Below, piece by piece: positions 1-64,000 of a stretch of 64,000 nt of DNA; the first letter of the stretch is position 1, and the number at the start of each line of letters is the position of its first letter. The stretch is taken from the NCBI GenBank assembly GCA_903822975.1, contig CAIJRD010000013.1, positions 1 through 64,000 on the forward strand. Reading direction: 5' to 3'. Both the position numbers and the translations under genes were made by a program. The notes under the pieces are model-generated. The model was not told the origin of the DNA, made no database searches, and was given only the letters and a program-made list of their open reading frames with translations. The stretch comes from an uncultured Sinobacteraceae bacterium. GTDB taxonomy: Bacteria; Pseudomonadota; Gammaproteobacteria; Nevskiales; Nevskiaceae.

Positions 1-232
1 ACGTCACACGCCGTTCTTCAAGGGCTACCGTCCGCAGTTCTACTTCCGCACGACCGACGTCACGGGTGCGGTGGAGCTGCCGGAAGGCACCGAGATGGTG
101 ATGCCTGGCGACAACATCAAGGTCAACGTCGAGCTGATCGCACCGATCGCGATGGAGGAGCAGGTCCGCTTCGCCATCCGTGAGGGCGGCCGTACCGTCG
201 GCGCAGGCGTGGTGACCAAGATCCTGGCGTAA
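1..232 (+). CDS. tuf: Elongation factor Tu, C-terminal part (truncated by window start)
   Basis: Frame 2 reads [76 protein letters not shown], the typical EF-Tu C-terminus. Confidence 0.97.
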
Positions 233-286
233 ACCCGACTCGTTTCGCGCTGCAGACGAAAGTCTGCAAATAAAGCGCGAAATCTG

Positions 287-315
287 TTGCGGACTTCTGG
301 GGGCGTCGATATAAT
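287..315 (+). promoter_or_regulatory. Putative sigma70 promoter of the S10 operon (TTGCGG, 17 nt, TATAAT)
   Basis: Perfect -10 hexamer TATAAT at 310-315, -35 TTGCGG at 287-292, 17-nt spacer, upstream of rpsJ. Confidence 0.7.
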
Positions 316-404
316 TCGCGCCCCTTAGTTTCAACCCCCCAATAGTTTTTGTTCCCAGTGATGGGCGCGCAGTTGGGGCCGTTCTTTAAGACTTGAGTGC
401 AAGC

Positions 405-722
405 ATGGCAGCGACCAGCCAATCGATTCGTATTCGGCTCAAAGCCTTCGATCATCGTTTGATCGATAAATCGGCACGTGAGATCGTCGAAACCGCGAAA
501 CGCACCGGCGCAGTAGTGCGCGGTCCGATTCCGTTGCCGACCCGCAAGGAGCGCTACACCGTCCTGGTGTCGCCCCACGCCGACAAGGACGCGCGCGATC
601 AGTACGAGATCCGCACCCACAAACGTCTGATGCAGATCATCGATCCGACCGAGAAGACCGTGGACGCCCTGTCCAAGCTCGATCTCCCGGCCGGCGTCGA
701 AGTTCAGATCCGCGTCAACTAA
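405..722 (+). CDS. rpsJ: 30S ribosomal protein S10
   Basis: [46 protein letters not shown]; operon position. Confidence 0.97.
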
Positions 723-742
723 TCGCCGAAAGGAGATATCAC

Positions 743-1378
743 ATGACTATCGGCATTATTGGTCGCAAGGCGGGCATGACCCGCATTTTCACGGAGAACG
801 GCGAGTCGATCCCGGTCACCGTGATCGAATGCACGCCCAACCGCGTCACTCAAGTCAAGACTGTTGAGACCGACGGCTATCGCGCCGTGCAGGTCACGCT
901 CGGCGAAAAGAAGCCGAGCCGCGTCAATGCAGCCCTCACTGGCCACTTCAAGAAGGCCGGCGTTGCTGCAGGTCGTGGCCTCTGGGAATTCCGCTTGCAC
1001 GGTGACGAGGGCAAAGACCTCGCCAATGGCGCGGAACTCAAAGTCGACACGTTCGATGGCGTCAAGGCCGTCGACGTGACCGGCACCAGCCTCGGCAAAG
1101 GTTTCGCCGGCGTGCAGAAGCGCTGGAATTTCGGCGGCGGTCGTGCCAGCCACGGTAACTCGCTGTCGCATCGCGTGCCGGGCTCCATCGGTCAGCGCCA
1201 GAGTCCGGGCCGCGTGTTCAAGGGCAAGAAGATGGCTGGCCATATGGGCAGCGATACGGTCACTGCGCTGAACCTCGATCTGGTGAAGATCGATGTCGAG
1301 CGCAACCTGCTGCTGGTCAAGGGCGCCGTGCCCGGCCACAAGGGCGCCGATGTCGTCGTGCGTCCGACGGTGAAGTAA
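743..1378 (+). CDS. rplC: 50S ribosomal protein L3
   Basis: [29 protein letters not shown]...; SD AGGAG upstream; synteny. Confidence 0.97.
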
Positions 1379-1388
1379 AGGTCGAGTC

Positions 1389-1994
1389 ATGGATATCCAA
1401 CTGCATAACAGCAAAGAGACTCTGAACGTGGCCGATGGCCTGTTCGGCGTCGAATACAACGAGCCGCTGATTCATCAGGTGGTTACTGCTTATCTCGCGG
1501 GCGGCCGTGCCGGCACCGCGAAGCAGAAGACCAAGGGTGAGGTCCGTGGCGGTGGCAAGAAGCCGTGGAAGCAGAAAGGCACCGGCCAGGCGCGCGCGGG
1601 TTCGATCCGCAGCCCGCTGTGGCGTGGTGGCGGCAAGACGCACGCCGCCGTGCCGCGCGATCACAGCCAGAAGGTCAACCGCAAGATGTACCGCGGCGCG
1701 CTGCGCTCGATTTTCGCCGAGCTGCACCGCCAGGGTCATCTGGTGATCGCTGATGCCTTCACGGTCGAAGCGATCAAGACCAAGAGCCTGATCGAAAAGC
1801 TGAAGGATGTCGGCGGCAATGACATCCTGATCATCACGGAAAATATCGACAAGAACCTGGCGCTGTCCGCCCGCAATCTGCATCGCGTGGATGTGATGGA
1901 CGTCGCCAGCATCAACCCGGTGGCGCTGCTGTCGTTCGCCAAGGTGTTGGTCACCGCTCCGGCGGTGAAGAAACTGGAGGCCTGGCTGTCATGA
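1389..1994 (+). CDS. rplD: 50S ribosomal protein L4
   Basis: [41 protein letters not shown] motif; synteny. Confidence 0.97.
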
Positions 1995-2311
1995 GCAAAA
2001 TCAAGAGCGCCAGCGATCGCCTGCATCAGGTTCTCGTGGCTCCGGTCATTTCGGAGAAGAGCACCCGCGCGGCGGAAAAGAACAACCAGGCTGTGTTCAA
2101 GGTGCTGCGCGATGCGCGCAAGCCCGAGATCAAGAACGCAGTCGAAAAGCTGTTCAACGTGAAGGTTGAAGGCGTGCGCACCCTCAACGTCAAGGGCAAG
2201 ACCAAGCGGGTCGGTCAGTCCATGGGCGTGCGTTCGGACTGGAAGAAGGCATACGTGACGCTGGCCGAAGGTCAAGAGATTGACTTCATGACCGGCAGCA
2301 CCGCGGCCTAA
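1991..2311 (+). CDS. rplW: 50S ribosomal protein L23
   Basis: [32 protein letters not shown] overlap with rplD. Confidence 0.97.
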
Positions 2312-2323
2312 GGAACTCTGACA

Positions 2324-3154
2324 ATGCCACTACAAAAAACCAGACCGACTTCGCCGGGCCGTCGCCACGTCGTCAAGGTCACCACGCCGGATCTCTACAA
2401 GGGCGCGCCGCACGGCCCGCTGCTGGAGTCCAAGCATTCGACCGGTGGTCGTAACAACCACGGCCACATGACCACGCGCCATAAAGGCGGCGGTCACAAG
2501 CAGACGTATCGCATCATCGACTTCAAGCGCGACAAGGACTCCGTCCCCGCCGAAGTCGAGCGCGTCGAATACGATCCGAACCGTAGCGCGCACATCGCGC
2601 TGCTGAAGTATCGCGATGGCGAGCGCCGTTACATCATCGCGCCGCGCGGCATCAAGCCGGGCGATGCGATCCAGTCGGGTTTCGACGCACCGATCAAGCC
2701 GGGCAATGCGCTGCCGCTGCGCAACATCCCGATCGGTTCGACGATTCACTGCATCGAAATGCGTCCGGGCAAGGGTGCGCAGATTGCGCGTTCCGCCGGT
2801 GCCGCCGTGCAGCTCGTCGCGCGTGAAGGCGAGTACGCCACGCTGCGTCTGCGTTCGGGTGAAATGCGCCGCATCCTCGGTGAATGCCGCGCCGTCATCG
2901 GCGAAGTCGGCAACAACGAGAACAACCTGCGGCATTACGGCAAGGCCGGTGCGAAGCGCTGGCGCGGTATCCGACCGACCGTCCGCGGTGTCGTCATGAA
3001 CCCGGTCGACCATCCGCATGGTGGTGGTGAAGGCAAGTCCGGTCAGGGCAACCCGCACCCGGTGTCGCCGTGGGGTCAGAAGGCCAAGGGTCTCAAAACC
3101 CGCAAGAACAAGCGCACGCAGCAGTTCATCGTGCGTAGCCGTCACAAGAAGTAA
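2324..3154 (+). CDS. rplB: 50S ribosomal protein L2
   Basis: [28 protein letters not shown] and [28 protein letters not shown]. Confidence 0.98.
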
Positions 3155-3178
3155 GCAACGAGTTAACGAGAGTCCCTC

Positions 3179-3481
3179 ATGCCGCGTTCCGTCAAGAAAG
3201 GCCCGTTTGTCGATCACCATCTCTCGAAGAAGGTGACCGATGTGCAGGCGAGCCGCGTCAAGAAGCCGATCAAGACCTGGTCGCGCCGCTCGATGATCAC
3301 GCCCGACATGGTCGGTCTGACCATCCAGGTGCATAACGGTCGTCAGCACGTGCCGGTGTTCATCACTGAAAACATGGTCAGCCACAAGTTGGGCGAGTTT
3401 GCGCCGACGCGCACGTTCAAGGGCCACTCCGGCACCGGCGACAAGAAGACCGCGGCCCCGGCGGCCGCCCCGGCGCGGTAA
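3179..3481 (+). CDS. rpsS: 30S ribosomal protein S19
   Basis: [19 protein letters not shown]...; synteny. Confidence 0.97.
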
Positions 3482-3492
3482 GGAGAGCGATC

Positions 3493-3828
3493 ATGCAGAC
3501 GCAAGCCGTACTCAAATTCGTCCGTCTCTCGCCGCAGAAAGGCCGGCTGCTCGCCGACCTCGTGCGCGGCAAGAAAGTCGACGAGGCGCTGAACATTCTC
3601 AAGTACTCGCCGCAGCGTGCCGCCGGCATCGTGCGCAAGGTGCTTGAGTCCGCCATCGCCAACGCCGAGAACAATGACGGCGCCGATGTCGATGAGCTGA
3701 AGGTGTCCGCGATCATGATTGACGAAGGTCCGGTCATGAAGCGTATTCGTCCGCGTGCCAAAGGCCGTGCGGACCGTATTTCCAAGCGCACCAGTCACAT
3801 CACCGTGCGCGTTGGCGACGGCAAGTAA
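3493..3828 (+). CDS. rplV: 50S ribosomal protein L22
   Basis: [25 protein letters not shown]...[22 protein letters not shown]. Confidence 0.97.
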
Positions 3829-3842
3829 GAGGCGATTAAGTC

Positions 3843-4538
3843 ATGGGTCATAAAGTTAATCCGAACGGCTTCCGCCTGGGCATCACCACTTCGTGGACTT
3901 CGAACTGGTATGCCGAAGGCCGTGCCTACGGTGCACAGCTGCTGAAGGACATTGCGGTTCGCAAGTTCCTGAAAGCCAAGCTCGCTGCCGCCTCGGTCTC
4001 GCGTATCCAGATCGACCGTCCGGCGAAGTCGGCGCGCGTCACGATTCACACCGCGCGTCCGGGCATCGTCATCGGCAAGAAGGGCGAGGACATCGAGAAG
4101 CTGCGTCAGGAAGTTTCGAAGAAGATGGGCCTGAAGCCGGACATGGTCCACATCTCGGTCGAAGAAATCCGCAAGCCGGAAATCGACGCCCAGCTGATCG
4201 CCGAAAGCGTTGCCCAGCAGCTCGAGCGCCGCATCATGTTCCGTCGCGCCATGAAGCGCGCGGTGCAGAACGCGATGCGTCAGGGTGCGGGCGGCATCAA
4301 GATTCAAGTGGGTGGCCGACTGAACGGCGCCGAGATCGCGCGCGTCGAGTGGTATCGCGAAGGTCGCGTGCCGTTGCACACGCTGCGCGCCTATATCGAT
4401 TACTCGACCGCGGAAGCGAAGACCAACTACGGCGTTATCGGCGTCAAGGTTTGGGTGTTCAACGGCGAGATTTTTGAAGCCGCCAAGCCCGACCGTCCGG
4501 ACCGCAAGGACGATGTGGCTGCGGAAGCAGCCGCTTAA
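3843..4538 (+). CDS. rpsC: 30S ribosomal protein S3
   Basis: [26 protein letters not shown] domain [11 protein letters not shown]. Confidence 0.98.
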
Positions 4539-4577
4539 TTCCCGGGCGCACAGACCAGATTTAGGAGATTTGCTGCC

Positions 4578-4991
4578 ATGATGCAGCCCAAACGAACCAA
4601 GTACCGCAAGCAGCAGAAAGGCCATAACCGTGGCCTCGCCCAGAATGGCAACAAGGTCAGCTTCGGCGAATTCGGCCTGAAGTCGGTCGAGCGCGGCGCC
4701 ATTACTGCTCGCCAGATTGAAGCCGCACGTCGTGTCATCACGCGCTATGTGAAGCGTGGCGGCAAGATGTGGATCCGCATTTTCCCCGACGTTCCGGTCA
4801 CCCGTAAGCCGCTCGAAGTTCGAATGGGCTCGGGCAAAGGTAACGTCGAGTGGTGGGTTGCGAAGATCCAGCCGGGCAAGATGCTTTATGAACTGGAAGG
4901 TGTCACCGAAGCCGAAGCACGCGAGGCATTCCGCCTGGCCGCTGCCAAGCTGTGCGTGAAGACCACCTTCGTGCAGCGGACGATCCTGTAA
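4578..4991 (+). CDS. rplP: 50S ribosomal protein L16
   Basis: [20 protein letters not shown]...; start could be 4578 or 4581. Confidence 0.97.
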
Positions 4992-5206
4992 TGAGCACCG
5001 AATACCTGAAAGACATCCGTTCCAAGTCGGAAGCGGATCTGAAGAACGAGTTGGCCGCGCTGCGCAAGGAGCAGTTCAACCTGCGCATGTCGAAGGCGAT
5101 GGGTCAGATGAACCAGACGCATCTGGTGCACGACGTGCGCAAGAAGATCGCGAAGGTCAAGACCGTCATGCAGCAGCAAGCGATTAGCAAGGCGAAGGCG
5201 TCATGA
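4991..5206 (+). CDS. rpmC: 50S ribosomal protein L29
   Basis: [37 protein letters not shown] overlaps the rplP stop. Confidence 0.95.
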
Positions 5207-5532
5207 GCGAAGAAACCAAAGTTGAGGGCGCCGAGAAGGCGCAGCGCCGCATCGTCGGCCGCGTGCTGAGCAGCAAGGCCGACAAGACCATCACGGTCGC
5301 GGTCGAGCGCAGCGTCAAGCATCCGGTCTATGGCAAGTACGTGCGCCGCACCACCAAGCTGCATGCGCACGACGAGAACAATGAAAGCCACGAGGGTGAC
5401 CTCGTTGCCGTGGTTGAAACCCGCCCGCTCTCGCGCACCAAACACCACAAGCTGGTGCAGGTGATCGAGCGCGCCAGCGCCCTGCAGCAGAAGGAAGCGG
5501 CCGCTGCGGCGGCGCTCGCACCGGGAGGCTAA
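5203..5532 (+). CDS. rpsQ: 30S ribosomal protein S17
   Basis: [40 protein letters not shown]. Confidence 0.96.
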
Positions 5533-5535
5533 GCC

Positions 5536-5901
5536 ATGGTTCAACAGGAATCGATGTTGATCGCCGCTGACAACAGCGGCGCCAAGCTGGTGCAGGTGAT
5601 CCGCGTTTGCGGCAGCACGCACCGTCGTTTCGCCGGTATCGGCGACGTCATCAAAGTCACCGTCAAGGATGCGATCCCGCGCGGCAAGGTCAAGAAGGGC
5701 GAAGTGCATGACGCCGTCGTCGTTCGCACCCGCAAGGGTGTGCGTCGTCCGGACGGCTCGCTGATCCGTTTCGACACCAATGCCGCCGTGTTGCTGACCA
5801 CCAAGATGGAGCCGATCGGCACCCGTATCTTCGGGCCCGTGACGCGCGAGCTGCGTGAGCGCTTCATGCGCATCATCTCGCTCGCTCCCGAAGTGCTGTA
5901 A
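5536..5901 (+). CDS. rplN: 50S ribosomal protein L14
   Basis: [24 protein letters not shown]... Confidence 0.98.
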
Positions 5902-5913
5902 AGGACGCAAGCC

Positions 5914-6252
5914 ATGCAGAAGATCAAGAAGGGCGACGAAGTCGTCGTCATCACCGGTAAGGACAAGGGCCGCCGCGGAACTGTCAGCCAAGTGCTGAAG
6001 ACCGGCAAGGTTGTCGTCGAAGGCATCAACATCGCGAAGAAGCACACCAAGGGCGACCCGAACTCGGGTACCGCCGGTGGCATCGTCGAGAAGGAAATGC
6101 CGATCGATACGTCGAACGTCGCGCTGTGGAATTCGCGTGCGAACGACGGCAAGGGTGGTGCGGACCGTGTCGGCATCAAGTTCATCGGCGAAGGCGACAA
6201 TCGCAAGAAAGTCCGCTTCTTCAAGTCGAACCAAGAAGTGTTGGACGCTTAA
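5914..6252 (+). CDS. rplX: 50S ribosomal protein L24
   Basis: [44 protein letters not shown]. Confidence 0.97.
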
Positions 6253-6274
6253 AGCGTAAGTATCGAGATTGGCA

Positions 6275-6814
6275 ATGACCGCTAACCTGCAAACCTATTA
6301 CCAGAAGACCGTCGCGCCGAGCTTGCAGAAGAAGTTCGACTGCAGCGTCATGGCCGTGCCGAAGATCACCAAGATCACGCTCAACATGGGCGTGGGCGAG
6401 GCGACTTCAGACCGCAAGGTCATCGAGCACGCCGTGTCCGACATGACCGCCATCGCCGGCCAGAAGCCAGTGGTGACCAAGTCGCGTCTGTCGATCGCCG
6501 GCTTCAAGGTCCGCGAAAACTATCCGGTTGGCGTGAAGGTCACGCTGCGCCGCGAGCGCATGTACGAATTCCTCGAGCGCCTGGTGTCGATCGCGCTGCC
6601 GCGTATCCGCGACTTCCGCGGCCTCAAGGCCAGCGGCTTCGACGGCCAGGGCAACTACAACTTCGGCATCACCGAACAGATCATCTTCCCGGAAATCGAC
6701 TACGACAAAGTCGATCAGATCCGCGGTATGAACATCACCATTACCACCACCGCGAAGACGGACGAGGAAGGTCGGGCGCTGCTCGAAGCCTTCAGCTTCC
6801 CGTTCCGCAAGTAA
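6275..6814 (+). CDS. rplE: 50S ribosomal protein L5
   Basis: [16 protein letters not shown]...[32 protein letters not shown] at 6275, inside the listed TTG ORF. Confidence 0.97.
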
Positions 6815-6826
6815 GGTTGAGCGAGC

Positions 6827-7132
6827 ATGGCTAAACGCAACATGATCAACCGCGAGGTCAAGCGACTCAAGCTGGCCAAGCAGCATTCCAAGAAGCGCCT
6901 GGCGCTGAAGGAAATCCTCAATTCGGTCGACGCCGGCTACGAAGAGAAGCAGGCCGCATCCGTGGCGCTGCAGAAGCTGCCGCGCGATTCGTCGAAGTCG
7001 CGCCAGCGCAACCGCTGCTCGATCACGGGCCGCTCGCGCGGCGTGTATCGCAAGTTCGGTCTGTCGCGCATGAAGCTGCGCGAGTCCGCAATGCGCGGTG
7101 AAATCCCGGGCCTGAAGCTGGCGAGCTGGTGA
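6827..7132 (+). CDS. rpsN: 30S ribosomal protein S14 (zinc-independent type)
   Basis: [19 protein letters not shown]...[26 protein letters not shown]; 101 aa, no CxxC pairs. Confidence 0.96.
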
Positions 7133-7140
7133 GATAGAAC

Positions 7141-7536
7141 ATGAGCATCAATGATCCGATTGGCGACTTCCTGACCCGCATCCGTAACGGTCAGCAGGCG
7201 CGCAAGAAAACCATTTCGTCGCCGTCGTCCAAGCAGCGCGAGGCCGTTGCCGCCGTGCTGAAGGACGAGGGTTACATCGCCGATTTCGCCGTGAAGGCGG
7301 ATGGCAACAAGAAAGTCATGACCGTGACGCTGAAGTATTTCGAAGGCAAGCCGGTGATCGAGCGTATCGATCGCATCAGCACGCCTTCGCTGCGCGTGTA
7401 CAAGGACAGCGACTCGCTGCCCAAGGTGCTCGGCGGGCTCGGCGTGGCGATCATTTCGACTTCGTCGGGTGTGGTGACGGATCGCGCTGCGCGCGCGGCC
7501 GGCCACGGCGGCGAAATCATCTGCTACGTGGCTTAA
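7141..7536 (+). CDS. rpsH: 30S ribosomal protein S8
   Basis: [20 protein letters not shown]...[31 protein letters not shown]. Confidence 0.97.
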
Positions 7537-7557
7537 CGCGCGATCAGGAGATAAGCC

Positions 7558-8088
7558 ATGTCAAGAGTCGCAAAAATGCCGGTGAAGATTCCGGCCGGTG
7601 TACAGATCACCCCGGAAGCGGGTTCGGTCACCGTCAAAGGCGCAAAGGCTTCGTTGCATCTCGTGCTGCCGAAGTCTGTGCAGATCGAGATCAAGGACGG
7701 CCAGGCGATCGTGGTGGCTGATTCAGTGAGCAAGGACCCGGCAATGTCGGGCACCGTGCGCGCGCTGATCAACAACATGGTCGACGGCGTCACCAAGGGT
7801 TACGAGAAGCGCCTGGCGCTGGTCGGCGTCGGTTACCGCGCTGCGGTTGCCGGCAAGAAGCTGAACCTGAGCCTGGGCTTTTCGCACCCGGTCGAGTTCG
7901 CGATTCCGGAAGGCATTTCGGTGGAAACGCCGACGCAGACCGAAATCATCATCAAGGGCGCCGACAAGCAGATGGTCGGCCTGGTCGCGGCCAAGATTCG
8001 CGGATACCGTCCGCCGGAGCCTTACAAGGGCAAGGGTGTGCGTTACCTCGGCGAGAAGGTCGTGATGAAGGAAGCGAAGAAGAAATAA
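7558..8088 (+). CDS. rplF: 50S ribosomal protein L6
   Basis: [16 protein letters not shown]...[27 protein letters not shown]. Confidence 0.97.
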
Positions 8089-8102
8089 GTTGAGTTGATG
8101 CC

Positions 8103-8459
8103 ATGAGCCCGAAGAAAACATCCCGTCTGCGCCGCGCCCTGCGCGCCCGCTCCAAGATCCGCGAGCTGGGTGCAGTGCGCCTGTCGGTGTATCGCACGCC
8201 GCAGCACATTTACGCTCAGCTGATCGCTGCCGATGCCGGCACCACGATTGCCTCTGCGTCGACTGTCGAGAAGTCGCTGGTGGAAGGCCTCAAGGCCACC
8301 GGCAACGTCGAAGCCGCGAAGAAAGTCGGTGCGATGATCGCCGAGCGCGCGAAGGCTGCCGGCATCACCAAGGTGGCGTTCGACCGTTCCGGTTTCCAAT
8401 ACCATGGCCGCGTGAAAGCGCTGGCCGATGCGGCGCGCGAAGGCGGCCTGGAGTTCTAA
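8103..8459 (+). CDS. rplR: 50S ribosomal protein L18
   Basis: [28 protein letters not shown]...[26 protein letters not shown]. Confidence 0.97.
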
Positions 8460-8462
8460 GAT

Positions 8463-8975
8463 ATGGCATCCAATCATCAGTACGACGACGGCCAGTCCGG
8501 CGATTTCAAAGAGAAGTTGGTCTCGGTCAACCGCGTTTCGAAGACGGTCAAGGGCGGTAAGCAGTTCGCCTTTGCCGCATTGACGGTCGTCGGTGACGGC
8601 GCCGGTCGCGTCGGTTTCGGTTACGGCAAGGCGCGTGAAGTGCCGGTCGCGATCCAGAAAGCGATGGAGCGTGCGCGCAAGAACATGATCGCGGTGCCGC
8701 TGAAGGGTCTGACCCTGCAGCACGAGATCTGGGGTACGCACGGTGCGACCCGCGTGTTCATGAAGCCCGCTTCCGACGGTACCGGTGTCATCGCCGGTGG
8801 CGCGATGCGCGCAGTGTTCGAAGTGGCCGGCGTGCAGAACGTGCTGGCGAAGTCGTTCGGTTCGCGCAACGCCATCAACGTCGTGCGTGCGACGGTCGAT
8901 GCGCTGCAGCGCATGAACCTGCCGTCCGACATCGCCGCCAAGCGCGGCAAGAGTCTCGAAGAAATTCTCGGCTAA
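8463..8975 (+). CDS. rpsE: 30S ribosomal protein S5
   Basis: [45 protein letters not shown]. Confidence 0.98.
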
Positions 8976-8990
8976 GCGAGCGATAGAACC

Positions 8991-9191
8991 ATGACCGCCA
9001 AGAACGAAGCCGTTAAAGAAGTCCGCCTGACGCTGGTGCGCAGCCTGTTCGGTCGTCTCGAGAATCATCGCGCCTGCGTGCGCGGTCTCGGTCTGACCCG
9101 CATGCACCAGACCGTGCAGGTCAAGGCCACACCCGAGAACATGGGTATGGTCAACAAGGTCGCCTTCATGCTGAAGGTTGAAGAAGCCTGA
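8991..9191 (+). CDS. rpmD: 50S ribosomal protein L30
   Basis: [47 protein letters not shown]. Confidence 0.95.
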
Positions 9192-9235
9192 ATCGTCACC
9201 AAGACGATCAGGTCGCGAGAATTGAGAGCGCAACG

Positions 9236-9670
9236 ATGAAACTGAATACGATCAAGCCGGCTGAAGGCGCAAAGACCGAACGCGTTCGCGTCGGCCGTGG
9301 TATCGGCTCCGGCATGGGCAAGACCGCAGGCCGCGGTCACAAGGGTCAGCGCGCCCGCAAGGGTGGTCGCGGCAAGATCGGTTTCGAAGGCGGCCAGATG
9401 CCGATTCAGCGCCGTCTGCCGAAGCGTGGCTTCACCTCGGCGATCGCGCGCACTTCGGCTGAAGTGCGTCTGTCGGACCTGGAAAAGATCAAGGATGTCG
9501 AGATCGATCTGGCCGTGCTGAAGGCGGCTGGCATCGTGCCGTTGCAGACGCTGCAGGCCAAGCTGATCAAGTCCGGCAAGCTGACCCGCAAGGTGTCGCT
9601 GAAGGGAATCGGCGTGACCAAGGGCGCACGCGAAGCGGTTGACGCTGCCGGCGGCAGCATCGCGGAATAA
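9236..9670 (+). CDS. rplO: 50S ribosomal protein L15
   Basis: [44 protein letters not shown]. Confidence 0.97.
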
Positions 9671-9698
9671 CCTAGCTCTCGAGCGGACGAAACGCGCA

Positions 9699-11039
9699 AT
9701 GGCGAACGGAACCAGCGGTGCAGGCGGGATGATGCCGGACCTCTCCAAGATCGGAGAAGTGCGCAGTCGTCTGCTGTTCCTGCTCGGTGCCTTGATCGTC
9801 TACCGCATCGGCTCGTTCATCCCGGTGCCGGGAATCGATCCGGCCAAGCTGGCGGCGCTGTTCGACCAGCAGAAGGGCACCATCCTCGACATGTTCAACA
9901 TGTTCTCGGGTGGCGCGCTGCATCGTTTGTCGATCTTCGCACTCGGCGTCATGCCGTATATCTCGGCGTCGATCATCGTGCAGTTGATGGCCTCGGTGCT
10001 GCCTCAGCTGAAGGAACTGCGCAAGGAAGGCGAGTCGGGTAAGCGCAAGCTGACCATGTACACCCGCTACGGTACGCTGGGTCTGGCGACATTCCAGTCG
10101 ATCGGCGCGGCCCTTGCCCTCCAGAAGTCCGGTGTCGCGCTCGCGCCCGGCTTTGGCTTCGTGTTCACCGCGGCGATCGCGCTGATCACCGGCACCATGT
10201 TTCTGATGTGGCTGGGCGAGCAGATCACCGAGCGCGGTATCGGCAACGGTATGTCGATGATCATTTTTTCAGGCATCGTTGCCGGCATGCCGCGCGCCAT
10301 CGGCGCCACGGCGCAGCTGGTCAGCGAGGGCTCGCTGAATCCGATCGTCGTGATCCTGATCTTCGCGCTGGTGCTCGGCGTGACGACGTTCGTGGTCTTC
10401 GTCGAGCGTGCCCAGCGCCGCATCCCGATTCACCACGCGCGTCGTCAGCAGGGCCGCCGCCTGTTCGCCGCACAGACGCAGCATCTGCCGCTCAAGCTCA
10501 ACATGTCGGGCGTGATTCCGCCGATCTTCGCGTCGTCGATCATCCTGTTCCCGGCGACGGTCATCCGCTTCTTCGGTGACTCGGCGCAGGGCGGTTTCCT
10601 GCAGCGTGTTGCCAATGCGCTGTCGCCCGGCGAAGCGCTGTACACAGTGCTGTATGCGGCGCTGATCATCTTCTTCTGCTTCTTCTACACCGCGCTGGTG
10701 TTCGATTCGCGCGAAACCTCGGAAAACCTGAAGAAGTCGGGCGCATTCATTCCTGGCGTTCGCCCGGGCTTGATGACGGGCCGTTACATCGACCAGGTGC
10801 TGACGCGTTTGACCGTCGCCGGTTCGTTGTACATCACCGCCGTGTGCCTGGTGCCGGAAATCTTCGTCAACTATTTCCACGTGCCGTTTTCGTTCGGCGG
10901 CACTTCGCTGTTGATTACCGTTGTCGTGGTGATGGATTTCATGGCGCAGCTGCAAGCGCATCTGATGTCGCACCAGTACGAAGGCTTGCTGAAAAAGGCA
11001 AACCTGAAGTCGCTCAGCCGCGCCGGCTCCGCCCGATAA
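9699..11039 (+). CDS. secY: Protein translocase subunit SecY
   Basis: [33 protein letters not shown]...; multi-TM; ATG at 9699, inside the listed upstream-start ORF. Confidence 0.97.
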
Positions 11040-11071
11040 GCGCGCCTTTAGTTTTTCGTTAGAGGTCTGTC

Positions 11072-11185
11072 ATGAAAGTCCGTGCTTCCGTCAAAAAGAT
11101 TTGCCGTAACTGCAAGGTCGTGCGCCGCAATGGTGTTGTGCGCGTGATCTGCAGCGATCTGCGCCACAAACAGCGTCAGGGCTAA
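11072..11185 (+). CDS. rpmJ: 50S ribosomal protein L36 (not in the supplied ORF track)
   Basis: Manual translation: [37 protein letters not shown] (37 aa) with CxxC...C...H zinc ligands; follows secY. Confidence 0.96.
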
Positions 11186-11227
11186 GTAACAGTCGCGCGA
11201 GCGCTCGCTCGCCGACGCGTTATGACA

Positions 11228-11249
11228 TTGCCCGAGCGGCTTCGGGCAA
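11228..11249 (+). promoter_or_regulatory. Stem-loop TTGCCCGA-GCGGCT-TCGGGCAA in the rpmJ-rpsM spacer
   Basis: Perfect 8-bp inverted repeat with 6-nt loop; no T-tract follows. Confidence 0.55.
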
Positions 11250-11356
11250 GACTTCCCCAGAAATCGGGAGTCACGCCAGGAATGCTTAATAGAGTTTAGA
11301 TTTCAAGAGTTTCGGAGCGATTAGCTCCCAGTACGCAGCAAACCAGAGGTTCCCGA

Positions 11357-11386
11357 TTGTAGGAGTGCCCGGATTTCCGCTACACT
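11357..11386 (+). promoter_or_regulatory. Putative promoter of the alpha operon (TTGTAG, 18 nt, TACACT)
   Basis: Hexamers located about 50-80 bp upstream of rpsM in a 249-bp spacer. Confidence 0.45.
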
Positions 11387-11434
11387 ATCCGGCTTCCTGC
11401 GTCACTTTCGTTTCAATCAAGAGAGATTCATCGC

Positions 11435-11794
11435 ATGGCACGTATCGCGGGCGTCAATGTCCCGGCCAATAAGCACACCGTGATCGCGATTCAGTCGATC
11501 TACGGCATCGGCGCAACTCGCGCCAAGAAGATCTGCACGGCCGCCAAGGTCAATCCCACGGTCGCGATCAAGACGCTGACCGAAGGCGAGCTCGATCTGC
11601 TGCGTGCCGAAATTGCCAAATACACGGTCGAAGGCGATCTGCGCCGCGAAGTGTCGATGAGCATCAAGCGCCTGATGGACATGGGCTGCTACCGCGGCCA
11701 GCGTCATCGCCGCGGTCTGCCGGTGCGGGGTCAGCGGACTCGTACCAATGCGCGCACCCGCAAGGGTCCGCGTAAAGCGATCCGTAAGACCTGA
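11435..11794 (+). CDS. rpsM: 30S ribosomal protein S13
   Basis: [34 protein letters not shown]...[25 protein letters not shown]. Confidence 0.97.
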
Positions 11795-11820
11795 TCACCG
11801 ATTAATTCAAGAAAGAATTC

Positions 11821-12213
11821 ATGGCCACTCCTGATACCGGCAAAACCCGCAAGCGCGTCAAGAAGAATGTTTCTGACGCCGTTGCGCATATCCACGCTTC
11901 CTTCAACAATACGATCGTCTCGATCACCGACCGTCAGGGCAATGCCTTGTCGTGGTGCACCGCCGGTTCGTGTGGCTTCAAGGGTTCGCGCAAATCGACG
12001 CCATTCGCAGCACAGGTTGCTGCCGAGCGCGCCGCCACTGCCGCGGCCGAGCATGGCGTGAAGAATCTGGAAGTTCGCATCACGGGCCCCGGCCCGGGCC
12101 GTGAATCGGCCGTGCGTTCTCTCAATGCGGCCGGTTTCAAGGTCACCAACATCACCGACGTGACGCCGATTCCGCATAACGGCTGCCGTCCGGCCAAGCG
12201 CCGCCGCGTCTAA
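11821..12213 (+). CDS. rpsK: 30S ribosomal protein S11
   Basis: [47 protein letters not shown]. Confidence 0.97.
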
Positions 12214-12228
12214 GAGGAATTTTTAAAG

Positions 12229-12849
12229 ATGGCTCGTTACGTCGGTCCCAAGTGCAAACTCTCCCGTCGCGTCGGCATGGATCTCATGCTGAAGAGCCGC
12301 GGCCGCTCGCTCGAAACCAAGTGCAAGCTCGATACGCCGCCCGGCCAGCACGGCGCGCGCAAGCCGCGTCTGTCTGACTACGCGCTGCAGCTGCGCGAGA
12401 AGCAGAAGCTCAAGCAGATGTATGGCGTGCTCGAGCGTCAGTTCCGTAACTACTACCACAAGGCGACCAAGACGAAGGGTGCTACCGGCATCATTCTGCT
12501 GCGCCTGCTCGAGCAGCGTCTGGACAACGTCGTTTACCGCATGGGCTTCTCGGCAACGCGTGCAGAAGCGCGCCAGCTGGTCGGCCATAAGGGCATCCTG
12601 GTCAACGGCAAGCCGGTCAACATTCCGTCGTACAGCGTGCAGGTCGGTGACGTCGTCGAAGTCCGCGAGAAGTCGCGTACGCAGACCCGCATCGCCTCGG
12701 CGCTGTCGATCGCCGCACAGATCGGATTCCCGGAATGGGTCGAAGTGGACGAGAAGGGCTTCAAGGGCACCTTCAAGTCGCTGCCGGACCGCGAGCAGAT
12801 CGTGCCGGACATCAACGAGAACCTGGTCGTCGAGTTGTACTCCAAGTAA
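12229..12849 (+). CDS. rpsD: 30S ribosomal protein S4
   Basis: [19 protein letters not shown]...; S4 domain [35 protein letters not shown]. Confidence 0.97.
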
Positions 12850-12923
12850 TCGTCCGCTTCTCGGATCTTCCGGGAAGCTGCAAGTTCGCCGTGCACACTT
12901 GCGCGGCACCAATGAGGTAGATC

Positions 12924-13904
12924 ATGCAGTCTTCGATTTCCGATTTTCTCAAGCCGCGCGTCGTCGAAGTAGAACCGGTTTCCGCCAACCGGGCCCGCAT
13001 CACTCTGGAGCCGCTCGAGCGCGGTTTCGGTCATACGCTGGGCAACGCCCTGCGTCGCATTCTGTTGTCGTCGATTCCCGGTGCCGCGCTGACTGAAGCG
13101 CAGATCGAAGGTGTTGTGCATGAGTACAGCGCGATCGAGGGCGTGCAGGAAGACGTCATCGATATCCTGCTGAACGTCAAGAACGTTGCACTGCGCATGA
13201 GCGCGCGCGAAAGCGCCACGCTGAAGATTGAGAAGTCGGGCAAGGGTCCGGTCACGGCCGCCGATATCCAGCTCGATCATGACGTCGAAATCGTCAATCC
13301 TGATCTGGTGATTGCCAACCTCACCGGCGGCAAGCTCAGCATCACGCTGAAAGCAACCCGCGGCCGTGGCTATCAGCCGGCGGTGGTGCGTCAGGCGGGC
13401 GACGAAGAAGGTCGCACGATCGGCTCGTTGCAGCTCGATGCGTCGTACAGCCCGGTTCGTCGCGTCAGCTACAGCGTCGAGCGCGCGCGCGTTGAACAGC
13501 GCACCGATCTCGACAAGCTGATCCTCGACGTCGACACCAACGGCGGCATCGATCCTGCGGAAGCCGTGCGCATGGCCGCACGCATCCTGCGCGATCAGTT
13601 GTCGGTGTTTGTCGACCTCGAAGGCGAAGAAGAAACCGTCAGCGTCGCCGGCAAGCAGGATCTCAACCCGATCCTGTTCCGCCCGATCGACGATCTCGAA
13701 CTCGGTGTGCGTTCGACCAACTGCCTCAAGGCGGAGAACGTCTATTACATCGGCGACCTCGTGCAGCGCAGCGAGACCGAGCTGATGAAGACACCGAACC
13801 TCGGCAAGAAGTCGCTGAACGAGATCAAGGAAGCGCTGAAGACTCACGAACTCGAACTCGGCATGAAGCTGGACAACTGGTCCACGCCGAAAGTCGCTGC
13901 CTAA
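12924..13904 (+). CDS. rpoA: DNA-directed RNA polymerase subunit alpha
   Basis: [55 protein letters not shown] motifs. Confidence 0.98.
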
Positions 13905-13937
13905 GAATTACGTTGTTGAATTGGCGGGAGCCAAACC

Positions 13938-14324
13938 ATGCGTCATAAAGTTGCCGGCCGTCGTCTCGGTCGTACCACCAGCCACCGCAAGGCGGATTTT
14001 CAGAACATGACGGCGTCGCTGATCCAGCACGAGCTGATCCGCACGACCGTGCCGAAGGCCAAGGAGCTGCGCCGTTTCGCCGAGCCGCTCATCACGCGTG
14101 CGAAGAACGACAGCGTCGCCAACCGTCGCCTGACGTTCGATCGCCTGCGCAACCGCGATGCGGTGCAGAAGCTGTTCAATGTGCTCGGCCCGCGTTACCA
14201 GGGTCGTCCCGGCGGCTATCTGCGCATTCTGCGCTGTGGCTTCCGTCCGGGCGACAGTGCACCGATGGCTTATGTGGAACTGGTGGATCGGCCTGAAGCT
14301 GCGACCGCCGCAGCCGCGGAATAG
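13938..14324 (+). CDS. rplQ: 50S ribosomal protein L17
   Basis: [46 protein letters not shown]. Confidence 0.97.
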
Positions 14325-14340
14325 TCTGGTAGGGTTCTTA

Positions 14341-14369
14341 AAAAAGCCGGCTTAAAGCCGGCTTTTTTA
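14341..14369 (+). terminator. Rho-independent terminator of the ribosomal block
   Basis: aaaaaGCCGGCttaaaGCCGGCtttttta. Confidence 0.9.
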
Positions 14370-14390
14370 TGTCGATTCGTCGTTGCAGCG

Positions 14391-15704
14391 TCACATCTTG
14401 TTGATGCCGCAATCCTGATTGAAATCGCCAATTGCTGCAATCAAGCTACCTATGGCCTGCTGCTCAACTTTGTCGAGGTAGGGATTCCACACATCCGCAA
14501 TCAGAACCGAACGCACGTGTTCGCTCCGATTCCACGCAGCGTGTTCGAAGGTATCGTCGAAGATGACGACTTGGCCTTCCTTCCAGACGTGCATTTCTCC
14601 GCCTACGCTCAGGGCACAGTCTTCTGGAATGACCAATGGCAGATGCACGACAAGACGTGCGTTGGTAACGCCACGGTGCGGTTTGATTTCAGTTCCGGGC
14701 CGCAGCACTGAAAACAGGCTCTCCGGTGCGTGATCCCGGATTCGGGTCAAAGGGAGCGCATCCAGAGCGGCCAACGTTAATGGGCTCTGCGTTCCATGCG
14801 ATTCAAGCAGGATGCCGTGGCGATAGAAGAAATACGTATCCCAGGCTCGTGTTGGCGAGGTGCCTCCAAGGTAGTCGGGAATCCGGTCGGTTGCGATATC
14901 GTGGAATGGATCGAGTTTTTCACCCGATGCCAAGACCGCCGAAAGTTCTGCACGAATGTCCGCCGTTTTAAGTTCAAGCTCCGCGACCCAATCGAATTTC
15001 TGTGGATCGAAATACGGGTGTGTTGGTAGCTCTGGAATATAGAGAAACGACGGGCGCTGCCGATCATCCTGGTAGCTTGGTGCCACGTCCAACAGATACA
15101 TCGAAAGTGCGGCCTCGACCCTAGTAAGCGTGTCTCTCCCGTAAGTGGCTCGAAGTGGCTCGAGGCAGCGGGAGAATAGCTCGCGCCTTCCGGCGACGAC
15201 ATAAGCAGTCGCATGAGCAACCAGTTGGCGTTGCCATGGTGGCGTGGTCTGCAAGTCGCGCCACTGTCCTTTCAATTGCGCAGCGACCAAGGCGCCGAAA
15301 TAGTTGACCAAGGCGCCGTGGCTATTTCCCATCCTCGCCAGCGTGTCGCCCAGCAACAGACGAGCGATGTAGTGATCGGGCGCCAGCTTCAAGGCGTCGC
15401 GAAACTCGATCAAAGCCTCATCCAGCTGGTTGGCCTGCAAATGCACGAGGCCTCGGCTACGTCGCAAAACGCTATCTCCAGGCTTCAGCTGAATTGCCTG
15501 CTCCAACAGCTTCAGTGCATCGGACTTTTGTCCGCGCGCTAGCAACTGCATGGACAGAAAATTCGTTGCCTCCGTCTCGCCTGGAATTCGGTCGAGCACA
15601 GCGCGATAGATCCGTTCGGCTTGCGCGAAATCTCCTTTGTCGAGCAGCGCGCGCGCGCCTTCGAGTTGAGCGAGCGCCGCTTCGCCACCAATGCCCGGAC
15701 TCAC
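14391..15704 (-). CDS. TPR protein with C-terminal aspartyl/asparaginyl (AspH-type) beta-hydroxylase domain
   Basis: TPR-like repeats, then HRGVTNARLVVHLPLVIPEDCALSVGGEMHVWKEGQVVIFDDTFEHAAWNRSEHVRSVLIADVWNP, closely resembling the AspH catalytic core. Confidence 0.88.
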   Translation of the reverse strand: MSPGIGGEAALAQLEGARALLDKGDFAQAERIYRAVLDRIPGETEATNFLSMQLLARGQKSDALKLLEQAIQLKPGDSVLRRSRGLVHLQANQLDEALIEFRDALKLAPDHYIARLLLGDTLARMGNSHGALVNYFGALVAAQLKGQWRDLQTTPPWQRQLVAHATAYVVAGRRELFSRCLEPLRATYGRDTLTRVEAALSMYLLDVAPSYQDDRQRPSFLYIPELPTHPYFDPQKFDWVAELELKTADIRAELSAVLASGEKLDPFHDIATDRIPDYLGGTSPTRAWDTYFFYRHGILLESHGTQSPLTLAALDALPLTRIRDHAPESLFSVLRPGTEIKPHRGVTNARLVVHLPLVIPEDCALSVGGEMHVWKEGQVVIFDDTFEHAAWNRSEHVRSVLIADVWNPYLDKVEQQAIGSLIAAIGDFNQDCGINKM

Positions 15705-16306
15705 GAGATCGGACTCGTCAGTCGGGGAGAATTAAGAGTGCAGGCTTGGGCTCGTAGGAAATTGGTCATGAGTGATTTTATCGCTAACCCAAGTGTGCGG
15801 AGTTCGACGTCGAGTCAGAAATCACGACGCCTGAACCGGTGCTTGCAGGTCAGCCGAAATCGAATAGCGACTCGAACCTGAAACGTTTGCCACGAGGCAT
15901 CCGTTGCCGACGAAGACTTACCAATACTTCGGAGTCAAATGCCCCGCGACTTTGAAAAGGCTTCAGGCTTCATCGACGGTCTGCAATCGATTTATGACCA
16001 GCTCGGAAGGTTGGCTCGGAAGTTGCCGATCACATCGACATTGAGGCTCTGCGCTGAAAGCACTGATAGACACCAAAGAAACGGCACAACGGCAATCGCC
16101 GGAGATCGCTTAACGTCTATAAACGAAGCAAGATTGCTCGATTTGTGAAGGACATAGACGCCATATTTAAAAAAGATTGAACTTTTCCGACTGGTGCTTG
16201 ACGCTGCTTTCAACTAGGGCTTATTCTCGAAAGCGTCACGTCCAAGATGCAGCAAGTAATAGTGCACTTGGTCGTCTACCAACTTTAGTTTTAGGGAGAT
16301 TTTCGA

Positions 16307-19252
16307 ATGAAATTGAGTGTCGAAGGACAACTTCGGCGGGCCGTGTGGGGGCTGTGCGCTGTTGGTTCAGTAGGCGCCGCGATCAGCTCACCAGCCGCTC
16401 TTGCGCAGCAAAGTGGTGATGCGACTCAGCTGAAGGGTGTTGAAGTTACCGGAAGCCGCATCCGTCGTGTGGATACGGAAACGTCCAATCTGGTGCAGAC
16501 ACTCGATCGCAAGCAGATCGAAGCAACCGGTGCGACGACGCTCGGAGAACTGATCCAAGCCATTCCTTCGGTTACTGGTGCGCCGCTGTCCGCAACGGCC
16601 AACAATAACGGCGGTTCGATCACCGGTGGTGGTGGCAGTTACGGTGGCGGTGGTTCGGTCGACATTCGTGGTTTGGGTCCCAAGCGCACGCTCTTGCTGC
16701 TCGACGGCCAGCGCTTGAACAACAACGATCCTGATGCCATTCCGGCCAACATGATCGAGCGCATCGAAGTGTTGAAAGAGGGTGCCGGTTCAACTTACGG
16801 CACCGACGCCATCGGCGGCGTCGTCAACTTCATTTCGCGCAAAAACTTCAGTGGTCTCGAGGCCGTGGGACAGTTCGGAAAGACCCAGCGCAACGACGGT
16901 CAGACGACCGGTGCGAGCATCACCTGGGGCTCGAGCGGCGCGAAGTACAAGGCCGTATTCGGCCTTAACTACAACGACCAGCGCGAGATTCGTGCAACGT
17001 CGCGCTACGCAACCGCGAATCCTGCGGGCCTCGCCTATGGCGCAATTACCAATGGCGCCTTCTCGTCGAGTCGGGCACCTGGCGGGCGATTTACCCTCCC
17101 CGGCACGTCGCCTACCGCAATTGCTTTGGATTGCAATGGAAAGCACGATGGCTCGGCCGCAAGCGTCACGCTGAAAGCCGGAGCAACCGGAACTTCTCCG
17201 TCTGACTACCGCTGCTTCGTCAACAACTTTGGAGCAGGCGGTGATCGCTTCAATTACCAGCCTTATAACCTCGATCTCGATCCGTCGCGCCGCGAGTCTC
17301 TGTTCGGCACCGGCTCGTACAAGTTCAACGACTCGGTCAGCTGGTACGGACAAGGTTTCTTCGCCCACACGCAATCGACCCGCAAGTTGGCGCCGGAACC
17401 CTTCGATATTTCGACAATTGCCGGTATCTTCCCGACACTTGGCGCGCCCGTCATTTCCAAGGACAACATTTACAACCCGTTCGGCGTAGACATCACGTCT
17501 TACGCAAAGCGGTCTGTGGATGCCGGCGCGCGAGAGCTCGATTACAACGTCGATCAGTGGCAGGCAACGACGGGTCTCAAAGGCGTGCTGTTCGATCGCT
17601 TCCAGTGGGATCTGGCTTACAACTATGGCCGTCTCGACCTGTCGAATCCGAACCGGGGCTACCTCGACTTTTCAAAAGTCTTCCAGCAGCTCGGCCCTTC
17701 GTTTATCGACGCCCAAGGCGTTGCGACCTGCGGCACCGTTGCCAACCCGATTCTGAATTGCACGCCGGTCAACATATTCGGGACGACCGGCAACACGCTC
17801 GCCGGACTCTCGACGGTCGTCAATGACGTCACGGTGCAGGATGAACAGGATTTCACGTTCAATGTGAGTGGTGACCTGTTCAATCTTCCGGCAGGAGCAG
17901 TTGGTGTAGCGGCAGGTGCTGAATACCGTTCGCTACATTTGGATTCGATTGCCGATGGATTGCAGCAGGAGTATCAGCTATCGGAGGCCAACTTCAAGGA
18001 GACCAGCGGCGGCTATAACGTTCGCGAGGCCTACGCTGAAGCCGAAATTCCGCTGGTCAAGGATCTGCCGGGCGTTAAGAGCTTCATGCTGAATGTCGGC
18101 GTGCGTTACTCGGACTTTTCGAGCTTCGGTAGCAATGTCGCGGGCAAGTATGCATTCGAGTACCGCCCGATCGATGATCTGATGTTGCGCGCGACCTATT
18201 CGGACACCTTCCGTGCGCCGACGACTGGCGAGCTTTTCGGTGGTGCTACGCAGTCGGCTCCCGCGTACACAGACCCCTGCCTCGATTCGAGCGGCGTGGC
18301 GACAGCAGGTACGATTGCCGGGCACAACAAGGCCTGTAACGGTGTGGCGATCGGTTCCACCCAGCCAAACACCCAGGGCAATGGAAACGCCATCGGCAAC
18401 CCCAATCTGAAACCGGAAAAGGGTTATTCCACAGACTTTGGCTTGGTCTTAAATCCTTCAATCTACAAACCGCTCACCATTACGCTGGACTACTATCATT
18501 ACACGTTGAAACAGGCGATCAGCAGCATCTCGCTTAATGAAGTATTGAATGCGTGCTACGCAAGCGATAGCTCTGCCTATTGCGGAACTGCGCCGGACGG
18601 TACGCCGTACTTTACTCGCGTCAACGACAGCAGCAACCCAGCTGCGCCGACGACTTCGATCGCCAACGCTACGCTGCCGTCGCTCAACAGCTTCTCCCTG
18701 TATCAGAATGGCTGGGATGGTGAGGTCAAGCTCGACTATCGCAATGTTCGAGTTGCAGGGAACGATATCGGCAACTTCGACTTCGGGGTCAACCTGACGT
18801 ACATCAATAAGTTCGAAGTCAAGGTATTCGATCCTGCGTCAGGAGAACTGGTTGACGACGCGTCGGTTGCGGGAACCTATGATTTCGCAGATACGGGAGT
18901 CGTTGCACCGCGCTTCAAGGGCTTGGGTTTCTTGTTCTGGTCGCTGGGTCCGGTCTCGGTGTCGGTTGAGGACCGGTACATCGGTAACCTCAAGATGAAT
19001 CACGACGACCTCTCAGCGCCTCCTTCGCCGACTGCTGGCGCACCGTACAACTCCGGTTATGCCAACTACGTCGATCTGGCCGGTACGTACACTGTGAAGC
19101 CGATTAATACCTCGTTCACCGTAGGTATCAACGATCTGTTTGACGATGGCATCCAAAGAACCTTCGACTCGACCAGCGCCGGCGCACCGAATCCGGTGTA
19201 CGACGTTCGCGGCCGGAATTTCTACGGCAAGGTGACTGTCCGCTTCAAGTAA
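16307..19252 (+). CDS. TonB-dependent outer-membrane receptor
   Basis: Signal peptide ending ALAQQ, plug domain VEVTGSRIRRVDTETSNLVQTLDRKQIEATGATTLGELIQAIPSVTG, ...DIRGLGPKRTLLLLDGQR, beta-barrel with terminal VRFK. Confidence 0.93.
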   Translation: MKLSVEGQLRRAVWGLCAVGSVGAAISSPAALAQQSGDATQLKGVEVTGSRIRRVDTETSNLVQTLDRKQIEATGATTLGELIQAIPSVTGAPLSATANNNGGSITGGGGSYGGGGSVDIRGLGPKRTLLLLDGQRLNNNDPDAIPANMIERIEVLKEGAGSTYGTDAIGGVVNFISRKNFSGLEAVGQFGKTQRNDGQTTGASITWGSSGAKYKAVFGLNYNDQREIRATSRYATANPAGLAYGAITNGAFSSSRAPGGRFTLPGTSPTAIALDCNGKHDGSAASVTLKAGATGTSPSDYRCFVNNFGAGGDRFNYQPYNLDLDPSRRESLFGTGSYKFNDSVSWYGQGFFAHTQSTRKLAPEPFDISTIAGIFPTLGAPVISKDNIYNPFGVDITSYAKRSVDAGARELDYNVDQWQATTGLKGVLFDRFQWDLAYNYGRLDLSNPNRGYLDFSKVFQQLGPSFIDAQGVATCGTVANPILNCTPVNIFGTTGNTLAGLSTVVNDVTVQDEQDFTFNVSGDLFNLPAGAVGVAAGAEYRSLHLDSIADGLQQEYQLSEANFKETSGGYNVREAYAEAEIPLVKDLPGVKSFMLNVGVRYSDFSSFGSNVAGKYAFEYRPIDDLMLRATYSDTFRAPTTGELFGGATQSAPAYTDPCLDSSGVATAGTIAGHNKACNGVAIGSTQPNTQGNGNAIGNPNLKPEKGYSTDFGLVLNPSIYKPLTITLDYYHYTLKQAISSISLNEVLNACYASDSSAYCGTAPDGTPYFTRVNDSSNPAAPTTSIANATLPSLNSFSLYQNGWDGEVKLDYRNVRVAGNDIGNFDFGVNLTYINKFEVKVFDPASGELVDDASVAGTYDFADTGVVAPRFKGLGFLFWSLGPVSVSVEDRYIGNLKMNHDDLSAPPSPTAGAPYNSGYANYVDLAGTYTVKPINTSFTVGINDLFDDGIQRTFDSTSAGAPNPVYDVRGRNFYGKVTVRFK

Positions 19253-19288
19253 GGCTGCAAGCCGGGCCCGTTAAACGGGTGCGGAATC

Positions 19289-19327
19289 GGGGCCTTCGTG
19301 CAAACTGCACGAAGGCCCCTTTTTTTT
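19289..19327 (+). terminator. Rho-independent terminator downstream of the TonB receptor
   Basis: GGGGCCTTCGTGC-aaact-GCACGAAGGCCCC followed by TTTTTTTT. Confidence 0.95.
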
Positions 19328-19346
19328 GATCAATGCGAGCAGATGT

Positions 19347-21200
19347 ATGGATGCGATTCCCGATGAGGGCCGTGCCCGCCAGCTTCTGTTGGCCGGTGAA
19401 TTTGACCTGCTCGCGCCTTTCGCAGCGCAGTTGATCAACAACGCTGATGGCGTTGACGAGGGCGTAGTCGAGTGCATCGCACTGGCCTGCGCATCAATGG
19501 GGGACCTCGAGAAAGCGGTTCCGTTGTTCGCTGAACTGATGCGACGCAGCCCCATGAGTGCTTCACATCAGATCAATCTCGCGGTACTGCGTTTGCGCAT
19601 GAGCGACTATCGCGCGGCGCGCGACCTGCTGGTGAGCGTGCGGCCACACACGCCGCACAATGCTGCTCTCGAATTCAATCTTGCCTTGGCGCATTTCGCG
19701 CTCGGCGAATTCTCCGAGGCGACTTCGATACTCTCGGACTATGTCCAAAATGTGCCGGACGATGCGGTCGCAGTGGTCTACCTGGCGCGCTGTTTGATCG
19801 AGCTCGGCGACATCGAATCTGCCGAGCTACTGATGCGTGATTGTTCATTTGACGCGGTGGTCGAAGCGCGCGACCGCTTTGAACTGAGCCAGGTGTATAT
19901 CGCAATCGGGGAGGCGGAACGGGCGCAGCCGATCCTCGAAGAGATTTTGTGCGATGACCACGGCGACGTTGCCGCGCGATTAAGTCTGGCTTCGTTGTTC
20001 GAGCGTTCAAATAAGATCGAGGACGCGCGCGCTCAGATCAATCAAATACCGATAGCCGAACGCGATCGACCGCAGTGGTATGTACTCGACGGCAAACTTG
20101 CGATGGCTGAGAGTCGACCCGCTGTGGCTCTGGCAAGCTTTGAACAAGCTTTGCGTCGAGCGGAGCGCGACGTAGGTTTTGCCGCCGAACGCGCACGCGC
20201 GGAAATCGAATTCGAGCGCGCGCATTGCCTCGACAAGTTGGCTCGGTTTGACGACGCGTTCGAGGGATTTGTCCGTGCCAATCACCTGCTGCGCGAATAC
20301 TTCCGTGTGCAACGTCGGGGAGCGCCGCAACGCGCAATTGCGGGAATCGAGGACTCGACAGAACTCGATGCTGCGGTAGAACGCGCGAGATATTCGAATC
20401 GCTTGGGTGAGTCCCCGATCTTCATTGTCGGATTCCCTCGTTCCGGCACCACCTTGCTTGATCAGCTGCTCGACGCGCATCCCGGATTGCAGGTCATGGA
20501 AGAAAGGCCGGCACTCGACGCGGTAGCCGCCGCCGTCGCCCTGGCAAGCCGACAGCATCTCGATGCGTTGATGACTGCAAACACTGAACAAATCGACAGC
20601 TGGCGCGCGCTTTATTGGCGAGAAGTCGAGCGCTACGTGCGCCGCGTGCCCGGTACGCGCCTGGTCGACAAGTACCCGCTGAATTTGGCGCGGGTCCAAC
20701 TGGCGATGTGCCTATTTCCAGATGCGCAATGGGTCTTCGCGCTACGCCATCCTTGCGACGTTGTACTGAGCTGCTTCATGCAGAGCTTCAGGCCGACCGA
20801 AGCGACTGATGGTTTTTGGTCGCTCGAGCAGACGGCCGGCGTTTACCGCGAAATGATTGCACGCTGGCTGACGCAACGTGAACGTCTGCGTCCGGACTGC
20901 ATTGATGTTCGTTATGAGGATCTGGTTGCGGACCTGCATGGAACTGCGCAGCGGCTGCTCACGTTTCTGCGACTCGAATGGAGTGATTCGGTGCTGCGAT
21001 TCAGCGAGCACGCCAAATCGCGGCGGATCAATACGCCGAGCTACAACCAAGTTGTTCAGCCGATCTACCGACGCGCCGTTGCACGCTGGCATAACTACCG
21101 CGCGTACTTCGGAACTGTCGAAAACATTCTGAAGCCGCTCATCGCGAGCCTGGGCTATGCAACTTCGTCGGAAAACAACGAAACCAGTTCTGGAAAATGA
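19347..21200 (+). CDS. TPR-containing sulfotransferase
   Basis: N-terminal TPR repeats; FIVGFPRSGTTLLDQLLDAHP (PAPS-binding 5'PSB-like) and ALRHPCDVVLSCFMQSF. The listed TTG start at 19326 lies in the terminator T-tract, so ATG 19347 is preferred. Confidence 0.87.
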   Translation: MDAIPDEGRARQLLLAGEFDLLAPFAAQLINNADGVDEGVVECIALACASMGDLEKAVPLFAELMRRSPMSASHQINLAVLRLRMSDYRAARDLLVSVRPHTPHNAALEFNLALAHFALGEFSEATSILSDYVQNVPDDAVAVVYLARCLIELGDIESAELLMRDCSFDAVVEARDRFELSQVYIAIGEAERAQPILEEILCDDHGDVAARLSLASLFERSNKIEDARAQINQIPIAERDRPQWYVLDGKLAMAESRPAVALASFEQALRRAERDVGFAAERARAEIEFERAHCLDKLARFDDAFEGFVRANHLLREYFRVQRRGAPQRAIAGIEDSTELDAAVERARYSNRLGESPIFIVGFPRSGTTLLDQLLDAHPGLQVMEERPALDAVAAAVALASRQHLDALMTANTEQIDSWRALYWREVERYVRRVPGTRLVDKYPLNLARVQLAMCLFPDAQWVFALRHPCDVVLSCFMQSFRPTEATDGFWSLEQTAGVYREMIARWLTQRERLRPDCIDVRYEDLVADLHGTAQRLLTFLRLEWSDSVLRFSEHAKSRRINTPSYNQVVQPIYRRAVARWHNYRAYFGTVENILKPLIASLGYATSSENNETSSGK

Positions 21201-22807
21201 TCGGCGTATCTGCGCCAGCGCCCGACCGATCTCGAATAGATCGCCTGTCGCGCCTGCCACGCGCTTGAAGTCGAAATGAAAGATGCGGGCGCCGTGACCG
21301 GCATCGATCGGGCGACCGTGGGCAAACCGAGGAATTCGTTCAGCTTGCCGAGGGTCTGCTCGGGGTTTGCAATCATCTCCTCGTAGCGGAGTTCGAAAAT
21401 CGGCAGATTCAAGCGTCGGCGCCAGTGGGCCATCAATTGGCTACAACCCTCGCTGAACGCCTGAATATCTGCGAACGCGTACGCATAGCCATTGTCGTTT
21501 CCACGCGCAAAATACTGTTGCCAGATCGACAGCGCCGTATCGCGAGCGTTGCGTCGACAGTAGATCACCCGTGCATTGGGGAACAGCTGCGCGATCAGGT
21601 CGAGGTGAAGAAAATTAAGCGGATTCTTATCGAGGTAGAAACTTGCAGGTGCATCGTCCTGACGCAGATGCGCAGCAGCGAACAATGACATGCGCGGAAT
21701 AAGTTGCGCACGCGCCGAAGCCGGTACCTCGGCAAGGCGCTTGCTGATGAATGGAATCAGATTCAGTTCGTCACGATTGCGCAGCTGCGGATGACGACTC
21801 AATCGATCGGCGATCAGCGTTGTACCGCTACGAGGAAGTCCAACGATGAATACCGGAACAAATGCGGCCGTTCCCTCGGATTCCGATTGGCGCGGCTGGA
21901 TCGGTTCTTGGAGTCGTTGCGAGACGTAGCTGCGCCAAGACTCCCGGCGCCATTCGATGCTCGCGCGAACCAGCGAATTGCCTTCGCGGAATGCGGCCGC
22001 GGCCACGTCGAAATCACCGATATCGTCATTCGCCTTGGCGAGCGCGAACAGTCCCGACGCGCGGGCGGACGGAGCCAGATTGGGCCGCGCTAGGAATTCG
22101 CGGAAACGCAAGAGGTCGGGGTGCGCGGCATTGGCATATCGCTGTGCAGCCGACAGAGCGTGAAGCAGGGAGGGCACCGCGTCGTCGTCGGCGCTCGACA
22201 AGGCCTGCAGGTAGTGATTTCTCGCGGCTGCAAAGTCACCGACGCTTGCTGCGAGGCGCCCCGCCAGTCCGTGTAGCGCCGAGTCTCGCTGGTGTTGCGT
22301 CAATGCAGCTTCGCAGAGCAAATAGCCCAATTGCGGTTGCTGGCATTGCTCGACAAAAGTGATTCGCGCCAATAGCAGCTGGGCGTCACCGGGATCGTGC
22401 TCAATCAGGGCGGCCATCATTCGCGATGCTTCGACCAGTCGCCCCTCCGCCTGCAAGAGCAGAGCAAGCGAATGCTGTGCGTTCGAATCTCCTGCTAGCG
22501 CCAGAGGCCCAAGCAGCGTCTCGGCGCGCTGCGGTTGTCCCAAACGCCGGAGCAGATCGCCGAGTGTGAATCGCAGCTCGGCAGCATCCGGCAACTCGAT
22601 CATGCGCGACTCAAGTAATGCGATCGCAGACTCGTGATCGCCGCCTTGCTCCAATGCCGCCGCGATCTGCAGGATTTGCGGTAGCGGTGCGATCGCGAGT
22701 TCACGCCTCAAGGTTCGCATTGCCCTGATGCGTCCGGAGGTCGCCAGGATCGACGCATGCTGAGCCAGCAGTCGCTGCAAATCCCGATCACGGCCGGATT
22801 CAATCAC
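21155..22807 (-). CDS. TPR-containing sulfotransferase
   Basis: VFIVGLPRSGTTLIADRLSRHPQLRNRDELNLI; VIYCRRNARDTALSIWQQYFA; TPR N-terminal part. Confidence 0.87.
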   Translation of the reverse strand: MIESGRDRDLQRLLAQHASILATSGRIRAMRTLRRELAIAPLPQILQIAAALEQGGDHESAIALLESRMIELPDAAELRFTLGDLLRRLGQPQRAETLLGPLALAGDSNAQHSLALLLQAEGRLVEASRMMAALIEHDPGDAQLLLARITFVEQCQQPQLGYLLCEAALTQHQRDSALHGLAGRLAASVGDFAAARNHYLQALSSADDDAVPSLLHALSAAQRYANAAHPDLLRFREFLARPNLAPSARASGLFALAKANDDIGDFDVAAAAFREGNSLVRASIEWRRESWRSYVSQRLQEPIQPRQSESEGTAAFVPVFIVGLPRSGTTLIADRLSRHPQLRNRDELNLIPFISKRLAEVPASARAQLIPRMSLFAAAHLRQDDAPASFYLDKNPLNFLHLDLIAQLFPNARVIYCRRNARDTALSIWQQYFARGNDNGYAYAFADIQAFSEGCSQLMAHWRRRLNLPIFELRYEEMIANPEQTLGKLNEFLGLPTVARSMPVTAPASFISTSSAWQARQAIYSRSVGRWRRYADHFPELVSLFSDEVA

Positions 22808-22961
22808 GGGGGCGATACGCCACGATGGAGCGGAAAGAGAAGGAAGTCATGATGACGGAAAATGCTAACACGCAGCGCGCCTGTTTCCGGGTGGCGCAGG
22901 TTTGGAGGCGTGTAGTCCAGCGGGCGCCCCACGCACGAGGCAGCTGCCACTATCATCGGCT

Positions 22962-24605
22962 ATGGACAGCGTAGATACGAAAACGGCGCAGCCCGCGCGG
23001 CTGATTGCAGACTTGATGGGTGATGCTGCGCGCATGGGTGAACCTGCCGCACTCGCCAAACTGCAACAACGATTGCAGGGTACCCCGTCGACGTTTTGGG
23101 TCGCGGTGGCCGAGGCCTTGCTGGGGCGGGAGCTCCCGGTTGCCGCAATTCACCTGATGGACGCCGCTCGGCGCGCGTTCCCAGACGACATGGAGGTGCT
23201 GTTTACGTTCGGCGCGGCCTTGCGTTTGGCCGGTGATGGAGCGACGGCGGAGCAGGTGCTCACGCACGTAATGTCGCGGATGCCGGAGCACGACCGGGCC
23301 TGCCTGACGTTGGCGCTATTGCACCGGGATCGTGGTCAGAACAGTGCGGCCGCGCAGCTGCTCCGCGACTTGCATAAACGGCGGGGCGGGGCGGATCTGA
23401 CCCTGTATGTCGTCGACCTGCTGCGCAAATGCAGACGCGAACGCGATGCGATGGCGATTTGCGAGGCGGAACTGCAGCGCGCGCCGGAACACGCGCGACT
23501 GCAGTTCGTCGCGGGCGGGCTCGCGCTGACGCTCGGTCGATTTGAAGATGCGCGGCGCTGGTTGCTGGCGGCATTGGACCGCAGTGAACCCGAATGGGGG
23601 GCGCTGATGCCGTTGGCACTGACTCGTAAGTATCTCGATCAATCCGATCCTGATCTGACTCGCTTTCGCCAAGCAGCAGCGTCGCCGGCGCTGTCACCTG
23701 AGTTGCGCAGTGCGGCCGGGTTCGCGCTGGGCAAGGCGCTCGACGATCTGGGTGATTTTGCGGGTGCTGCTTCCGCCTTGACTGAAGCCAACCGACACCA
23801 GCACTCGCTCGCGAACTGGTCGGCGTCAAATTGGGATGCGTTCATCGCGCGGCAGATCGAATCGCCGCCACCGCTATTTCTTGATGAAGCAGTGGACAAC
23901 GCCATCGTGCCGATTTTTGTCGTCGGCCTACCCCGCAGCGGCACAACCTTGGTCGCTGAATTGCTTGCGCGCCACCCGGAAGCTGTGAGCCGTGGCGAAT
24001 TGCCGTGGCTTAGCTTCGTCGTGAATAGCCTTATGTCATCGCCTGCGCCGGACGTTACGGCGATGCGTCGCGCTGCCGCGCTTTACCTGGCACAGCTGCG
24101 TCAAGACGACCCGGCTGTTCGCTGGTACGTCGACAAGAATCCGATGAATTTTCGCTTCCTGGGCTGGATCATTGCGCTATTTCCGAACGCGCGAATCCTG
24201 GTGTGCGATCGCGATCGGCGCGACACCGCCCTATCGATCTGGAGCCAGGCCTTCGACTCCGTCGAACTGGGTTTCGCGTACGACTTTGCCGATATCGAGC
24301 GATGCATTGCAGGACACGATGTGCTGTTGAAGCACTGGTTGCCGCGCTTGGGTGCCTCGGTATACCGGGTCGACTATGAACGCCTTGCGCGTTCACCGCA
24401 GAACGTCGTGGCCGAGATTCAGACCTTCATTGGGATGCCGCCCAGCAATCTGCTTGACGCAACGGGGGCAAGCAAGACGACTGTGAACACGGCGAGCGTC
24501 TGGCAGGTTCGTCAGCCGATCTACAGTAGCTCCATTGGGCGTGCGGAGGTTTACTCGGCGTTGCTTCCAGAACTTTTGCGATTTCCCTCGAGGCCACGAA
24601 CGTGA
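22962..24605 (+). CDS. TPR-containing sulfotransferase
   Basis: IFVVGLPRSGTTLVAELLARHPEAVSRGELPWLSF; ILVCDRDRRDTALSIWSQAFD; ATG 22962 (MDSVDTKTAQPARL) chosen within the listed ORF. Confidence 0.86.
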   Translation: MDSVDTKTAQPARLIADLMGDAARMGEPAALAKLQQRLQGTPSTFWVAVAEALLGRELPVAAIHLMDAARRAFPDDMEVLFTFGAALRLAGDGATAEQVLTHVMSRMPEHDRACLTLALLHRDRGQNSAAAQLLRDLHKRRGGADLTLYVVDLLRKCRRERDAMAICEAELQRAPEHARLQFVAGGLALTLGRFEDARRWLLAALDRSEPEWGALMPLALTRKYLDQSDPDLTRFRQAAASPALSPELRSAAGFALGKALDDLGDFAGAASALTEANRHQHSLANWSASNWDAFIARQIESPPPLFLDEAVDNAIVPIFVVGLPRSGTTLVAELLARHPEAVSRGELPWLSFVVNSLMSSPAPDVTAMRRAAALYLAQLRQDDPAVRWYVDKNPMNFRFLGWIIALFPNARILVCDRDRRDTALSIWSQAFDSVELGFAYDFADIERCIAGHDVLLKHWLPRLGASVYRVDYERLARSPQNVVAEIQTFIGMPPSNLLDATGASKTTVNTASVWQVRQPIYSSSIGRAEVYSALLPELLRFPSRPRT

Positions 24606-24660
24606 TCGAGTTTTCACCGAATGGCTGGTGCAGACAGCTCGTCGCCGAGCGAGGCAGGCA

Positions 24661-26562
24661 ATGAAACTTCCTGCTCCGTTTTTTCGATTGCCATTGGTGG
24701 TTGATGTCGCGCGCTTGCAAGCGGAACTCGAGCTGTACTCAGCCGAGGATTGGCAGCGGCATCCAACCGGATTTGCAGGCAACAGCGCCGTACGGCTGAT
24801 TAGCGTCAATGGTGGACCGACGGATGATTTCGTCGGCTCGATGGCCCCGACGCCTCAGCTTCAGCGTGCGCCTTACATCCGACAAATCCTCGCATCGTTT
24901 GGAGTTGTCTGGAGTCGTTCACGATTGATGCGCCTTGCTGCTGGCGCGAGCGTACCGGAACACTGCGATCTCAACTATCACTGGTTCAATCGAGTCCGCG
25001 TTCACATTCCCGTTCGCACCGACCCTGCCGTGTCCTTTACCTGTGACGGGCAAACGGTTCACATGGCGGCCGGAGAAGTGTGGCTATTCGACAATTGGCG
25101 CTTGCACCATGTCCATAACGGTAGTGCGTTCGATCGGGTTCACCTCGTGGCCGACACGATGGGCAGCGCCGCATTCTGGAACCTGCTTGCCGATAGCGAT
25201 ACGAAGGATTTCGCTCGGCGCCGTGTCTCACCACAGGAAATCGCGTTCCAGCCCGGTACCGATGCGAAAATATGGTGCGAACGCTACAATAACAGCAGCA
25301 CCATGCATCCTGCTGAGCTCGACCTATTGACCGGTGATCTGCTCAATGATCTGCGCGATCTTCCGGATGTAAGGGGACGACAGGCGCTACACGCGTTCGC
25401 TGGCTTCGTCGTGCATATGTGTCGTGAGTGGCGCATGTTGTGGTCGTTGTTTGGAGACTCCGCAGAGGGCTGGCCACATTTTCGCAATTTGCGGGACTGG
25501 GCGATCGATCAAAACAATCAGCAATCGGCGGCGGTCGTCTGCGCCAGTAACGGAATGAGTGCCAGTGAGGTTCTGTACTCGCGCGTGCTCGCTTATTGCT
25601 GGTGTGCGCCTACGCACGCCGAGGTGCTGCAAGATGTTGACCGCACGCTCAGTTCGGGAGGCATGACCGCTGATGTCGGCAATGCCTCGCATGTCGCGAG
25701 TTCGATCGCGACGTTCGAGCGCCCCGTGTTTATCGTGGCGGCGCCGAGGTCCGGGAGCACTTTGTTGTTCGAAACACTGGCGCAAGCGCCAGATCTATGG
25801 ACGGTGGGCGGTGAGTCCCACTGGCTGGTCGAAACGCTCCCGCAGTTGCTGCCATGGGCAGATGGGGTCGGCTCCAATCGCTTGACGGCCGCGCACGTCG
25901 ATGAAGCGGTGCGTGAGCATGTGCGGGGATTGCTTGCCGAAAACCTGCGAGATCGGGATGGCCTGCCGTATCGCAGCGGTTCGGTTCGCATACTCGAGAA
26001 GACGCCGAAGCATGCGCTGCGAATTCCGTTCTTCAGCACGCTTTTTCCAGACGCACGGTTCATCTTCTTATGGCGCGAGCCGCAGCCAAATTTGGCGAGC
26101 ATGATCGAGGCCTGGCTGTCGCAGGGATGGATCACCTACCCACAGCTACCCGGGCGGGGGACGCCGTGGTCGCTCCTGCTGCCGCCGGGCTGGGAAGCGA
26201 TGCATGACAAGAGCGTCGCAGAAACGGTCGCGTTCCAGTGGCGGACGACCAACGAACTGGTTCTCGATGATCTCGCAGCGCTGCCCGATGAACGTTGGAC
26301 GATGCTGCGGTACGAGGACTTCGTCGCGGATCCTGCGGGCACGGTGCGACGACTCTGTCGCTTTGCGGATTTCGGGTTTGATCAGCAGCTGGCCGATCGC
26401 GTCAATGCGCCCTTGCCACTCTCGGTGCATACGCTGGACAAGCCGGCCCCGATGAAGTGGAAGAAGCACGAGCGCACGATTCTCGATTTGCAGTCCCAGT
26501 GGCAGTCCACGCGTGATCGTCTGCACCAGGCGAACCTGCGCAAACAGCAACAGAATCGCTGA
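24661..26562 (+). CDS. Two-domain protein: N-terminal aspartyl/asparaginyl hydroxylase-like (2OG/Fe) domain, C-terminal sulfotransferase
   Basis: N-term VWSRSRLMRLAAGASVPEHCDLNYHWFNRVRVHIPVRTDPAVSFTCDGQTVHMAAGEVWLFDNWRLHHVHN; C-term FIVAAPRSGSTLLFETLAQAP...GESHWLVETLPQL...FIFLWREPQPNLASMIEAW; ATG 24661 chosen within ORF 24535-26562. Confidence 0.78.
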   Translation: MKLPAPFFRLPLVVDVARLQAELELYSAEDWQRHPTGFAGNSAVRLISVNGGPTDDFVGSMAPTPQLQRAPYIRQILASFGVVWSRSRLMRLAAGASVPEHCDLNYHWFNRVRVHIPVRTDPAVSFTCDGQTVHMAAGEVWLFDNWRLHHVHNGSAFDRVHLVADTMGSAAFWNLLADSDTKDFARRRVSPQEIAFQPGTDAKIWCERYNNSSTMHPAELDLLTGDLLNDLRDLPDVRGRQALHAFAGFVVHMCREWRMLWSLFGDSAEGWPHFRNLRDWAIDQNNQQSAAVVCASNGMSASEVLYSRVLAYCWCAPTHAEVLQDVDRTLSSGGMTADVGNASHVASSIATFERPVFIVAAPRSGSTLLFETLAQAPDLWTVGGESHWLVETLPQLLPWADGVGSNRLTAAHVDEAVREHVRGLLAENLRDRDGLPYRSGSVRILEKTPKHALRIPFFSTLFPDARFIFLWREPQPNLASMIEAWLSQGWITYPQLPGRGTPWSLLLPPGWEAMHDKSVAETVAFQWRTTNELVLDDLAALPDERWTMLRYEDFVADPAGTVRRLCRFADFGFDQQLADRVNAPLPLSVHTLDKPAPMKWKKHERTILDLQSQWQSTRDRLHQANLRKQQQNR

Positions 26563-26660
26563 TCGCGGCGAACTACCCAAACGCTATTGCGTGCTTCAAG
26601 CGGTGTTGCTACCTTCGTCGCATAAGGTTCTGAATCCGAATTCGGAACGAAAAATCAATA

Positions 26661-26681
26661 ATCGGAATTACCAATTCCGAT
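26661..26681. promoter_or_regulatory. Palindrome ATCGGAATT-ACC-AATTCCGAT upstream of the DUF1302-like gene
   Basis: Perfect 9-bp inverted repeat with 3-nt spacer, about 20 bp before the ATG at 26700. Confidence 0.6.
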
Positions 26682-26699
26682 GCGAGGGAGGAGCAGGGA

Positions 26700-29342
26700 A
26701 TGGGGACGTATGCGCGCGTCGAGTCTTTCTGGAGTGCGGCTGTCGTCGCACTGGTTTTGGCACTCACATGCTTGCGTGCATCTGCTCTTGACTTCGAGAT
26801 CCCTACTTTCGGATTCGGCGATCAGCCGATTGCCGGCGTTCTGAATACAACGTTGACCGCTGGTGGCGGTCTGCGCACGCAAGGTCAGAGCGTCAACCTG
26901 ATCGGCAAATCCAATCTCAACCCGGGCGTTTGTGGCGGGCCCAACGGGGCCTATCAGTCCTGTCAGGGTTTGTTCAAGAATCAAAGCTATCCGGCTGCCG
27001 TGCTGGCGGCCGCGCCGGGGGCTGCGTCGATCAATGGTGACGATGGCGATTTGAATTACGGCAAGGGCTCGCTGTTCCAGGCGGTGGCGAAGGTCACGTC
27101 GGACGTCACCTTGACCTACGGCAACTTCGGCTTTTTTGCGCGCTCGTTGTACTTCTACGATTTCGTCAACAACGACAAGATCGAGCGGCATCCGAACTTG
27201 ATCACGCAGTCCAATTACCTGCAGGTCGGGCGTCATCTGCCGACGCTGGCAGGGGGCGTGCTGGGTGGGTTGTCGCCGGGCCAGATCGTCGGATGTCTGA
27301 CCAATCCCGGCGCCAACATCCTGTGCCCCGCCAGCGGCGTGATTCAAGGTGCGTTACTGAACAATCGCCCCTACGGTCGGCCCGACGGCAACGGCAAACT
27401 GGTCGTTTACGGGCCCGGCGGTGCGGTGCGTCAGCGGCGTACGGATCCTGAGGTGCTGCGTCAGTCCGGCACCAATCTGCAGTATCTCGACACCTACGTG
27501 TACGGCAAACTTCCGATTCCGTTTGTCGATGGCAAGGAGCTGACCTTCAAGGTCGGGCGCCAATTGGTGAACTGGGGCGAAAGCACCACGATCGTATTGA
27601 ACAGTATCAATCAGGCGAACCCGGTCAACGCCAACAACTTTTATCGCGTCGGCAGCCAGGTCGAGGAAGACTTCACCCCCATCAATATGGTGGACCTGAG
27701 TTTCTCGCCATTCGAGAACGGCACGGTCGAGGGCTTCTATCAGCTCGAGTGGCAGGCGGTGGAAGCACCCGCGCCGGGGACCTATTTCTCGGATGTCGAC
27801 GTCGGCACCAACAACGCCGGCAAGCCGATCAATGTCAGCGCAAGCTTTGGCGGCGCGGCTGAAGATCCGAATGGCCTGGGCACGCCGCTGGACAATCCGC
27901 TGGCGGGCATCACGCCCACATCCACAGTGATTCCGCGCCTCAGCGACCGCGAGCCGCGCACCAGCGGTCAGTACGGAATCAAGCTCGACTACTATGCCGA
28001 CTGGCTCAATGGCGGCACCGACGTAAGCCTGTACTACATGAATTACCACTCGCGCCTGCCGCTCGCGAGTTTCTATTCGACGTATCCCAGCTGCGCGCGC
28101 CGCGAGGGTAATTCGCGCGGCGATGACGCCACGAATACGGTTGGCTTCCTGCTCGATTGCCCCAATATTCCCTTGGTCAAGGGCCTGCTAGGGCCCAATG
28201 CGCTGACCGGCCCGGGCACCAGCAGTGCCGTCGAATTCGACAGTGCACGGTTTCAGCTCGAGTATCCGGAAGACATTCACCTGATCGGCGCGAGCTTCAA
28301 CACCACCGTCGGCGAATACTCGCTGCAAGGCGAAGTCGCCTATCGGCCGAACGAACCCTTGCAGGTCGATCCGCAGGATCTCGCCTTCGCCGCATTTGGT
28401 CCTACGCTTTCGCGCTGTTCTCAGCCCACCGCGAACTGCGTCGGCTCCACCGCCGGCGTTGGCTTCAACCAGACCGGCGGCACTCAGACCTACGGCACCA
28501 GCAACTTCACACCGAAGAGCGGGCAGGTTGGTTATCCCGATACCTTCGATCTGGTGATCGGCGCACTGCCGGGTTCGGCGCGCTCCTTCCCGAACTTCGT
28601 GATTCCGTATCGCGGCGGCACCGTCGGCGAGAACACGCCGTGCTATCCGAAACCGGGCACGCCGGAAGACGTGGCTGCGGGCTTGAGCGGCTTCAGCCAT
28701 CCCTACTATCCGTACAACCCGAGCAGCCCCTGCTACATCCGCGGTTACGAGCGCATGCAGGTGTTCCAGTTCAACGTCGGAGCCACGCGCGTCCTCGGCT
28801 CAACCGACAATCCGATCGGTGCGTCGCAGGTGATCCTGCTGTTCGAAGCCGGTGCGACCTACGTGCCCTTCCTGCCGCCGCTCGACAAACTGGTTCTGGA
28901 AGGCCCGAACACCAACTACGGCCCGACCGCTGGCGCCGACGGTTCTGGTGCCAATGGTTCACGCATGGCGTGCTCAAATATTCCGGACTGCTCGATCGGT
29001 CCCGATGGTCTGCGCTTCAACCCGCACCAGCAGGATCCCACCGGATACCCCGATTCGTTCTCGTGGGGATATCGACTGATCTCGATCATCAAGTACGAAA
29101 GCGTACTGCCAGGCCTGAGCATTTCACCGTTCATCGTCTACAAGCAGGACGTGCAGGGCACCGCACCGAGTCCGGCGCCGAACTTTGTCGCGGGCCGCAA
29201 GGAAGCGGACGTGCTCACCGAATTCCGCTACAAAGGTTCGATGTCTCTGAACCTCGGATACACCTGGTACTGGGGCGGCGGAACGTTTAACACGCTGTCC
29301 GATCGCGACTACGCGCAGGCCTTCGTGAAGTATCAGTTCTAA
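26700..29342 (+). CDS. DUF1302-like exported beta-barrel protein
   Basis: Signal peptide; FEIPTFGFGDQPIAGVLNTTLTAGGGLRTQGQSVNLIGKSNLNPG...DGDLNYGKGSLFQAVAKVTSDVTLTYGNFGFFARSLYFYDF...LTFKVGRQLVNWGESTTIVLNSINQANPVN; ends in YAQAFVKYQF. Confidence 0.8.
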   Translation: MGTYARVESFWSAAVVALVLALTCLRASALDFEIPTFGFGDQPIAGVLNTTLTAGGGLRTQGQSVNLIGKSNLNPGVCGGPNGAYQSCQGLFKNQSYPAAVLAAAPGAASINGDDGDLNYGKGSLFQAVAKVTSDVTLTYGNFGFFARSLYFYDFVNNDKIERHPNLITQSNYLQVGRHLPTLAGGVLGGLSPGQIVGCLTNPGANILCPASGVIQGALLNNRPYGRPDGNGKLVVYGPGGAVRQRRTDPEVLRQSGTNLQYLDTYVYGKLPIPFVDGKELTFKVGRQLVNWGESTTIVLNSINQANPVNANNFYRVGSQVEEDFTPINMVDLSFSPFENGTVEGFYQLEWQAVEAPAPGTYFSDVDVGTNNAGKPINVSASFGGAAEDPNGLGTPLDNPLAGITPTSTVIPRLSDREPRTSGQYGIKLDYYADWLNGGTDVSLYYMNYHSRLPLASFYSTYPSCARREGNSRGDDATNTVGFLLDCPNIPLVKGLLGPNALTGPGTSSAVEFDSARFQLEYPEDIHLIGASFNTTVGEYSLQGEVAYRPNEPLQVDPQDLAFAAFGPTLSRCSQPTANCVGSTAGVGFNQTGGTQTYGTSNFTPKSGQVGYPDTFDLVIGALPGSARSFPNFVIPYRGGTVGENTPCYPKPGTPEDVAAGLSGFSHPYYPYNPSSPCYIRGYERMQVFQFNVGATRVLGSTDNPIGASQVILLFEAGATYVPFLPPLDKLVLEGPNTNYGPTAGADGSGANGSRMACSNIPDCSIGPDGLRFNPHQQDPTGYPDSFSWGYRLISIIKYESVLPGLSISPFIVYKQDVQGTAPSPAPNFVAGRKEADVLTEFRYKGSMSLNLGYTWYWGGGTFNTLSDRDYAQAFVKYQF

Positions 29343-29537
29343 GCCCCGTTGTTCGTTCGGCGCGCGGCCGTAGTAGCAGGATGGCCGCCCCTGCGGGCTC
29401 GTATTTAAATGAATCAGACGGTGACGTGCGCGCTTACGCGCCGTTATAATCGTTGAAATAAGCCTGAAGGGCGTGCTGTCTTGCTCGGTGCCTTCGCGCT
29501 TGCCGCTTCCCGGTAGTTCAATCGAGGTCTCAAATCA

Positions 29538-30146
29538 ATGAGCAATGAAGGCGTGGACGACGGCCGCCGCCGTTTCCTTACCGCCGCCACTTCGGTCGTG
29601 GGCGCCGCTGGCGCTGCCGCCGTGGTCTGGCCTTTCCTGGCGTCGCTGAAACCCAGCGCCAAAGCGCAAGCAGCCGGTGCACCGGTTCAAGCCGACATCA
29701 GCAAGATCGAAGAAGGCCAGCAGGTCACCTTCGTCTGGCGCGGCAGCAATATCTGGGTACTGCGTCGCTCGAAGGACATGATTGCTTCGCTGTCGCAGGT
29801 CACCGCCCAGCTCAGCGATCCGAAGTGCGAACAGGATCAGCAGCCGGCGTACTGCAAGAACGAGACGCGCTCGATCAAGCCGGAATTCCTGGTGATGAAC
29901 GGCAAGTGCACCCATCTGGGCTGCTCGCCGAGCTTCAAGCCGGATCATCCGGCGCCGGAAATCGACGCCAACTGGCTCGGCGGCTACTTCTGCCCCTGCC
30001 ACGGCTCCAAGTACGATCTCGCCGGCCGCGTGTTCAACGGCATGCCTGCGCCACTCAACATGGTGGTTCCGCCGCACCGTTACGTGTCCGACACCGTCGT
30101 CGTCATCGGCGAAGATCCGACCGACGCGAAGAAGGAGGCTGCGTAA
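29538..30146 (+). CDS. petA: Ubiquinol-cytochrome c reductase, Rieske iron-sulfur subunit
   Basis: Tat-like N-terminus RRRFLTAATSVVGAAG; CTHLGCSP...CPCHGSKYDLAGRV. Confidence 0.96.
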   Translation: MSNEGVDDGRRRFLTAATSVVGAAGAAAVVWPFLASLKPSAKAQAAGAPVQADISKIEEGQQVTFVWRGSNIWVLRRSKDMIASLSQVTAQLSDPKCEQDQQPAYCKNETRSIKPEFLVMNGKCTHLGCSPSFKPDHPAPEIDANWLGGYFCPCHGSKYDLAGRVFNGMPAPLNMVVPPHRYVSDTVVVIGEDPTDAKKEAA

Positions 30147-31399
30147 TGGCTATCGTTCCGAATCCGTACAAGACCACCGGTTTCCTCGGCTGGATCGATG
30201 ATCGCTTTCCGCTCACCAAGATGTGGAAAGATCATCTGTCGGAGTACTACGCGCCGAAGAACTTCAACTTCTGGTATTTCTTCGGCTCGCTGGCGCTGCT
30301 GGTGCTGGTCAACCAGCTGCTGACCGGCATTTTCCTGACGATGAACTACAAGCCGTCGGCGACGGATGCCTTCGACAGCGTGCAGTACATCATGCGCGAC
30401 GTCCCCTGGGGCAGCGTGATCCGCTACATGCATGCCACCGGCGCGTCGGCGTTCTTCATCGTGGTCTACGCGCACATGTTCCGCGGCATCCTCTACGGTT
30501 CGCATCGCAAGCCGCGTGAACTGATCTGGATCTTCGGCTCGCTGATCTTCCTGGTGCTGATGGCCGAAGCGTTTTGCGGCTACGTGCTGCCCTGGGGGCA
30601 GATGTCGTACTGGGGCGCGCAGGTCATCATCTCGCTGTTCGGCACCATTCCGTATATCGGCAAGGGCCTGGTCGAGTGGATTCAGGGCGACTACGTGCCG
30701 GCCGACGCCACGCTCAACCGCCTGTTCTCGCTGCATGTGATCGCGCTGCCGTTCGTACTGGTCGGCCTGGTGGTCGCGCATCTGTTGGCGCTGCACGAGG
30801 TCGGTTCGAACAATCCGGACGGCGTCGAGATCAAGAAGCACAAAGATCCAGTGACGCACATTCCGCTCGACGGCATCGCGTTCCATCCGTACTACACCGT
30901 CAAGGATCTGGTCGGCGTCGCCGGTTTCTTGATCATCTTCTGCGCGGTGATCTTCTTCGCGCCGGAAGGCGGCGGCATGGTGCTGGAGCAGCCGAATTTC
31001 CAGATGGCGAATCCGCAGGTCACGCCGCCGGAAATCACGCCAGCCTGGTACTTCGGCGTGTTCTACGCGATGTTGCGCGCCACGCCGTCGCTGTTCCACT
31101 CGGCACTGCCGGGCGTGATCGTGATGGGCGGTGCAGTCATCATCCTGTTCTTCATGCCGTGGCTGGATCGCTCGCCGGTGAAGTCCTGGCGCTACAAGGG
31201 TCCGGTGTTCAAGACGCTGCTGATGTTGTTCGCGGTGGACTTCGTCATCATGAACTACCTCGGCATGCAGCCGGTGTCGCCGACGCATACGCTGATCGCG
31301 CGCTTCGGCACCATCTTCTATTTCGGCTTCTTCCTGCTGATGCCGTTCTACAGCCAGTGGGAAAAGACCAAGCCCGTACCTGAGCGAGTGACCGAATGA
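30146..31399 (+). CDS. petB: Cytochrome b subunit of bc1 complex
   Basis: MAIVPNPYKTTGFLGWIDDRFPLTKMWKDHLSEYYAPKNFNFWYFFGSLAL...; start overlaps petA stop (TAATG). Confidence 0.96.
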   Translation: MAIVPNPYKTTGFLGWIDDRFPLTKMWKDHLSEYYAPKNFNFWYFFGSLALLVLVNQLLTGIFLTMNYKPSATDAFDSVQYIMRDVPWGSVIRYMHATGASAFFIVVYAHMFRGILYGSHRKPRELIWIFGSLIFLVLMAEAFCGYVLPWGQMSYWGAQVIISLFGTIPYIGKGLVEWIQGDYVPADATLNRLFSLHVIALPFVLVGLVVAHLLALHEVGSNNPDGVEIKKHKDPVTHIPLDGIAFHPYYTVKDLVGVAGFLIIFCAVIFFAPEGGGMVLEQPNFQMANPQVTPPEITPAWYFGVFYAMLRATPSLFHSALPGVIVMGGAVIILFFMPWLDRSPVKSWRYKGPVFKTLLMLFAVDFVIMNYLGMQPVSPTHTLIARFGTIFYFGFFLLMPFYSQWEKTKPVPERVTE

Positions 31400-32133
31400 A
31401 GCGCCTGACTTTTGTGGCAGCCGGCTTGAGCCTGGCGCTGGCCCTGATTCCGACCCTGAGCCGCGCCGAAGAAGGCCCGGAACCGCTTTCGTTCCGCGAA
31501 GACGTCGGCAATCTGCCGTCGGTGCAGCGCGGTGCGCGCGACTTCATGGCGTACTGCTCGGGCTGTCACGCGATGAAGTACCTGCGCTACAACCGCATGG
31601 GCACGGATCTCGGCATTCCCGACGATCTGCTGAAAGCCAACCTGATGCTCGGCACCGACAAGGTCGGCGATCCGATCCCGAGCTCGATGCCGGCAAAGCA
31701 GGCGGAGAGCTGGTTCGGTCGCGTACCGCCGGATTTGACGCTGGAAACCAAGGCGCGTGGATCGGCCTGGGTGTTCAGCTATCTGCAGAGTTTCTACCTC
31801 GACGACAAGCGCCCGCTCGGCGTCAACAATCCCTATCTGCCGGGTGTTTCGATGCCGGCGGTGCTGGGCGAATTGCAGGGCTGGCAGAAGCTGGCCGCTC
31901 CGGAGAAGGGCGAGGCAGAAGGCGCGCCGAAGTTTGAGCTGGTGCAGGCCGGCTCGATGACGCCGGAAGAGTACAAGGCATTCGTCACCGACCTGACCAA
32001 CTTCATGGCCTACGCCTCGGAGCCGGGCAAGAGCGAACGCATCGCGCTCGGCGGCAAGGTCATGCTGTACCTCTTGGTGCTGCTGGTTCTCACCTACTTC
32101 CTGAAGAAAGAGTTCTGGCGCGACATCCACTAG
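31396..32133 (+). CDS. petC: Cytochrome c1 subunit of bc1 complex
   Basis: RDFMAYCSGCHAMKYLRYNRMGTDLGIP; C-terminal TM anchor. Confidence 0.95.
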   Translation: MKRLTFVAAGLSLALALIPTLSRAEEGPEPLSFREDVGNLPSVQRGARDFMAYCSGCHAMKYLRYNRMGTDLGIPDDLLKANLMLGTDKVGDPIPSSMPAKQAESWFGRVPPDLTLETKARGSAWVFSYLQSFYLDDKRPLGVNNPYLPGVSMPAVLGELQGWQKLAAPEKGEAEGAPKFELVQAGSMTPEEYKAFVTDLTNFMAYASEPGKSERIALGGKVMLYLLVLLVLTYFLKKEFWRDIH

Positions 32134-32149
32134 AGCCATGAAATAAGCC

Positions 32150-32812
32150 ATGGCCCTGCGTAGCCGTCTCGCTCCCGACAAGGTCCCGGTCAAACCCGCG
32201 CTGAATGCCGGCTTGACCCTGTTTGTCTCGAACGAGTCCCTCGGCTGCGACTGGGCCCGGCTGGTCCTTTCGGAAAAGGAAATTGACGGCTCCAAGATCG
32301 AACAGATCGGTGCCGGCCGCGTCAACGAGGATTTCCTCGTACTGAACCCGACGCAGAGTCTGCCGACGCTGGTCGATCGCGAAGGCGTGTTGCCTTACGC
32401 GCGCGTGATTGTCGAATACCTGGAGGAGCGCTACCCGCATCCGCCACTGATGCCACAGGAGCCCGCATTGCGAGCGCGTGCGCGCGTGGCCTTGCAGCAG
32501 ATCGAGCTCGATCTGTTCGCAGCCAGCGACGTCTTGCTGAAGGGCAGTGGTCGCAGCCTGGAAGCCGCCAAACGCACCCTGCTCGACGGCGTGCGATCCG
32601 GCGGGCGCCGCGTCGCGGGCAGCGGCTACATGCTCGGTCGCGAATACACATTGGCGGACTGTGCCTGGGCGGTGTTGCTGCGTCGGTTTGTGCTGCACGG
32701 CGGGCTGCCAAGCACCGAGCTCGCGCCGTGGCGTGGCTATGCACAGCGCGTTTTTTCGCGGCGCGCGTTCCGAGCCTGCTTTGGCGATCTGACTGCGAAG
32801 CCGCAGAAATGA
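32150..32812 (+). CDS. sspA: Stringent starvation protein A (GST-fold)
   Basis: LTLFVSNESLGCDWARLVLSEKEIDG...EDFLVLNPTQSLPTLVDREGVLPYARVIVEYLEERYPHPPLMP; followed by sspB. Confidence 0.9.
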   Translation: MALRSRLAPDKVPVKPALNAGLTLFVSNESLGCDWARLVLSEKEIDGSKIEQIGAGRVNEDFLVLNPTQSLPTLVDREGVLPYARVIVEYLEERYPHPPLMPQEPALRARARVALQQIELDLFAASDVLLKGSGRSLEAAKRTLLDGVRSGGRRVAGSGYMLGREYTLADCAWAVLLRRFVLHGGLPSTELAPWRGYAQRVFSRRAFRACFGDLTAKPQK

Positions 32813-33252
32813 ACGCGCCCGTAGTCATCCCTTCGCGCCGCCCTTATTTGATTCGTGCGATCTACGACTGGGCGCTCGACGCCGGCTTTACGCCGTATCT
32901 GTTGATCGCCGCCGACCAGCCTGGCGTCACGGTTCCGAGCACCTTCGTGCGCGATGGCCGTATCGCACTCGACATCAGCCCGATGGCGGTCCGCGGGCTC
33001 GATCTGCAGCGCGATCCGATCTACTTCTCCGCGCGGTTCGGCGGCTCGGCGCACGATATCTGGGTGCCGAGTGGCGCCGTGCTGGCGATCTATGCGCGCG
33101 AGAATGGCGAAGGCGTCATGTTCGGCGAACCCGAAGCGGCGCCGACACAAACACCGGCGGGTGATGCCCAGGACCACGGCAGCGATGGCCGCGATCCGCC
33201 GCCGGATGCGCCGCGTCCAAGCGGCCGACCGAAGCTCCGCGTCGTCAAGTAG
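32809..33252 (+). CDS. sspB: ClpXP protease specificity-enhancing factor SspB
   Basis: SRRPYLIRAIYDWALDAGFTPYLLIAADQPGVTVPSTFVRDGRIALDISPMAVRGL...; conserved C-terminal PKLRVVK. Confidence 0.95.
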   Translation: MNAPVVIPSRRPYLIRAIYDWALDAGFTPYLLIAADQPGVTVPSTFVRDGRIALDISPMAVRGLDLQRDPIYFSARFGGSAHDIWVPSGAVLAIYARENGEGVMFGEPEAAPTQTPAGDAQDHGSDGRDPPPDAPRPSGRPKLRVVK

Positions 33253-33398
33253 CACCACCCGCGCGTCGCGCTTCGCGACGATCGTGCGCGACACCAACCT
33301 GCATTGACAGCATCGCCGCTCGCCTACGTTTTTTCACATTCGTGCAAGCGTTCGAATCCCGGCTGCGTGCTGTAAGTACGCCGCCATTGCCGCACGTC

Positions 33399-34250
33399 TC
33401 AACGAAAAAAGGGAATGCCGGGGCCGAGGTCGTAGCTCAGGAATAGCGTCATCGCCACCGGGTTGATATTGATCCGCGTGGTCGAATCCGACAGCACCGT
33501 ATCGTCGCGTGCCTTGATCTTGATGTCGGCATTCGTATGCAACATCGCGTAGGTAAACGAAGCCGTCAGCGACCAATGCCCGGCGATATGCTGATTAACG
33601 CCGAGGTTGAACAAGGGTTGGAACGACGACGATGCATACGCGGTGACATGCGTCGGCGTCGGCTTGCCATTGGCGAGCGCCAAGACATTGCCGAAGTTGG
33701 CCTCGGACGCGGCTTCGAAATTCGGATTGAGGTTGACCTGCGTAAACCAGGTGTACGAAGCGCCGACGCCGATGAAGGGTCGCAACTCGTCGTTCGGTGC
33801 GCCAAAGTAGTACTGCGCCAGCAAGGCCGGCGTCCACTGCTTGACGGACGCCAGCGGATTGTTCGCAGACGAACCGAGATCGACGCTGAAGATCGAGCCG
33901 GTTGGACCGGTCGGGCGGATCGTGCCGGAGCCGAAGAGTTTGAATTTCGCGGGGACACCGCCGCCCGCCGAGACCGCGATATGGTCGGTGACGTAGTGCA
34001 CCAGCGCAAAGAACTCGGTGTCGCTATCGCCGACTGCGGAACTCGTGCCGGGCGAGTCGAACGGCGAGCGGATACCAACCAGATCGGTGAGCACTGACGT
34101 ATTCAGCGTCGTGTGCAACGGCGCGCTGTTGTCGAGCGTGAGTACATGGCCATAGCCCAGTTGCACAACTGTGTCCCCGGCTTGTTGCGCGTGCGCAGTG
34201 CTGCACCCGGCGGCAGCGAGTGCGACGGCATGCCAGAACCTGATCTTCAT
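33399..34250 (-). CDS. OmpW family outer-membrane protein
   Basis: GDTVVQLGYGHVLTLDNSAPL...HYVTDHIAVSAGGGVPAKFKLFGSG...LLAQYYFGAPNDELRPFIGVGASYTWF; terminal F-R. Confidence 0.85.
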   Translation of the reverse strand: MKIRFWHAVALAAAGCSTAHAQQAGDTVVQLGYGHVLTLDNSAPLHTTLNTSVLTDLVGIRSPFDSPGTSSAVGDSDTEFFALVHYVTDHIAVSAGGGVPAKFKLFGSGTIRPTGPTGSIFSVDLGSSANNPLASVKQWTPALLAQYYFGAPNDELRPFIGVGASYTWFTQVNLNPNFEAASEANFGNVLALANGKPTPTHVTAYASSSFQPLFNLGVNQHIAGHWSLTASFTYAMLHTNADIKIKARDDTVLSDSTTRININPVAMTLFLSYDLGPGIPFFR

Positions 34251-34449
34251 TGCTCCTCCAAAAAACGCGCGTCGATCCTCGCGTCGTAGCGATCGCGAGA
34301 GGCTGTTCCTTCAGCCGGTGGGCCGCGCGGTGCGCGACATCTTCTGCTGCCTGTACACACAGAACTTGTCGATCCGCAAAAGTTCGAGCGGGATGTGTCG
34401 TAGGGAAAGGTTCTGCCGCGTTTACGACTCAGCGTTTAAACTTTGCCGC

Positions 34450-35427
34450 GTGGACCACTTCGACCGAACCGCCGCCGCGCAAGGCGCTCCCGTACCCAAC
34501 TCGCTGACACGCTACGCCGCGGTGTCGGTGGCGGTGGCGCTGGTCGTCTTGGTACTCAAGCTTTATGCCTGGAAGAGCAGCGGCTCAGTCGGCCTGTTGT
34601 CGGATGCGCTGGAAACATTGACCAATCTCGGTGGCGCTGCGATGGCGCTATTGATGCTGCGTCTGGCCGCGCAACCGCCGGACGACGAACACGCCTACGG
34701 TCACACCAAGGCAGAGTATTTTTCCAGCGGCTTCGAAGGCATGCTGATCTTCTTCGCAGCTGCGGCGATCGCGTTCACCGCCGTGCCGCGCCTGTTGGCG
34801 CCACAAGCGCTCGATCAGCCAGCGATCGGCCTGATTGTCGCCGGCGTTGCGACGCTGATGAACTTCGCGCTGGCGCGTTGGCTTCGGCTGGCTGGACGTC
34901 ACCATCGATCGATCACGCTGGAGGCCGATTCGCGCCACCTGATGGCGGACGTCTGGACGACCTTGGGGGTCATTCTCGGAATCGTTGCGGTAACGCTCAC
35001 CGGCTGGCTGTGGCTCGATCCCTTGATCGCGCTGGCAGTGGCACTGCACGTCCTATGGGCCGGCTTCGGTTTGATTCGCGAATCCGCAGCGGGCTTGATG
35101 GATGCCGCCTGGCCGGCCGAAGAGCAGCAGGTTCTGCACGAGATACTGCAGCAGTTCCGCGAAGAGGGCGCGCCCGGCGAGATCGAGTTCCACGCGGTGC
35201 GCACGCGCGTGTCGGCGGCGCGGCGCTTCGTCAACTTCCATGTGCTCGTTCCAGGTGAATGGTCGGTCAAGCGTGGCCACGATCTGGTCGAGCGGCTGGA
35301 GGACGAACTGGTGCGGCGCCTGCCGATGGTGACTGCATTCACGCACCTGGAGCCTTCGGACGATCCGGCCTCGTATGAAGACTACGAACTCGATCGCGCG
35401 CCGGCGCGCGGTGCCGGTGGCGAATAG
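34450..35427 (+). CDS. Cation diffusion facilitator family transporter
   Basis: SSGSVGLLSDALETLTNLGGAAMALLMLRLAAQPPDDEHAYGHTKAEYFSSGFEGMLIF; GTG start assumed at 34450. Confidence 0.9.
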   Translation: MDHFDRTAAAQGAPVPNSLTRYAAVSVAVALVVLVLKLYAWKSSGSVGLLSDALETLTNLGGAAMALLMLRLAAQPPDDEHAYGHTKAEYFSSGFEGMLIFFAAAAIAFTAVPRLLAPQALDQPAIGLIVAGVATLMNFALARWLRLAGRHHRSITLEADSRHLMADVWTTLGVILGIVAVTLTGWLWLDPLIALAVALHVLWAGFGLIRESAAGLMDAAWPAEEQQVLHEILQQFREEGAPGEIEFHAVRTRVSAARRFVNFHVLVPGEWSVKRGHDLVERLEDELVRRLPMVTAFTHLEPSDDPASYEDYELDRAPARGAGGE

Positions 35428-35534
35428 TCCGGCATCTCGCCGCCACCGCTGCCGTTTCGGCGCGGGTAAGCTCAACCGGTTAGGCTAGCGCGAAGGGCGG
35501 TGCCGCCTGGGGGCGGCTTACGAGCGAGGCGAGA

Positions 35535-37007
35535 ATGAAGCAGTTGAGCGGTCTGGATTCGGCCTTTTTGAATCTGGAAACCCCCGATGCGCCGATGCAT
35601 GTCGGTTGCGTCAGTATTCTTGACCTGAAACGCGCACCGACCCATTTCGGCTTCGCATCCGTCAGGGCACGTCTGGCAGAGCGCTTGTATCTGTTGCCGA
35701 TGCTGCGCAAGCGCGTCGTCACCATGCCGCTGAACCTGATTCCGGCCTTCTGGATCGACGACCCGGAATTCCAGCTTTCGAACCACGTCCAGCGACTCAA
35801 GTTGAAGTCGCCGGGCCGCGATCGCCAGCTCGCCGAACTGGTCGCCGATTTGATCTCCAAGCCGCTCGATCGAAATCGGCCGCTGTGGGCGTTCTATTAC
35901 GTCGAGGGGCTTTCGCGTAAGCGAGTCGCCTGCATCTCGTTGATTCATCATGCCTGTAGCGACGGCATCTCCAGCGCCCAGTTGCTCGCCAAGCTGCTCG
36001 ATCTGACGCCCGATGCGCAAACGCCGGCAGATCCGGCGCTGCCGCACGACGACGACGAGCTGCCGCATACGATCGACCGGCTGTTGTTCACCGCGCGCGA
36101 AGTCTGGCGACGGCAGCGCGCCTTCGTGCAAGTCGTACGCGACAATGCCGGCATTGCCTGGCAGCTCACGCGGCCATTTCTAGGGGCACTGGCGAACCCT
36201 CCGCCAGCAGACGGCACCGATGCGGTCGAGGCGCCGGGTCGGCTGCGACCGGCGCCGCGCACGCGGTTCAACGCGCGCATCGATGCGCGGCGCGCGTATG
36301 CCTGCCGCTCGCTCTCGCTGCTGAAGATGCGCGCGATCAAAAAGGCGCTTCACATCACGGTCAACGACGTGCTGTTGGCGATTTGCGCCGGCGCGCTGCG
36401 CGCCTATCTGCTGGAAAAAGGTGAGCTGCCGGAACGGCCATTGACCGCCGCGGTGCCGGTTTCCGTGCGCGCGCGCGTCGAACGCGGCGCAGGTGGCAAT
36501 CGGCTGACCATGCTCAGCGCCGATCTGCCGACCCACCTGTCCGATCCGCTGGCGCGTGCGGCGGCAGTGGCGCGGGGCACTGCGCATCTCAAAACCTCAC
36601 ACCGCGCAGTCCCCGCGAGGGTGTTGATGGACTGGATGGAATTGCCGGCGCCAGCACTGCTCGGCAGTGCTGCGCGCCTGTACGAAAGCTTCGTCAATCG
36701 CGACCTGCTGCATCCGCCGTTCAATCTGGTGATTTCCAACGTGCCCGGTCCGCCGGTGCCCTTGTACCTGGCGGGTGCCCCGCTGCTGGCGAATTATCCG
36801 ATCAGCATTCCGTACCACGGCTTGGCGTTCAATCTGACCGTGCTCAGCTATTGCAAGCAGCTCGACGTTGGGCTCACGGCGCACTTTGGGACAGTGCCGG
36901 ATATCGAGCATCTGATGGATCTGCTGGAAGCGGCCCTGGACGAATTGGCGGTTGCAGCCAATGTGAACGGCGTCACAGAAAATCCGAAGGTGCAAGCGTC
37001 TTTATGA
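35535..37007 (+). CDS. Wax ester synthase/diacylglycerol acyltransferase (WS/DGAT)
   Basis: MKQLSGLDSAFLNLETPDAPMHVG; active-site HHACSDG; NLVISNVPGPPVPLYLAGA. Confidence 0.93.
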   Translation: MKQLSGLDSAFLNLETPDAPMHVGCVSILDLKRAPTHFGFASVRARLAERLYLLPMLRKRVVTMPLNLIPAFWIDDPEFQLSNHVQRLKLKSPGRDRQLAELVADLISKPLDRNRPLWAFYYVEGLSRKRVACISLIHHACSDGISSAQLLAKLLDLTPDAQTPADPALPHDDDELPHTIDRLLFTAREVWRRQRAFVQVVRDNAGIAWQLTRPFLGALANPPPADGTDAVEAPGRLRPAPRTRFNARIDARRAYACRSLSLLKMRAIKKALHITVNDVLLAICAGALRAYLLEKGELPERPLTAAVPVSVRARVERGAGGNRLTMLSADLPTHLSDPLARAAAVARGTAHLKTSHRAVPARVLMDWMELPAPALLGSAARLYESFVNRDLLHPPFNLVISNVPGPPVPLYLAGAPLLANYPISIPYHGLAFNLTVLSYCKQLDVGLTAHFGTVPDIEHLMDLLEAALDELAVAANVNGVTENPKVQASL

Positions 37008-37151
37008 GGTTAAGGCACCTTGTTTGGCGTCATAGGTACATATTTACTAAGTAGGATCTACTAGTCTCGCCGATATTGGTACATACGCGAGCATGTTCTG
37101 CTCGAAAACGCACTTAAAACTAACTACAACGCCGCCGATATCGAGAACAGT

Positions 37152-38051
37152 ATGGATGCTACCGAGCGCTTAATCAGCGGTATGTACCACGCATCCGCCA
37201 AAATGGAATGGCGCGAACTTCGCGCCTGGGGCCTGGCCGAGCTGTGCCGGCATTTCGGTGCAACGGCAGGCGTCTGGTGGATGCGCGGTGCCGACGCGCC
37301 TAGCGGCGAGTTGACCCAGTATCCGCAGCCTTTTCTTGATCCCGCCGCGCTGATGGCGGTGAGTTCGCCCGTCGCCGATAGCCCGACCGTGCAGATTCTC
37401 GAAGCGGCTCCTGGCCCGGGTATGCTGCTGGTTAAGCGCACCGGCAGCAGTGGACCGATCAACACCCTGTTCCTCAAGTTCGCCGGCCAGGCCGCGCTAC
37501 CGACCAGCGACGCATTCGGCCGGGTTGGCAGCCATTTGCTCGAGGCGGGTGCGCTGGCCTTGGCCTTGTTCATCAATCGGGATGACTGGTTGTTCTCGAT
37601 GGGGCGCTCCAATCGCGGTTCCGCAGCGCTGATCGATGCTGCCGGAACGGTGTATTCGAGCAGCCTTCGATTCTCCGCGCTGTTCGACGAAAGCGGACTG
37701 TCACTGAGCAGCGGTCGACTCTCGTTCGAATTGCCGGAAGAGAAACTCGGCAGCGACGGCGGCGAGTTCATGCACGGTCAGATCCACTTCCGCTTGGCGC
37801 GACACGGCATGCTTTACCTGCTGCATGCGCGCCGGCCGCTGCCGCTGGATTCGCTGTCGCCGCGCGAGCAGGAAATCGCGCGCGCGCTGAGTGATGGCAA
37901 GACCTTGAAATCGATCGCGCGCCAGTACGGAATCGCGGTTTCGACCGTCGCCAACCATACGACCCGAATCTACCGCAAGCTGTCGATCTATCGGCGCGAA
38001 GAACTGGTCGAGCTGATCCGCGCACGGCCGCAGCCGGCCATCAAGCCCTGA
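37152..38051 (+). CDS. LuxR-family transcriptional regulator (C-terminal HTH)
   Basis: LSPREQEIARALSDGKTLKSIARQYGIAVSTVANHTTRIYRKLSIYRREELVELI. Confidence 0.85.
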   Translation: MDATERLISGMYHASAKMEWRELRAWGLAELCRHFGATAGVWWMRGADAPSGELTQYPQPFLDPAALMAVSSPVADSPTVQILEAAPGPGMLLVKRTGSSGPINTLFLKFAGQAALPTSDAFGRVGSHLLEAGALALALFINRDDWLFSMGRSNRGSAALIDAAGTVYSSSLRFSALFDESGLSLSSGRLSFELPEEKLGSDGGEFMHGQIHFRLARHGMLYLLHARRPLPLDSLSPREQEIARALSDGKTLKSIARQYGIAVSTVANHTTRIYRKLSIYRREELVELIRARPQPAIKP

Positions 38052-38190
38052 GCTGCACGCGGGCCGCAAGGCCCGCACGCGCCCGCTGCCGATCGCAGCG
38101 GGCAAATTGGAAGCTCGCCGCAATCGAACCGAAAGCGGCAACCTAAGTCGGCGCTGCCAAAATCGCCCGCTTACCGGCGATAATAGGCCC

Positions 38191-39132
38191 ATGCTTCCGA
38201 ATACGATCGATTACGAATTCGACGTCACCTGCGTCGATACCGAGCAGCAACGGCGCGGGATGGCCTGTTGCTATCTTCTGCGTAGCGGCGACGCCTACGC
38301 GTTTGTCGAATGCGGAACCTCCTTGTCGGTGCCGGGCCTGCTGGCCGTGCTGGATGCGCGCGGCATCGCACGCGAGCAGGTGGCCTATGTGATGCCCACG
38401 CACGTGCATCTGGATCATGCCGGCGGTGTCGGAAAACTGCTGGGCGAGCTGCCCGCGGCGAAGTTGGTGGTGCACCCGCGCGGCGCGCGCCACATGATCG
38501 ATCCGTCCAAGCTGATCGAGGGCGCGACAGCGGTCTATGGCGCTGAGCGAATGGCCGCGATGTATGGCGAAATCCTGCCGGTGGCCGAATCGCGTGTGAT
38601 TCTTGCAACCGACAATTTGCGCCTCGATTTCAGTGGCCGCGAGCTGTTGTTTATCGACGCGCCCGGACACGCCAAGCATCACTACGCGATCTGGGATGCG
38701 CGCAGTCGCGGCTGGTTTACCGGTGATGTATTCGGGCTGTCGTATCGCGAATTCGATGGTCCTCAGGGGCCTTTCCTGTTCCCGACGACAACTCCTGTGC
38801 AGTTCGATCCCGAAGCCTGGACCCAGACGCTTGAGCGCCTGCTGGCGCCGAAGCCCGACTGGATCTATCTGACACATTACGGTCGTCTCGGCAATGTCGA
38901 GGTGCTCGCCGCCACGCTGCGTCGCGGGCTAGGCGAATACCAGAACATCGCCTTGGCGCTTGCGCAGGCGCCGACACGCCACGCAGCGCTGCAGCAGGCG
39001 CTGACCGAGTTGTCACTCAGCGAAGTCGCGGAACTGCAAGCGCCGATCACGCCGGCGTACGCGCGCGAGTTGCTGGCACTCGACATGAATCTGAATGCGC
39101 AGGGTCTCGAAGTCTGGCTCGATCGCGACTAG
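38191..39132 (+). CDS. MBL-fold metallo-hydrolase
   Basis: MPTHVHLDHAGGVGKLL (HxHxDH), DAPGHAKHHYAIWD, TGDVFG. Confidence 0.88.
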   Translation: MLPNTIDYEFDVTCVDTEQQRRGMACCYLLRSGDAYAFVECGTSLSVPGLLAVLDARGIAREQVAYVMPTHVHLDHAGGVGKLLGELPAAKLVVHPRGARHMIDPSKLIEGATAVYGAERMAAMYGEILPVAESRVILATDNLRLDFSGRELLFIDAPGHAKHHYAIWDARSRGWFTGDVFGLSYREFDGPQGPFLFPTTTPVQFDPEAWTQTLERLLAPKPDWIYLTHYGRLGNVEVLAATLRRGLGEYQNIALALAQAPTRHAALQQALTELSLSEVAELQAPITPAYARELLALDMNLNAQGLEVWLDRD

Positions 39133-39186
39133 TCATCCTGAGCTTGCATCGCTGCGGCGCACGACCGGAGACCACGGAGAACGAAA

Positions 39187-39882
39187 ATGGGCAAGACACG
39201 ATCGCTGATCAAAAGCTTCTGGCGCGCCAATCGCGCACTTCTGATCTTCATTGCACTGATGTTCGGTTTTCGCTCCGCGATCGCCGACTGGATGGTGGTC
39301 CCCAGCGGCTCGATGAATCCAACGCTGATGGAAGGCGATCGCATCTGGGTTCACAAGATGGACTATGGCTTGCGTGTGCCCTTCACGCTGATTCGCCTCA
39401 CCGACGGGTCCGCACCGAAGCGCGGCGACATCGTCGTGTTCGAATCGCCGGCCAATGGCAAGACGCTGGTCAAGCGTCTGATCGGCCTGCCCGGCGATCG
39501 CGTTTCGATGCGCGACGAACAACTCGTCATCAACGGTGAGGCCGCGCGCTACGCGCCGATCGGCGACGACACCGCGCCCGGCATGCTGACTGAGTTCACC
39601 GATGTGCCACACCGGCTCGAACGTGAGCAACTCGGCGCACTCGATCATCCGCTGATGTGGCTGCCAACGCGCGGTGCGCTGCGCTCGTTCGCAACCGTCG
39701 AGGTTCCAGCGGGCGAGTACTTGATGCTCGGCGACAACCGCGACGACTCCGCCGACTCGCGTGTGATCGGCTTCGTGCCGCGCCGCCTGTTGCTGGGTCG
39801 CGCGACGCGCGTCGTCGTCTCGCTGAATCCGGAGCGTCATCATCTGCCGCGCAGCGAACGCACGTTGGCGCCGCTGAGCTGA
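39187..39882 (+). CDS. lepB: Signal peptidase I
   Basis: VPSGSMNPTLMEGDRIWVHKMDYGLR; KRLIGLPGDRV; LMLGDNRDDSADSRVIGFVPRRLLLGRA. Confidence 0.95.
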   Translation: MGKTRSLIKSFWRANRALLIFIALMFGFRSAIADWMVVPSGSMNPTLMEGDRIWVHKMDYGLRVPFTLIRLTDGSAPKRGDIVVFESPANGKTLVKRLIGLPGDRVSMRDEQLVINGEAARYAPIGDDTAPGMLTEFTDVPHRLEREQLGALDHPLMWLPTRGALRSFATVEVPAGEYLMLGDNRDDSADSRVIGFVPRRLLLGRATRVVVSLNPERHHLPRSERTLAPLS

Positions 39883-39940
39883 AGCCGGTCGCTGCATTCC
39901 ACCCGGGTTGCGCTACAGTGAGCCCGAGAGGAGATATTCA

Positions 39941-42091
39941 ATGAATCAGTCACAGACCGAAGACGGCGTCCGCACGCATTACCGTGCCTGCAATCTTTGC
40001 GAAGCGATTTGCGGACTCGAAATCCGCGTGCGCGGCCGCGAAATTTTGTCGATCCGTGGCGACGAGGCCGACCCGCTTTCGCGCGGGCACATCTGTCCGA
40101 AGGCCATCGCGCTAAAGGACATCCAGGAAGACCCCAATCGGCTGCGCAAGCCGATCAAGCGAACCGCCGACGGCTGGCAGGAAATCGGCTGGGACGAAGC
40201 GCTCGACTATGCCGCGGAACGTCTGGTCGAGATCCAGCGCACGCACGGCGGCGATGCGATCGCCAGTTATCTCGGCAACCCGACGGTGCACAACTACGGC
40301 TCGATGACGCATGCGCCCCGCCTGCTGCAGACGCTGAAATCGCGCACGCGTTTTTCGGCAACCTCGGTCGATCAACTGCCGCATCAGCTGCTGGCCTTCT
40401 GGATGTACGGCCATCAGTTGTTGGTACCGATCGCCGATATCGATCGCTGCGATTACTTCCTGGTGCTCGGTGCGAATCCGATGGCGTCCAACGGCAGCCT
40501 GATGACCGTGCCGGACTTCCGCAACCGCCTGAAGGCGCTGCAGGCGCGCGGCGGCAAAATGGTGGTGCTCGACCCGCGGCGCAGCGAAACCGCCGAGGTC
40601 GCCGACGAACATCACTTCGTGCATCCGGGTACCGACGCCGCCTTCATGCTCGGTTTGTTGCACGTCATTTTCGACGAACAACTCACGCGGCTCGATCGTC
40701 TTGGCGAATTCGCCGACGGCATCGAAGCCGCGCGCGAGGCGATTGCAGCACTGGATCTCGATCTGCTCGCCGCGCACTGCGGTGTGCTTGCGCCGGTGAT
40801 CCGCCGTATCGCGCGTGAATTCGCTGCCGCCGACAGTGCTGCGGCCTATGGCCGCATGGGTGTCTCGACGCAGCAGTTCGGCACGCTGACGCAGTGGTGC
40901 ATCCAACTGCTCAATATCGTCACCGGCAATCTCGATCGCGCCGGCGGTGCCATGTTCACGCGCGCGGCAGTCGACATGGTCGACTCGCCGGTGTCGCGAC
41001 CGGGGCACTTCGGCAAATGGAACAGCCGAGTGCGCGGACTGCCGGAGTTCGCCGGCGAATTGCCAGTCGCCGCGCTCGCCGAAGAAATCCTCACGCCATC
41101 GACCGATCCGCAGCGTCCGGCGATCCGTGCGCTGATCACCAGCGCCGGCAATCCGGTGCTGTCAACGCCCAACGGGGCACAACTGGATCGCGCACTGGCG
41201 AGCCTGGATTTCATGCTGTCGGTCGACCTGTACCTGAACGAGACGACGCGCCACGCGCACCTGATTCTGCCGCCGACGCCGACCCTCGAGCACGATCATT
41301 ACGATCTGATCTTCCACGTCTTCGCAGTACGTAATACGGCGCGCTACAGCGAGCCGCTGTTCGACAAGCCGGAAGGCGCGCTGCACGACTGGGAAATCTT
41401 CGAAGGCCTCGGCACACGTCTCGCCGCCAGGCTCGGCGCAAAGCGCGATCCTTTCCCAACGCCGGCGCAGATCATCGACATGGGTTTGCGCAGCGGACCG
41501 TACGGTGCCATGCGTAAGCACCCGACCGGGCTCAGTCTGAAGATGCTGCAGCAGCAGCCGCATGGCGTGGACCTCGGGGCGATGGAGGCCTGCCTGCCGC
41601 AGCGGCTGTTCCACAAGGACAAGCGCATTCAGTGCGCACCGCCCGAGCTGTTGTTCGAATTGCAGCGCTTCGTCGCCGAACTCGCCTCGCCGCGGGCGGA
41701 GACCTCGCTCAAGCTGATCGGTCGCCGCCATCTGCGCAGCAACAATTCCTGGATGCACAACTACACGCGGCTGGTGAAAGGTCCGGCGCGCACGCAGTTG
41801 TTAATGCACCCGGCCGATCTCGCGCTGCATGGTCTCAGTGACGGTTCCCGCGTCGCCGTGCGTTCACGCGTCGGCCGTGTTGAAGTCGAGGTCAGCGCGA
41901 GCGACGAAATGATGCGCGGCGTCGTCAGCCTGCCGCATGGCTGGGGACATGCGCGCAGCGGCACGCGCCTCGACGTGGCACGGGCGCATGCCGGCGTCAG
42001 CAACAACGATCTGACCGACGAGACCTTCCTCGACGCGGTTTGCGGCAACGCGGCTTTGAACGGCGTGCCGGTCACGGTCGAAGCGCTGTAA
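39941..42091 (+). CDS. Molybdopterin-dependent oxidoreductase (4Fe-4S N-terminus)
   Basis: ACNLCEAICGLEIRVRGREILSIRGDEADPLSRGHICPKAIALKD; molybdopterin-binding and dinucleotide-binding domain motifs. Confidence 0.92.
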   Translation: MNQSQTEDGVRTHYRACNLCEAICGLEIRVRGREILSIRGDEADPLSRGHICPKAIALKDIQEDPNRLRKPIKRTADGWQEIGWDEALDYAAERLVEIQRTHGGDAIASYLGNPTVHNYGSMTHAPRLLQTLKSRTRFSATSVDQLPHQLLAFWMYGHQLLVPIADIDRCDYFLVLGANPMASNGSLMTVPDFRNRLKALQARGGKMVVLDPRRSETAEVADEHHFVHPGTDAAFMLGLLHVIFDEQLTRLDRLGEFADGIEAAREAIAALDLDLLAAHCGVLAPVIRRIAREFAAADSAAAYGRMGVSTQQFGTLTQWCIQLLNIVTGNLDRAGGAMFTRAAVDMVDSPVSRPGHFGKWNSRVRGLPEFAGELPVAALAEEILTPSTDPQRPAIRALITSAGNPVLSTPNGAQLDRALASLDFMLSVDLYLNETTRHAHLILPPTPTLEHDHYDLIFHVFAVRNTARYSEPLFDKPEGALHDWEIFEGLGTRLAARLGAKRDPFPTPAQIIDMGLRSGPYGAMRKHPTGLSLKMLQQQPHGVDLGAMEACLPQRLFHKDKRIQCAPPELLFELQRFVAELASPRAETSLKLIGRRHLRSNNSWMHNYTRLVKGPARTQLLMHPADLALHGLSDGSRVAVRSRVGRVEVEVSASDEMMRGVVSLPHGWGHARSGTRLDVARAHAGVSNNDLTDETFLDAVCGNAALNGVPVTVEAL

Positions 42092-42462
42092 GGCGCTTAC
42101 GCGCGAGGGCGCGCACGCAGCGACAGCGTGTCGCGCTCGATTCGTGTGGTGCCGTCTCTTGGCGCCGTGCCCAGGTCCTTGCGATCGCCGCTGGTAGAAA
42201 CTTGCCGGCGGACTCGCGGACTCGCGGACTCGTGGACGCCGCGGCGGCGACCTCGTGAGGCCGCTTGAACGGCAGGCGACACGATGCCCGTCGCCTGCTC
42301 AAGGCACACCTCAGGCTCGCAACCATATCGGCAAGCAAGGCTGCGAGTGACGGATCGACGGCATCGGCTCAGGCGCTGTCTCCAAGTTGCCGGCTTGCAC
42401 TGCCCAGTCGGACTGCCAGAGGGCGCTGCCGAGTTGCGTTGTCGCGGCGCTAAACTATCGGC

Positions 42463-43536
42463 GTGACACGGTTCGACCTCCTCAAGAAAATCCTGCCATT
42501 CGGTGCGGCCGTGTTGCTCTGCGGCTGTTCGAGCCTGTCGTACTACAGCCAGCTGGCACGCGGCGAATACCAATTGCTCGATGCGCGCCGACCGATCGCC
42601 GACGTGCTGGCCGATCCGGCTGTCGATCCGCATCTGAAGCAGCGCCTGCAGCTCGCTCAAAGCGCACGCGCGTTCGCATCCGAGCACTTGAAGCTGCCCA
42701 GCAACGGCAGCTACACCCTGTACGCGGACCTCGGCCGCGACAGTGCGCTGTGGAATGTGTTCGCGACAACCGAGTTGTCGTTGGCGCCCTTGACCCATTG
42801 CTTCCCGATCGCGGGCTGTGTCGCTTATCGCGGCTACTACTCGCAGGCCGCGGCGCAGGCCGAAGCCGCTCGGTTGCAGGTGGCCGGTTACGACGTCTAT
42901 GTCGGCAGCGTGCCGGCGTACTCAACTCTCGGCTGGTTTGACGATCCGATCCTCAACACCATGCTCGGCTGGAACGACGACCGGCTCGACAGCGGCATCT
43001 TTCACGAACTCGCGCATCAGCAGCTGTATCTGAAAGGCGATACCGCGTTCAACGAATCCTTTGCGACCTTCGTCGAACAGGAAGGGCTGCGTCAGTGGCA
43101 CGCCGCGCGCAATCTGCCGACGCAGGACAACCTCGCCGAGCAGCGCGAGCAGCAGTTCACCGCGCTGGTGCTGGCGACGCGCGAGCGTCTGGCGAAGCTG
43201 TACGCGAGTGGGCAGCCGGCCGACGCGCTGCGTCGCGGCAAGCAGCTCGAATTTGCACAGCTGCGCAGCGACTACCGCGCGCTGCGCGATGGCCCTTGGG
43301 CGGGCTATGCCGGTTACGACGGCTGGTTCAACAGCGAAATCAACAACGCAAGGCTGCTGCCCTTCGGCCTGTATCACACCTGGGTGCCTGCATTTGCAGC
43401 GCTCTACGCAAAATCGAACGGCGACTGGCCGGCGTTCTATGCGGCAGCGAAATCGCTCGCCGCCGAGCCGCCGGCCGCGCGCCAGCTGGCGTTGGAAAGC
43501 TTGAGTCGGCAGGCCGATGCGGTGGCACAGCGATGA
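42463..43536 (+). CDS. Predicted aminopeptidase-type lipoprotein (PF10023-like)
   Basis: Lipobox LLCGCSSLSYYSQLARGEYQLLDARRPI; FHELAHQQLYLKGDTAFNESFATFVEQEG (HExxH-like zinc motif). Confidence 0.88.
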   Translation: MTRFDLLKKILPFGAAVLLCGCSSLSYYSQLARGEYQLLDARRPIADVLADPAVDPHLKQRLQLAQSARAFASEHLKLPSNGSYTLYADLGRDSALWNVFATTELSLAPLTHCFPIAGCVAYRGYYSQAAAQAEAARLQVAGYDVYVGSVPAYSTLGWFDDPILNTMLGWNDDRLDSGIFHELAHQQLYLKGDTAFNESFATFVEQEGLRQWHAARNLPTQDNLAEQREQQFTALVLATRERLAKLYASGQPADALRRGKQLEFAQLRSDYRALRDGPWAGYAGYDGWFNSEINNARLLPFGLYHTWVPAFAALYAKSNGDWPAFYAAAKSLAAEPPAARQLALESLSRQADAVAQR

Positions 43537-44258
43537 CCCGCATCTTCGTCGACGACGTGCTTGCGGCCGGCAGCGAACGCGATCTGCCGGACGATGCCGC
43601 GCATCACCTGGCGCAAGTGCTCCGTGCACGGGCGGGCGATGCACTGGTGTTGTTCGATGGCCGCGGTGGCGAATACGAGGCTGAAATTCTGCTTGCCGAG
43701 CGCCGCCGCGTGCGCGTCAGGATCACCGCACATCGGGCGGTGGATCGCGAGTCCAAACTTGAATTGCGCCTTGCGCAGTGCGTGTCCAAAGGCGAGCGCA
43801 TGGACTACACGTTGCAGAAGGCGGTGGAGCTGGGGGTTGCGCAGCTCGTGCCGCTGTTATCCGCGCGTAGCGTGGTCAAGCTCGATGCCGAGCGCTGGGA
43901 CAAGAAGCTTGAACATTGGCGCGGCGTCATCGTCTCGGCTTGCGAACAATCGGGCCGTACGCGGGTGCCGAGTCTTGCGCCCGTGCAGAAGCTCGAGCAC
44001 TGGCTGGCCGCCAGCGACGACGGCGATCTGCGCCTGATCCTCGCACCCGGCGCGGGCGCGACCCTGCGCACGCTGCCGGCGGCCTCGCGCATCAGCCTGC
44101 TGGTGGGCCCCGAAGGCGGGTTCAGCGACGACGAAATCGCGCTGGCGCAGCGCCACGGCTTCGTCGCGCTCGGGCTCGGACCCCGTGTGCTGCGTACCGA
44201 AACCGCCGGGGTAGCCGCGCTGGCGGCCCTGCAGGCATTGCACGGCGATCTCGGCTAA
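43533..44258 (+). CDS. rsmE: 16S rRNA (uracil1498-N3)-methyltransferase
   Basis: KAVELGVAQLVPLLSARSVVKL...WRGVIVSACEQSGRTRVP...LLVGPEGGFSDDEIALAQRHGFVALGLGPRVLRTETA. Confidence 0.94.
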   Translation: MTRIFVDDVLAAGSERDLPDDAAHHLAQVLRARAGDALVLFDGRGGEYEAEILLAERRRVRVRITAHRAVDRESKLELRLAQCVSKGERMDYTLQKAVELGVAQLVPLLSARSVVKLDAERWDKKLEHWRGVIVSACEQSGRTRVPSLAPVQKLEHWLAASDDGDLRLILAPGAGATLRTLPAASRISLLVGPEGGFSDDEIALAQRHGFVALGLGPRVLRTETAGVAALAALQALHGDLG

Positions 44259-44268
44259 GCTTTCGGAC

Positions 44269-45591
44269 ATGCTGATCCGCAATGCAGTACTGATCAACGA
44301 AGGGCGCCGCAGCGAGTCCGACCTGCTGATTCGCGGCGCGCGTATCGAGCGCATCGCGCCGCACATCGCAGCGCCTGCCGGCGTCGAAGTGATCGACGCC
44401 AACGGCCGGCTGCTGCTGCCGGGCCTGATCGACGACCAGGTGCACTTCCGCGAGCCCGGCCTCACGGCCAAGGGCGATCTCGCAAGCGAATCGGCGGCGG
44501 CGGTGGCGGGCGGCATCACCAGCTTCATGGATATGCCGAACGTCAACCCGCAGACGATCACGCGCGCAGCGCTCGCTGCGAAGTACGACCTCGCCAGCGG
44601 GCGCTGCCATGCGAACTATGCGTTCTACATGGGCACCACCAACGACAACCTCGCCGAACTCGAAGCGCTGCAGAAAGGCGAGGCCTGCGCGATCAAGATT
44701 TTCATGGGTGCCTCCACCGGCAACATGCTGGTGGACAATCCGGACACGCTGGAGAAAATCTTCGCGCGCGCACCGGTGATGATCGTCACGCACTGCGAAG
44801 ACACGCCGATGATCAAGCGCGCAGAAGATGCGGCGCGTGAGAAGTATGGCGAAGACGTGCCGTTCTCGGAGCATCCGCATATTCGCTCGGCCGCTGCCTG
44901 CTACAAGTCCACCGAACTCGCAGTGGGGCTGGCGAAGAAGCACGGCACGCGACTGCATGTTCTGCATTTGACCAGCGCCAGCGAACTGCCGTTCTTCGCC
45001 GCCGGTCCAGCCGACAAGAAGCAGATTTCGGTCGAAGTCTGCGTGCATCACCTGTATTTCGACGAATCGCGCTATGCCGATCTTGGATCCTGGCTGAAGT
45101 GCAACCCGGCGGTGAAGAGTGCGGCCGATCGCAGCGCGCTGGTTGCGGCGCTGCGTCTGGGTGTGATCGACATCATCGCCACCGACCACGCGCCGCACAC
45201 GCGAGCAGAAAAAGCGCAGAGCTATTTCAAGGCGCCATCGGGACTGCCGCTGGTGCAGCACGCCTTGCTGGCACTGCTGGAATTGGCCGAGCGCGGCGAA
45301 CTCGATCTGGAAACCATCGTGCAGCGTGCCTGCCATTCCCCGGCGCTGCGATTCGGCGTGACCGAGCGCGGCTTCCTGCGAGAGGGCTATTACGCCGACC
45401 TGGTGCTGGTCGATCCCAAGGCGGGCACCAGCGTCACCACCGAATCGCTGCGTTACAAGTGCGGTTGGAGTCCGTTCGAAGGCCACCACTTCAACGCCCG
45501 TATCGACACCACCTGGGTCAATGGCACGATCGCGTATCGCGATGGCCGCCTCAACCCGCAGCCGCTCGGACAGCGTCTCGCCTTTGGCTGA
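44269..45591 (+). CDS. pyrC: Dihydroorotase / amidohydrolase (class I-like)
   Basis: GRLLLPGLIDDQVHFREPGLTAKGDLASESAAAVAGGITSFMDMPN; ATDHAPHTRAEK. Confidence 0.88.
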   Translation: MLIRNAVLINEGRRSESDLLIRGARIERIAPHIAAPAGVEVIDANGRLLLPGLIDDQVHFREPGLTAKGDLASESAAAVAGGITSFMDMPNVNPQTITRAALAAKYDLASGRCHANYAFYMGTTNDNLAELEALQKGEACAIKIFMGASTGNMLVDNPDTLEKIFARAPVMIVTHCEDTPMIKRAEDAAREKYGEDVPFSEHPHIRSAAACYKSTELAVGLAKKHGTRLHVLHLTSASELPFFAAGPADKKQISVEVCVHHLYFDESRYADLGSWLKCNPAVKSAADRSALVAALRLGVIDIIATDHAPHTRAEKAQSYFKAPSGLPLVQHALLALLELAERGELDLETIVQRACHSPALRFGVTERGFLREGYYADLVLVDPKAGTSVTTESLRYKCGWSPFEGHHFNARIDTTWVNGTIAYRDGRLNPQPLGQRLAFG

Positions 45592-45622
45592 TCCCGGCGG
45601 ATCGTCGGGTCCGGTCGAACAC

Positions 45623-46588
45623 ATGGCCCGTCCGGCCGAGTTGCCAACCGTGGACGACATCGCTGCCGCCGCGCTTCGCATCGCACCCTACATCCTGCGC
45701 ACGCCGGTGTTGCACACGCCGGAGCTCGATGCACGCGCCGGCTGCAGCCTGCTGTTCAAATGCGAGAACCTGCAACTCGGCGGCGCCTTCAAGCTGCGCG
45801 GCGCAACCAACGCGGTTCGCAGCCTCGACGAGGCCAGTGCGCGTGCCGGTGTTGCCACGCATTCTTCCGGCAACCATGGCGCCGCACTCGCGCGTGCGGC
45901 GCGCGCGCGCGGGATTCCCTGTCACGTGGTCGTGCCGGTCGGCGCGGTCGCCGCCAAGCTGCGCAACATCGAAGAGCAGGGTGCGGTACTGCATCGCTGT
46001 GCGCCGACGCTGGCCGCGCGCGAGGCCGCATTGCTGAAAGTCCTGGCGAGTACCGGCGCGGTGATGATCCATCCCTACGACGACGCGCGCGTGATTGCCG
46101 GGCAGGGCACCGTGGTGCGTGAATTTCTGGAAGATCAGCCGGATCTCGATGTCGTCATTGCGCCGATCGGTGGCGGTGGGCTGGTCGGCGGCAGCGCGCT
46201 GGCGGTGCGTGCCCACGCGCGGCCGGTGCGCATGATCGCAGCCGAACCGAGCGGTGCCGACGATGCGGCGCGCTCGTTCGAAGCCGGCACGCGGCTCAGC
46301 GATGGGCCGCGCGAAACCATTGCCGATGGCCTGCGCGGCAGCATCGGCGTGCGTAACTTCGCGCTGTTGCGCGCGCATGTCGATGCGGTGTGGCGCGTCG
46401 ATGAGGCCGCCATCGTCGCCGCGATGCGGCTGCTGTGGGAGCGCTTGCGCGTCATCGTCGAGCCGTCGAGCGCAGTCGCGCTGGCAGCCGTACTGGCGCA
46501 CCGCGAGCAGCTCGCCGGCCTGCGCGTCGGCGTCGTTCTGAGCGGCGGCAACGTCGATCTCGACGACCTGCCGTTCAAGCGAAATTGA
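45623..46588 (+). CDS. Threonine/serine dehydratase-like PLP enzyme
   Basis: FKCENLQLGGAFKLRGATNAVRSL; SSGNHGAALARAARARGIPCHVVVP; IGGGGLVGGSAL. Confidence 0.9.
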   Translation: MARPAELPTVDDIAAAALRIAPYILRTPVLHTPELDARAGCSLLFKCENLQLGGAFKLRGATNAVRSLDEASARAGVATHSSGNHGAALARAARARGIPCHVVVPVGAVAAKLRNIEEQGAVLHRCAPTLAAREAALLKVLASTGAVMIHPYDDARVIAGQGTVVREFLEDQPDLDVVIAPIGGGGLVGGSALAVRAHARPVRMIAAEPSGADDAARSFEAGTRLSDGPRETIADGLRGSIGVRNFALLRAHVDAVWRVDEAAIVAAMRLLWERLRVIVEPSSAVALAAVLAHREQLAGLRVGVVLSGGNVDLDDLPFKRN

Positions 46589-46595
46589 CGCCAGC

Positions 46596-47189
46596 ATGAG
46601 TGCAAGCACACCGGTCGAGCCGAAACGTTGCGCCTGGGCGGGCAGCACGCCGCTGATGTGCGAATACCACGACCACGAATGGGGCGTGCCGCAGCACGAC
46701 GACCGCGTGCTGTTCGAATTCCTGATTCTCGAAGGCGCGCAAGCGGGCTTGAGCTGGCGCACGATCCTGCAGCGGCGTGAGGGTTATCGCCGTGCCTTTC
46801 ACGCCTTCGACGCCAAGAAAATTGCGCGCTACACCGATGCCGACCGTGTACGCCTGATGGCCGACGCCGGCATCATTCGCAACCGCTTGAAGATCGAGGC
46901 CGCGATCGGCAATGCCAAGGCCTATCTGGCGCTATGCAAGGCGCACGGCAGCCTCGACGCCTGGTTATGGCAACACGTCGATGGCACGCCGCTGGTCAAT
47001 CGGCGCAAGGACGGCACGGTGCCGGCGCGAACCGAATTGTCCGATCGGATCAGCAAGGAACTGCTCGGGCTCGGCTTCAAGTTCGTCGGCAGCACCATTA
47101 TTTACGCCTATCTGCAGGCGGTGGGCGTGGTCAACGATCATGCGCCCGACTGTTTCAGGTATCAGCCCCTGAGTCGCGGCCGCGCCTAA
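46596..47189 (+). CDS. tag: DNA-3-methyladenine glycosylase I
   Basis: RCAWAGSTPLMCEYHDHEWGVPQHDDRVLFEFLILEGAQAGLSWRTILQRREGYRRAF; GSTIIYAYLQAVGVVNDHAPDC. Confidence 0.95.
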   Translation: MSASTPVEPKRCAWAGSTPLMCEYHDHEWGVPQHDDRVLFEFLILEGAQAGLSWRTILQRREGYRRAFHAFDAKKIARYTDADRVRLMADAGIIRNRLKIEAAIGNAKAYLALCKAHGSLDAWLWQHVDGTPLVNRRKDGTVPARTELSDRISKELLGLGFKFVGSTIIYAYLQAVGVVNDHAPDCFRYQPLSRGRA

Positions 47190-47299
47190 GGCGAACCCGC
47201 CGCGCAAGGAATCGCGACCTGATTCGGCGGGTGAGTCGCCCAATGGGTTGCACGCTTTGCCGCCCAGTTCTGCGCTGGTGCGGCCGAGCTATTGCCGGC

Positions 47300-48676
47300 T
47301 TAGTTGATCGAGCGCCAGCGCGTGCCCTGTGCGGAGTCTTCGATCAGGATGCCGCGGGCTTTCAGCTCGTCACGAATACGATCGGACTCGGCAAAATTGC
47401 GCGCCTTCTTGGCTTCGGCGCGTTGTGCAACAAGTCGATCGATCTCTTCGTTCGACACACTTCCTGCGGCGGTCGAATGGCTGAACCATGCGGCCGGATC
47501 GGCTTGCAGGATGCCGAGCACCGAGCCGGCATCGAGCAGCTGCGCGCGCAGCCGCGCCTTGTCGTCGGCGGATTCAGCCTTGTTCAGCGCACGTGCGAGT
47601 TCAAACAGCTCGGCCAGTGCTGCCGGCGTGTTGAGATCGTCGTCGAGCGCTGCAAGGAAAGCGTCGGGCGCTACCGCATCGGTAGCGGGTGCCACATCCG
47701 CGGTATCGCGCAGCGCGCCGTACAGGCGGTCGAGCTTGCGGCGCGCGTCGGCCAGGGCTTCGTCGTTCCAGTCGAGCGGTTGTCGGTAGTGGCCGGTCAG
47801 TAGTGCCAGTCGCACAGCTTCGCCCGGTGCGTGCTTCAGAATCTCGCGCACCAGCAGCACGTTGCCGATCGACTTGGACATCTTCTCGCTGTCCATCGTC
47901 AGGAAGCCGTTGTGCAGCCAGTAGCGCGAGAACACTGCGCCGCCGTGCGCGCAGGTCGATTGCGCGCGTTCGTTCTCATGATGCGGGAACACCAGATCGT
48001 GGCCGCCGCCATGAATGTCGATGGTGTCGCCGAGTAGCGCTTCGGCCATCGCCGAGCATTCGATGTGCCAGCCTGGACGGCCGCGGCCCCAGGGCGAATC
48101 CCAGCCCGGCAGTTCCGGCGGCGAGGGCTTCCACAGCACGAAGTCGCCGGCGTCTTTCTTGTAGGGCGCGACTTCTACGCGTGCGCCAGCGAGCAGTTCG
48201 CGCGGATCGCGTTTCGACAGCTGGCCGTAGTCGGGATAGCTGGCGACGCTGAACAGGACGTGAGCTTCAGCGGCGTAGGCGTGCTTCGATGCAATCAAAC
48301 GCTCGATCATCGAAATGATCTGCGGCAGGTGCTCGGTCACGCGCGGTTCGAAGTCGGTGGGCGCAACGCCGAGGGCTGCGAGGTCTTCGTGATAGGCGGC
48401 GGCAAAGCGCGCGGTGATCACGCCGATCTCGACGCCTTCCTTGGCAGCGGCGGCATTGATCTTGTCGTCGATGTCGGTGATGTTGCGTGCGTAATCGACG
48501 CGCGGATAGCGGCGCCGCAGCAGTCGCGCGAGCACGTCGAACACCACCGCCGGACGTGCATTGCCGATGTGCGCGTAGGAGTAAACCGTAGGCCCGCAGA
48601 CGTACATCGTGACCCGCTCGGGGTTCTGCGGAACGAAGGGTTCCTTGCGGCCGCTGGCCGTGTTGTGCAACTGCAT
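47300..48676 (-). CDS. cysS: Cysteinyl-tRNA synthetase
   Basis: [45 protein letters not shown]. Confidence 0.97.
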
Positions 48677-48745
48677 CGCGGTTCCTGGTGAGCTATAGAA
48701 AAATGCCGCGGAAGGATAGCGCGAAGCGCTGCGGTCCCGCGTGCG

Positions 48746-48877
48746 CTACAGCAGCACGCCCAGGATGAGACCCACGGCGAGCCCGATGGCAAAGCCGACC
48801 GACGCGTAGCGATAGCGCCGCTTCAGGCGCGATCGACCGCGAATCTCGTCGTAGTAGAACAGCGTCTGTACGTTCAC
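48746..48877 (-). CDS. Small single-TM hypothetical protein (about 43 aa, GTG start assumed)
   Basis: VNVQTLFYYDEIRGRSRLKRRYRYASVGFAIGLAVGLILGVLL: basic linker plus one clear TM helix. Confidence 0.4.
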   Translation of the reverse strand: MNVQTLFYYDEIRGRSRLKRRYRYASVGFAIGLAVGLILGVLL

Positions 48878-49020
48878 GGCTTGGGATTGGCGGCGATGGA
48901 GGGCAGCGCAGGCACGACCTTGGTGCGCCGACGTTGAGCCCCATGATGCGCCAAAATGACGGTGACCGCCTGTCAACGGCGGTTGCGCGCAGACTTGGCT
49001 ATTCCTTGGAGTGATCTTGC

Positions 49021-49653
49021 ATGACCCTGCAGACCTGGCTCGCTTTTCTGGTTGCTGCCTGGTTGATCTGCCTGTCGCCGGGCCCCGGGGTGCTGTCGTC
49101 GGTGACTGCCGGCATGCGTTTCGGCTTCCGCCAGGCGCTTTGGAACATCCTGGGCCTGCAACTTGGCGCGCTGGTCGTGCTGGCGATTGTCGGTGTCGGC
49201 ATGGGCGCGCTGCTGGCGACCTCGGTGACGGCGTTCACGGCGATCAAATGGTGCGGCGCCTTGTATCTGATCTTCCTCGGCGTGCAGCAATGGCGTGCGC
49301 CGGCACAGCCGTTGACGCCCGACAGCGCCGCGCTGCCGACGCGCGCATCGAAGGGCACGCTGGTGCTGCGAGGCTTCCTGGTCAATGTCAGCAATCCGAA
49401 GGGCATTCTCTTCACCGCAGCGGTGCTACCGCAGTTCATCACGACGCAGGCGCCGCAATTGCCGCAATACCTGACCGTGGTTGCGACCATGGTGCCGGTC
49501 GACGTCGCCTGCATGACCGGCTACACCGTGCTCGGCGTGCGTGCGTTGAGGCTCTTGCGAAACCCAGACGCGATACGCTGGAGCAATCGCGCTTTCGGTA
49601 GCCTGTTCATCGGCGCCGGTGTGGCGCTTGCCGCGTTCAAGCGCGGCGTCTGA
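49021..49653 (+). CDS. LysE/RhtB family amino-acid exporter
   Basis: FLVAAWLICLSPGPGVLSSVTAGMRFGFRQALWNILGLQLGALV; VNVSNPKGILFTAAVLPQF. Confidence 0.93.
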   Translation: MTLQTWLAFLVAAWLICLSPGPGVLSSVTAGMRFGFRQALWNILGLQLGALVVLAIVGVGMGALLATSVTAFTAIKWCGALYLIFLGVQQWRAPAQPLTPDSAALPTRASKGTLVLRGFLVNVSNPKGILFTAAVLPQFITTQAPQLPQYLTVVATMVPVDVACMTGYTVLGVRALRLLRNPDAIRWSNRAFGSLFIGAGVALAAFKRGV

Positions 49654-49664
49654 AGGAGCTGTCG

Positions 49665-50636
49665 ATGCCGCGTTTTCGCAATCGCTATCCCGCTGCCGAT
49701 CATGGCGGCGGCAATGCGTTGAAATGGATGTTCGAGTTTGCGTTCGAGAAATGGCAGCCGGTCGAATTCCCGTTGGCCCAGAATCGACCCGCCTGGCTTG
49801 CGGCGAACCGCAGCGAGCCGAGCCTGACCTGGATCGGCCACGCCAGCTTCCTGCTGCAACTGGACGGTCTCAACGTGCTGACCGATCCGGTGTTCGGCGC
49901 GCGCGCGTCGCCGTTCACATTCGCCGGTCCGCGACGTCTGACGCCGGTCGGACTGGCGATCAATCAACTGCCGCCGATCGATCTGGTACTGATCTCGCAC
50001 AACCACTACGACCATCTCGACGATGCCAGCGTCCGACGCCTGGCGCAGGATCATCCGCAGGCGCAGTTCGTCGTGCCGCTCGGCCTTAAGGTCTGGTTCG
50101 CCGAGCGCGGCATTACGCGCGTGGTGGAACTCGAATGGTGGCAATCCGCGACGCTCGGTGCGGCACGCGTGACCTCCGTTCCGGTGCAGCATTTCTCGGG
50201 ACGCAGCCTGCGCGATCGCAATGCCACGCAGTGGTGCGGACTGGTGCTCGAACTCGGTGGCCGCCGCGTGCTGTTCGCCGGCGACACCGGCTACTCGAAG
50301 GACTTCGCCGACATCGGCGCGCGCTTTGCGCCGTTCGATCTCGCACTGCTGCCGATCGGTGCTTACGATCCGCGCTGGTTCATGGCGGCGGTGCATGTGA
50401 ATCCGGAAGAGGCGGTGCAGATTCACCTCGACATCGACAGCCGCTTGTCGGTCGCGATGCACTGGGGCACGTTCAGACTGACCTCGGAACCGCTCGATGA
50501 GCCGCCGCAAAGGTTGGCTGCCGCCTTGCGTGCGGCCGGCGTTTCGGAGCAGTCGTTCGTCGTTTATCAGCACGGCGAAACGCGCGTGCTCAACTTCGCA
50601 GCCGATCAGCCCGCGCAAAAAAAAGCGACCGCCTGA
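49665..50636 (+). CDS. MBL-fold metal-dependent hydrolase (NAPE-PLD/UlaG-like)
   Basis: LTWIGHASFLLQLDGLNVLTDPVFGARASPFTFAGPRRLTP; VLISHNHYDHLD; LFAGDTGYSKDF; AMHWGTFRL. Confidence 0.92.
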   Translation: MPRFRNRYPAADHGGGNALKWMFEFAFEKWQPVEFPLAQNRPAWLAANRSEPSLTWIGHASFLLQLDGLNVLTDPVFGARASPFTFAGPRRLTPVGLAINQLPPIDLVLISHNHYDHLDDASVRRLAQDHPQAQFVVPLGLKVWFAERGITRVVELEWWQSATLGAARVTSVPVQHFSGRSLRDRNATQWCGLVLELGGRRVLFAGDTGYSKDFADIGARFAPFDLALLPIGAYDPRWFMAAVHVNPEEAVQIHLDIDSRLSVAMHWGTFRLTSEPLDEPPQRLAAALRAAGVSEQSFVVYQHGETRVLNFAADQPAQKKATA

Positions 50637-50687
50637 GCGGTCGCCGATATCACTTGAACGTTGCCGGCAGCCGCGCCGGCGCGCCGC

Positions 50688-50999
50688 TTACTTCGGTGTG
50701 GCGTCGCGATTTTCCTGGCGTGTGGTCTGCCGATCCGCACGATTGGTTTGACGCGTATCGGCGTTGTTCGCGCGATTTTCCTGGCGCGTGTCGGTGCGGT
50801 TGGCGCGCGCATCTTCGCGCGTCGTGGTGCGGTTTGCCCGCGCGCTTTCACGCGAATCGGTGCGGCTTGCGCGATTGTCCTGACGTTCGGCCTGACGTGC
50901 GTCCGAGCGGCTGGCGGCGGTGGAATCCTGTGCCTGGGCGGCGGCTGCGGCGAGCGTCAATGCGGCGCCGAGCGTGGCAGCGAGTAGTTTGTGGTTCAT
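50688..50999 (-). CDS. Exported low-complexity Arg/Asn/Asp/Thr repeat protein
   Basis: Signal peptide MNHKLLAATLGAALTLAAAAAQAQ, then degenerate repeats RANRTTTREDARANRTDTRQENRANNADTRQTNRADRQTTRQENRD. Confidence 0.7.
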   Translation of the reverse strand: MNHKLLAATLGAALTLAAAAAQAQDSTAASRSDARQAERQDNRASRTDSRESARANRTTTREDARANRTDTRQENRANNADTRQTNRADRQTTRQENRDATPK

Positions 51000-51104
51000 T
51001 CGTCTTCTCCTTATGTGCGGGTCTGGCCTGAATGTCAGTAGCTGGCTTTTCGTAAGCCGCGCTGACTATACGGCAGCAATCAGACAGGCAGTACCGGCGA
51101 CAGT

Positions 51105-51683
51105 TCAGGCGGCGACCGGGGCGTCACCGCTCGGTTCGGGCGGTTTGCGTCGCATCGTCAGGTCCATCGAGTGGAAGCCCTTGACGCCGAGTCGACGATC
51201 CTCGAAGTAGAACTTGAGGCCGTGATAGATCGTCGGAAACGCGATTTTGTCCCAGGGAATTTCGTCTTCCCGCATCAGTACGGTCTCGGAGCTTTCGGCG
51301 GTCGGATGGTGGTGCGCCGACAACATGCGTCCGCGATGCAGCATGAAGACCTGGCTGACGTAGGGCACGTTGAACACCGCGAACAGATCGCCAATTTCAA
51401 CCTGCGCGCCGGCTTCTTCCAGCGTTTCGCGCGCCGCGCCTTCGCCGCTGGTCTCGCCGAGTTCCATGAAGCCGGCCGGAAAGGTCCACAACCCAAGGCG
51501 TGGCTCGATCGCGCGCTTGCACATCAGTACGCGGCCGTCTTCCCACTCCGGCACGCAGCCGACGATGATTTTCGGGTTGTGATAGTGAACGGTCCCGCAC
51601 GCCGTACACACGTGACGCGGCAGGTGGTCGCCGGCCGGCGTCAGCAGTTCAACCTTTTGCCCGCAAGTGCCGCAAAAATTCAT
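51105..51683 (-). CDS. NUDIX hydrolase with N-terminal zinc ribbon
   Basis: MNFCGTCGQKV...VCTACGTVHY; NUDIX box GFMELGETSGEGAARETLEEAGAQV. Confidence 0.92.
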   Translation of the reverse strand: MNFCGTCGQKVELLTPAGDHLPRHVCTACGTVHYHNPKIIVGCVPEWEDGRVLMCKRAIEPRLGLWTFPAGFMELGETSGEGAARETLEEAGAQVEIGDLFAVFNVPYVSQVFMLHRGRMLSAHHHPTAESSETVLMREDEIPWDKIAFPTIYHGLKFYFEDRRLGVKGFHSMDLTMRRKPPEPSGDAPVAA

Positions 51684-51866
51684 GTCGCTGGATCCGTCGC
51701 GCCGCGCGCGACGCGGTCTTCATAATTGGCCGGGCAACAGCCTAGCAGAGCCCTCGCCATATGGCTGGATTTGCCACGAAAAATCGGTAATCATCGCCGT
51801 ACAACAACACAACATTCATTCGCGGACGAAGGCTTTCAGGCGCCCGGTCCAGGAAACGGGGGATTA

Positions 51867-52508
51867 ATGCGTAAATACATCGTCATCGCTTTGCTGTGCG
51901 CCATCGGCGGCAATGCCCATGCGCAGCTCACCGGTCGCAAGATCGGCGGCTCCGATTCCGGCTCGGCGGACGCCGACGCTGGCGCGTCCTTGGCGGTCGA
52001 GAGCCACAAGCTCTACGTCGGTGCCGACTACACCCAGGCACGCCTTTCGGTGTCGGATCCGAGCAAGGCCGGCGGTATTCCGCAGGACGATTACGACGGC
52101 CAGTTCGTCGACATCCGCGTCGGCTATCGCGTGCTCAGTGCGCTCGGAATCGAGGTGCACGGCGGCGTGCCGCTCAGCGACACGGGTAGTTCCGGCGACG
52201 TCAAGTCGAACCACTATTTCGGCGTGTTTGCAGTGCCCACGGCAACCTTGTTCGAGCGCTTCGAACTCGGCTTCCCGCTCGGCTACACCTTCTCCAAGGT
52301 CAGCCATCGCAGCGATGACGGCACGCATCAGCAGGAGACGCTCAACAGCGTCGCCTTCGGCATCAACCTGGAAGTGCCGATCCGGCAGTTCTGGGATGGC
52401 TTGCCGGACATCCGCATCGGTGGCGGCGCCATGGTCTACGACCACGAGTCGGCTTCGCGTTACTACGGCTTCCATTACGGCCTGCGTTACGACTTCGGCC
52501 TTTGGTAG
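51867..52508 (+). CDS. Exported outer-membrane beta-barrel protein
   Basis: Signal peptide MRKYIVIALLCAIGGNAHAQ; amphipathic strands; C-terminal GLRYDFGLW. Confidence 0.75.
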   Translation: MRKYIVIALLCAIGGNAHAQLTGRKIGGSDSGSADADAGASLAVESHKLYVGADYTQARLSVSDPSKAGGIPQDDYDGQFVDIRVGYRVLSALGIEVHGGVPLSDTGSSGDVKSNHYFGVFAVPTATLFERFELGFPLGYTFSKVSHRSDDGTHQQETLNSVAFGINLEVPIRQFWDGLPDIRIGGGAMVYDHESASRYYGFHYGLRYDFGLW

Positions 52509-52569
52509 GCGCGCACCTCGGCCGAGCAAGCGCTCGGCAGGTCATCGAACCGGTGGTCGAGCCTGTGAG

Positions 52570-52653
52570 TTCGAGGCGATTGCTTCGAGGTGATCGCTTT
52601 GAGGCGATTGCTTCGAGGCGAGCGCTTTGAGGCGATCGCTTTGAGGGGATTGC
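52570..52653. repeat. Tandem repeat, 6 copies of a 14-bp unit (consensus TTYGAGGCGATYGC)
   Basis: ttcgaggcgattgc/ttcgaggtgatcgc/tttgaggcgattgc/ttcgaggcgagcgc/tttgaggcgatcgc/tttgaggggattgc. Confidence 0.95.
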
Positions 52654-52776
52654 GGTAGAGACGAATACTGCGGGGACGATCGGCCGATCTTCCCCGTTTT
52701 TGTTTGGACGATTGCCCACGGCCGCATCGGCATGACGCACCGATCTGCGCGCCGGTGATCGCAGGAAACAATCGGC

Positions 52777-52808
52777 GAATCGTTCAGCGGCCGATTCGTT
52801 CAGCGGCG
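52777..52808. repeat. Direct repeat, 2 copies of a 16-bp unit (GAWTCGTTCAGCGGCS)
   Basis: gaatcgttcagcggcc / gattcgttcagcggcg. Confidence 0.85.
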
Positions 52809-52849
52809 GTCAAGGCGGGCTGCCTAAACTGGCTCCACCTCAACGCATT

Positions 52850-52929
52850 GGGGCCATAGCTCAACCCAGAAGAGCGCGACTGCATTCATTTCAGTCGAGA
52901 TTGGGGTGCAAATCCCTGTGGCTCCACCA
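52850..52929 (+). tRNA. tRNA-like element with alanine-type acceptor stem (G3-U70, A73, encoded CCA), non-canonical 9-nt anticodon loop CATTCATTT
   Basis: Hand fold: GGGGCCA/TGGCTCC acceptor; GCTC/GAGC D-stem; CGACTG/CAGTCG anticodon stem with 9-nt loop; TGGGG/CCCTG T-stem with loop TGCAAAT; ends ACCA; 80 nt. Confidence 0.7.
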
Positions 52930-52972
52930 GCTTCGCGAAACAGCCCGATGCGCGCAATTTCAACGCAGGATT

Positions 52973-53626
52973 TCAGGCTTTAGCGGGGCCTGATTTGCGT
53001 CCCGGCAGATAGCCGGGCAGATGGGCTGCCGCCGCACTGTGCGCCAGCAGCAATGCAGCTTCCAGCGCCTTGTCGAACTCCTTCTTGCCATCTCCCAGCT
53101 TGATCTGGTTCCTGAGAAAGTTGGCCCAGGCGAATTCGGCAAACGGCGTCGGCGTCTTTTCATAGCCGCCGGCGGCACGCAGCTCGCCGGCGAGGCTGCG
53201 ATAAGGATCATCGATCAAACCCGCCACCGTTTTCGGAAGGCTGGTGTAGGGCTGCGCGCGGCCCTGCGCATCGTGTGGATAGACCCATTGGTGCGCTTCC
53301 ATCTTCTTCCAGAACGCCGCGAGGTCCAGCGTCGAGAAATCGGCAACGATTGCCGTCACCGCATGATGAAAGCCGGCATCCAGTAGCGCGCGAGCAAGAT
53401 GATGATGGTCGATCAGATGCAGTTCGCCGCTCGGGCCGCGCACCACCGGCACCGGATGTGCATCGAGATACGCATGCCGCTTGTCCTTCGGCTCTTTGTC
53501 CAACTCGTTCTGTTTGAGCTTTACTTCGCGCATGCCGACCGTGATCTGCGTTGGCCGCAGATCTTCGATCTCGACCTTCAGCAAGGGGCCCTGAATCTGG
53601 AAGCCCGCAAGATTCTCAGCGCTCAT
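52973..53626 (-). CDS. ParB-like nuclease-domain protein (ParBc_2-like)
   Basis: VEIEDLRPTQITVGMREVKLKQNELDK...HPVPVVRGPSGELHLIDHHHLARALLDAG...WVYPHD. Confidence 0.75.
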   Translation of the reverse strand: MSAENLAGFQIQGPLLKVEIEDLRPTQITVGMREVKLKQNELDKEPKDKRHAYLDAHPVPVVRGPSGELHLIDHHHLARALLDAGFHHAVTAIVADFSTLDLAAFWKKMEAHQWVYPHDAQGRAQPYTSLPKTVAGLIDDPYRSLAGELRAAGGYEKTPTPFAEFAWANFLRNQIKLGDGKKEFDKALEAALLLAHSAAAAHLPGYLPGRKSGPAKA

Positions 53627-54119
53627 TCGATTTGGCGTCCTTGGCGTCCTTGGCGACTTCGCGACGAGCTTCTTGTTGCGCGGCGTGCAGATCGCCGCGG
53701 TAGCTTGGCAGCTGCATGATTTTTCCTTCGACGATGTGCAGCACGTAATTCGTCAATACGACGCCGCCGGCGAACGCCACAGCCAGTGGCACCAGGCCGA
53801 CCGCGGCCAGCACGCCAACGGCGGAGGCGCACCAGACGGTCGCGGCAGTATTGAGCCCACGGACGGTCATGCCGTGACGCAGAATCACGCCGGCACACAG
53901 GAAGCCGATGCCGGAGACGACCTGTGCGGCAATGCGGGTCGGGCTGTCGCTGCTGGTGAGGGTGCCGGCCATCACGAAGCCGGCCGAGCCCAGCGCCACC
54001 AGCGCGTTCGTATGCAGCCCCGCAGGGTTGTGGCGCAACAGGCGTTCGAGCCCGATTGCGGTACCGAGCACCAGGGCAAGCAACAGGTGCAGATAGGGCG
54101 TCCAGTCGGTGACGTTCAT
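53616..54119 (-). CDS. MgtC/SapB family membrane protein
   Basis: LVLGTAIGLERLLRHNPAGLHTNALVALGSAGFVMAG; GIGFLCAGVILRHGMTVRGLNTAATVWCASAVGVLAAVG. Confidence 0.92.
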   Translation of the reverse strand: MNVTDWTPYLHLLLALVLGTAIGLERLLRHNPAGLHTNALVALGSAGFVMAGTLTSSDSPTRIAAQVVSGIGFLCAGVILRHGMTVRGLNTAATVWCASAVGVLAAVGLVPLAVAFAGGVVLTNYVLHIVEGKIMQLPSYRGDLHAAQQEARREVAKDAKDAKSNER

Positions 54120-54227
54120 AGCGACGGTTCGATCACGATGGGTCGGCGCTGCGCTTCGCGAATGCCGCGACGCTGCCACCGGGTGCCGCAGGCCTGCTGG
54201 TGTTTGCGTGCTGCGGACTGCGCAGGC

Positions 54228-54947
54228 TCATCGATGCAGTGACGCGGTTTCGCGCTGCACGTCGTCGTCGAAGCTCACTGAGTCGAGCCGCTGCATGGTT
54301 GGATAGTGCTGCTCGAAGCCGGCTCGCAGCGCTTGCGTCGGCACATCGAAAAATTCGCCGCGCAGGCGCAGGTATTCCATGTGGCGATTGCCGTGCAGAT
54401 CGTGCGGGTGATAAATCGAATCGGCGCTGCCATCGAACTCCAGCGGCTGCAGGGCGAACCGCTGGCACAGTTCGATGTTGAATGCCGGCGTGGCCTTGCG
54501 CCATTCACCATCGAGATGAATGGAGGTGTAGCCGTGCCAATAGAACACGTCGGTCTGCATGGTCTGGCGCAGCCGCTCGGTCGACAAGTGATTGCGCACA
54601 TCCGCGAAACCGACTCGCGCCGGAATGCCGGCAGCGCGGCACACAGCGGCCAGCAGCGCGCTCTTGGTGACACACCACCCGCGACCGCTGCGCAACACGG
54701 TGCTGGCCTTGAGTCCGTCGTCGCTCAGATCGATTGCATAGGGGTCGTAGCGGAAGCCATCTCGCACGGCGTAGTACAAACGCGTCGCGCGCTGACGCGG
54801 GCTGCCATCGACGCCTGCTTTGTCTTGCGCAAATCGCACGACTTCGGGGTGGTCGGCATCGATCACCAGCGCCGGACGCAGAAAGTCGTCGACGCGTTCC
54901 AAGCTCGGATCGGCACTGTTCAATGGCTCGCTGCGACCGTCGGTCAA
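54228..54947 (-). CDS. Transglutaminase-like domain protein
   Basis: RATRLYYAVRDGFRYDPYAID...LRSGRGWCVTKSALLAAVCRAAGIPARVGFADVRNHL...HGYTSIHLDGEWRKATPAF. Confidence 0.9.
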   Translation of the reverse strand: MTDGRSEPLNSADPSLERVDDFLRPALVIDADHPEVVRFAQDKAGVDGSPRQRATRLYYAVRDGFRYDPYAIDLSDDGLKASTVLRSGRGWCVTKSALLAAVCRAAGIPARVGFADVRNHLSTERLRQTMQTDVFYWHGYTSIHLDGEWRKATPAFNIELCQRFALQPLEFDGSADSIYHPHDLHGNRHMEYLRLRGEFFDVPTQALRAGFEQHYPTMQRLDSVSFDDDVQRETASLHR

Positions 54948-55157
54948 ACCGTTCTCCTCGTTGCGCTGGACTCGATGAGCAGTCTAGCCGTTTGTCTGGC
55001 GCGGCCTTCGCGACCGTGCGCGGCTTGCTATTGCCTGGGTAACGGGCAATTCGCTCGTTCGACCCGGCCATTGTGATGCGCTCGCAGGCAGAATAGGGTC
55101 GGGCACGGCAGAGGTGCCGCCCAAGGCTTCGCAACCCACCCCATGAGGATTCGCGTG

Positions 55158-55478
55158 ATGAACGACAAAACCAATCTGTCCCGCCGTCGCCTGCTGCAGC
55201 AGGTCGCTACCGGCGCAATGCTGCTGCCGCTGGCGGGCGTGCCATTTGCCAACGCCTACGCCGCCGACCCGCTGGTGACGCCGGATGATCCGACCGCCAA
55301 GGCGCTGAAGTACGTCGAGGATGCCAGCAAGGCCAGCGGCATGAAGCCGGGCAGCCACTGCGGCAACTGCGCGCTGTACCAGGGTGCCGCCGGCAGTGCG
55401 CAGGGCGGCTGCGCAATTTTCCCTGGCAAGCAGGTCAAGGCCGCTGGGGTTTGCGCGTCCTGGGCGCCGAAGGCCTGA
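55158..55478 (+). CDS. High-potential iron-sulfur protein (HiPIP)
   Basis: Tat-like SRRRLLQQVATGAMLLPLAG; CGNCALYQGAAGSAQGGCAIFPGKQVKAAGVCASWAPKA; start could also be 55143. Confidence 0.93.
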   Translation: MNDKTNLSRRRLLQQVATGAMLLPLAGVPFANAYAADPLVTPDDPTAKALKYVEDASKASGMKPGSHCGNCALYQGAAGSAQGGCAIFPGKQVKAAGVCASWAPKA

Positions 55479-55678
55479 GTCGGGCCCAGTGTGCGACGTC
55501 CGCGGCGGCGACCCCGCTGCGGACGTCGCAGGCTTCACGAGCGCGTGATCGGCGTAGATCCGCGCCCGATGCGGCGCTCGACTGCCGCGCATCGCTCGGC
55601 TCCGAGCGACCTGCGGTTTAAGCCGGATTTCACGATTTCGTCGTACAGTTACCGGCAGGTTCAGGCAGGGGAAAACGG

Positions 55679-56806
55679 GTGTCCGCCGAAACGTTTCGCA
55701 GGGTCGCCGGCGACTTCGCGGCATCGACCCGCGATGCCAAACGCATCTTGATCATCGAGCTCGCCGGCCTCGGCGATCTGGTGCATTCCTTGCCGGCCTT
55801 ATGGTCCATCCGCAAGGCCTATCCTGCTGCTGAATTGCACTGTCTCGTTCGCAGCGCCAATGCCAGCCTGCTGCAGCTGACACCCTGGATCGATCGCGTG
55901 CTGCCGTATCGCCGCGGTGGCGTCGGTGAACTCGGATACCACTTTGGCATTGCGCGTGAACTGCGCGCGCAGCGCTATGACCTGGTCATCGACCTGGTTG
56001 GCTCGGACTACGGAAGCGCCATCGCCTGGCTGTGCGCCGCACCTCGGCGCCTGATTCGGCGCCCTGGTCAGTCGAAGCCCCGGCACGGCTGGCGCTGGGT
56101 CGCCACGGACGTGATGGAACATCCGTTTCGCCAGGAAGCCATGTATCTGCAGCGCTGGAAATGTCTGGCACAGGCAGGCGTGCAGACGCCAAGGCCACAG
56201 TTCCAGCTCGATCTCGATCGCCTGCCGCAGCTGCCAAATACGTCGCAGGCGGGTGCTAGGCCGCGCTACGTCCATTTGAGCCCTTACACCCGCGGCCAAC
56301 ACAAGGAACTGCCCGTAGCGCTGCTGGCGCAACTGCTGACGCGCCTGCGGGCGGAATCGCCCGACATCGAACTCGCGATTTCCTGCGCATCGAATCCGCG
56401 CGAGCGTGCCGCACTCGACCAATTGCTGCGCGCGCTGCCTTTCGAACCCTGGCAGGTGCACGCTGGAACGCTGGATCTTCCGCAGTTGTGTGGCTTGATC
56501 GCGCACGCCGACTTGCACCTGAGTGGCGATAGCGGTTCGATGCATCTGGCCTGGATGCTCGGAACGCCGTCGCTGACCTGGATTCTCCACGGGGGATCGA
56601 TGCGGCAATGGTCGCCCGAGGGTGCCGCGCATCGGCACGTTACGTTTGCGGACGGCGCGCCTCCCGACAACGCCGTCGATCAACTGCTGCATCCCGCGCT
56701 GCAGCTGCTGGCGGCGGGGCAGCCCGCCTGCATGCGGACGCGTGCCGACTTTCCGATGCAGGCTGCGGAACCTGCAATCGCGCCGCAATTCTCGTTCGGT
56801 GGCTGA
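55679..56806 (+). CDS. Glycosyltransferase family 9 (heptosyltransferase-like)
   Basis: ILIIELAGLGDLVHSLPALWSIRKAYPAAELHCLVRS; HADLHLSGDSGSMHLAWMLGTPSLTWILHGGS. Confidence 0.88.
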   Translation: MSAETFRRVAGDFAASTRDAKRILIIELAGLGDLVHSLPALWSIRKAYPAAELHCLVRSANASLLQLTPWIDRVLPYRRGGVGELGYHFGIARELRAQRYDLVIDLVGSDYGSAIAWLCAAPRRLIRRPGQSKPRHGWRWVATDVMEHPFRQEAMYLQRWKCLAQAGVQTPRPQFQLDLDRLPQLPNTSQAGARPRYVHLSPYTRGQHKELPVALLAQLLTRLRAESPDIELAISCASNPRERAALDQLLRALPFEPWQVHAGTLDLPQLCGLIAHADLHLSGDSGSMHLAWMLGTPSLTWILHGGSMRQWSPEGAAHRHVTFADGAPPDNAVDQLLHPALQLLAAGQPACMRTRADFPMQAAEPAIAPQFSFGG

Positions 56807-57148
56807 TCGGCCACCGGCCGCTGATCTGCGGGGGGGCCGCGGCTGAGCCGGCGATGCCCCACCTCGCAAACGCGGTCGCCCGCTGCCGTCGCTGCACTAC
56901 AGCTTCGATAGTACGACGAGCCGGGTGTCGGCAAAAAAAACGGGAAAATTCGGGCCTACCAAACGGTCATTAAGCAGAACGTAAGCAAACGGACCAATAC
57001 TGGCCGTACAAAGCGGCTGTTGCGCCAAGCGATTGTGCCCTGCGCGGTATTGGTAATCGGACGTTCGCCATCGGCGAGGTCAACGTCGTTAGAACACCAC
57101 TCGCGTGGCAGCCTTATTTATAAGTGCAGTCGATCGGGGGAGCAGGCA

Positions 57149-57334
57149 ATGTTGATTCTGGCTAGGCATGTCGGAGAGACCCTCATCATCGACGGTGACA
57201 TTGTCGTCACGATCCTCAGCGTGCAGGGCAGCAATGTCCATATCGGCATTGCAGCGCCGAAGTCGGTGGAAGTCTACCGTGAGGAAATCTATCAACGAAT
57301 TCAACTCGAACGGGAATCTGATCCGTCACTCTGA
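57149..57334 (+). CDS. csrA: CsrA-family carbon storage regulator, paralog 1
   Basis: [61 protein letters not shown]. Confidence 0.92.
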
Positions 57335-57489
57335 GACGTGATCCGGCGATCTACCTGACCAGCGCCACGGGGTGAATGCGCGAGCGCTCGGGTAGAAATC
57401 GACGTGACGTCCAGTTCGAATTGCCGAATGCACGCTAAAAACAAGCTAAGATAGCTGCTATCGAAATCATAGTCGTCGGGGGACGGCTG

Positions 57490-57774
57490 ATGCCAGGGAG
57501 TGGCGCACACCCGGCTCCGAATCTGGAGCAACGGAAACGAGGTTGCCGATGGGCAATCTACGGCATTGTTTTGACCGCGAATATCGGCGCAGCCCCGTGC
57601 TGGCCCTGGTCGGAACATCTGGGTTGGACGCCCTTCCTGCTGATCGCGCTCATCATCGTCAACGTCGTCATTCCGCTGGTGCGCTTCATTGTGCCCGGCG
57701 AACGCAGAGCACCGGCGCGGCGACGCACGAAAGTTCGCTTTCGAATGTTGGGTGGGCCGCGCAACAGTCTTTAG
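57490..57774 (+). CDS. Hypothetical membrane protein
   Basis: 94-aa ORF with hydrophobic segment PFLLIALIIVNVVIPLVRFIV, between two csrA copies. Confidence 0.45.
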   Translation: MPGSGAHPAPNLEQRKRGCRWAIYGIVLTANIGAAPCWPWSEHLGWTPFLLIALIIVNVVIPLVRFIVPGERRAPARRRTKVRFRMLGGPRNSL

Positions 57775-57838
57775 ATGAGCACGTTGGCGGCACTTGGAGC
57801 TATTCGGGAATTATCGTAGTGATCGAAGGGAGTCGAGC

Positions 57839-58075
57839 ATGTTGATACTGACGCGGCGAATTGGAGAGACCGTGATCATCGATGGGCAAATCACGCTGAC
57901 GGTGCTGGCCATTCATGGTAACTGCGTGCGCCTCGGCATCATCGCGCCGAAGGAGATCGAGGTGCACCGTGAGGAAATCTTTCAGCGCATTCACGGTGAG
58001 AACAGCACAGCGAGTGCTGCCCGTGAATCGTACGGCTCGAGCGATTCGAGCGCCGTCCGGGAAACGTCGGTCTAG
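57839..58075 (+). CDS. csrA: CsrA-family carbon storage regulator, paralog 2
   Basis: [55 protein letters not shown] plus Ser-rich tail. Confidence 0.93.
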
Positions 58076-58305
58076 ACCCTTCTCGAGCGTCTTGCGTCTG
58101 CCGACGCGGCTGCGGCGGTCGTCTTGCCGAGTGGTGCGCTGGCATCCGCATCTGCACCTACTTCTGCATTGGCAATCCTCACACCTTGGCGCGTGAAGAT
58201 GGCGATGAATCTTCGGTCGGTATTCGAGGCTTCGAGTTGCTACAAGGTTTTAATGGTCGCGAGGAAGGCGCTTCATCTCGCCGGCGCGAGCATTCACAGC
58301 ATCGG

Positions 58306-59007
58306 TTAAGGAGACGCTCCGAACATTGCGCCAACTGCGGCGGTAATTCCCATGGCGATGGCGCCCCACAGCGTGACCCGCCATGCGCCTTTCAACACGC
58401 TGGCGCCGCCGACCTTCGCTGCCACTGCGCCGAGCAGACACAGCAGTCCGATCGAGGCCGCGGCAACTGCCACGATCACACGGTCAGGTGGCGTCAGTGC
58501 TGCAACAGCAAGTGGTAGCACCGCACCTGTCGCGAAGCTCGCCGCCGACGCCATCGCGGCCTGCAGCGGCTTCGCACTCAGCGCCTCGGAAATCCCAAGT
58601 TCATCGCGTGCGTGCGCGCCGAGTGCGTCGTGCCGCATCAACTGCTCGGCAACCTGCTGGGCCAGTGCCGGTTCGAGGCCGCGCCCCACGTAGATGGCCG
58701 CCAGCTCGCGGTGCTCCGCAGCCGAATCTTGCTTGAGTTCCGCCGACTCGCGCGCCAGGTCGGCCTGTTCCGTATCCGCCTGGGTATGCACGGAAACATA
58801 TTCGCCAGCCGCCATCGACATCGCACCCGCAACCAGGCCCGCCACGCCGCTGATCAAAATGCTGTGCGGCGCGGCACCCGCCGCCGCGACCCCCACCACC
58901 AGACTCGCAGTCGAGACGATCCCGTCGTTCGCACCAAGCACTGCCGCTCGCAGCCAGCCCACGCGCTCGCTACGGTGCCGCTCGGTATGTCGTCGCGTCG
59001 ATTTCAT
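58306..59007 (-). CDS. VIT1/CCC1-family membrane transporter
   Basis: VGWLRAAVLGANDGIVSTASLVVGVAAAGA...ISGVAGLVAGAMSMAAGEYVSVHTQADTEQADLARE; ATG 59007 chosen within the listed ORF. Confidence 0.93.
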   Translation of the reverse strand: MKSTRRHTERHRSERVGWLRAAVLGANDGIVSTASLVVGVAAAGAAPHSILISGVAGLVAGAMSMAAGEYVSVHTQADTEQADLARESAELKQDSAAEHRELAAIYVGRGLEPALAQQVAEQLMRHDALGAHARDELGISEALSAKPLQAAMASAASFATGAVLPLAVAALTPPDRVIVAVAAASIGLLCLLGAVAAKVGGASVLKGAWRVTLWGAIAMGITAAVGAMFGASP

Positions 59008-59726
59008 CAAGCGGATTTCCGTAAAAGGATGACTTGATGCAGTTTGAGCGATGCACGACACCAAGTCTGCACATCTCGACCTGGCCGCCCCACTGGAGCG
59101 CTGCATCCGTGTTGTGCCGAAGCCGACCGCGCCGGGCCGCTGCTCGCAAAGGAACCGGGCGTTCGATGTGCGCTCGAAAGGCGCTCGAAATGCGCCAAGT
59201 CCGGCTAGAAGCTTGCAAGTGGTGCTAGGGAGAGACTCGCGTTTGTAACATAACAATTTGAATAAGCGCGATTAATTACGACTGAGTTATCCGAGTTATA
59301 CCGATAGTTATACCTTCAGCAATATGCTGGAACGTGGTTGCTGGTTGAGTTGCTAATACCGGGTCAAATTTTATCGTCGACCAACTGGTTCTGATTTCGA
59401 TGGACCACGCCTTGCCCTGAGCTTTCTATGATAAGTCAGGATTTTGACGGGCCAATGGACCGATGAATTACTGTGCTCAAATAAACCGCCCCGCGCTACC
59501 TCCGGTCAGTGCTTTCGAAACTTTGAGGTCGCGGCTGATGGCTAAGATCACGTTGCTTTGCTCGGTGAGTGCTGCCGGTCGCTGTGGCGATAACGCCGCC
59601 TGCTAAGGCTTCTTTGCAATGCTCAAGCGCGAGCGCAACAAGATAAATAAGTACTCGACGCCGGACGGCGCCGCCCACGGTGGGCTAGTGAGGCACACTC
59701 TGTTAGGAAAGCGAGCTGAACTTGGG

Positions 59727-59954
59727 TCAGGTCGCCGCCGTGACCTGTTGAAGCGTGCTGCAGGCTGCAGATTCGCAGGCTTGGGACTCGGTGTGCTTCT
59801 GAATAATCCGGTGTATTTCGTCGCGATTTACGGCAACGGATTTCGGCGCTGATATGCCGATCCTGACGTTGATGCCTTTGACGCTTAAGATGGTGACGGT
59901 CACGTCGTTGCCGATCTTTAGTGACTGACCGACATTCCTAGGCAGAATCAACAT
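59727..59954 (-). CDS. csrA: CsrA-family carbon storage regulator, divergent paralog 3
   Basis: [54 protein letters not shown] plus about 20-aa tail; upstream AGGAG SD. Confidence 0.9.
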
Positions 59955-60091
59955 TGGCAGCTCCTATTGTCGCTAATCCTAAGCAGCCGCGGCCGACAGT
60001 GAGTAACGCAGCTAGCTTACTTTGCGCGACTGATATGGCAATTCGATTAATGGGCTCGCACAAACCTGGCCAACAGTGCGCTGCGACAACT

Positions 60092-60328
60092 CTATTGCAG
60101 GTCGCCCGCTTCGTCGATCCAAAACCATTTGTGGTTTAGAAAGGCCCAGCAGGTGCTGCAGCACTCACAGACCAGTAGTTCGACTTCATCATCAACCCCC
60201 ATTTTGCGGCGTAGGGCGGCGTGCAGTCCGCGTTGCAGCGACGGATGCTGAACGGGTCCAAGGCGTTGCATCGATTGATCGCAACACGCGTCGCACATCA
60301 ATGCCAGTATTCTCGGCGGTGTAGTCAT
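60092..60328 (-). CDS. Small Cys-rich hypothetical protein
   Basis: MTTPPRILALMCDACCDQ...LLVCECCSTCWAFLNHKWFWIDEAGDLQ; paired Cys motifs; just downstream of ORF 60341-60589. Confidence 0.5.
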   Translation of the reverse strand: MTTPPRILALMCDACCDQSMQRLGPVQHPSLQRGLHAALRRKMGVDDEVELLVCECCSTCWAFLNHKWFWIDEAGDLQ

Positions 60329-60340
60329 GGCTCGACCCAA

Positions 60341-60589
60341 TTAAGCCGCAGGCGGTATTAGGGGCCCGATAAAAATCCCTTGGATTCGTAATGCATAGTC
60401 GCCGGGACGCGGCGTGCCGACTTGATAGACCTGATCAGAGCCTGGGAGATAGATTTCAGTTAGACCCGGCGTTGCGTGAACTTCGACCACTTGCCAGCCG
60501 GATTCAGACTCGTTCGGAGATTCCGGCGCTGCGTTAAACCAATAAAAGCCGCTCGTCGCTGGTGCGTCCATTTCGATTGCCTCGTCCAT
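60341..60589 (-). CDS. Hypothetical protein
   Basis: 82 aa with protein-like composition: FYWFNAAPESPNESESGWQVVEVHATPGLTEIYLPGSDQVYQVGTPRPGDYALRIQGIFIGPLIPP. Confidence 0.5.
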   Translation of the reverse strand: MDEAIEMDAPATSGFYWFNAAPESPNESESGWQVVEVHATPGLTEIYLPGSDQVYQVGTPRPGDYALRIQGIFIGPLIPPAA

Positions 60590-60729
60590 AGGGTGCGCCT
60601 GCTACACCTGAAATGAAGTTTCGCCGAGTTGCATGTCAGATCGTCGGGTCGTCTGGGCCGAGCGTGCTGTGTAGGCATGTAGGTTAGTAGATCGCCGCGA
60701 TTGCGAGCACGGTGGCGCTTAATCAGGGT

Positions 60730-61044
60730 TCAGTCGCTGGTAACGTCCGGGAGCAGTTTGAGCTGCAAAGTTTTGGGCTTGTCTACCCAGCCGGCACAGC
60801 AGGCGCCCACCGCCGCAGCATCTGCTGCGATCCAGATGGCGGCAAGTTCGCGATCACGGTCAGTGATCGACTCAGGCGCCTCGTGCGTGACTTTCTGGTA
60901 CGCCTCGGCGCAGGCTTCTGCTGATGTTTGAGCTGCATCGATGACGGCAATTGCGGATTGAAGCCCGCGCTCGATTGCGGCCGGCGCGGCTCGGGAGATC
61001 GGCAGTTCTAATGAGTCACGAAAAGGCATGACGGCACCAGGCAT
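60730..61044 (-). CDS. Hypothetical protein
   Basis: 104-aa ORF with helical composition; no recognised motif. Confidence 0.4.
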   Translation of the reverse strand: MPGAVMPFRDSLELPISRAAPAAIERGLQSAIAVIDAAQTSAEACAEAYQKVTHEAPESITDRDRELAAIWIAADAAAVGACCAGWVDKPKTLQLKLLPDVTSD

Positions 61045-61221
61045 TTATTCGAATTGAACGCCGAGGCACTGCACGTGCTTCGTGGCTCGATCCATACACG
61101 GAATTAGTTGAATCGGTAGGCGATCGATATGCAAAACTTTGAGACCGCGGCACGCGAGAATGCTTCGCACTAGTCGGTGTCTCCCGTCCGAGAACAGTGA
61201 AGACGCCGACTCGTGCAGGCC

Positions 61222-61440
61222 TTAGTTCACAGGACCCGAGCTAAGTAGTGCTCGCAACCACTGATGGTCAAGCTGCTCAACTTGAATTGAGATCGATTGC
61301 TCCTTCTCGTTGATCGTTATCGCGACGGACCGCAGTGATTCGACGTTATCGAATACGTCGGCGAGGATGTGCATCTGCTGTTCGGTGGCCATTGGTTGAA
61401 AACCTGAATTGATTCCAGGCGCGAACTTACGCTCCTGCAA
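61222..61440 (-). CDS. Hypothetical protein
   Basis: 72-aa ORF: MATEQQMHILADVFDNVESLRSVAITINEKEQSISIQVEQLDHQWLRALL; plausible composition. Confidence 0.4.
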   Translation of the reverse strand: MQERKFAPGINSGFQPMATEQQMHILADVFDNVESLRSVAITINEKEQSISIQVEQLDHQWLRALLSSGPVN

Positions 61441-61938
61441 ACAATCGCGCAGCTTAATCAGACAGATGGTGCAAGTCAGGCTGCTGACGGCGAGAACCCT
61501 GGCGGCGTCGGCAACTACGTAAGGGTGTACATTTCAAAATGCAGTGAGTTGCGGTCTCGCCTGTCAATCAGATTGAGGAGTGCGGCTGGTAGCTCGGCAA
61601 CTTTACGCGGAATGGCCTGCATGGGTCGAGTACGAACCTGTGCGATGTAGCCCGTGCCATGAGCTTTTGCTTCTGAGTTCGGATGCAGTCGCGGGTAGGT
61701 TTAAGATTCCGGACCAGGACGTGGTCGTGCAACCCAAGGTCCGTGGGTGCCGGTCACCTGGTTTCAGTGGGCCCCTGAAACTTCAGCGGTTGGGGTGAGG
61801 ACACAACCGATCCATCTAGCGGCGTAAAAAGCAATCTGCCGTTTTGCACCGGCCGTCCGAATGGTGCCCACCGGTCAGCACGAATTGCGATGGCCTGTTA
61901 CTAGTATCGATCACTCATCACTACGATCGGAATCTCCC

Positions 61939-62232
61939 ATGTTAAAGGTCCTGACTCCAATCGATGCCAAGGAGTTGGAGGACGCAACATGCGCTATCCA
62001 AGCATTCGGATTCCGTTTGAGTGATTTCGACTTTAGGGGATGGCAAGCCAAGGGTCTGAAAGATATCGGCCCATCCAACTACGTCGAAGTGTCAATGGAC
62101 GATACGTATGAGCGCCTCTATCGCGTGGATAGCCCGCGTTCATGGGTCATCCAATTCGAGGACGATTTAATTAATGGCCTGTTTGGTGTGCCGTTGGGGC
62201 GCCGGAACACTGGTAACGATCGCGACGCCTGA
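61939..62232 (+). CDS. Hypothetical protein
   Basis: MLKVLTPIDAKELEDATCAIQAFGFRLSDFDFRGWQAKGLKDIGPSNYVEVSMDDTYERLYRVDSPRSWVIQFEDDLINGLFG. Confidence 0.5.
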   Translation: MLKVLTPIDAKELEDATCAIQAFGFRLSDFDFRGWQAKGLKDIGPSNYVEVSMDDTYERLYRVDSPRSWVIQFEDDLINGLFGVPLGRRNTGNDRDA

Positions 62233-62486
62233 TGCTGATGAATCATGAACCGACCCCAACCACACCTAAAAAGCTTAGCCTCGACCGGAGGCCCAGAAGC
62301 GTCACGCCGACGTCGCAAGCGGGACCGCGTAGTCAACCCAAAAACATGGATCAATGCTTTTCGCTCTCAATCAGTCTCGTAATCATCGGCGAGCAATCGT
62401 CTTCTCACATGCGCGAGGTGACCGCGCACCAGAGTCGTCGACAGGTGACGAGGCGCAGGTGCGGTAACGCCACAATGTCCTAACCG

Positions 62487-62930
62487 CTATTTCCTGAACA
62501 ATGCCGTATAGCGACGCTGCATTTCTTCCGTCGACACGGACTCGATGTGGCTGCCGAGCAGCCATTCGTGGCCGAAGGGGTCACGCACAACGCCCGAGCG
62601 TTCGCCGTAGAACTGATCCTTGAGGGCGCGCACTTCGGTGGCGCCCGCTTCGATGGCTTGTTCGAATGCCTGGTTAACATCGGCTACGTGAAGATGGATA
62701 GCGAACGATGTGCCGCCCAGCGAAAGAGGGCCCCGAATTCCGTTTTCGGGATACTCATCGCTCAACATGATCGTGGACGGCCCGATTTTGATTTCGGCGT
62801 GGCCAATGCGTCCGCTTGGCTCGGTCAGTCGAAATACTTCTGTCGCACCAAATGCGTTTGCATAAAACGCGATTGCATCTGAAGCGCTGTGGACCCGCAG
62901 ATACGGAAAGACCTCGTGGACCTCAATCAT
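62487..62930 (-). CDS. VOC-family (glyoxalase/PhnB-like) protein
   Basis: VFPYLRVHSASDAIAFYANAFGATEVFRLTEPSGRIGHAEIKIGPSTIMLSDEYPE...DPFGHEWLLGSHIE. Confidence 0.92.
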   Translation of the reverse strand: MIEVHEVFPYLRVHSASDAIAFYANAFGATEVFRLTEPSGRIGHAEIKIGPSTIMLSDEYPENGIRGPLSLGGTSFAIHLHVADVNQAFEQAIEAGATEVRALKDQFYGERSGVVRDPFGHEWLLGSHIESVSTEEMQRRYTALFRK

Positions 62931-62969
62931 TTCGCTCTCCCTCGCAAAAGTGCCTGAGTATTGTGCGAG

Positions 62970-63827
62970 TCATTCGCGACGGCGGTCTTGAATGTTTTTT
63001 ACCTGACGCATGGGAGGATGTGCCGATTCGTGGTGCAGGGGGGAGCCATGTCGCGGTCGGTACTGTGTTGGCGATATTCCAGAGAGCAGTCGGAATTCGC
63101 GCGACAGATGCGCCTGATCTGCGTAGCCGCAACGGGCGCCGACGTCAGCCAGACTGGAGCGTTCGGCGCTGGCAATAAGCTGCACGGCCTGATTGAAGCG
63201 CTGAATCCGCTGGAAGTGCTTGGGTGCTAGGCCAACGGCACTGCGGAACAGCGCAATGAAATGACGCGGACTGTAGCCAGAAGCTTGCAGCACATTCGAA
63301 TTCCAGTCTGACGACCACGGCGCACGATGAAACAAGGACTGCGCCACCGCCGGATGCATCAACAGCGGTTTCTCGATCTGCCTAGTCAGATTCTGTTCGA
63401 GCAAGCGGAAGAGTGTTGCAGGATCGGGCGCTGCCATGAGTTGTTCTTGCAGCGTTCTGGCCCTTTGGCCCCAGAGATCTTCCAGACTGAGATGACGATC
63501 CGTTAGTGCCGCGACCGGGATGCCAAGTACGGCACTGGCCGCGCCAGCCCTAAACGAAACTCCAACGACCGCCCCGGCGGGCTTGGGTCCTGCGACGTAA
63601 TAGGCCGACTGAGGTCCGTGCACGACAGCCCCAGACCAATGAGTCGCATTGTCCGAACTTGACGGCAGGCATAGAAGCGGGTGCTCATGCAGCGCGATGA
63701 CCAGATGCACTTTGCCCGACGGCAGCATGTGTTCCCAATGCAACTGAGCCGCGTCGCGCCTAGACCACCAGAGGCATTCCACATAGTGGCCTAGCGGTGC
63801 GGCGGGGTGATAGCGAAGCAAAGGCAT
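62970..63827 (-). CDS. AraC-family transcriptional regulator
   Basis: C-terminal HTH VLQASGYSPRHFIALFRSAVGLAPKHFQRIQRFNQAVQLIASAERSSLADVGARCGYADQAHLSREFRLLSGISPTQYR; ATG 63827. Confidence 0.92.
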   Translation of the reverse strand: MPLLRYHPAAPLGHYVECLWWSRRDAAQLHWEHMLPSGKVHLVIALHEHPLLCLPSSSDNATHWSGAVVHGPQSAYYVAGPKPAGAVVGVSFRAGAASAVLGIPVAALTDRHLSLEDLWGQRARTLQEQLMAAPDPATLFRLLEQNLTRQIEKPLLMHPAVAQSLFHRAPWSSDWNSNVLQASGYSPRHFIALFRSAVGLAPKHFQRIQRFNQAVQLIASAERSSLADVGARCGYADQAHLSREFRLLSGISPTQYRPRHGSPLHHESAHPPMRQVKNIQDRRRE

Positions 63828-64000
63828 GCAAATCCTAGTGGACGCGCACGGCGCCGCCGATGAGCTCTTCCGTAGCATACGGAGGGATACCGCTATTCGC
63901 CATGGCGTAGTTGAAAACGCGTACTTCGAAATGAACCAGAACGTGCGTGCTCTGCGGATCCGAGCAATCATCGCTGGGGCTCACGTCAGGCTTGCGTTGT

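Follow-up and report, generated by a model that had tools for sequence, protein, structure and literature searches.

Human AspH and the PF05118 proline hydroxylases of solved structure (4p7w and 1e5r) are described systems close to the oxygenase presented here: they have the same double-stranded beta-helix (Z 15-16) and match it by sequence profile. Human AspH lacks the Asp of the HxD...H motif. The protein of our window differs from it in having HxD...H and in being fused to a sulfotransferase. For this second half, the tyrosylprotein sulfotransferases TPST1 and TPST2 share with the fusion the PAPS loop, a lysine at the position of the NKDP Lys (K447 in the fusion) and the R-x(7)-S PAPS motif, but only part of the fusion domain aligns with them, the alignment of the catalytic Glu is ambiguous by one residue, and the fusion is bacterial and apparently cytosolic. 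One of the neighbouring TPR-bearing sulfotransferases (TPR-sulfotransferase 1) is nearer to TPST than the fusion is. CurM and the olefin-synthase sulfotransferases are domains of polyketide synthases, but no polyketide genes were seen at the fusion. RaxST of Xanthomonas, likened here by description, is a bacterial tyrosine sulfotransferase that acts on an exported polypeptide; its substrate is the small peptide RaxX. We know of no RaxST fused to an oxygenase.

Lasso-peptide tailoring offers a further likeness, in that 2OG hydroxylases modify encoded peptides: the Asp beta-hydroxylase CanE is one such enzyme, and a sulfotransferase gene has been noted in clusters (PMC8498205, in part). Excerpts of another report (PMC10040529) describe near-consecutive gene clusters of a lasso B2 protein, a sulfotransferase, an Asp beta-hydroxylase, PqqD and an Asn synthase. 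Two of our loci (L058 and L025) carry lasso-like AsnS, PqqD and HprK genes, but the portion of PMC8498205 consulted mentions no fusion enzyme, and a search of the window for lasso genes of the AsnS, PqqD and HprK types found none. Our literature search found no description of the fusion or of a cassette combining a TonB-dependent receptor (TBDR), sulfotransferases and hydroxylases.

The fused reading frame and its conserved residues

The window is the whole stretch of 64,000 nucleotides of an uncultured Sinobacteraceae bacterium that was analysed. In it, one reading frame stays open from the ATG at 24661 to a stop codon ending at 26562. Its features are as follows.

24661..26562, + strand: fused 2OG-Fe(II) hydroxylase (PF05118) and sulfotransferase (PF13469), 633 aa (ORF, Pfam and alignment)
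24661..25260, + strand: hydroxylase core, residues 1-200, predicted double-stranded beta-helix (Pfam, AF2 model, PDB fold matches)
24961-24963, + strand: H101, predicted iron ligand, invariant in 30/30 fusions
24967-24969, + strand: D103, predicted iron ligand, invariant in 30/30 fusions
25105-25107, + strand: H149, predicted iron ligand, invariant in 30/30 fusions
25135-25137, + strand: R159, putative 2OG binding by family analogy, invariant in 30/30 fusions
25261..25605, + strand: C-terminal extension of the hydroxylase, residues ~201-315 (helices predicted with low confidence)
25606..25716, + strand: variable hinge, residues ~316-352 (alignment of fusions)
25717..26460, + strand: sulfotransferase domain, residues 353-600 (Pfam, alignment, solved-structure comparison)
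25744-25758, + strand: PAPS loop PRSGS, residues 362-366, in 30/30 fusions
25813-25815, + strand: E385, invariant in 30/30 fusions
25999-26001, + strand: K447, invariant in 30/30 fusions
26074-26076, + strand: R472, putative 3' PAPS binding by TPST analogy, invariant in 30/30 fusions
26098-26100, + strand: S480, putative 3' PAPS binding by TPST analogy, invariant in 30/30 fusions

Pfam profiles bear out both domain identities of the original prediction, a 2OG hydroxylase followed by a sulfotransferase. PF05118 (Asp_Arg_Hydrox) matched residues 64-166 (E 1.3e-14, 54.8 bits against a cut-off of 22.6) and PF13469 (Sulfotransfer_3) matched residues 355-574 (E 1.4e-26, 94.5 bits against a cut-off of 27); PF00685 also matched the protein (5e-9). 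The motifs picked out by eye are all present, with HCD at residues 101-103, HHVHN at 149-153, RVHLVAD at 159-165 and APRSGSTLL at 361-369. The two-domain layout stood as well, although its edges were slightly off, since the sulfotransferase begins near residue 353 and a hinge occupies residues ~316-352. Residues ~200-315 were assigned to the hydroxylase half because they are kept in stand-alone hydroxylases (~315 aa).

The oxygenase half had been expected to adopt a double-stranded beta-helix, and this is the fold predicted by AlphaFold and superposition. Residues 1-345 were modelled with AF2 from the window protein, a homologue from a Nevskia sp. MAG (64% identity to the window protein, full length) and 15 relatives from viral contigs. 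The core (to residue ~190) was predicted with pLDDT mostly between 80 and 96, and the helices beyond residue ~200 with low confidence; a model of the full-length fusion from two sequences (pLDDT 31) was set aside. Using VIA-align, the core superposed on L-proline cis-4-hydroxylase (4p7x/4p7w, Z 15.7/15.6), and it also superposed on proline 3-hydroxylase (1e5r, Z 15.5) and human AspH (5jqy, Z 15.3). L-proline cis-4-hydroxylase is also the nearest solved structure to this half by sequence. H101, D103, H149 and R159 are likewise invariant in the 17-row alignment that includes the 15 viral-contig relatives; within HHVHN the invariant His is the first (H149), and H150 and H152 vary. Superposition and alignment together indicate that the iron ligands would be clustered in space, and family analogy suggests R159 as a 2OG ligand.

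Among solved structures, the sulfotransferase half is by sequence most closely related to the CurM/olefin-synthase sulfotransferases (4gbm and 4gox, E 4e-19); tyrosylprotein sulfotransferases are also near, and it is by analogy to them that we assume the roles of its residues. In the alignment, K447 pairs with the Lys of the NKDP segment of TPST, and E385 lies at the GEE segment, where one position is ambiguous; by this analogy the two may be the catalytic residues. T591, K599 and W600 are also invariant in the 30 fused proteins, and the TPST Ser region (possibly T591) falls outside the aligned part. Judged by its sequence, the fusion is catalytically intact. Loci with more distant relatives of this domain (L063-L067, 35-37% identity) have neighbouring genes that by eye resemble those of glycan biosynthesis, and the acceptor of the domain is therefore not readable from homology.

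Distribution of the fusion

A search for the same architecture elsewhere, as the original prediction had proposed, recovered it from further genomes and from plasmids, and the fusion is present in alpha-, beta- and gammaproteobacteria. Six of the 58 genomes of the window's family contain full-length fusions, one of these genomes carrying two. No further fusion came from the search of 85 genomes of the order, five more came from a sample of 369 genomes of the class (one of them as two pieces of one frame) and two more from a sample of 398 genomes of the phylum (G464 and G735). The 249 genomes of the family of G464 hold 19 intact fusions, these two among them; in the same family, one version is split (G905) and another matches in two pieces of one frame (G849). 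Since the genome searches scored few candidates per genome, all of these counts are lower bounds. The plasmid homologues belong to Asticcacaulis sp. DW145 (44.5% identity) and Diaphorobacter sp. HDW4B (40.9%), and because both are annotated just 'sulfotransferase' their oxygenase half is hidden. With 30 fused proteins in 27 genomes (the window's included) and two plasmids, the fusion is genuine and not a sequencing accident.

Spread of the fusion by viruses was considered and rejected: searching viral contigs with the window protein yielded no fusion, and alignment searches of these contigs yielded relatives of the oxygenase domain only, the sulfotransferase alignment matching none. The relatives (L160-L178 and L193-L195) are PF05118-type oxygenases with intact iron ligands, many of them of ~380 aa with an extra N-terminal domain, and the reading frame of L178 runs on into a stretch that by eye resembles a DNA methyltransferase. 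Separately, a plasmid protein of Azospirillum lipoferum annotated as an EamA transporter (L126, 8001-9782) has an N-terminal stretch related to the window hydroxylase domain and sits within a flagellar gene cluster.

Gene neighbourhoods

The fusion gene of the window lies downstream of a receptor gene and several genes for modifying enzymes, a setting that did not figure in the original prediction.

14391..15704, - strand: TPR and Asp_Arg_Hydrox protein (TPR-AspH), divergent; closest solved relative human AspH, E 1.6e-26
16307..19252, + strand: TBDR, 981 aa, candidate substrate, with an N-terminal signal-peptide-like stretch
19289..19319, + strand: terminator-like hairpin of 14 pairs with T8, in the gap between receptor and first enzyme (terminator scan)
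19326..21200, + strand: TPR-sulfotransferase 1; its match to TPST1/2 (E 1e-13 to 1e-17) spans the entire catalytic domain
21155..22807, - strand: TPR-sulfotransferase 2, opposite strand (Pfam)
22902..24605, + strand: TPR-sulfotransferase 3, separated from the fusion gene downstream by 55 bp (Pfam)

A gene for a DUF1302 protein comes after the fusion. The strong hairpin is possibly an attenuator, possibly tuning the level of the enzymes against that of the receptor; terminator-like sites in the region number 9 against 11.7 expected. The window genome has only 15 TBDRs in 4.46 Mb, and none of the other 14 has an AspH or a sulfotransferase of the cassette families beside it (~8 kb flanks). On contig C11 of this genome (L028, 9645-10863), a pair of ST2 and AspH genes resembles the Asticcacaulis cassette, with no TBDR within the 20 kb read.

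In its general form, the cassette consists of a TBDR, one to three TPST-like TPR-sulfotransferases and further 2OG hydroxylases (one matching human AspH), followed by the fusion. We define it by a TBDR and a TPR-sulfotransferase beside the fusion, as found in the window. Beyond the window, the comparison covered 29 fused loci and 11 loci with an unfused hydroxylase, some of the 10-kb flanks being shorter because contigs end. A TBDR lies within 10 kb in 14 of the 29 and 7 of the 11, and a TPR-sulfotransferase in 17 of the 29 and 6 of the 11. Four loci (L109, L110, L111 and L123) share the order TBDR, ST2, small AspH, TPR-sulfotransferase and fusion; their enzyme genes are separated by 4-bp overlaps or 3-bp gaps, leaving no space there for a precursor peptide. 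The same tight packing is seen in L102 and L119 with the hydroxylase alone at the end, and L118 and L121 are similar. The name 'Caulobacteraceae-type' cassette takes its family from the Asticcacaulis record.

Cassette receptors (23 of the 41 rows) are spread across several TBDR clades, with five label changes, five of them forced by well-supported branches, and the association has therefore formed repeatedly. A loop resembling FNYxPYN...ER, present in 7 of the 23 cassette receptors and in none of the 18 others, was considered as a common substrate site and dropped because it is confined to one TBDR clade. No sequence motif common to all cassette receptors was found.

Other loci have different neighbours. 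Seven fused loci, all of one genus (L100, L101 and L103-L107, genus g374), are orphans with no TBDR, TPR-sulfotransferase or recognised partner within 10 kb, and the same holds for L057, L114 and L117, the last with a short flank on one side. Two loci of one genus (L055 and L056) have a TPR-sulfotransferase next to the fusion and no TBDR, and L055 also has a right-handed beta-helix protein. In L124, which has no TBDR, the fusion is flanked by genes for an IPTL-CTERM protein bearing repeats of the PMP type and for a TIGR03032/DUF4915 protein. L058 (3871-12956), again with no TBDR, has the fusion inside a lasso-peptide-like cluster: its Asn-synthase-type cyclase matches a lasso cyclase model at E 5e-60 yet scores under the cut-off, its lasso-type PqqD chaperone reaches 75.3 bits against a cut-off of 80, and an HprK-like kinase and a second sulfotransferase (Sulfotransfer_1) are also present. 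The label 'lasso' is provisional here, as L058 showed no identifiable lasso B2 protease. Relatives of this set (AsnS, PqqD-like, HprK-like and Sulfotransfer_1) accompany a split hydroxylase/sulfotransferase pair in L025 (5796-17777). By eye, a 51-aa reading frame of L058 (9559-9714, - strand) resembles a lasso precursor, and both loci carry a related protein that appears tail-collar-like. Genes of an oligopeptide ABC importer (OppA and OppB, with C and D in several cases) also lie less than 10 kb from the fusion or the hydroxylase in L019, L020, L021, L023 and L024.

Substrate and coupling of the two reactions

Our preferred reading, to which we give a little less than an even chance, is that the fusion is a cytosolic bifunctional modifier that hydroxylates and O-sulfates the same polypeptide, and that its likeliest target in the window lineage is the co-encoded TBDR before export. 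The enzyme activity, polypeptide substrate, receptor target and step order that we infer would be the following. The N-terminal Fe(II)/2OG domain would hydroxylate a side chain, with chemistry like that of proline or Asp/Asn hydroxylases. The PAPS-dependent domain at the C-terminus would O-sulfate this polypeptide as well, quite possibly on the hydroxyl just made, or at a nearby residue. The TPST-like TPR-sulfotransferases and TPR-AspH would add further marks to the receptor, whose unfolded chain could be held by the TPR domains of these partner enzymes, and the modified receptor would then be secreted and folded. PAPS and 2OG are cytosolic. We place the reactions before export because of these cosubstrates and because the enzymes have no obvious signal peptides and the receptor has a candidate one by eye.

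That the substrate is a polypeptide is probable. The cassette neighbours are, as far as homology indicates, related to protein-modifying enzymes, which counts for a polypeptide, and the neighbours other than TBDRs (the beta-helix protein, the IPTL-CTERM/PMP-repeat protein and the lasso-like RiPP) are encoded polypeptides, which points the same way. The TBDR in particular as the substrate is a more tentative proposal, with chances slightly short of even. The recurrence of TBDRs and TPR-sulfotransferases near the fusion, the repeated association with receptors of several clades and the tightly packed loci count for our preferred reading; the orphan loci, the lack of a motif shared by the cassette receptors, the glycan-type neighbours of the distant sulfotransferase relatives and the likeness to free-proline hydroxylases count against it.

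The original prediction took the fusion to suggest coupled hydroxylation and sulfation; its domains stand, and the coupling is a possible further step. On the hydroxylase tree, the fused and unfused states need eight changes, six of them forced by well-supported branches, so that loss, splitting or regain of the sulfotransferase has occurred more than once. All five free-standing close sulfotransferases that were read have a neighbouring 2OG-oxygenase gene (L025, L108, L120, L122 and L125). L025 and L108 are adjacent split versions of the hydroxylase and the sulfotransferase, and in L120 (7787-10450) and L122 (9225-11804) a TPR-sulfotransferase is fused to a close relative of the window sulfotransferase domain; next to this fusion, the opposite strand carries a small AspH gene, and a TBDR is close by. 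Nine of the 11 unfused hydroxylases (one of them, L060, at a contig end) lack a nearby close copy of the window sulfotransferase, although most of these loci do hold other cassette sulfotransferases. A sulfotransferase always found with an oxygenase and a hydroxylase often found alone therefore suit the order 'hydroxylate first, sulfate second', in a sample (5/5 against 9/11) that is small and not independent. Remnants of lost sulfotransferases beside the unfused hydroxylases were also sought and rejected: with L025 and L108, the split loci, set aside, the weak tblastn matches (22-28% identity) fell in L118, L121, L119, L102, L061 and L062, all of which have a TPR-sulfotransferase at the match, and tblastn found none in L024, L060 and L126.

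A relay in which one residue is hydroxylated and then sulfated is plausible, if somewhat doubtful. The nine unfused loci and the repeated interchange of fused and unfused states are evidence against obligatory coupling. It is rather unlikely that the two halves make independent modifications on different residues of one target and are fused for co-expression or shared docking only. Such independence would agree with the nine unfused loci, with cassettes that end in the hydroxylase alone (L102, L118, L119 and L121) versus the fusion (L109-L111 and L123), with the sulfotransferase domain being joined to a TPR-sulfotransferase instead in L120 and L122, and with tyrosine, the usual TPST target, requiring no previous hydroxylation; however, the five free-standing sulfotransferases beside a 2OG-oxygenase gene are as expected if sulfation needs hydroxylation first. 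We also consider it unlikely that the enzyme hydroxylates and sulfates a small molecule (an amino acid, a siderophore-like compound or an imported peptide) transported by the TBDR and, in some loci, by Opp. The oxygenase core has close relatives among the 4- and 3-hydroxylases of free L-proline, TBDRs are importers, and 4 of the 29 fused loci have OppA/OppB homologues within 10 kb. Against this, the Opp genes were seen only in loci of the window's family, no scaffold-making genes recur (by eye, the listed neighbours include no NRPS or PKS), and several neighbours carry TPRs and are related to protein-modifying enzymes. Sulfation of a hydroxylated lipid or sugar of the surface is very improbable: PF05118 includes lipid hydroxylases such as LpxO and the distant sulfotransferase relatives lie among glycan-biosynthesis-like genes, but the NCBIfam LpxO model scored 16.7 bits, far under its cut-off of 500, and no glycosyltransferase or lipid gene recurs beside the fusion in the loci read.

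A more far-reaching version of our preferred reading is a dedicated cytosolic pathway by which proteobacteria hydroxylate and then sulfate their own TBDRs and, elsewhere, beta-helix surface proteins and lasso-like peptides, the fusion carrying out both steps on one residue. In this full form it is unlikely; we know of no sulfated hydroxy-amino acid in any protein. The fusion is built from known enzyme families, and the novelty would lie in a pathway that hydroxylates and sulfates the outer-membrane receptors of bacteria. That the fusion is often placed among modifying enzymes beside a receptor suggests an undescribed route of surface-protein decoration, and the recurring cassette points to a concrete candidate substrate, the neighbouring receptor. 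If this is true, the pathway would parallel in bacteria the way in which AspH and TPST decorate the secreted proteins of animals. Its marks could easily escape standard proteomics searches, and sulfation and hydroxylation of the receptors would alter the surface recognition of nutrients, phages and toxins.

Follow-up and report, generated by a model that had tools for sequence, protein, structure and literature searches.

An alanine tRNA-like element family with a drifting anticodon loop and a conserved acceptor end in the genus Nevskia

The window is a 64,000-nucleotide stretch of DNA from an uncultured Sinobacteraceae bacterium (GenBank assembly GCA_903822975.1, contig CAIJRD010000013.1, positions 1 to 64,000). 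It holds, at 52850-52929 on the forward strand, an 80-nt sequence that forms a complete cloverleaf whose alanine acceptor end is intact. From the 5′ end, the arms read GGGGCCA TA GCTC AACCCAGAA GAGC G CGACTG CATTCATTT CAGTCG, followed after CAGTCG by AGAT TGGGG TGCAAAT CCCTG TGGCTCC A CCA, and the T stem is closed by two wobbles, U49-G65 and G50-U64 (Table 1). The MFE fold is this cloverleaf (-32.5 kcal/mol, z = -3.3) and none of 200 shuffles equaled it; because of these two results, the structure is not a chance fold. A sequence-only reading had described the full cloverleaf, an acceptor stem with G3-U70, A73 and encoded CCA, a 6-bp anticodon stem with a 9-nt loop, a D loop without GG and the T loop TGCAAAT. 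All of these features were found again in the sequence, the cloverleaf also in the MFE fold, and the D loop carries A18 G19 in place of GG. ARAGORN called no tRNA in the window, and Rfam returned no match for the element at its gathering score; the best tRNA-like match, Tymo_tRNA-like, was rejected because its 12.3 bits are far under the cut-off of 40. The closest normal tRNA in the genome is its own tRNA-Ala(GGC), with 70% identity and with both 7-nt acceptor strands (GGGGCCA and TGGCTCC) identical. Because of this identity and the common acceptor strands, the element derives from tRNA-Ala or, at minimum, bears a tRNA-Ala acceptor end.

Table 1. Features of the tRNA-like element and its upstream region (R1 is the family covariance model described in the text).
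Feature	Position	Strand	Remarks
Upstream conserved word CGTTCAG-N7-CAAG	52797-52814	+	Common to the other two loci at near-equal distance
TAAACT, putative -10-like hexamer	52825-52830	+	Resembles those before several ordinary tRNA genes of the genome
tRNA-Ala-like element, cloverleaf with encoded CCA	52850-52929	+	98.4 bits with R1
Acceptor stem 5′ strand GGGGCCA, G3 of G3-U70	52850-52856	+	Same as own tRNA-Ala(GGC); pairs with 52919-52925
D arm GCTC/GAGC, loop AACCCAGAA	52859-52875	+	A15; A18 replaces G18; G19 retained
Anticodon arm, 6-bp stem CGACTG/CAGTCG	52877-52897	+	Stem conserved or covarying among members
Anticodon loop CATTCATTT, 9 nt	52883-52891	+	Loop of 9/8/7/6 nt across members
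Variable region AGAT, 4 nt	52898-52901	+	T48 is the Levitt-pair partner of A15
T arm TGGGG/CCCTG, loop TGCAAAT	52902-52918	+	G55 replaces T55; T loop identical in RYN_595
Acceptor stem 3′ strand TGGCTCC	52919-52925	+	7 pairs kept in 4/4 members; one compensatory change (7-66)
A73 and encoded CCA	52926-52929	+	Invariant in 4/4 members

The element had been taken for an orphan, a view that was abandoned when a DNA search of the same genome found a second copy with 79% identity at C18:32840-32915 on the reverse strand. A search of 80 relatives located a copy with 94% identity at the same locus in RYN_595 (G006), and the second own-genome copy, used as query, led to one at a different locus in RYN_593 (G007). 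All four members, in three genomes, belong to the genus Nevskia, where they are present in 3 of 18 genomes. Standard tRNA annotation misses or misnames such genes: the window copy escapes the standard tRNA models, the second copy passes RF00005 (41.8 bits) and is labeled tRNA-Thr(AGU) by ARAGORN, and the copies of RYN_595 and RYN_593 are called only "tRNA-???". A covariance model, R1, was built from the four members and used to search 85 genomes of the order. Members scored 89-98 bits and everything else scored 64.7 bits or less; in the two best non-member genomes the match sites were ordinary tRNA-Ala. Overall, ordinary tRNA-Ala reach about 53-71 bits with R1 versus the 89-98 of members. At a strict threshold, the own genome was the sole match of R1 among 369 genomes drawn from the class. 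A pattern scan of GTDB, one genome per species, demanded a GCGA..TCGAG stem, and relatives with other stems would escape it. It returned 19 stretches, two of them the Nevskia members of RYN_595 and RYN_593. The remaining stretches were discarded as evidence of a wider family, being ordinary tRNA-Ala or, in one case (L125), a copy truncated where its contig stops and uncalled by ARAGORN. Several Chloroflexi-type genomes (L109, L112, L115, L122, L123) have a tRNA-Ala(CGC) with A15 and a GCGAC..GTCGAG anticodon stem, both family-like; this type scores 71 bits with R1 and is a possible donor.

The anticodon loops of the four members are CATTCATTT in the window (9 nt), GTTTATTT in RYN_595 (8 nt), and GCAGTTG (7 nt) and GTTTAT (6 nt) in the other two. 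They depart from the loop of a canonical decoding tRNA (7 nt, U33, conserved anticodon): no anticodon is common to the four, the same-locus pair differ in loop length, and the sole 7-nt loop has C33. In the window and RYN_595 copies, A18 and G55 break the G18-U55 contact, and the T loop is the same in both. The second own-genome copy and the RYN_593 copy are normal at both positions, with T loops TTCAAAT and TTCAACT; the D- and T-loop oddities are thus not family-wide, as these two carry the usual GG and TTCAA. Since positions 18 and 55 are normal or altered in the same members, the two losses go together. Invariant in 4/4 members are U8/A14, A15, U48, G19, C56, A73, CCA, G3-U70, G2-C71 and G4-C69. 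The bacterial alanine determinants are A73, G2-C71, G3-U70, G4-C69 and G20 according to a review (Table 1, PMC9976931). All four members have the first four; the minor determinant G20 is missing in all of them, being A20 in the window and RYN_595 copies and C20 in the C18 and RYN_593 copies. The tRNA set of the own genome is otherwise normal and includes Ala GGC and CGC, so nothing suggests a decoding need. Ala(UGC) and Ile(GAU) are absent; these tRNA genes usually lie within rRNA operons, and a 16S search of the own assembly found none.

The same-locus pair permitted an estimate of selection. Both copies adjoin a convergent ParBc_2 gene, whose proteins share 70% identity and whose four-fold sites share 52.7%. 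The non-coding flanks at this locus align at 35-57% identity versus 90-97% for the element, in which 75 of 80 columns are equal and 0 of 44 paired columns changed. All five differences fall on unpaired columns: the D loop and the variable region have one each, and the anticodon loop has three, including an indel. The probability that five changes avoid all stems by chance is 0.016. Under neutrality at the four-fold rate, the probability that the 44 paired columns are all equal is approximately 6e-13. Because these columns are unchanged while four-fold sites retain about 53% identity, purifying selection has acted on the stems from the divergence of the two genomes onward, a result for one locus and one genome pair. 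Across the four members, 97.7% of the pair cells are standard, versus 42-53% with the partner strand shifted out of register. Compensatory changes in the anticodon stem had been suggested as a check by the sequence-only reading. Pair 31-39 (U-A/G-C) did change on both sides between loci, as did the acceptor pair 7-66 (A-U/G-C), but the two both-side-changed pairs observed are not above the 1.7 expected from column shuffles of the four sequences. The selection claim therefore rests on the same-locus comparison. The MFE fold of the second copy is no better than that of its shuffles (z = +0.2). The homologs that the same reading had asked for were found, four members in all, and its view of an alanylatable-looking tRNA with abnormal decoding, rather than simple decay, agrees with the retention of the stems among them.

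Upstream of the element, the sequence CGTTCAG lies at -53, -52 and -61 from copies at three independent loci and reads TGTTAAG in RYN_595; CAAG or AAAG follows at equal spacing in 4/4 members. A shared 7-mer within a 10-nt position limit occurred in 0 of 3000 shuffles and in 0.13% of ordinary-tRNA upstream triples. A wider 34-nt block is only suggestive, as 12 of 200 shuffles reach the same level. Apart from the upstream word the flanks are unconserved, and no conserved neighbor gene was found across the three loci. A sigma-70 promoter scan gave nothing at its threshold. At 52830-52839, 10 nt upstream of the element, TGGCTCCACC repeats 10 nt of the element's 3′ end (52919-52928) without a mismatch; this copy is not present upstream of the RYN_595 element. 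By eye, minisatellite-like GAGGCGATYGCTTYGAGG repeats occupy 52570-52650 between an OMP-like gene and the element, and GGGGACGATCGGCCGATCTTCCCC followed by GTTTTTGTTT forms a terminator-like, T-tailed palindrome after the OMP-like gene at 52671-52705, where the scan was silent. Since this hairpin with its T-rich tail sits between the two, read-through from the OMP-like gene into the element is doubtful.

The kind of molecule is known, as pseudo-tRNAs and non-proteinogenic tRNAs have been described (PMC8007984, PMC4810233). One close parallel is the non-proteinogenic tRNA-Gly of S. aureus that serves the pentaglycine bridge (Giannouli et al. 2009, per PMC8007984 and PMC4810233). Both retain acceptor identity with altered D and T loops and changed decoding features; non-translational use is known there and proposed here. 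The S. aureus tRNA carries glycine, keeps the anticodon UCC and has a known cell-wall use, whereas the Nevskia family has alanine identity and has abandoned the anticodon loop, in a genus in which FemAB is absent throughout. Another parallel is tRNA-Other of Bacillus cereus, a pseudo-tRNA outside translation with a proposed regulatory role (PMC3399842). Both are lineage-limited tRNA-like genes beside normal tRNAs, although non-decoding is an inference in our case; tRNA-Other has a Trp anticodon, is poorly lysylated in vitro and forms part of a longer transcript next to a genomic island (PMC3399842), whereas in the Nevskia family the Ala acceptor is complete, the loops vary and three unrelated loci are occupied. 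Compared with canonical tRNA-Ala, the family shares the acceptor stem, D stem, T stem and G19/C56, and differs in the anticodon arm, in A15-U48 instead of G15-C48, in the 4-nt variable region and, in two members, in A18/G55.

The tRNA-like domain of tmRNA likewise lacks an anticodon and carries G3-U70 in an Ala acceptor. However, tmRNA has no D stem and contains a long insert that includes the tag reading frame, while the Nevskia elements are complete cloverleaves of 74-80 nt; the window element has a D stem and no tag frame. Over its 3′ 28 nt, the element is about as similar to a Nevskia tmRNA as to the own tRNA-Ala(GGC). The Nevskia tmRNA is a separate gene, above cut-off in 12 of 18 genomes; none was found over cut-off in the own genome or in RYN_595, the two that share the window locus. 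This absence is probably an assembly gap, because tmRNA sits at contig ends in several other genomes of the genus. An origin from tmRNA, or its replacement by the element, was discarded on these two grounds, the 3′ ends and the probable gap. In genome G005, the tmRNA at L146:993-1169 is 177 nt long, about half the length of its relatives, with normal ends and the tag ANDANYALAA; either a short form of tmRNA or a collapse in the assembly may explain this length.

What is new is an alanine member with a free anticodon loop in which the synthetase determinants are held. No paper describing this Nevskia family was found among open-licence papers. Few tRNAs are known that have been retained as charged amino-acid carriers but do not decode, and a family in which the anticodon is visibly dropped while the synthetase determinants are held would make other uses of charged tRNAs directly testable. 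The explanation that we favor, with a probability somewhat short of even, is that the element is a tRNA-Ala-derived RNA, predicted to be alanylated, that has been released from decoding and is used off the ribosome. We strongly infer that it is not used for decoding. The gene would be transcribed and processed like a tRNA, and the RNA would fold into an L-shaped tRNA with CCA in which the anticodon arm is only a hairpin. By the established rules of AlaRS, the enzyme would recognize G3-U70 and the acceptor stem and alanylate the RNA. Either the Ala-RNA or, as a ligand of AlaRS, the RNA itself would then act outside the ribosome. A more detailed proposal, which we consider rather unlikely as a whole, is that of a dedicated anticodon-free Ala-tRNA family in a Gram-negative lineage, with its own upstream control word, feeding alanine to a non-ribosomal transferase, the anticodon arm being a hairpin of free length. 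Among candidate consumers, FemAB is missing from the genus, PF04738 (PEARL/LanB-type) gave no match, although its control was likewise silent, and PF09924 (aa-phosphatidylglycerol synthase domain) was set aside because it occurs in 18/18 genomes, with or without the element.

The main rival, which we regard as possible but not probable, is a regulatory tRNA-like RNA that acts as a structural element (as an AlaRS or RNase ligand, as a decoy or within a longer regulatory transcript) and for which charging is irrelevant. Selection on the stems and not on the anticodon would suit such an RNA, as would the abnormal T and D loops of two members, and tRNA-Other offers an earlier case of a pseudo-tRNA within a larger RNA (PMC3399842). 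Nevertheless, the strict conservation of G3-U70, G2-C71, G4-C69, A73 and CCA is left unexplained by a purely structural role, and the unconserved flanks beyond the upstream word speak against it. Improbable by comparison is that the members are dying copies of tRNA-Ala or remnants of integrated elements that look intact because they are recent. Their patchy presence in the genus (3/18), the 10-bp copy TGGCTCCACC near the window element, the loss of the 18-55 contact in two members and the Mu-like head genes next to the C18 copy are consistent with decay. However, the shared locus is old, as judged from the ParBc_2 protein and its silent sites, yet its stems are untouched; simple decay is opposed there. 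Neither neutral stem decay, judged at the shared locus, nor a 3′ fragment with a repeat, as a pseudogene or att remnant would have, was found. A prophage attachment at C18 was likewise rejected, since the 3′ end of the element is not repeated in the first 60 kb of that contig, and a true remnant in the same genome, at C17:133577, looks different, consisting of a tRNA-Pro(GGG) 3′ piece without a matching 5′ half.

There is little chance that the elements are unusual decoders, be it the UGA or frameshift suppressor once suggested for the window element or an Ala-inserting misreader with a 6-9 nt loop. Anticodon loops of 8 and 9 nt can shift frame, and such loops occur among the members; the window loop is centered on TCA, and ARAGORN assigned AGU to the C18 copy. 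On the other hand, CATTCATTT, whose conservation had been proposed as a check, has different letters and a different length already in the same-locus copy, U33 is missing from the C18 copy, and ARAGORN gave no more than "tRNA-???" for the RYN_595 and RYN_593 copies. Because the loop drifts in this manner, suppression or frameshift decoding seems unlikely. Least probable of all, and only slightly credible, is a phage- or defense-related decoy that, free of an anticodon, would be proof against tRNA-anticodon nucleases. Phage tRNAs that escape anticodon-loop cleavage through loop changes, as PMC10264068 describes, offer a precedent, and one copy adjoins a Mu-like region. However, the other two loci have an ordinary chromosomal context, and no member was found in a viral collection by pattern or in phages and plasmids by blastn; the sole viral pattern matches were two contigs with ordinary tRNA-Ala(UGC), and an origin from phages or plasmids was rejected. 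The Mu-like head genes of the own genome (L076:1931-7573, on C18) come to within 267 nt of the second copy; terminase, portal and head protein were recognized by eye and a virion morphogenesis protein by Pfam, with later tail genes unseen. Elsewhere in the own genome, G000:C17:133577-133633 (L075) joins the 3′ part of tRNA-Pro(GGG) to an unrelated 5′ part and is a probable integrated-element remnant.
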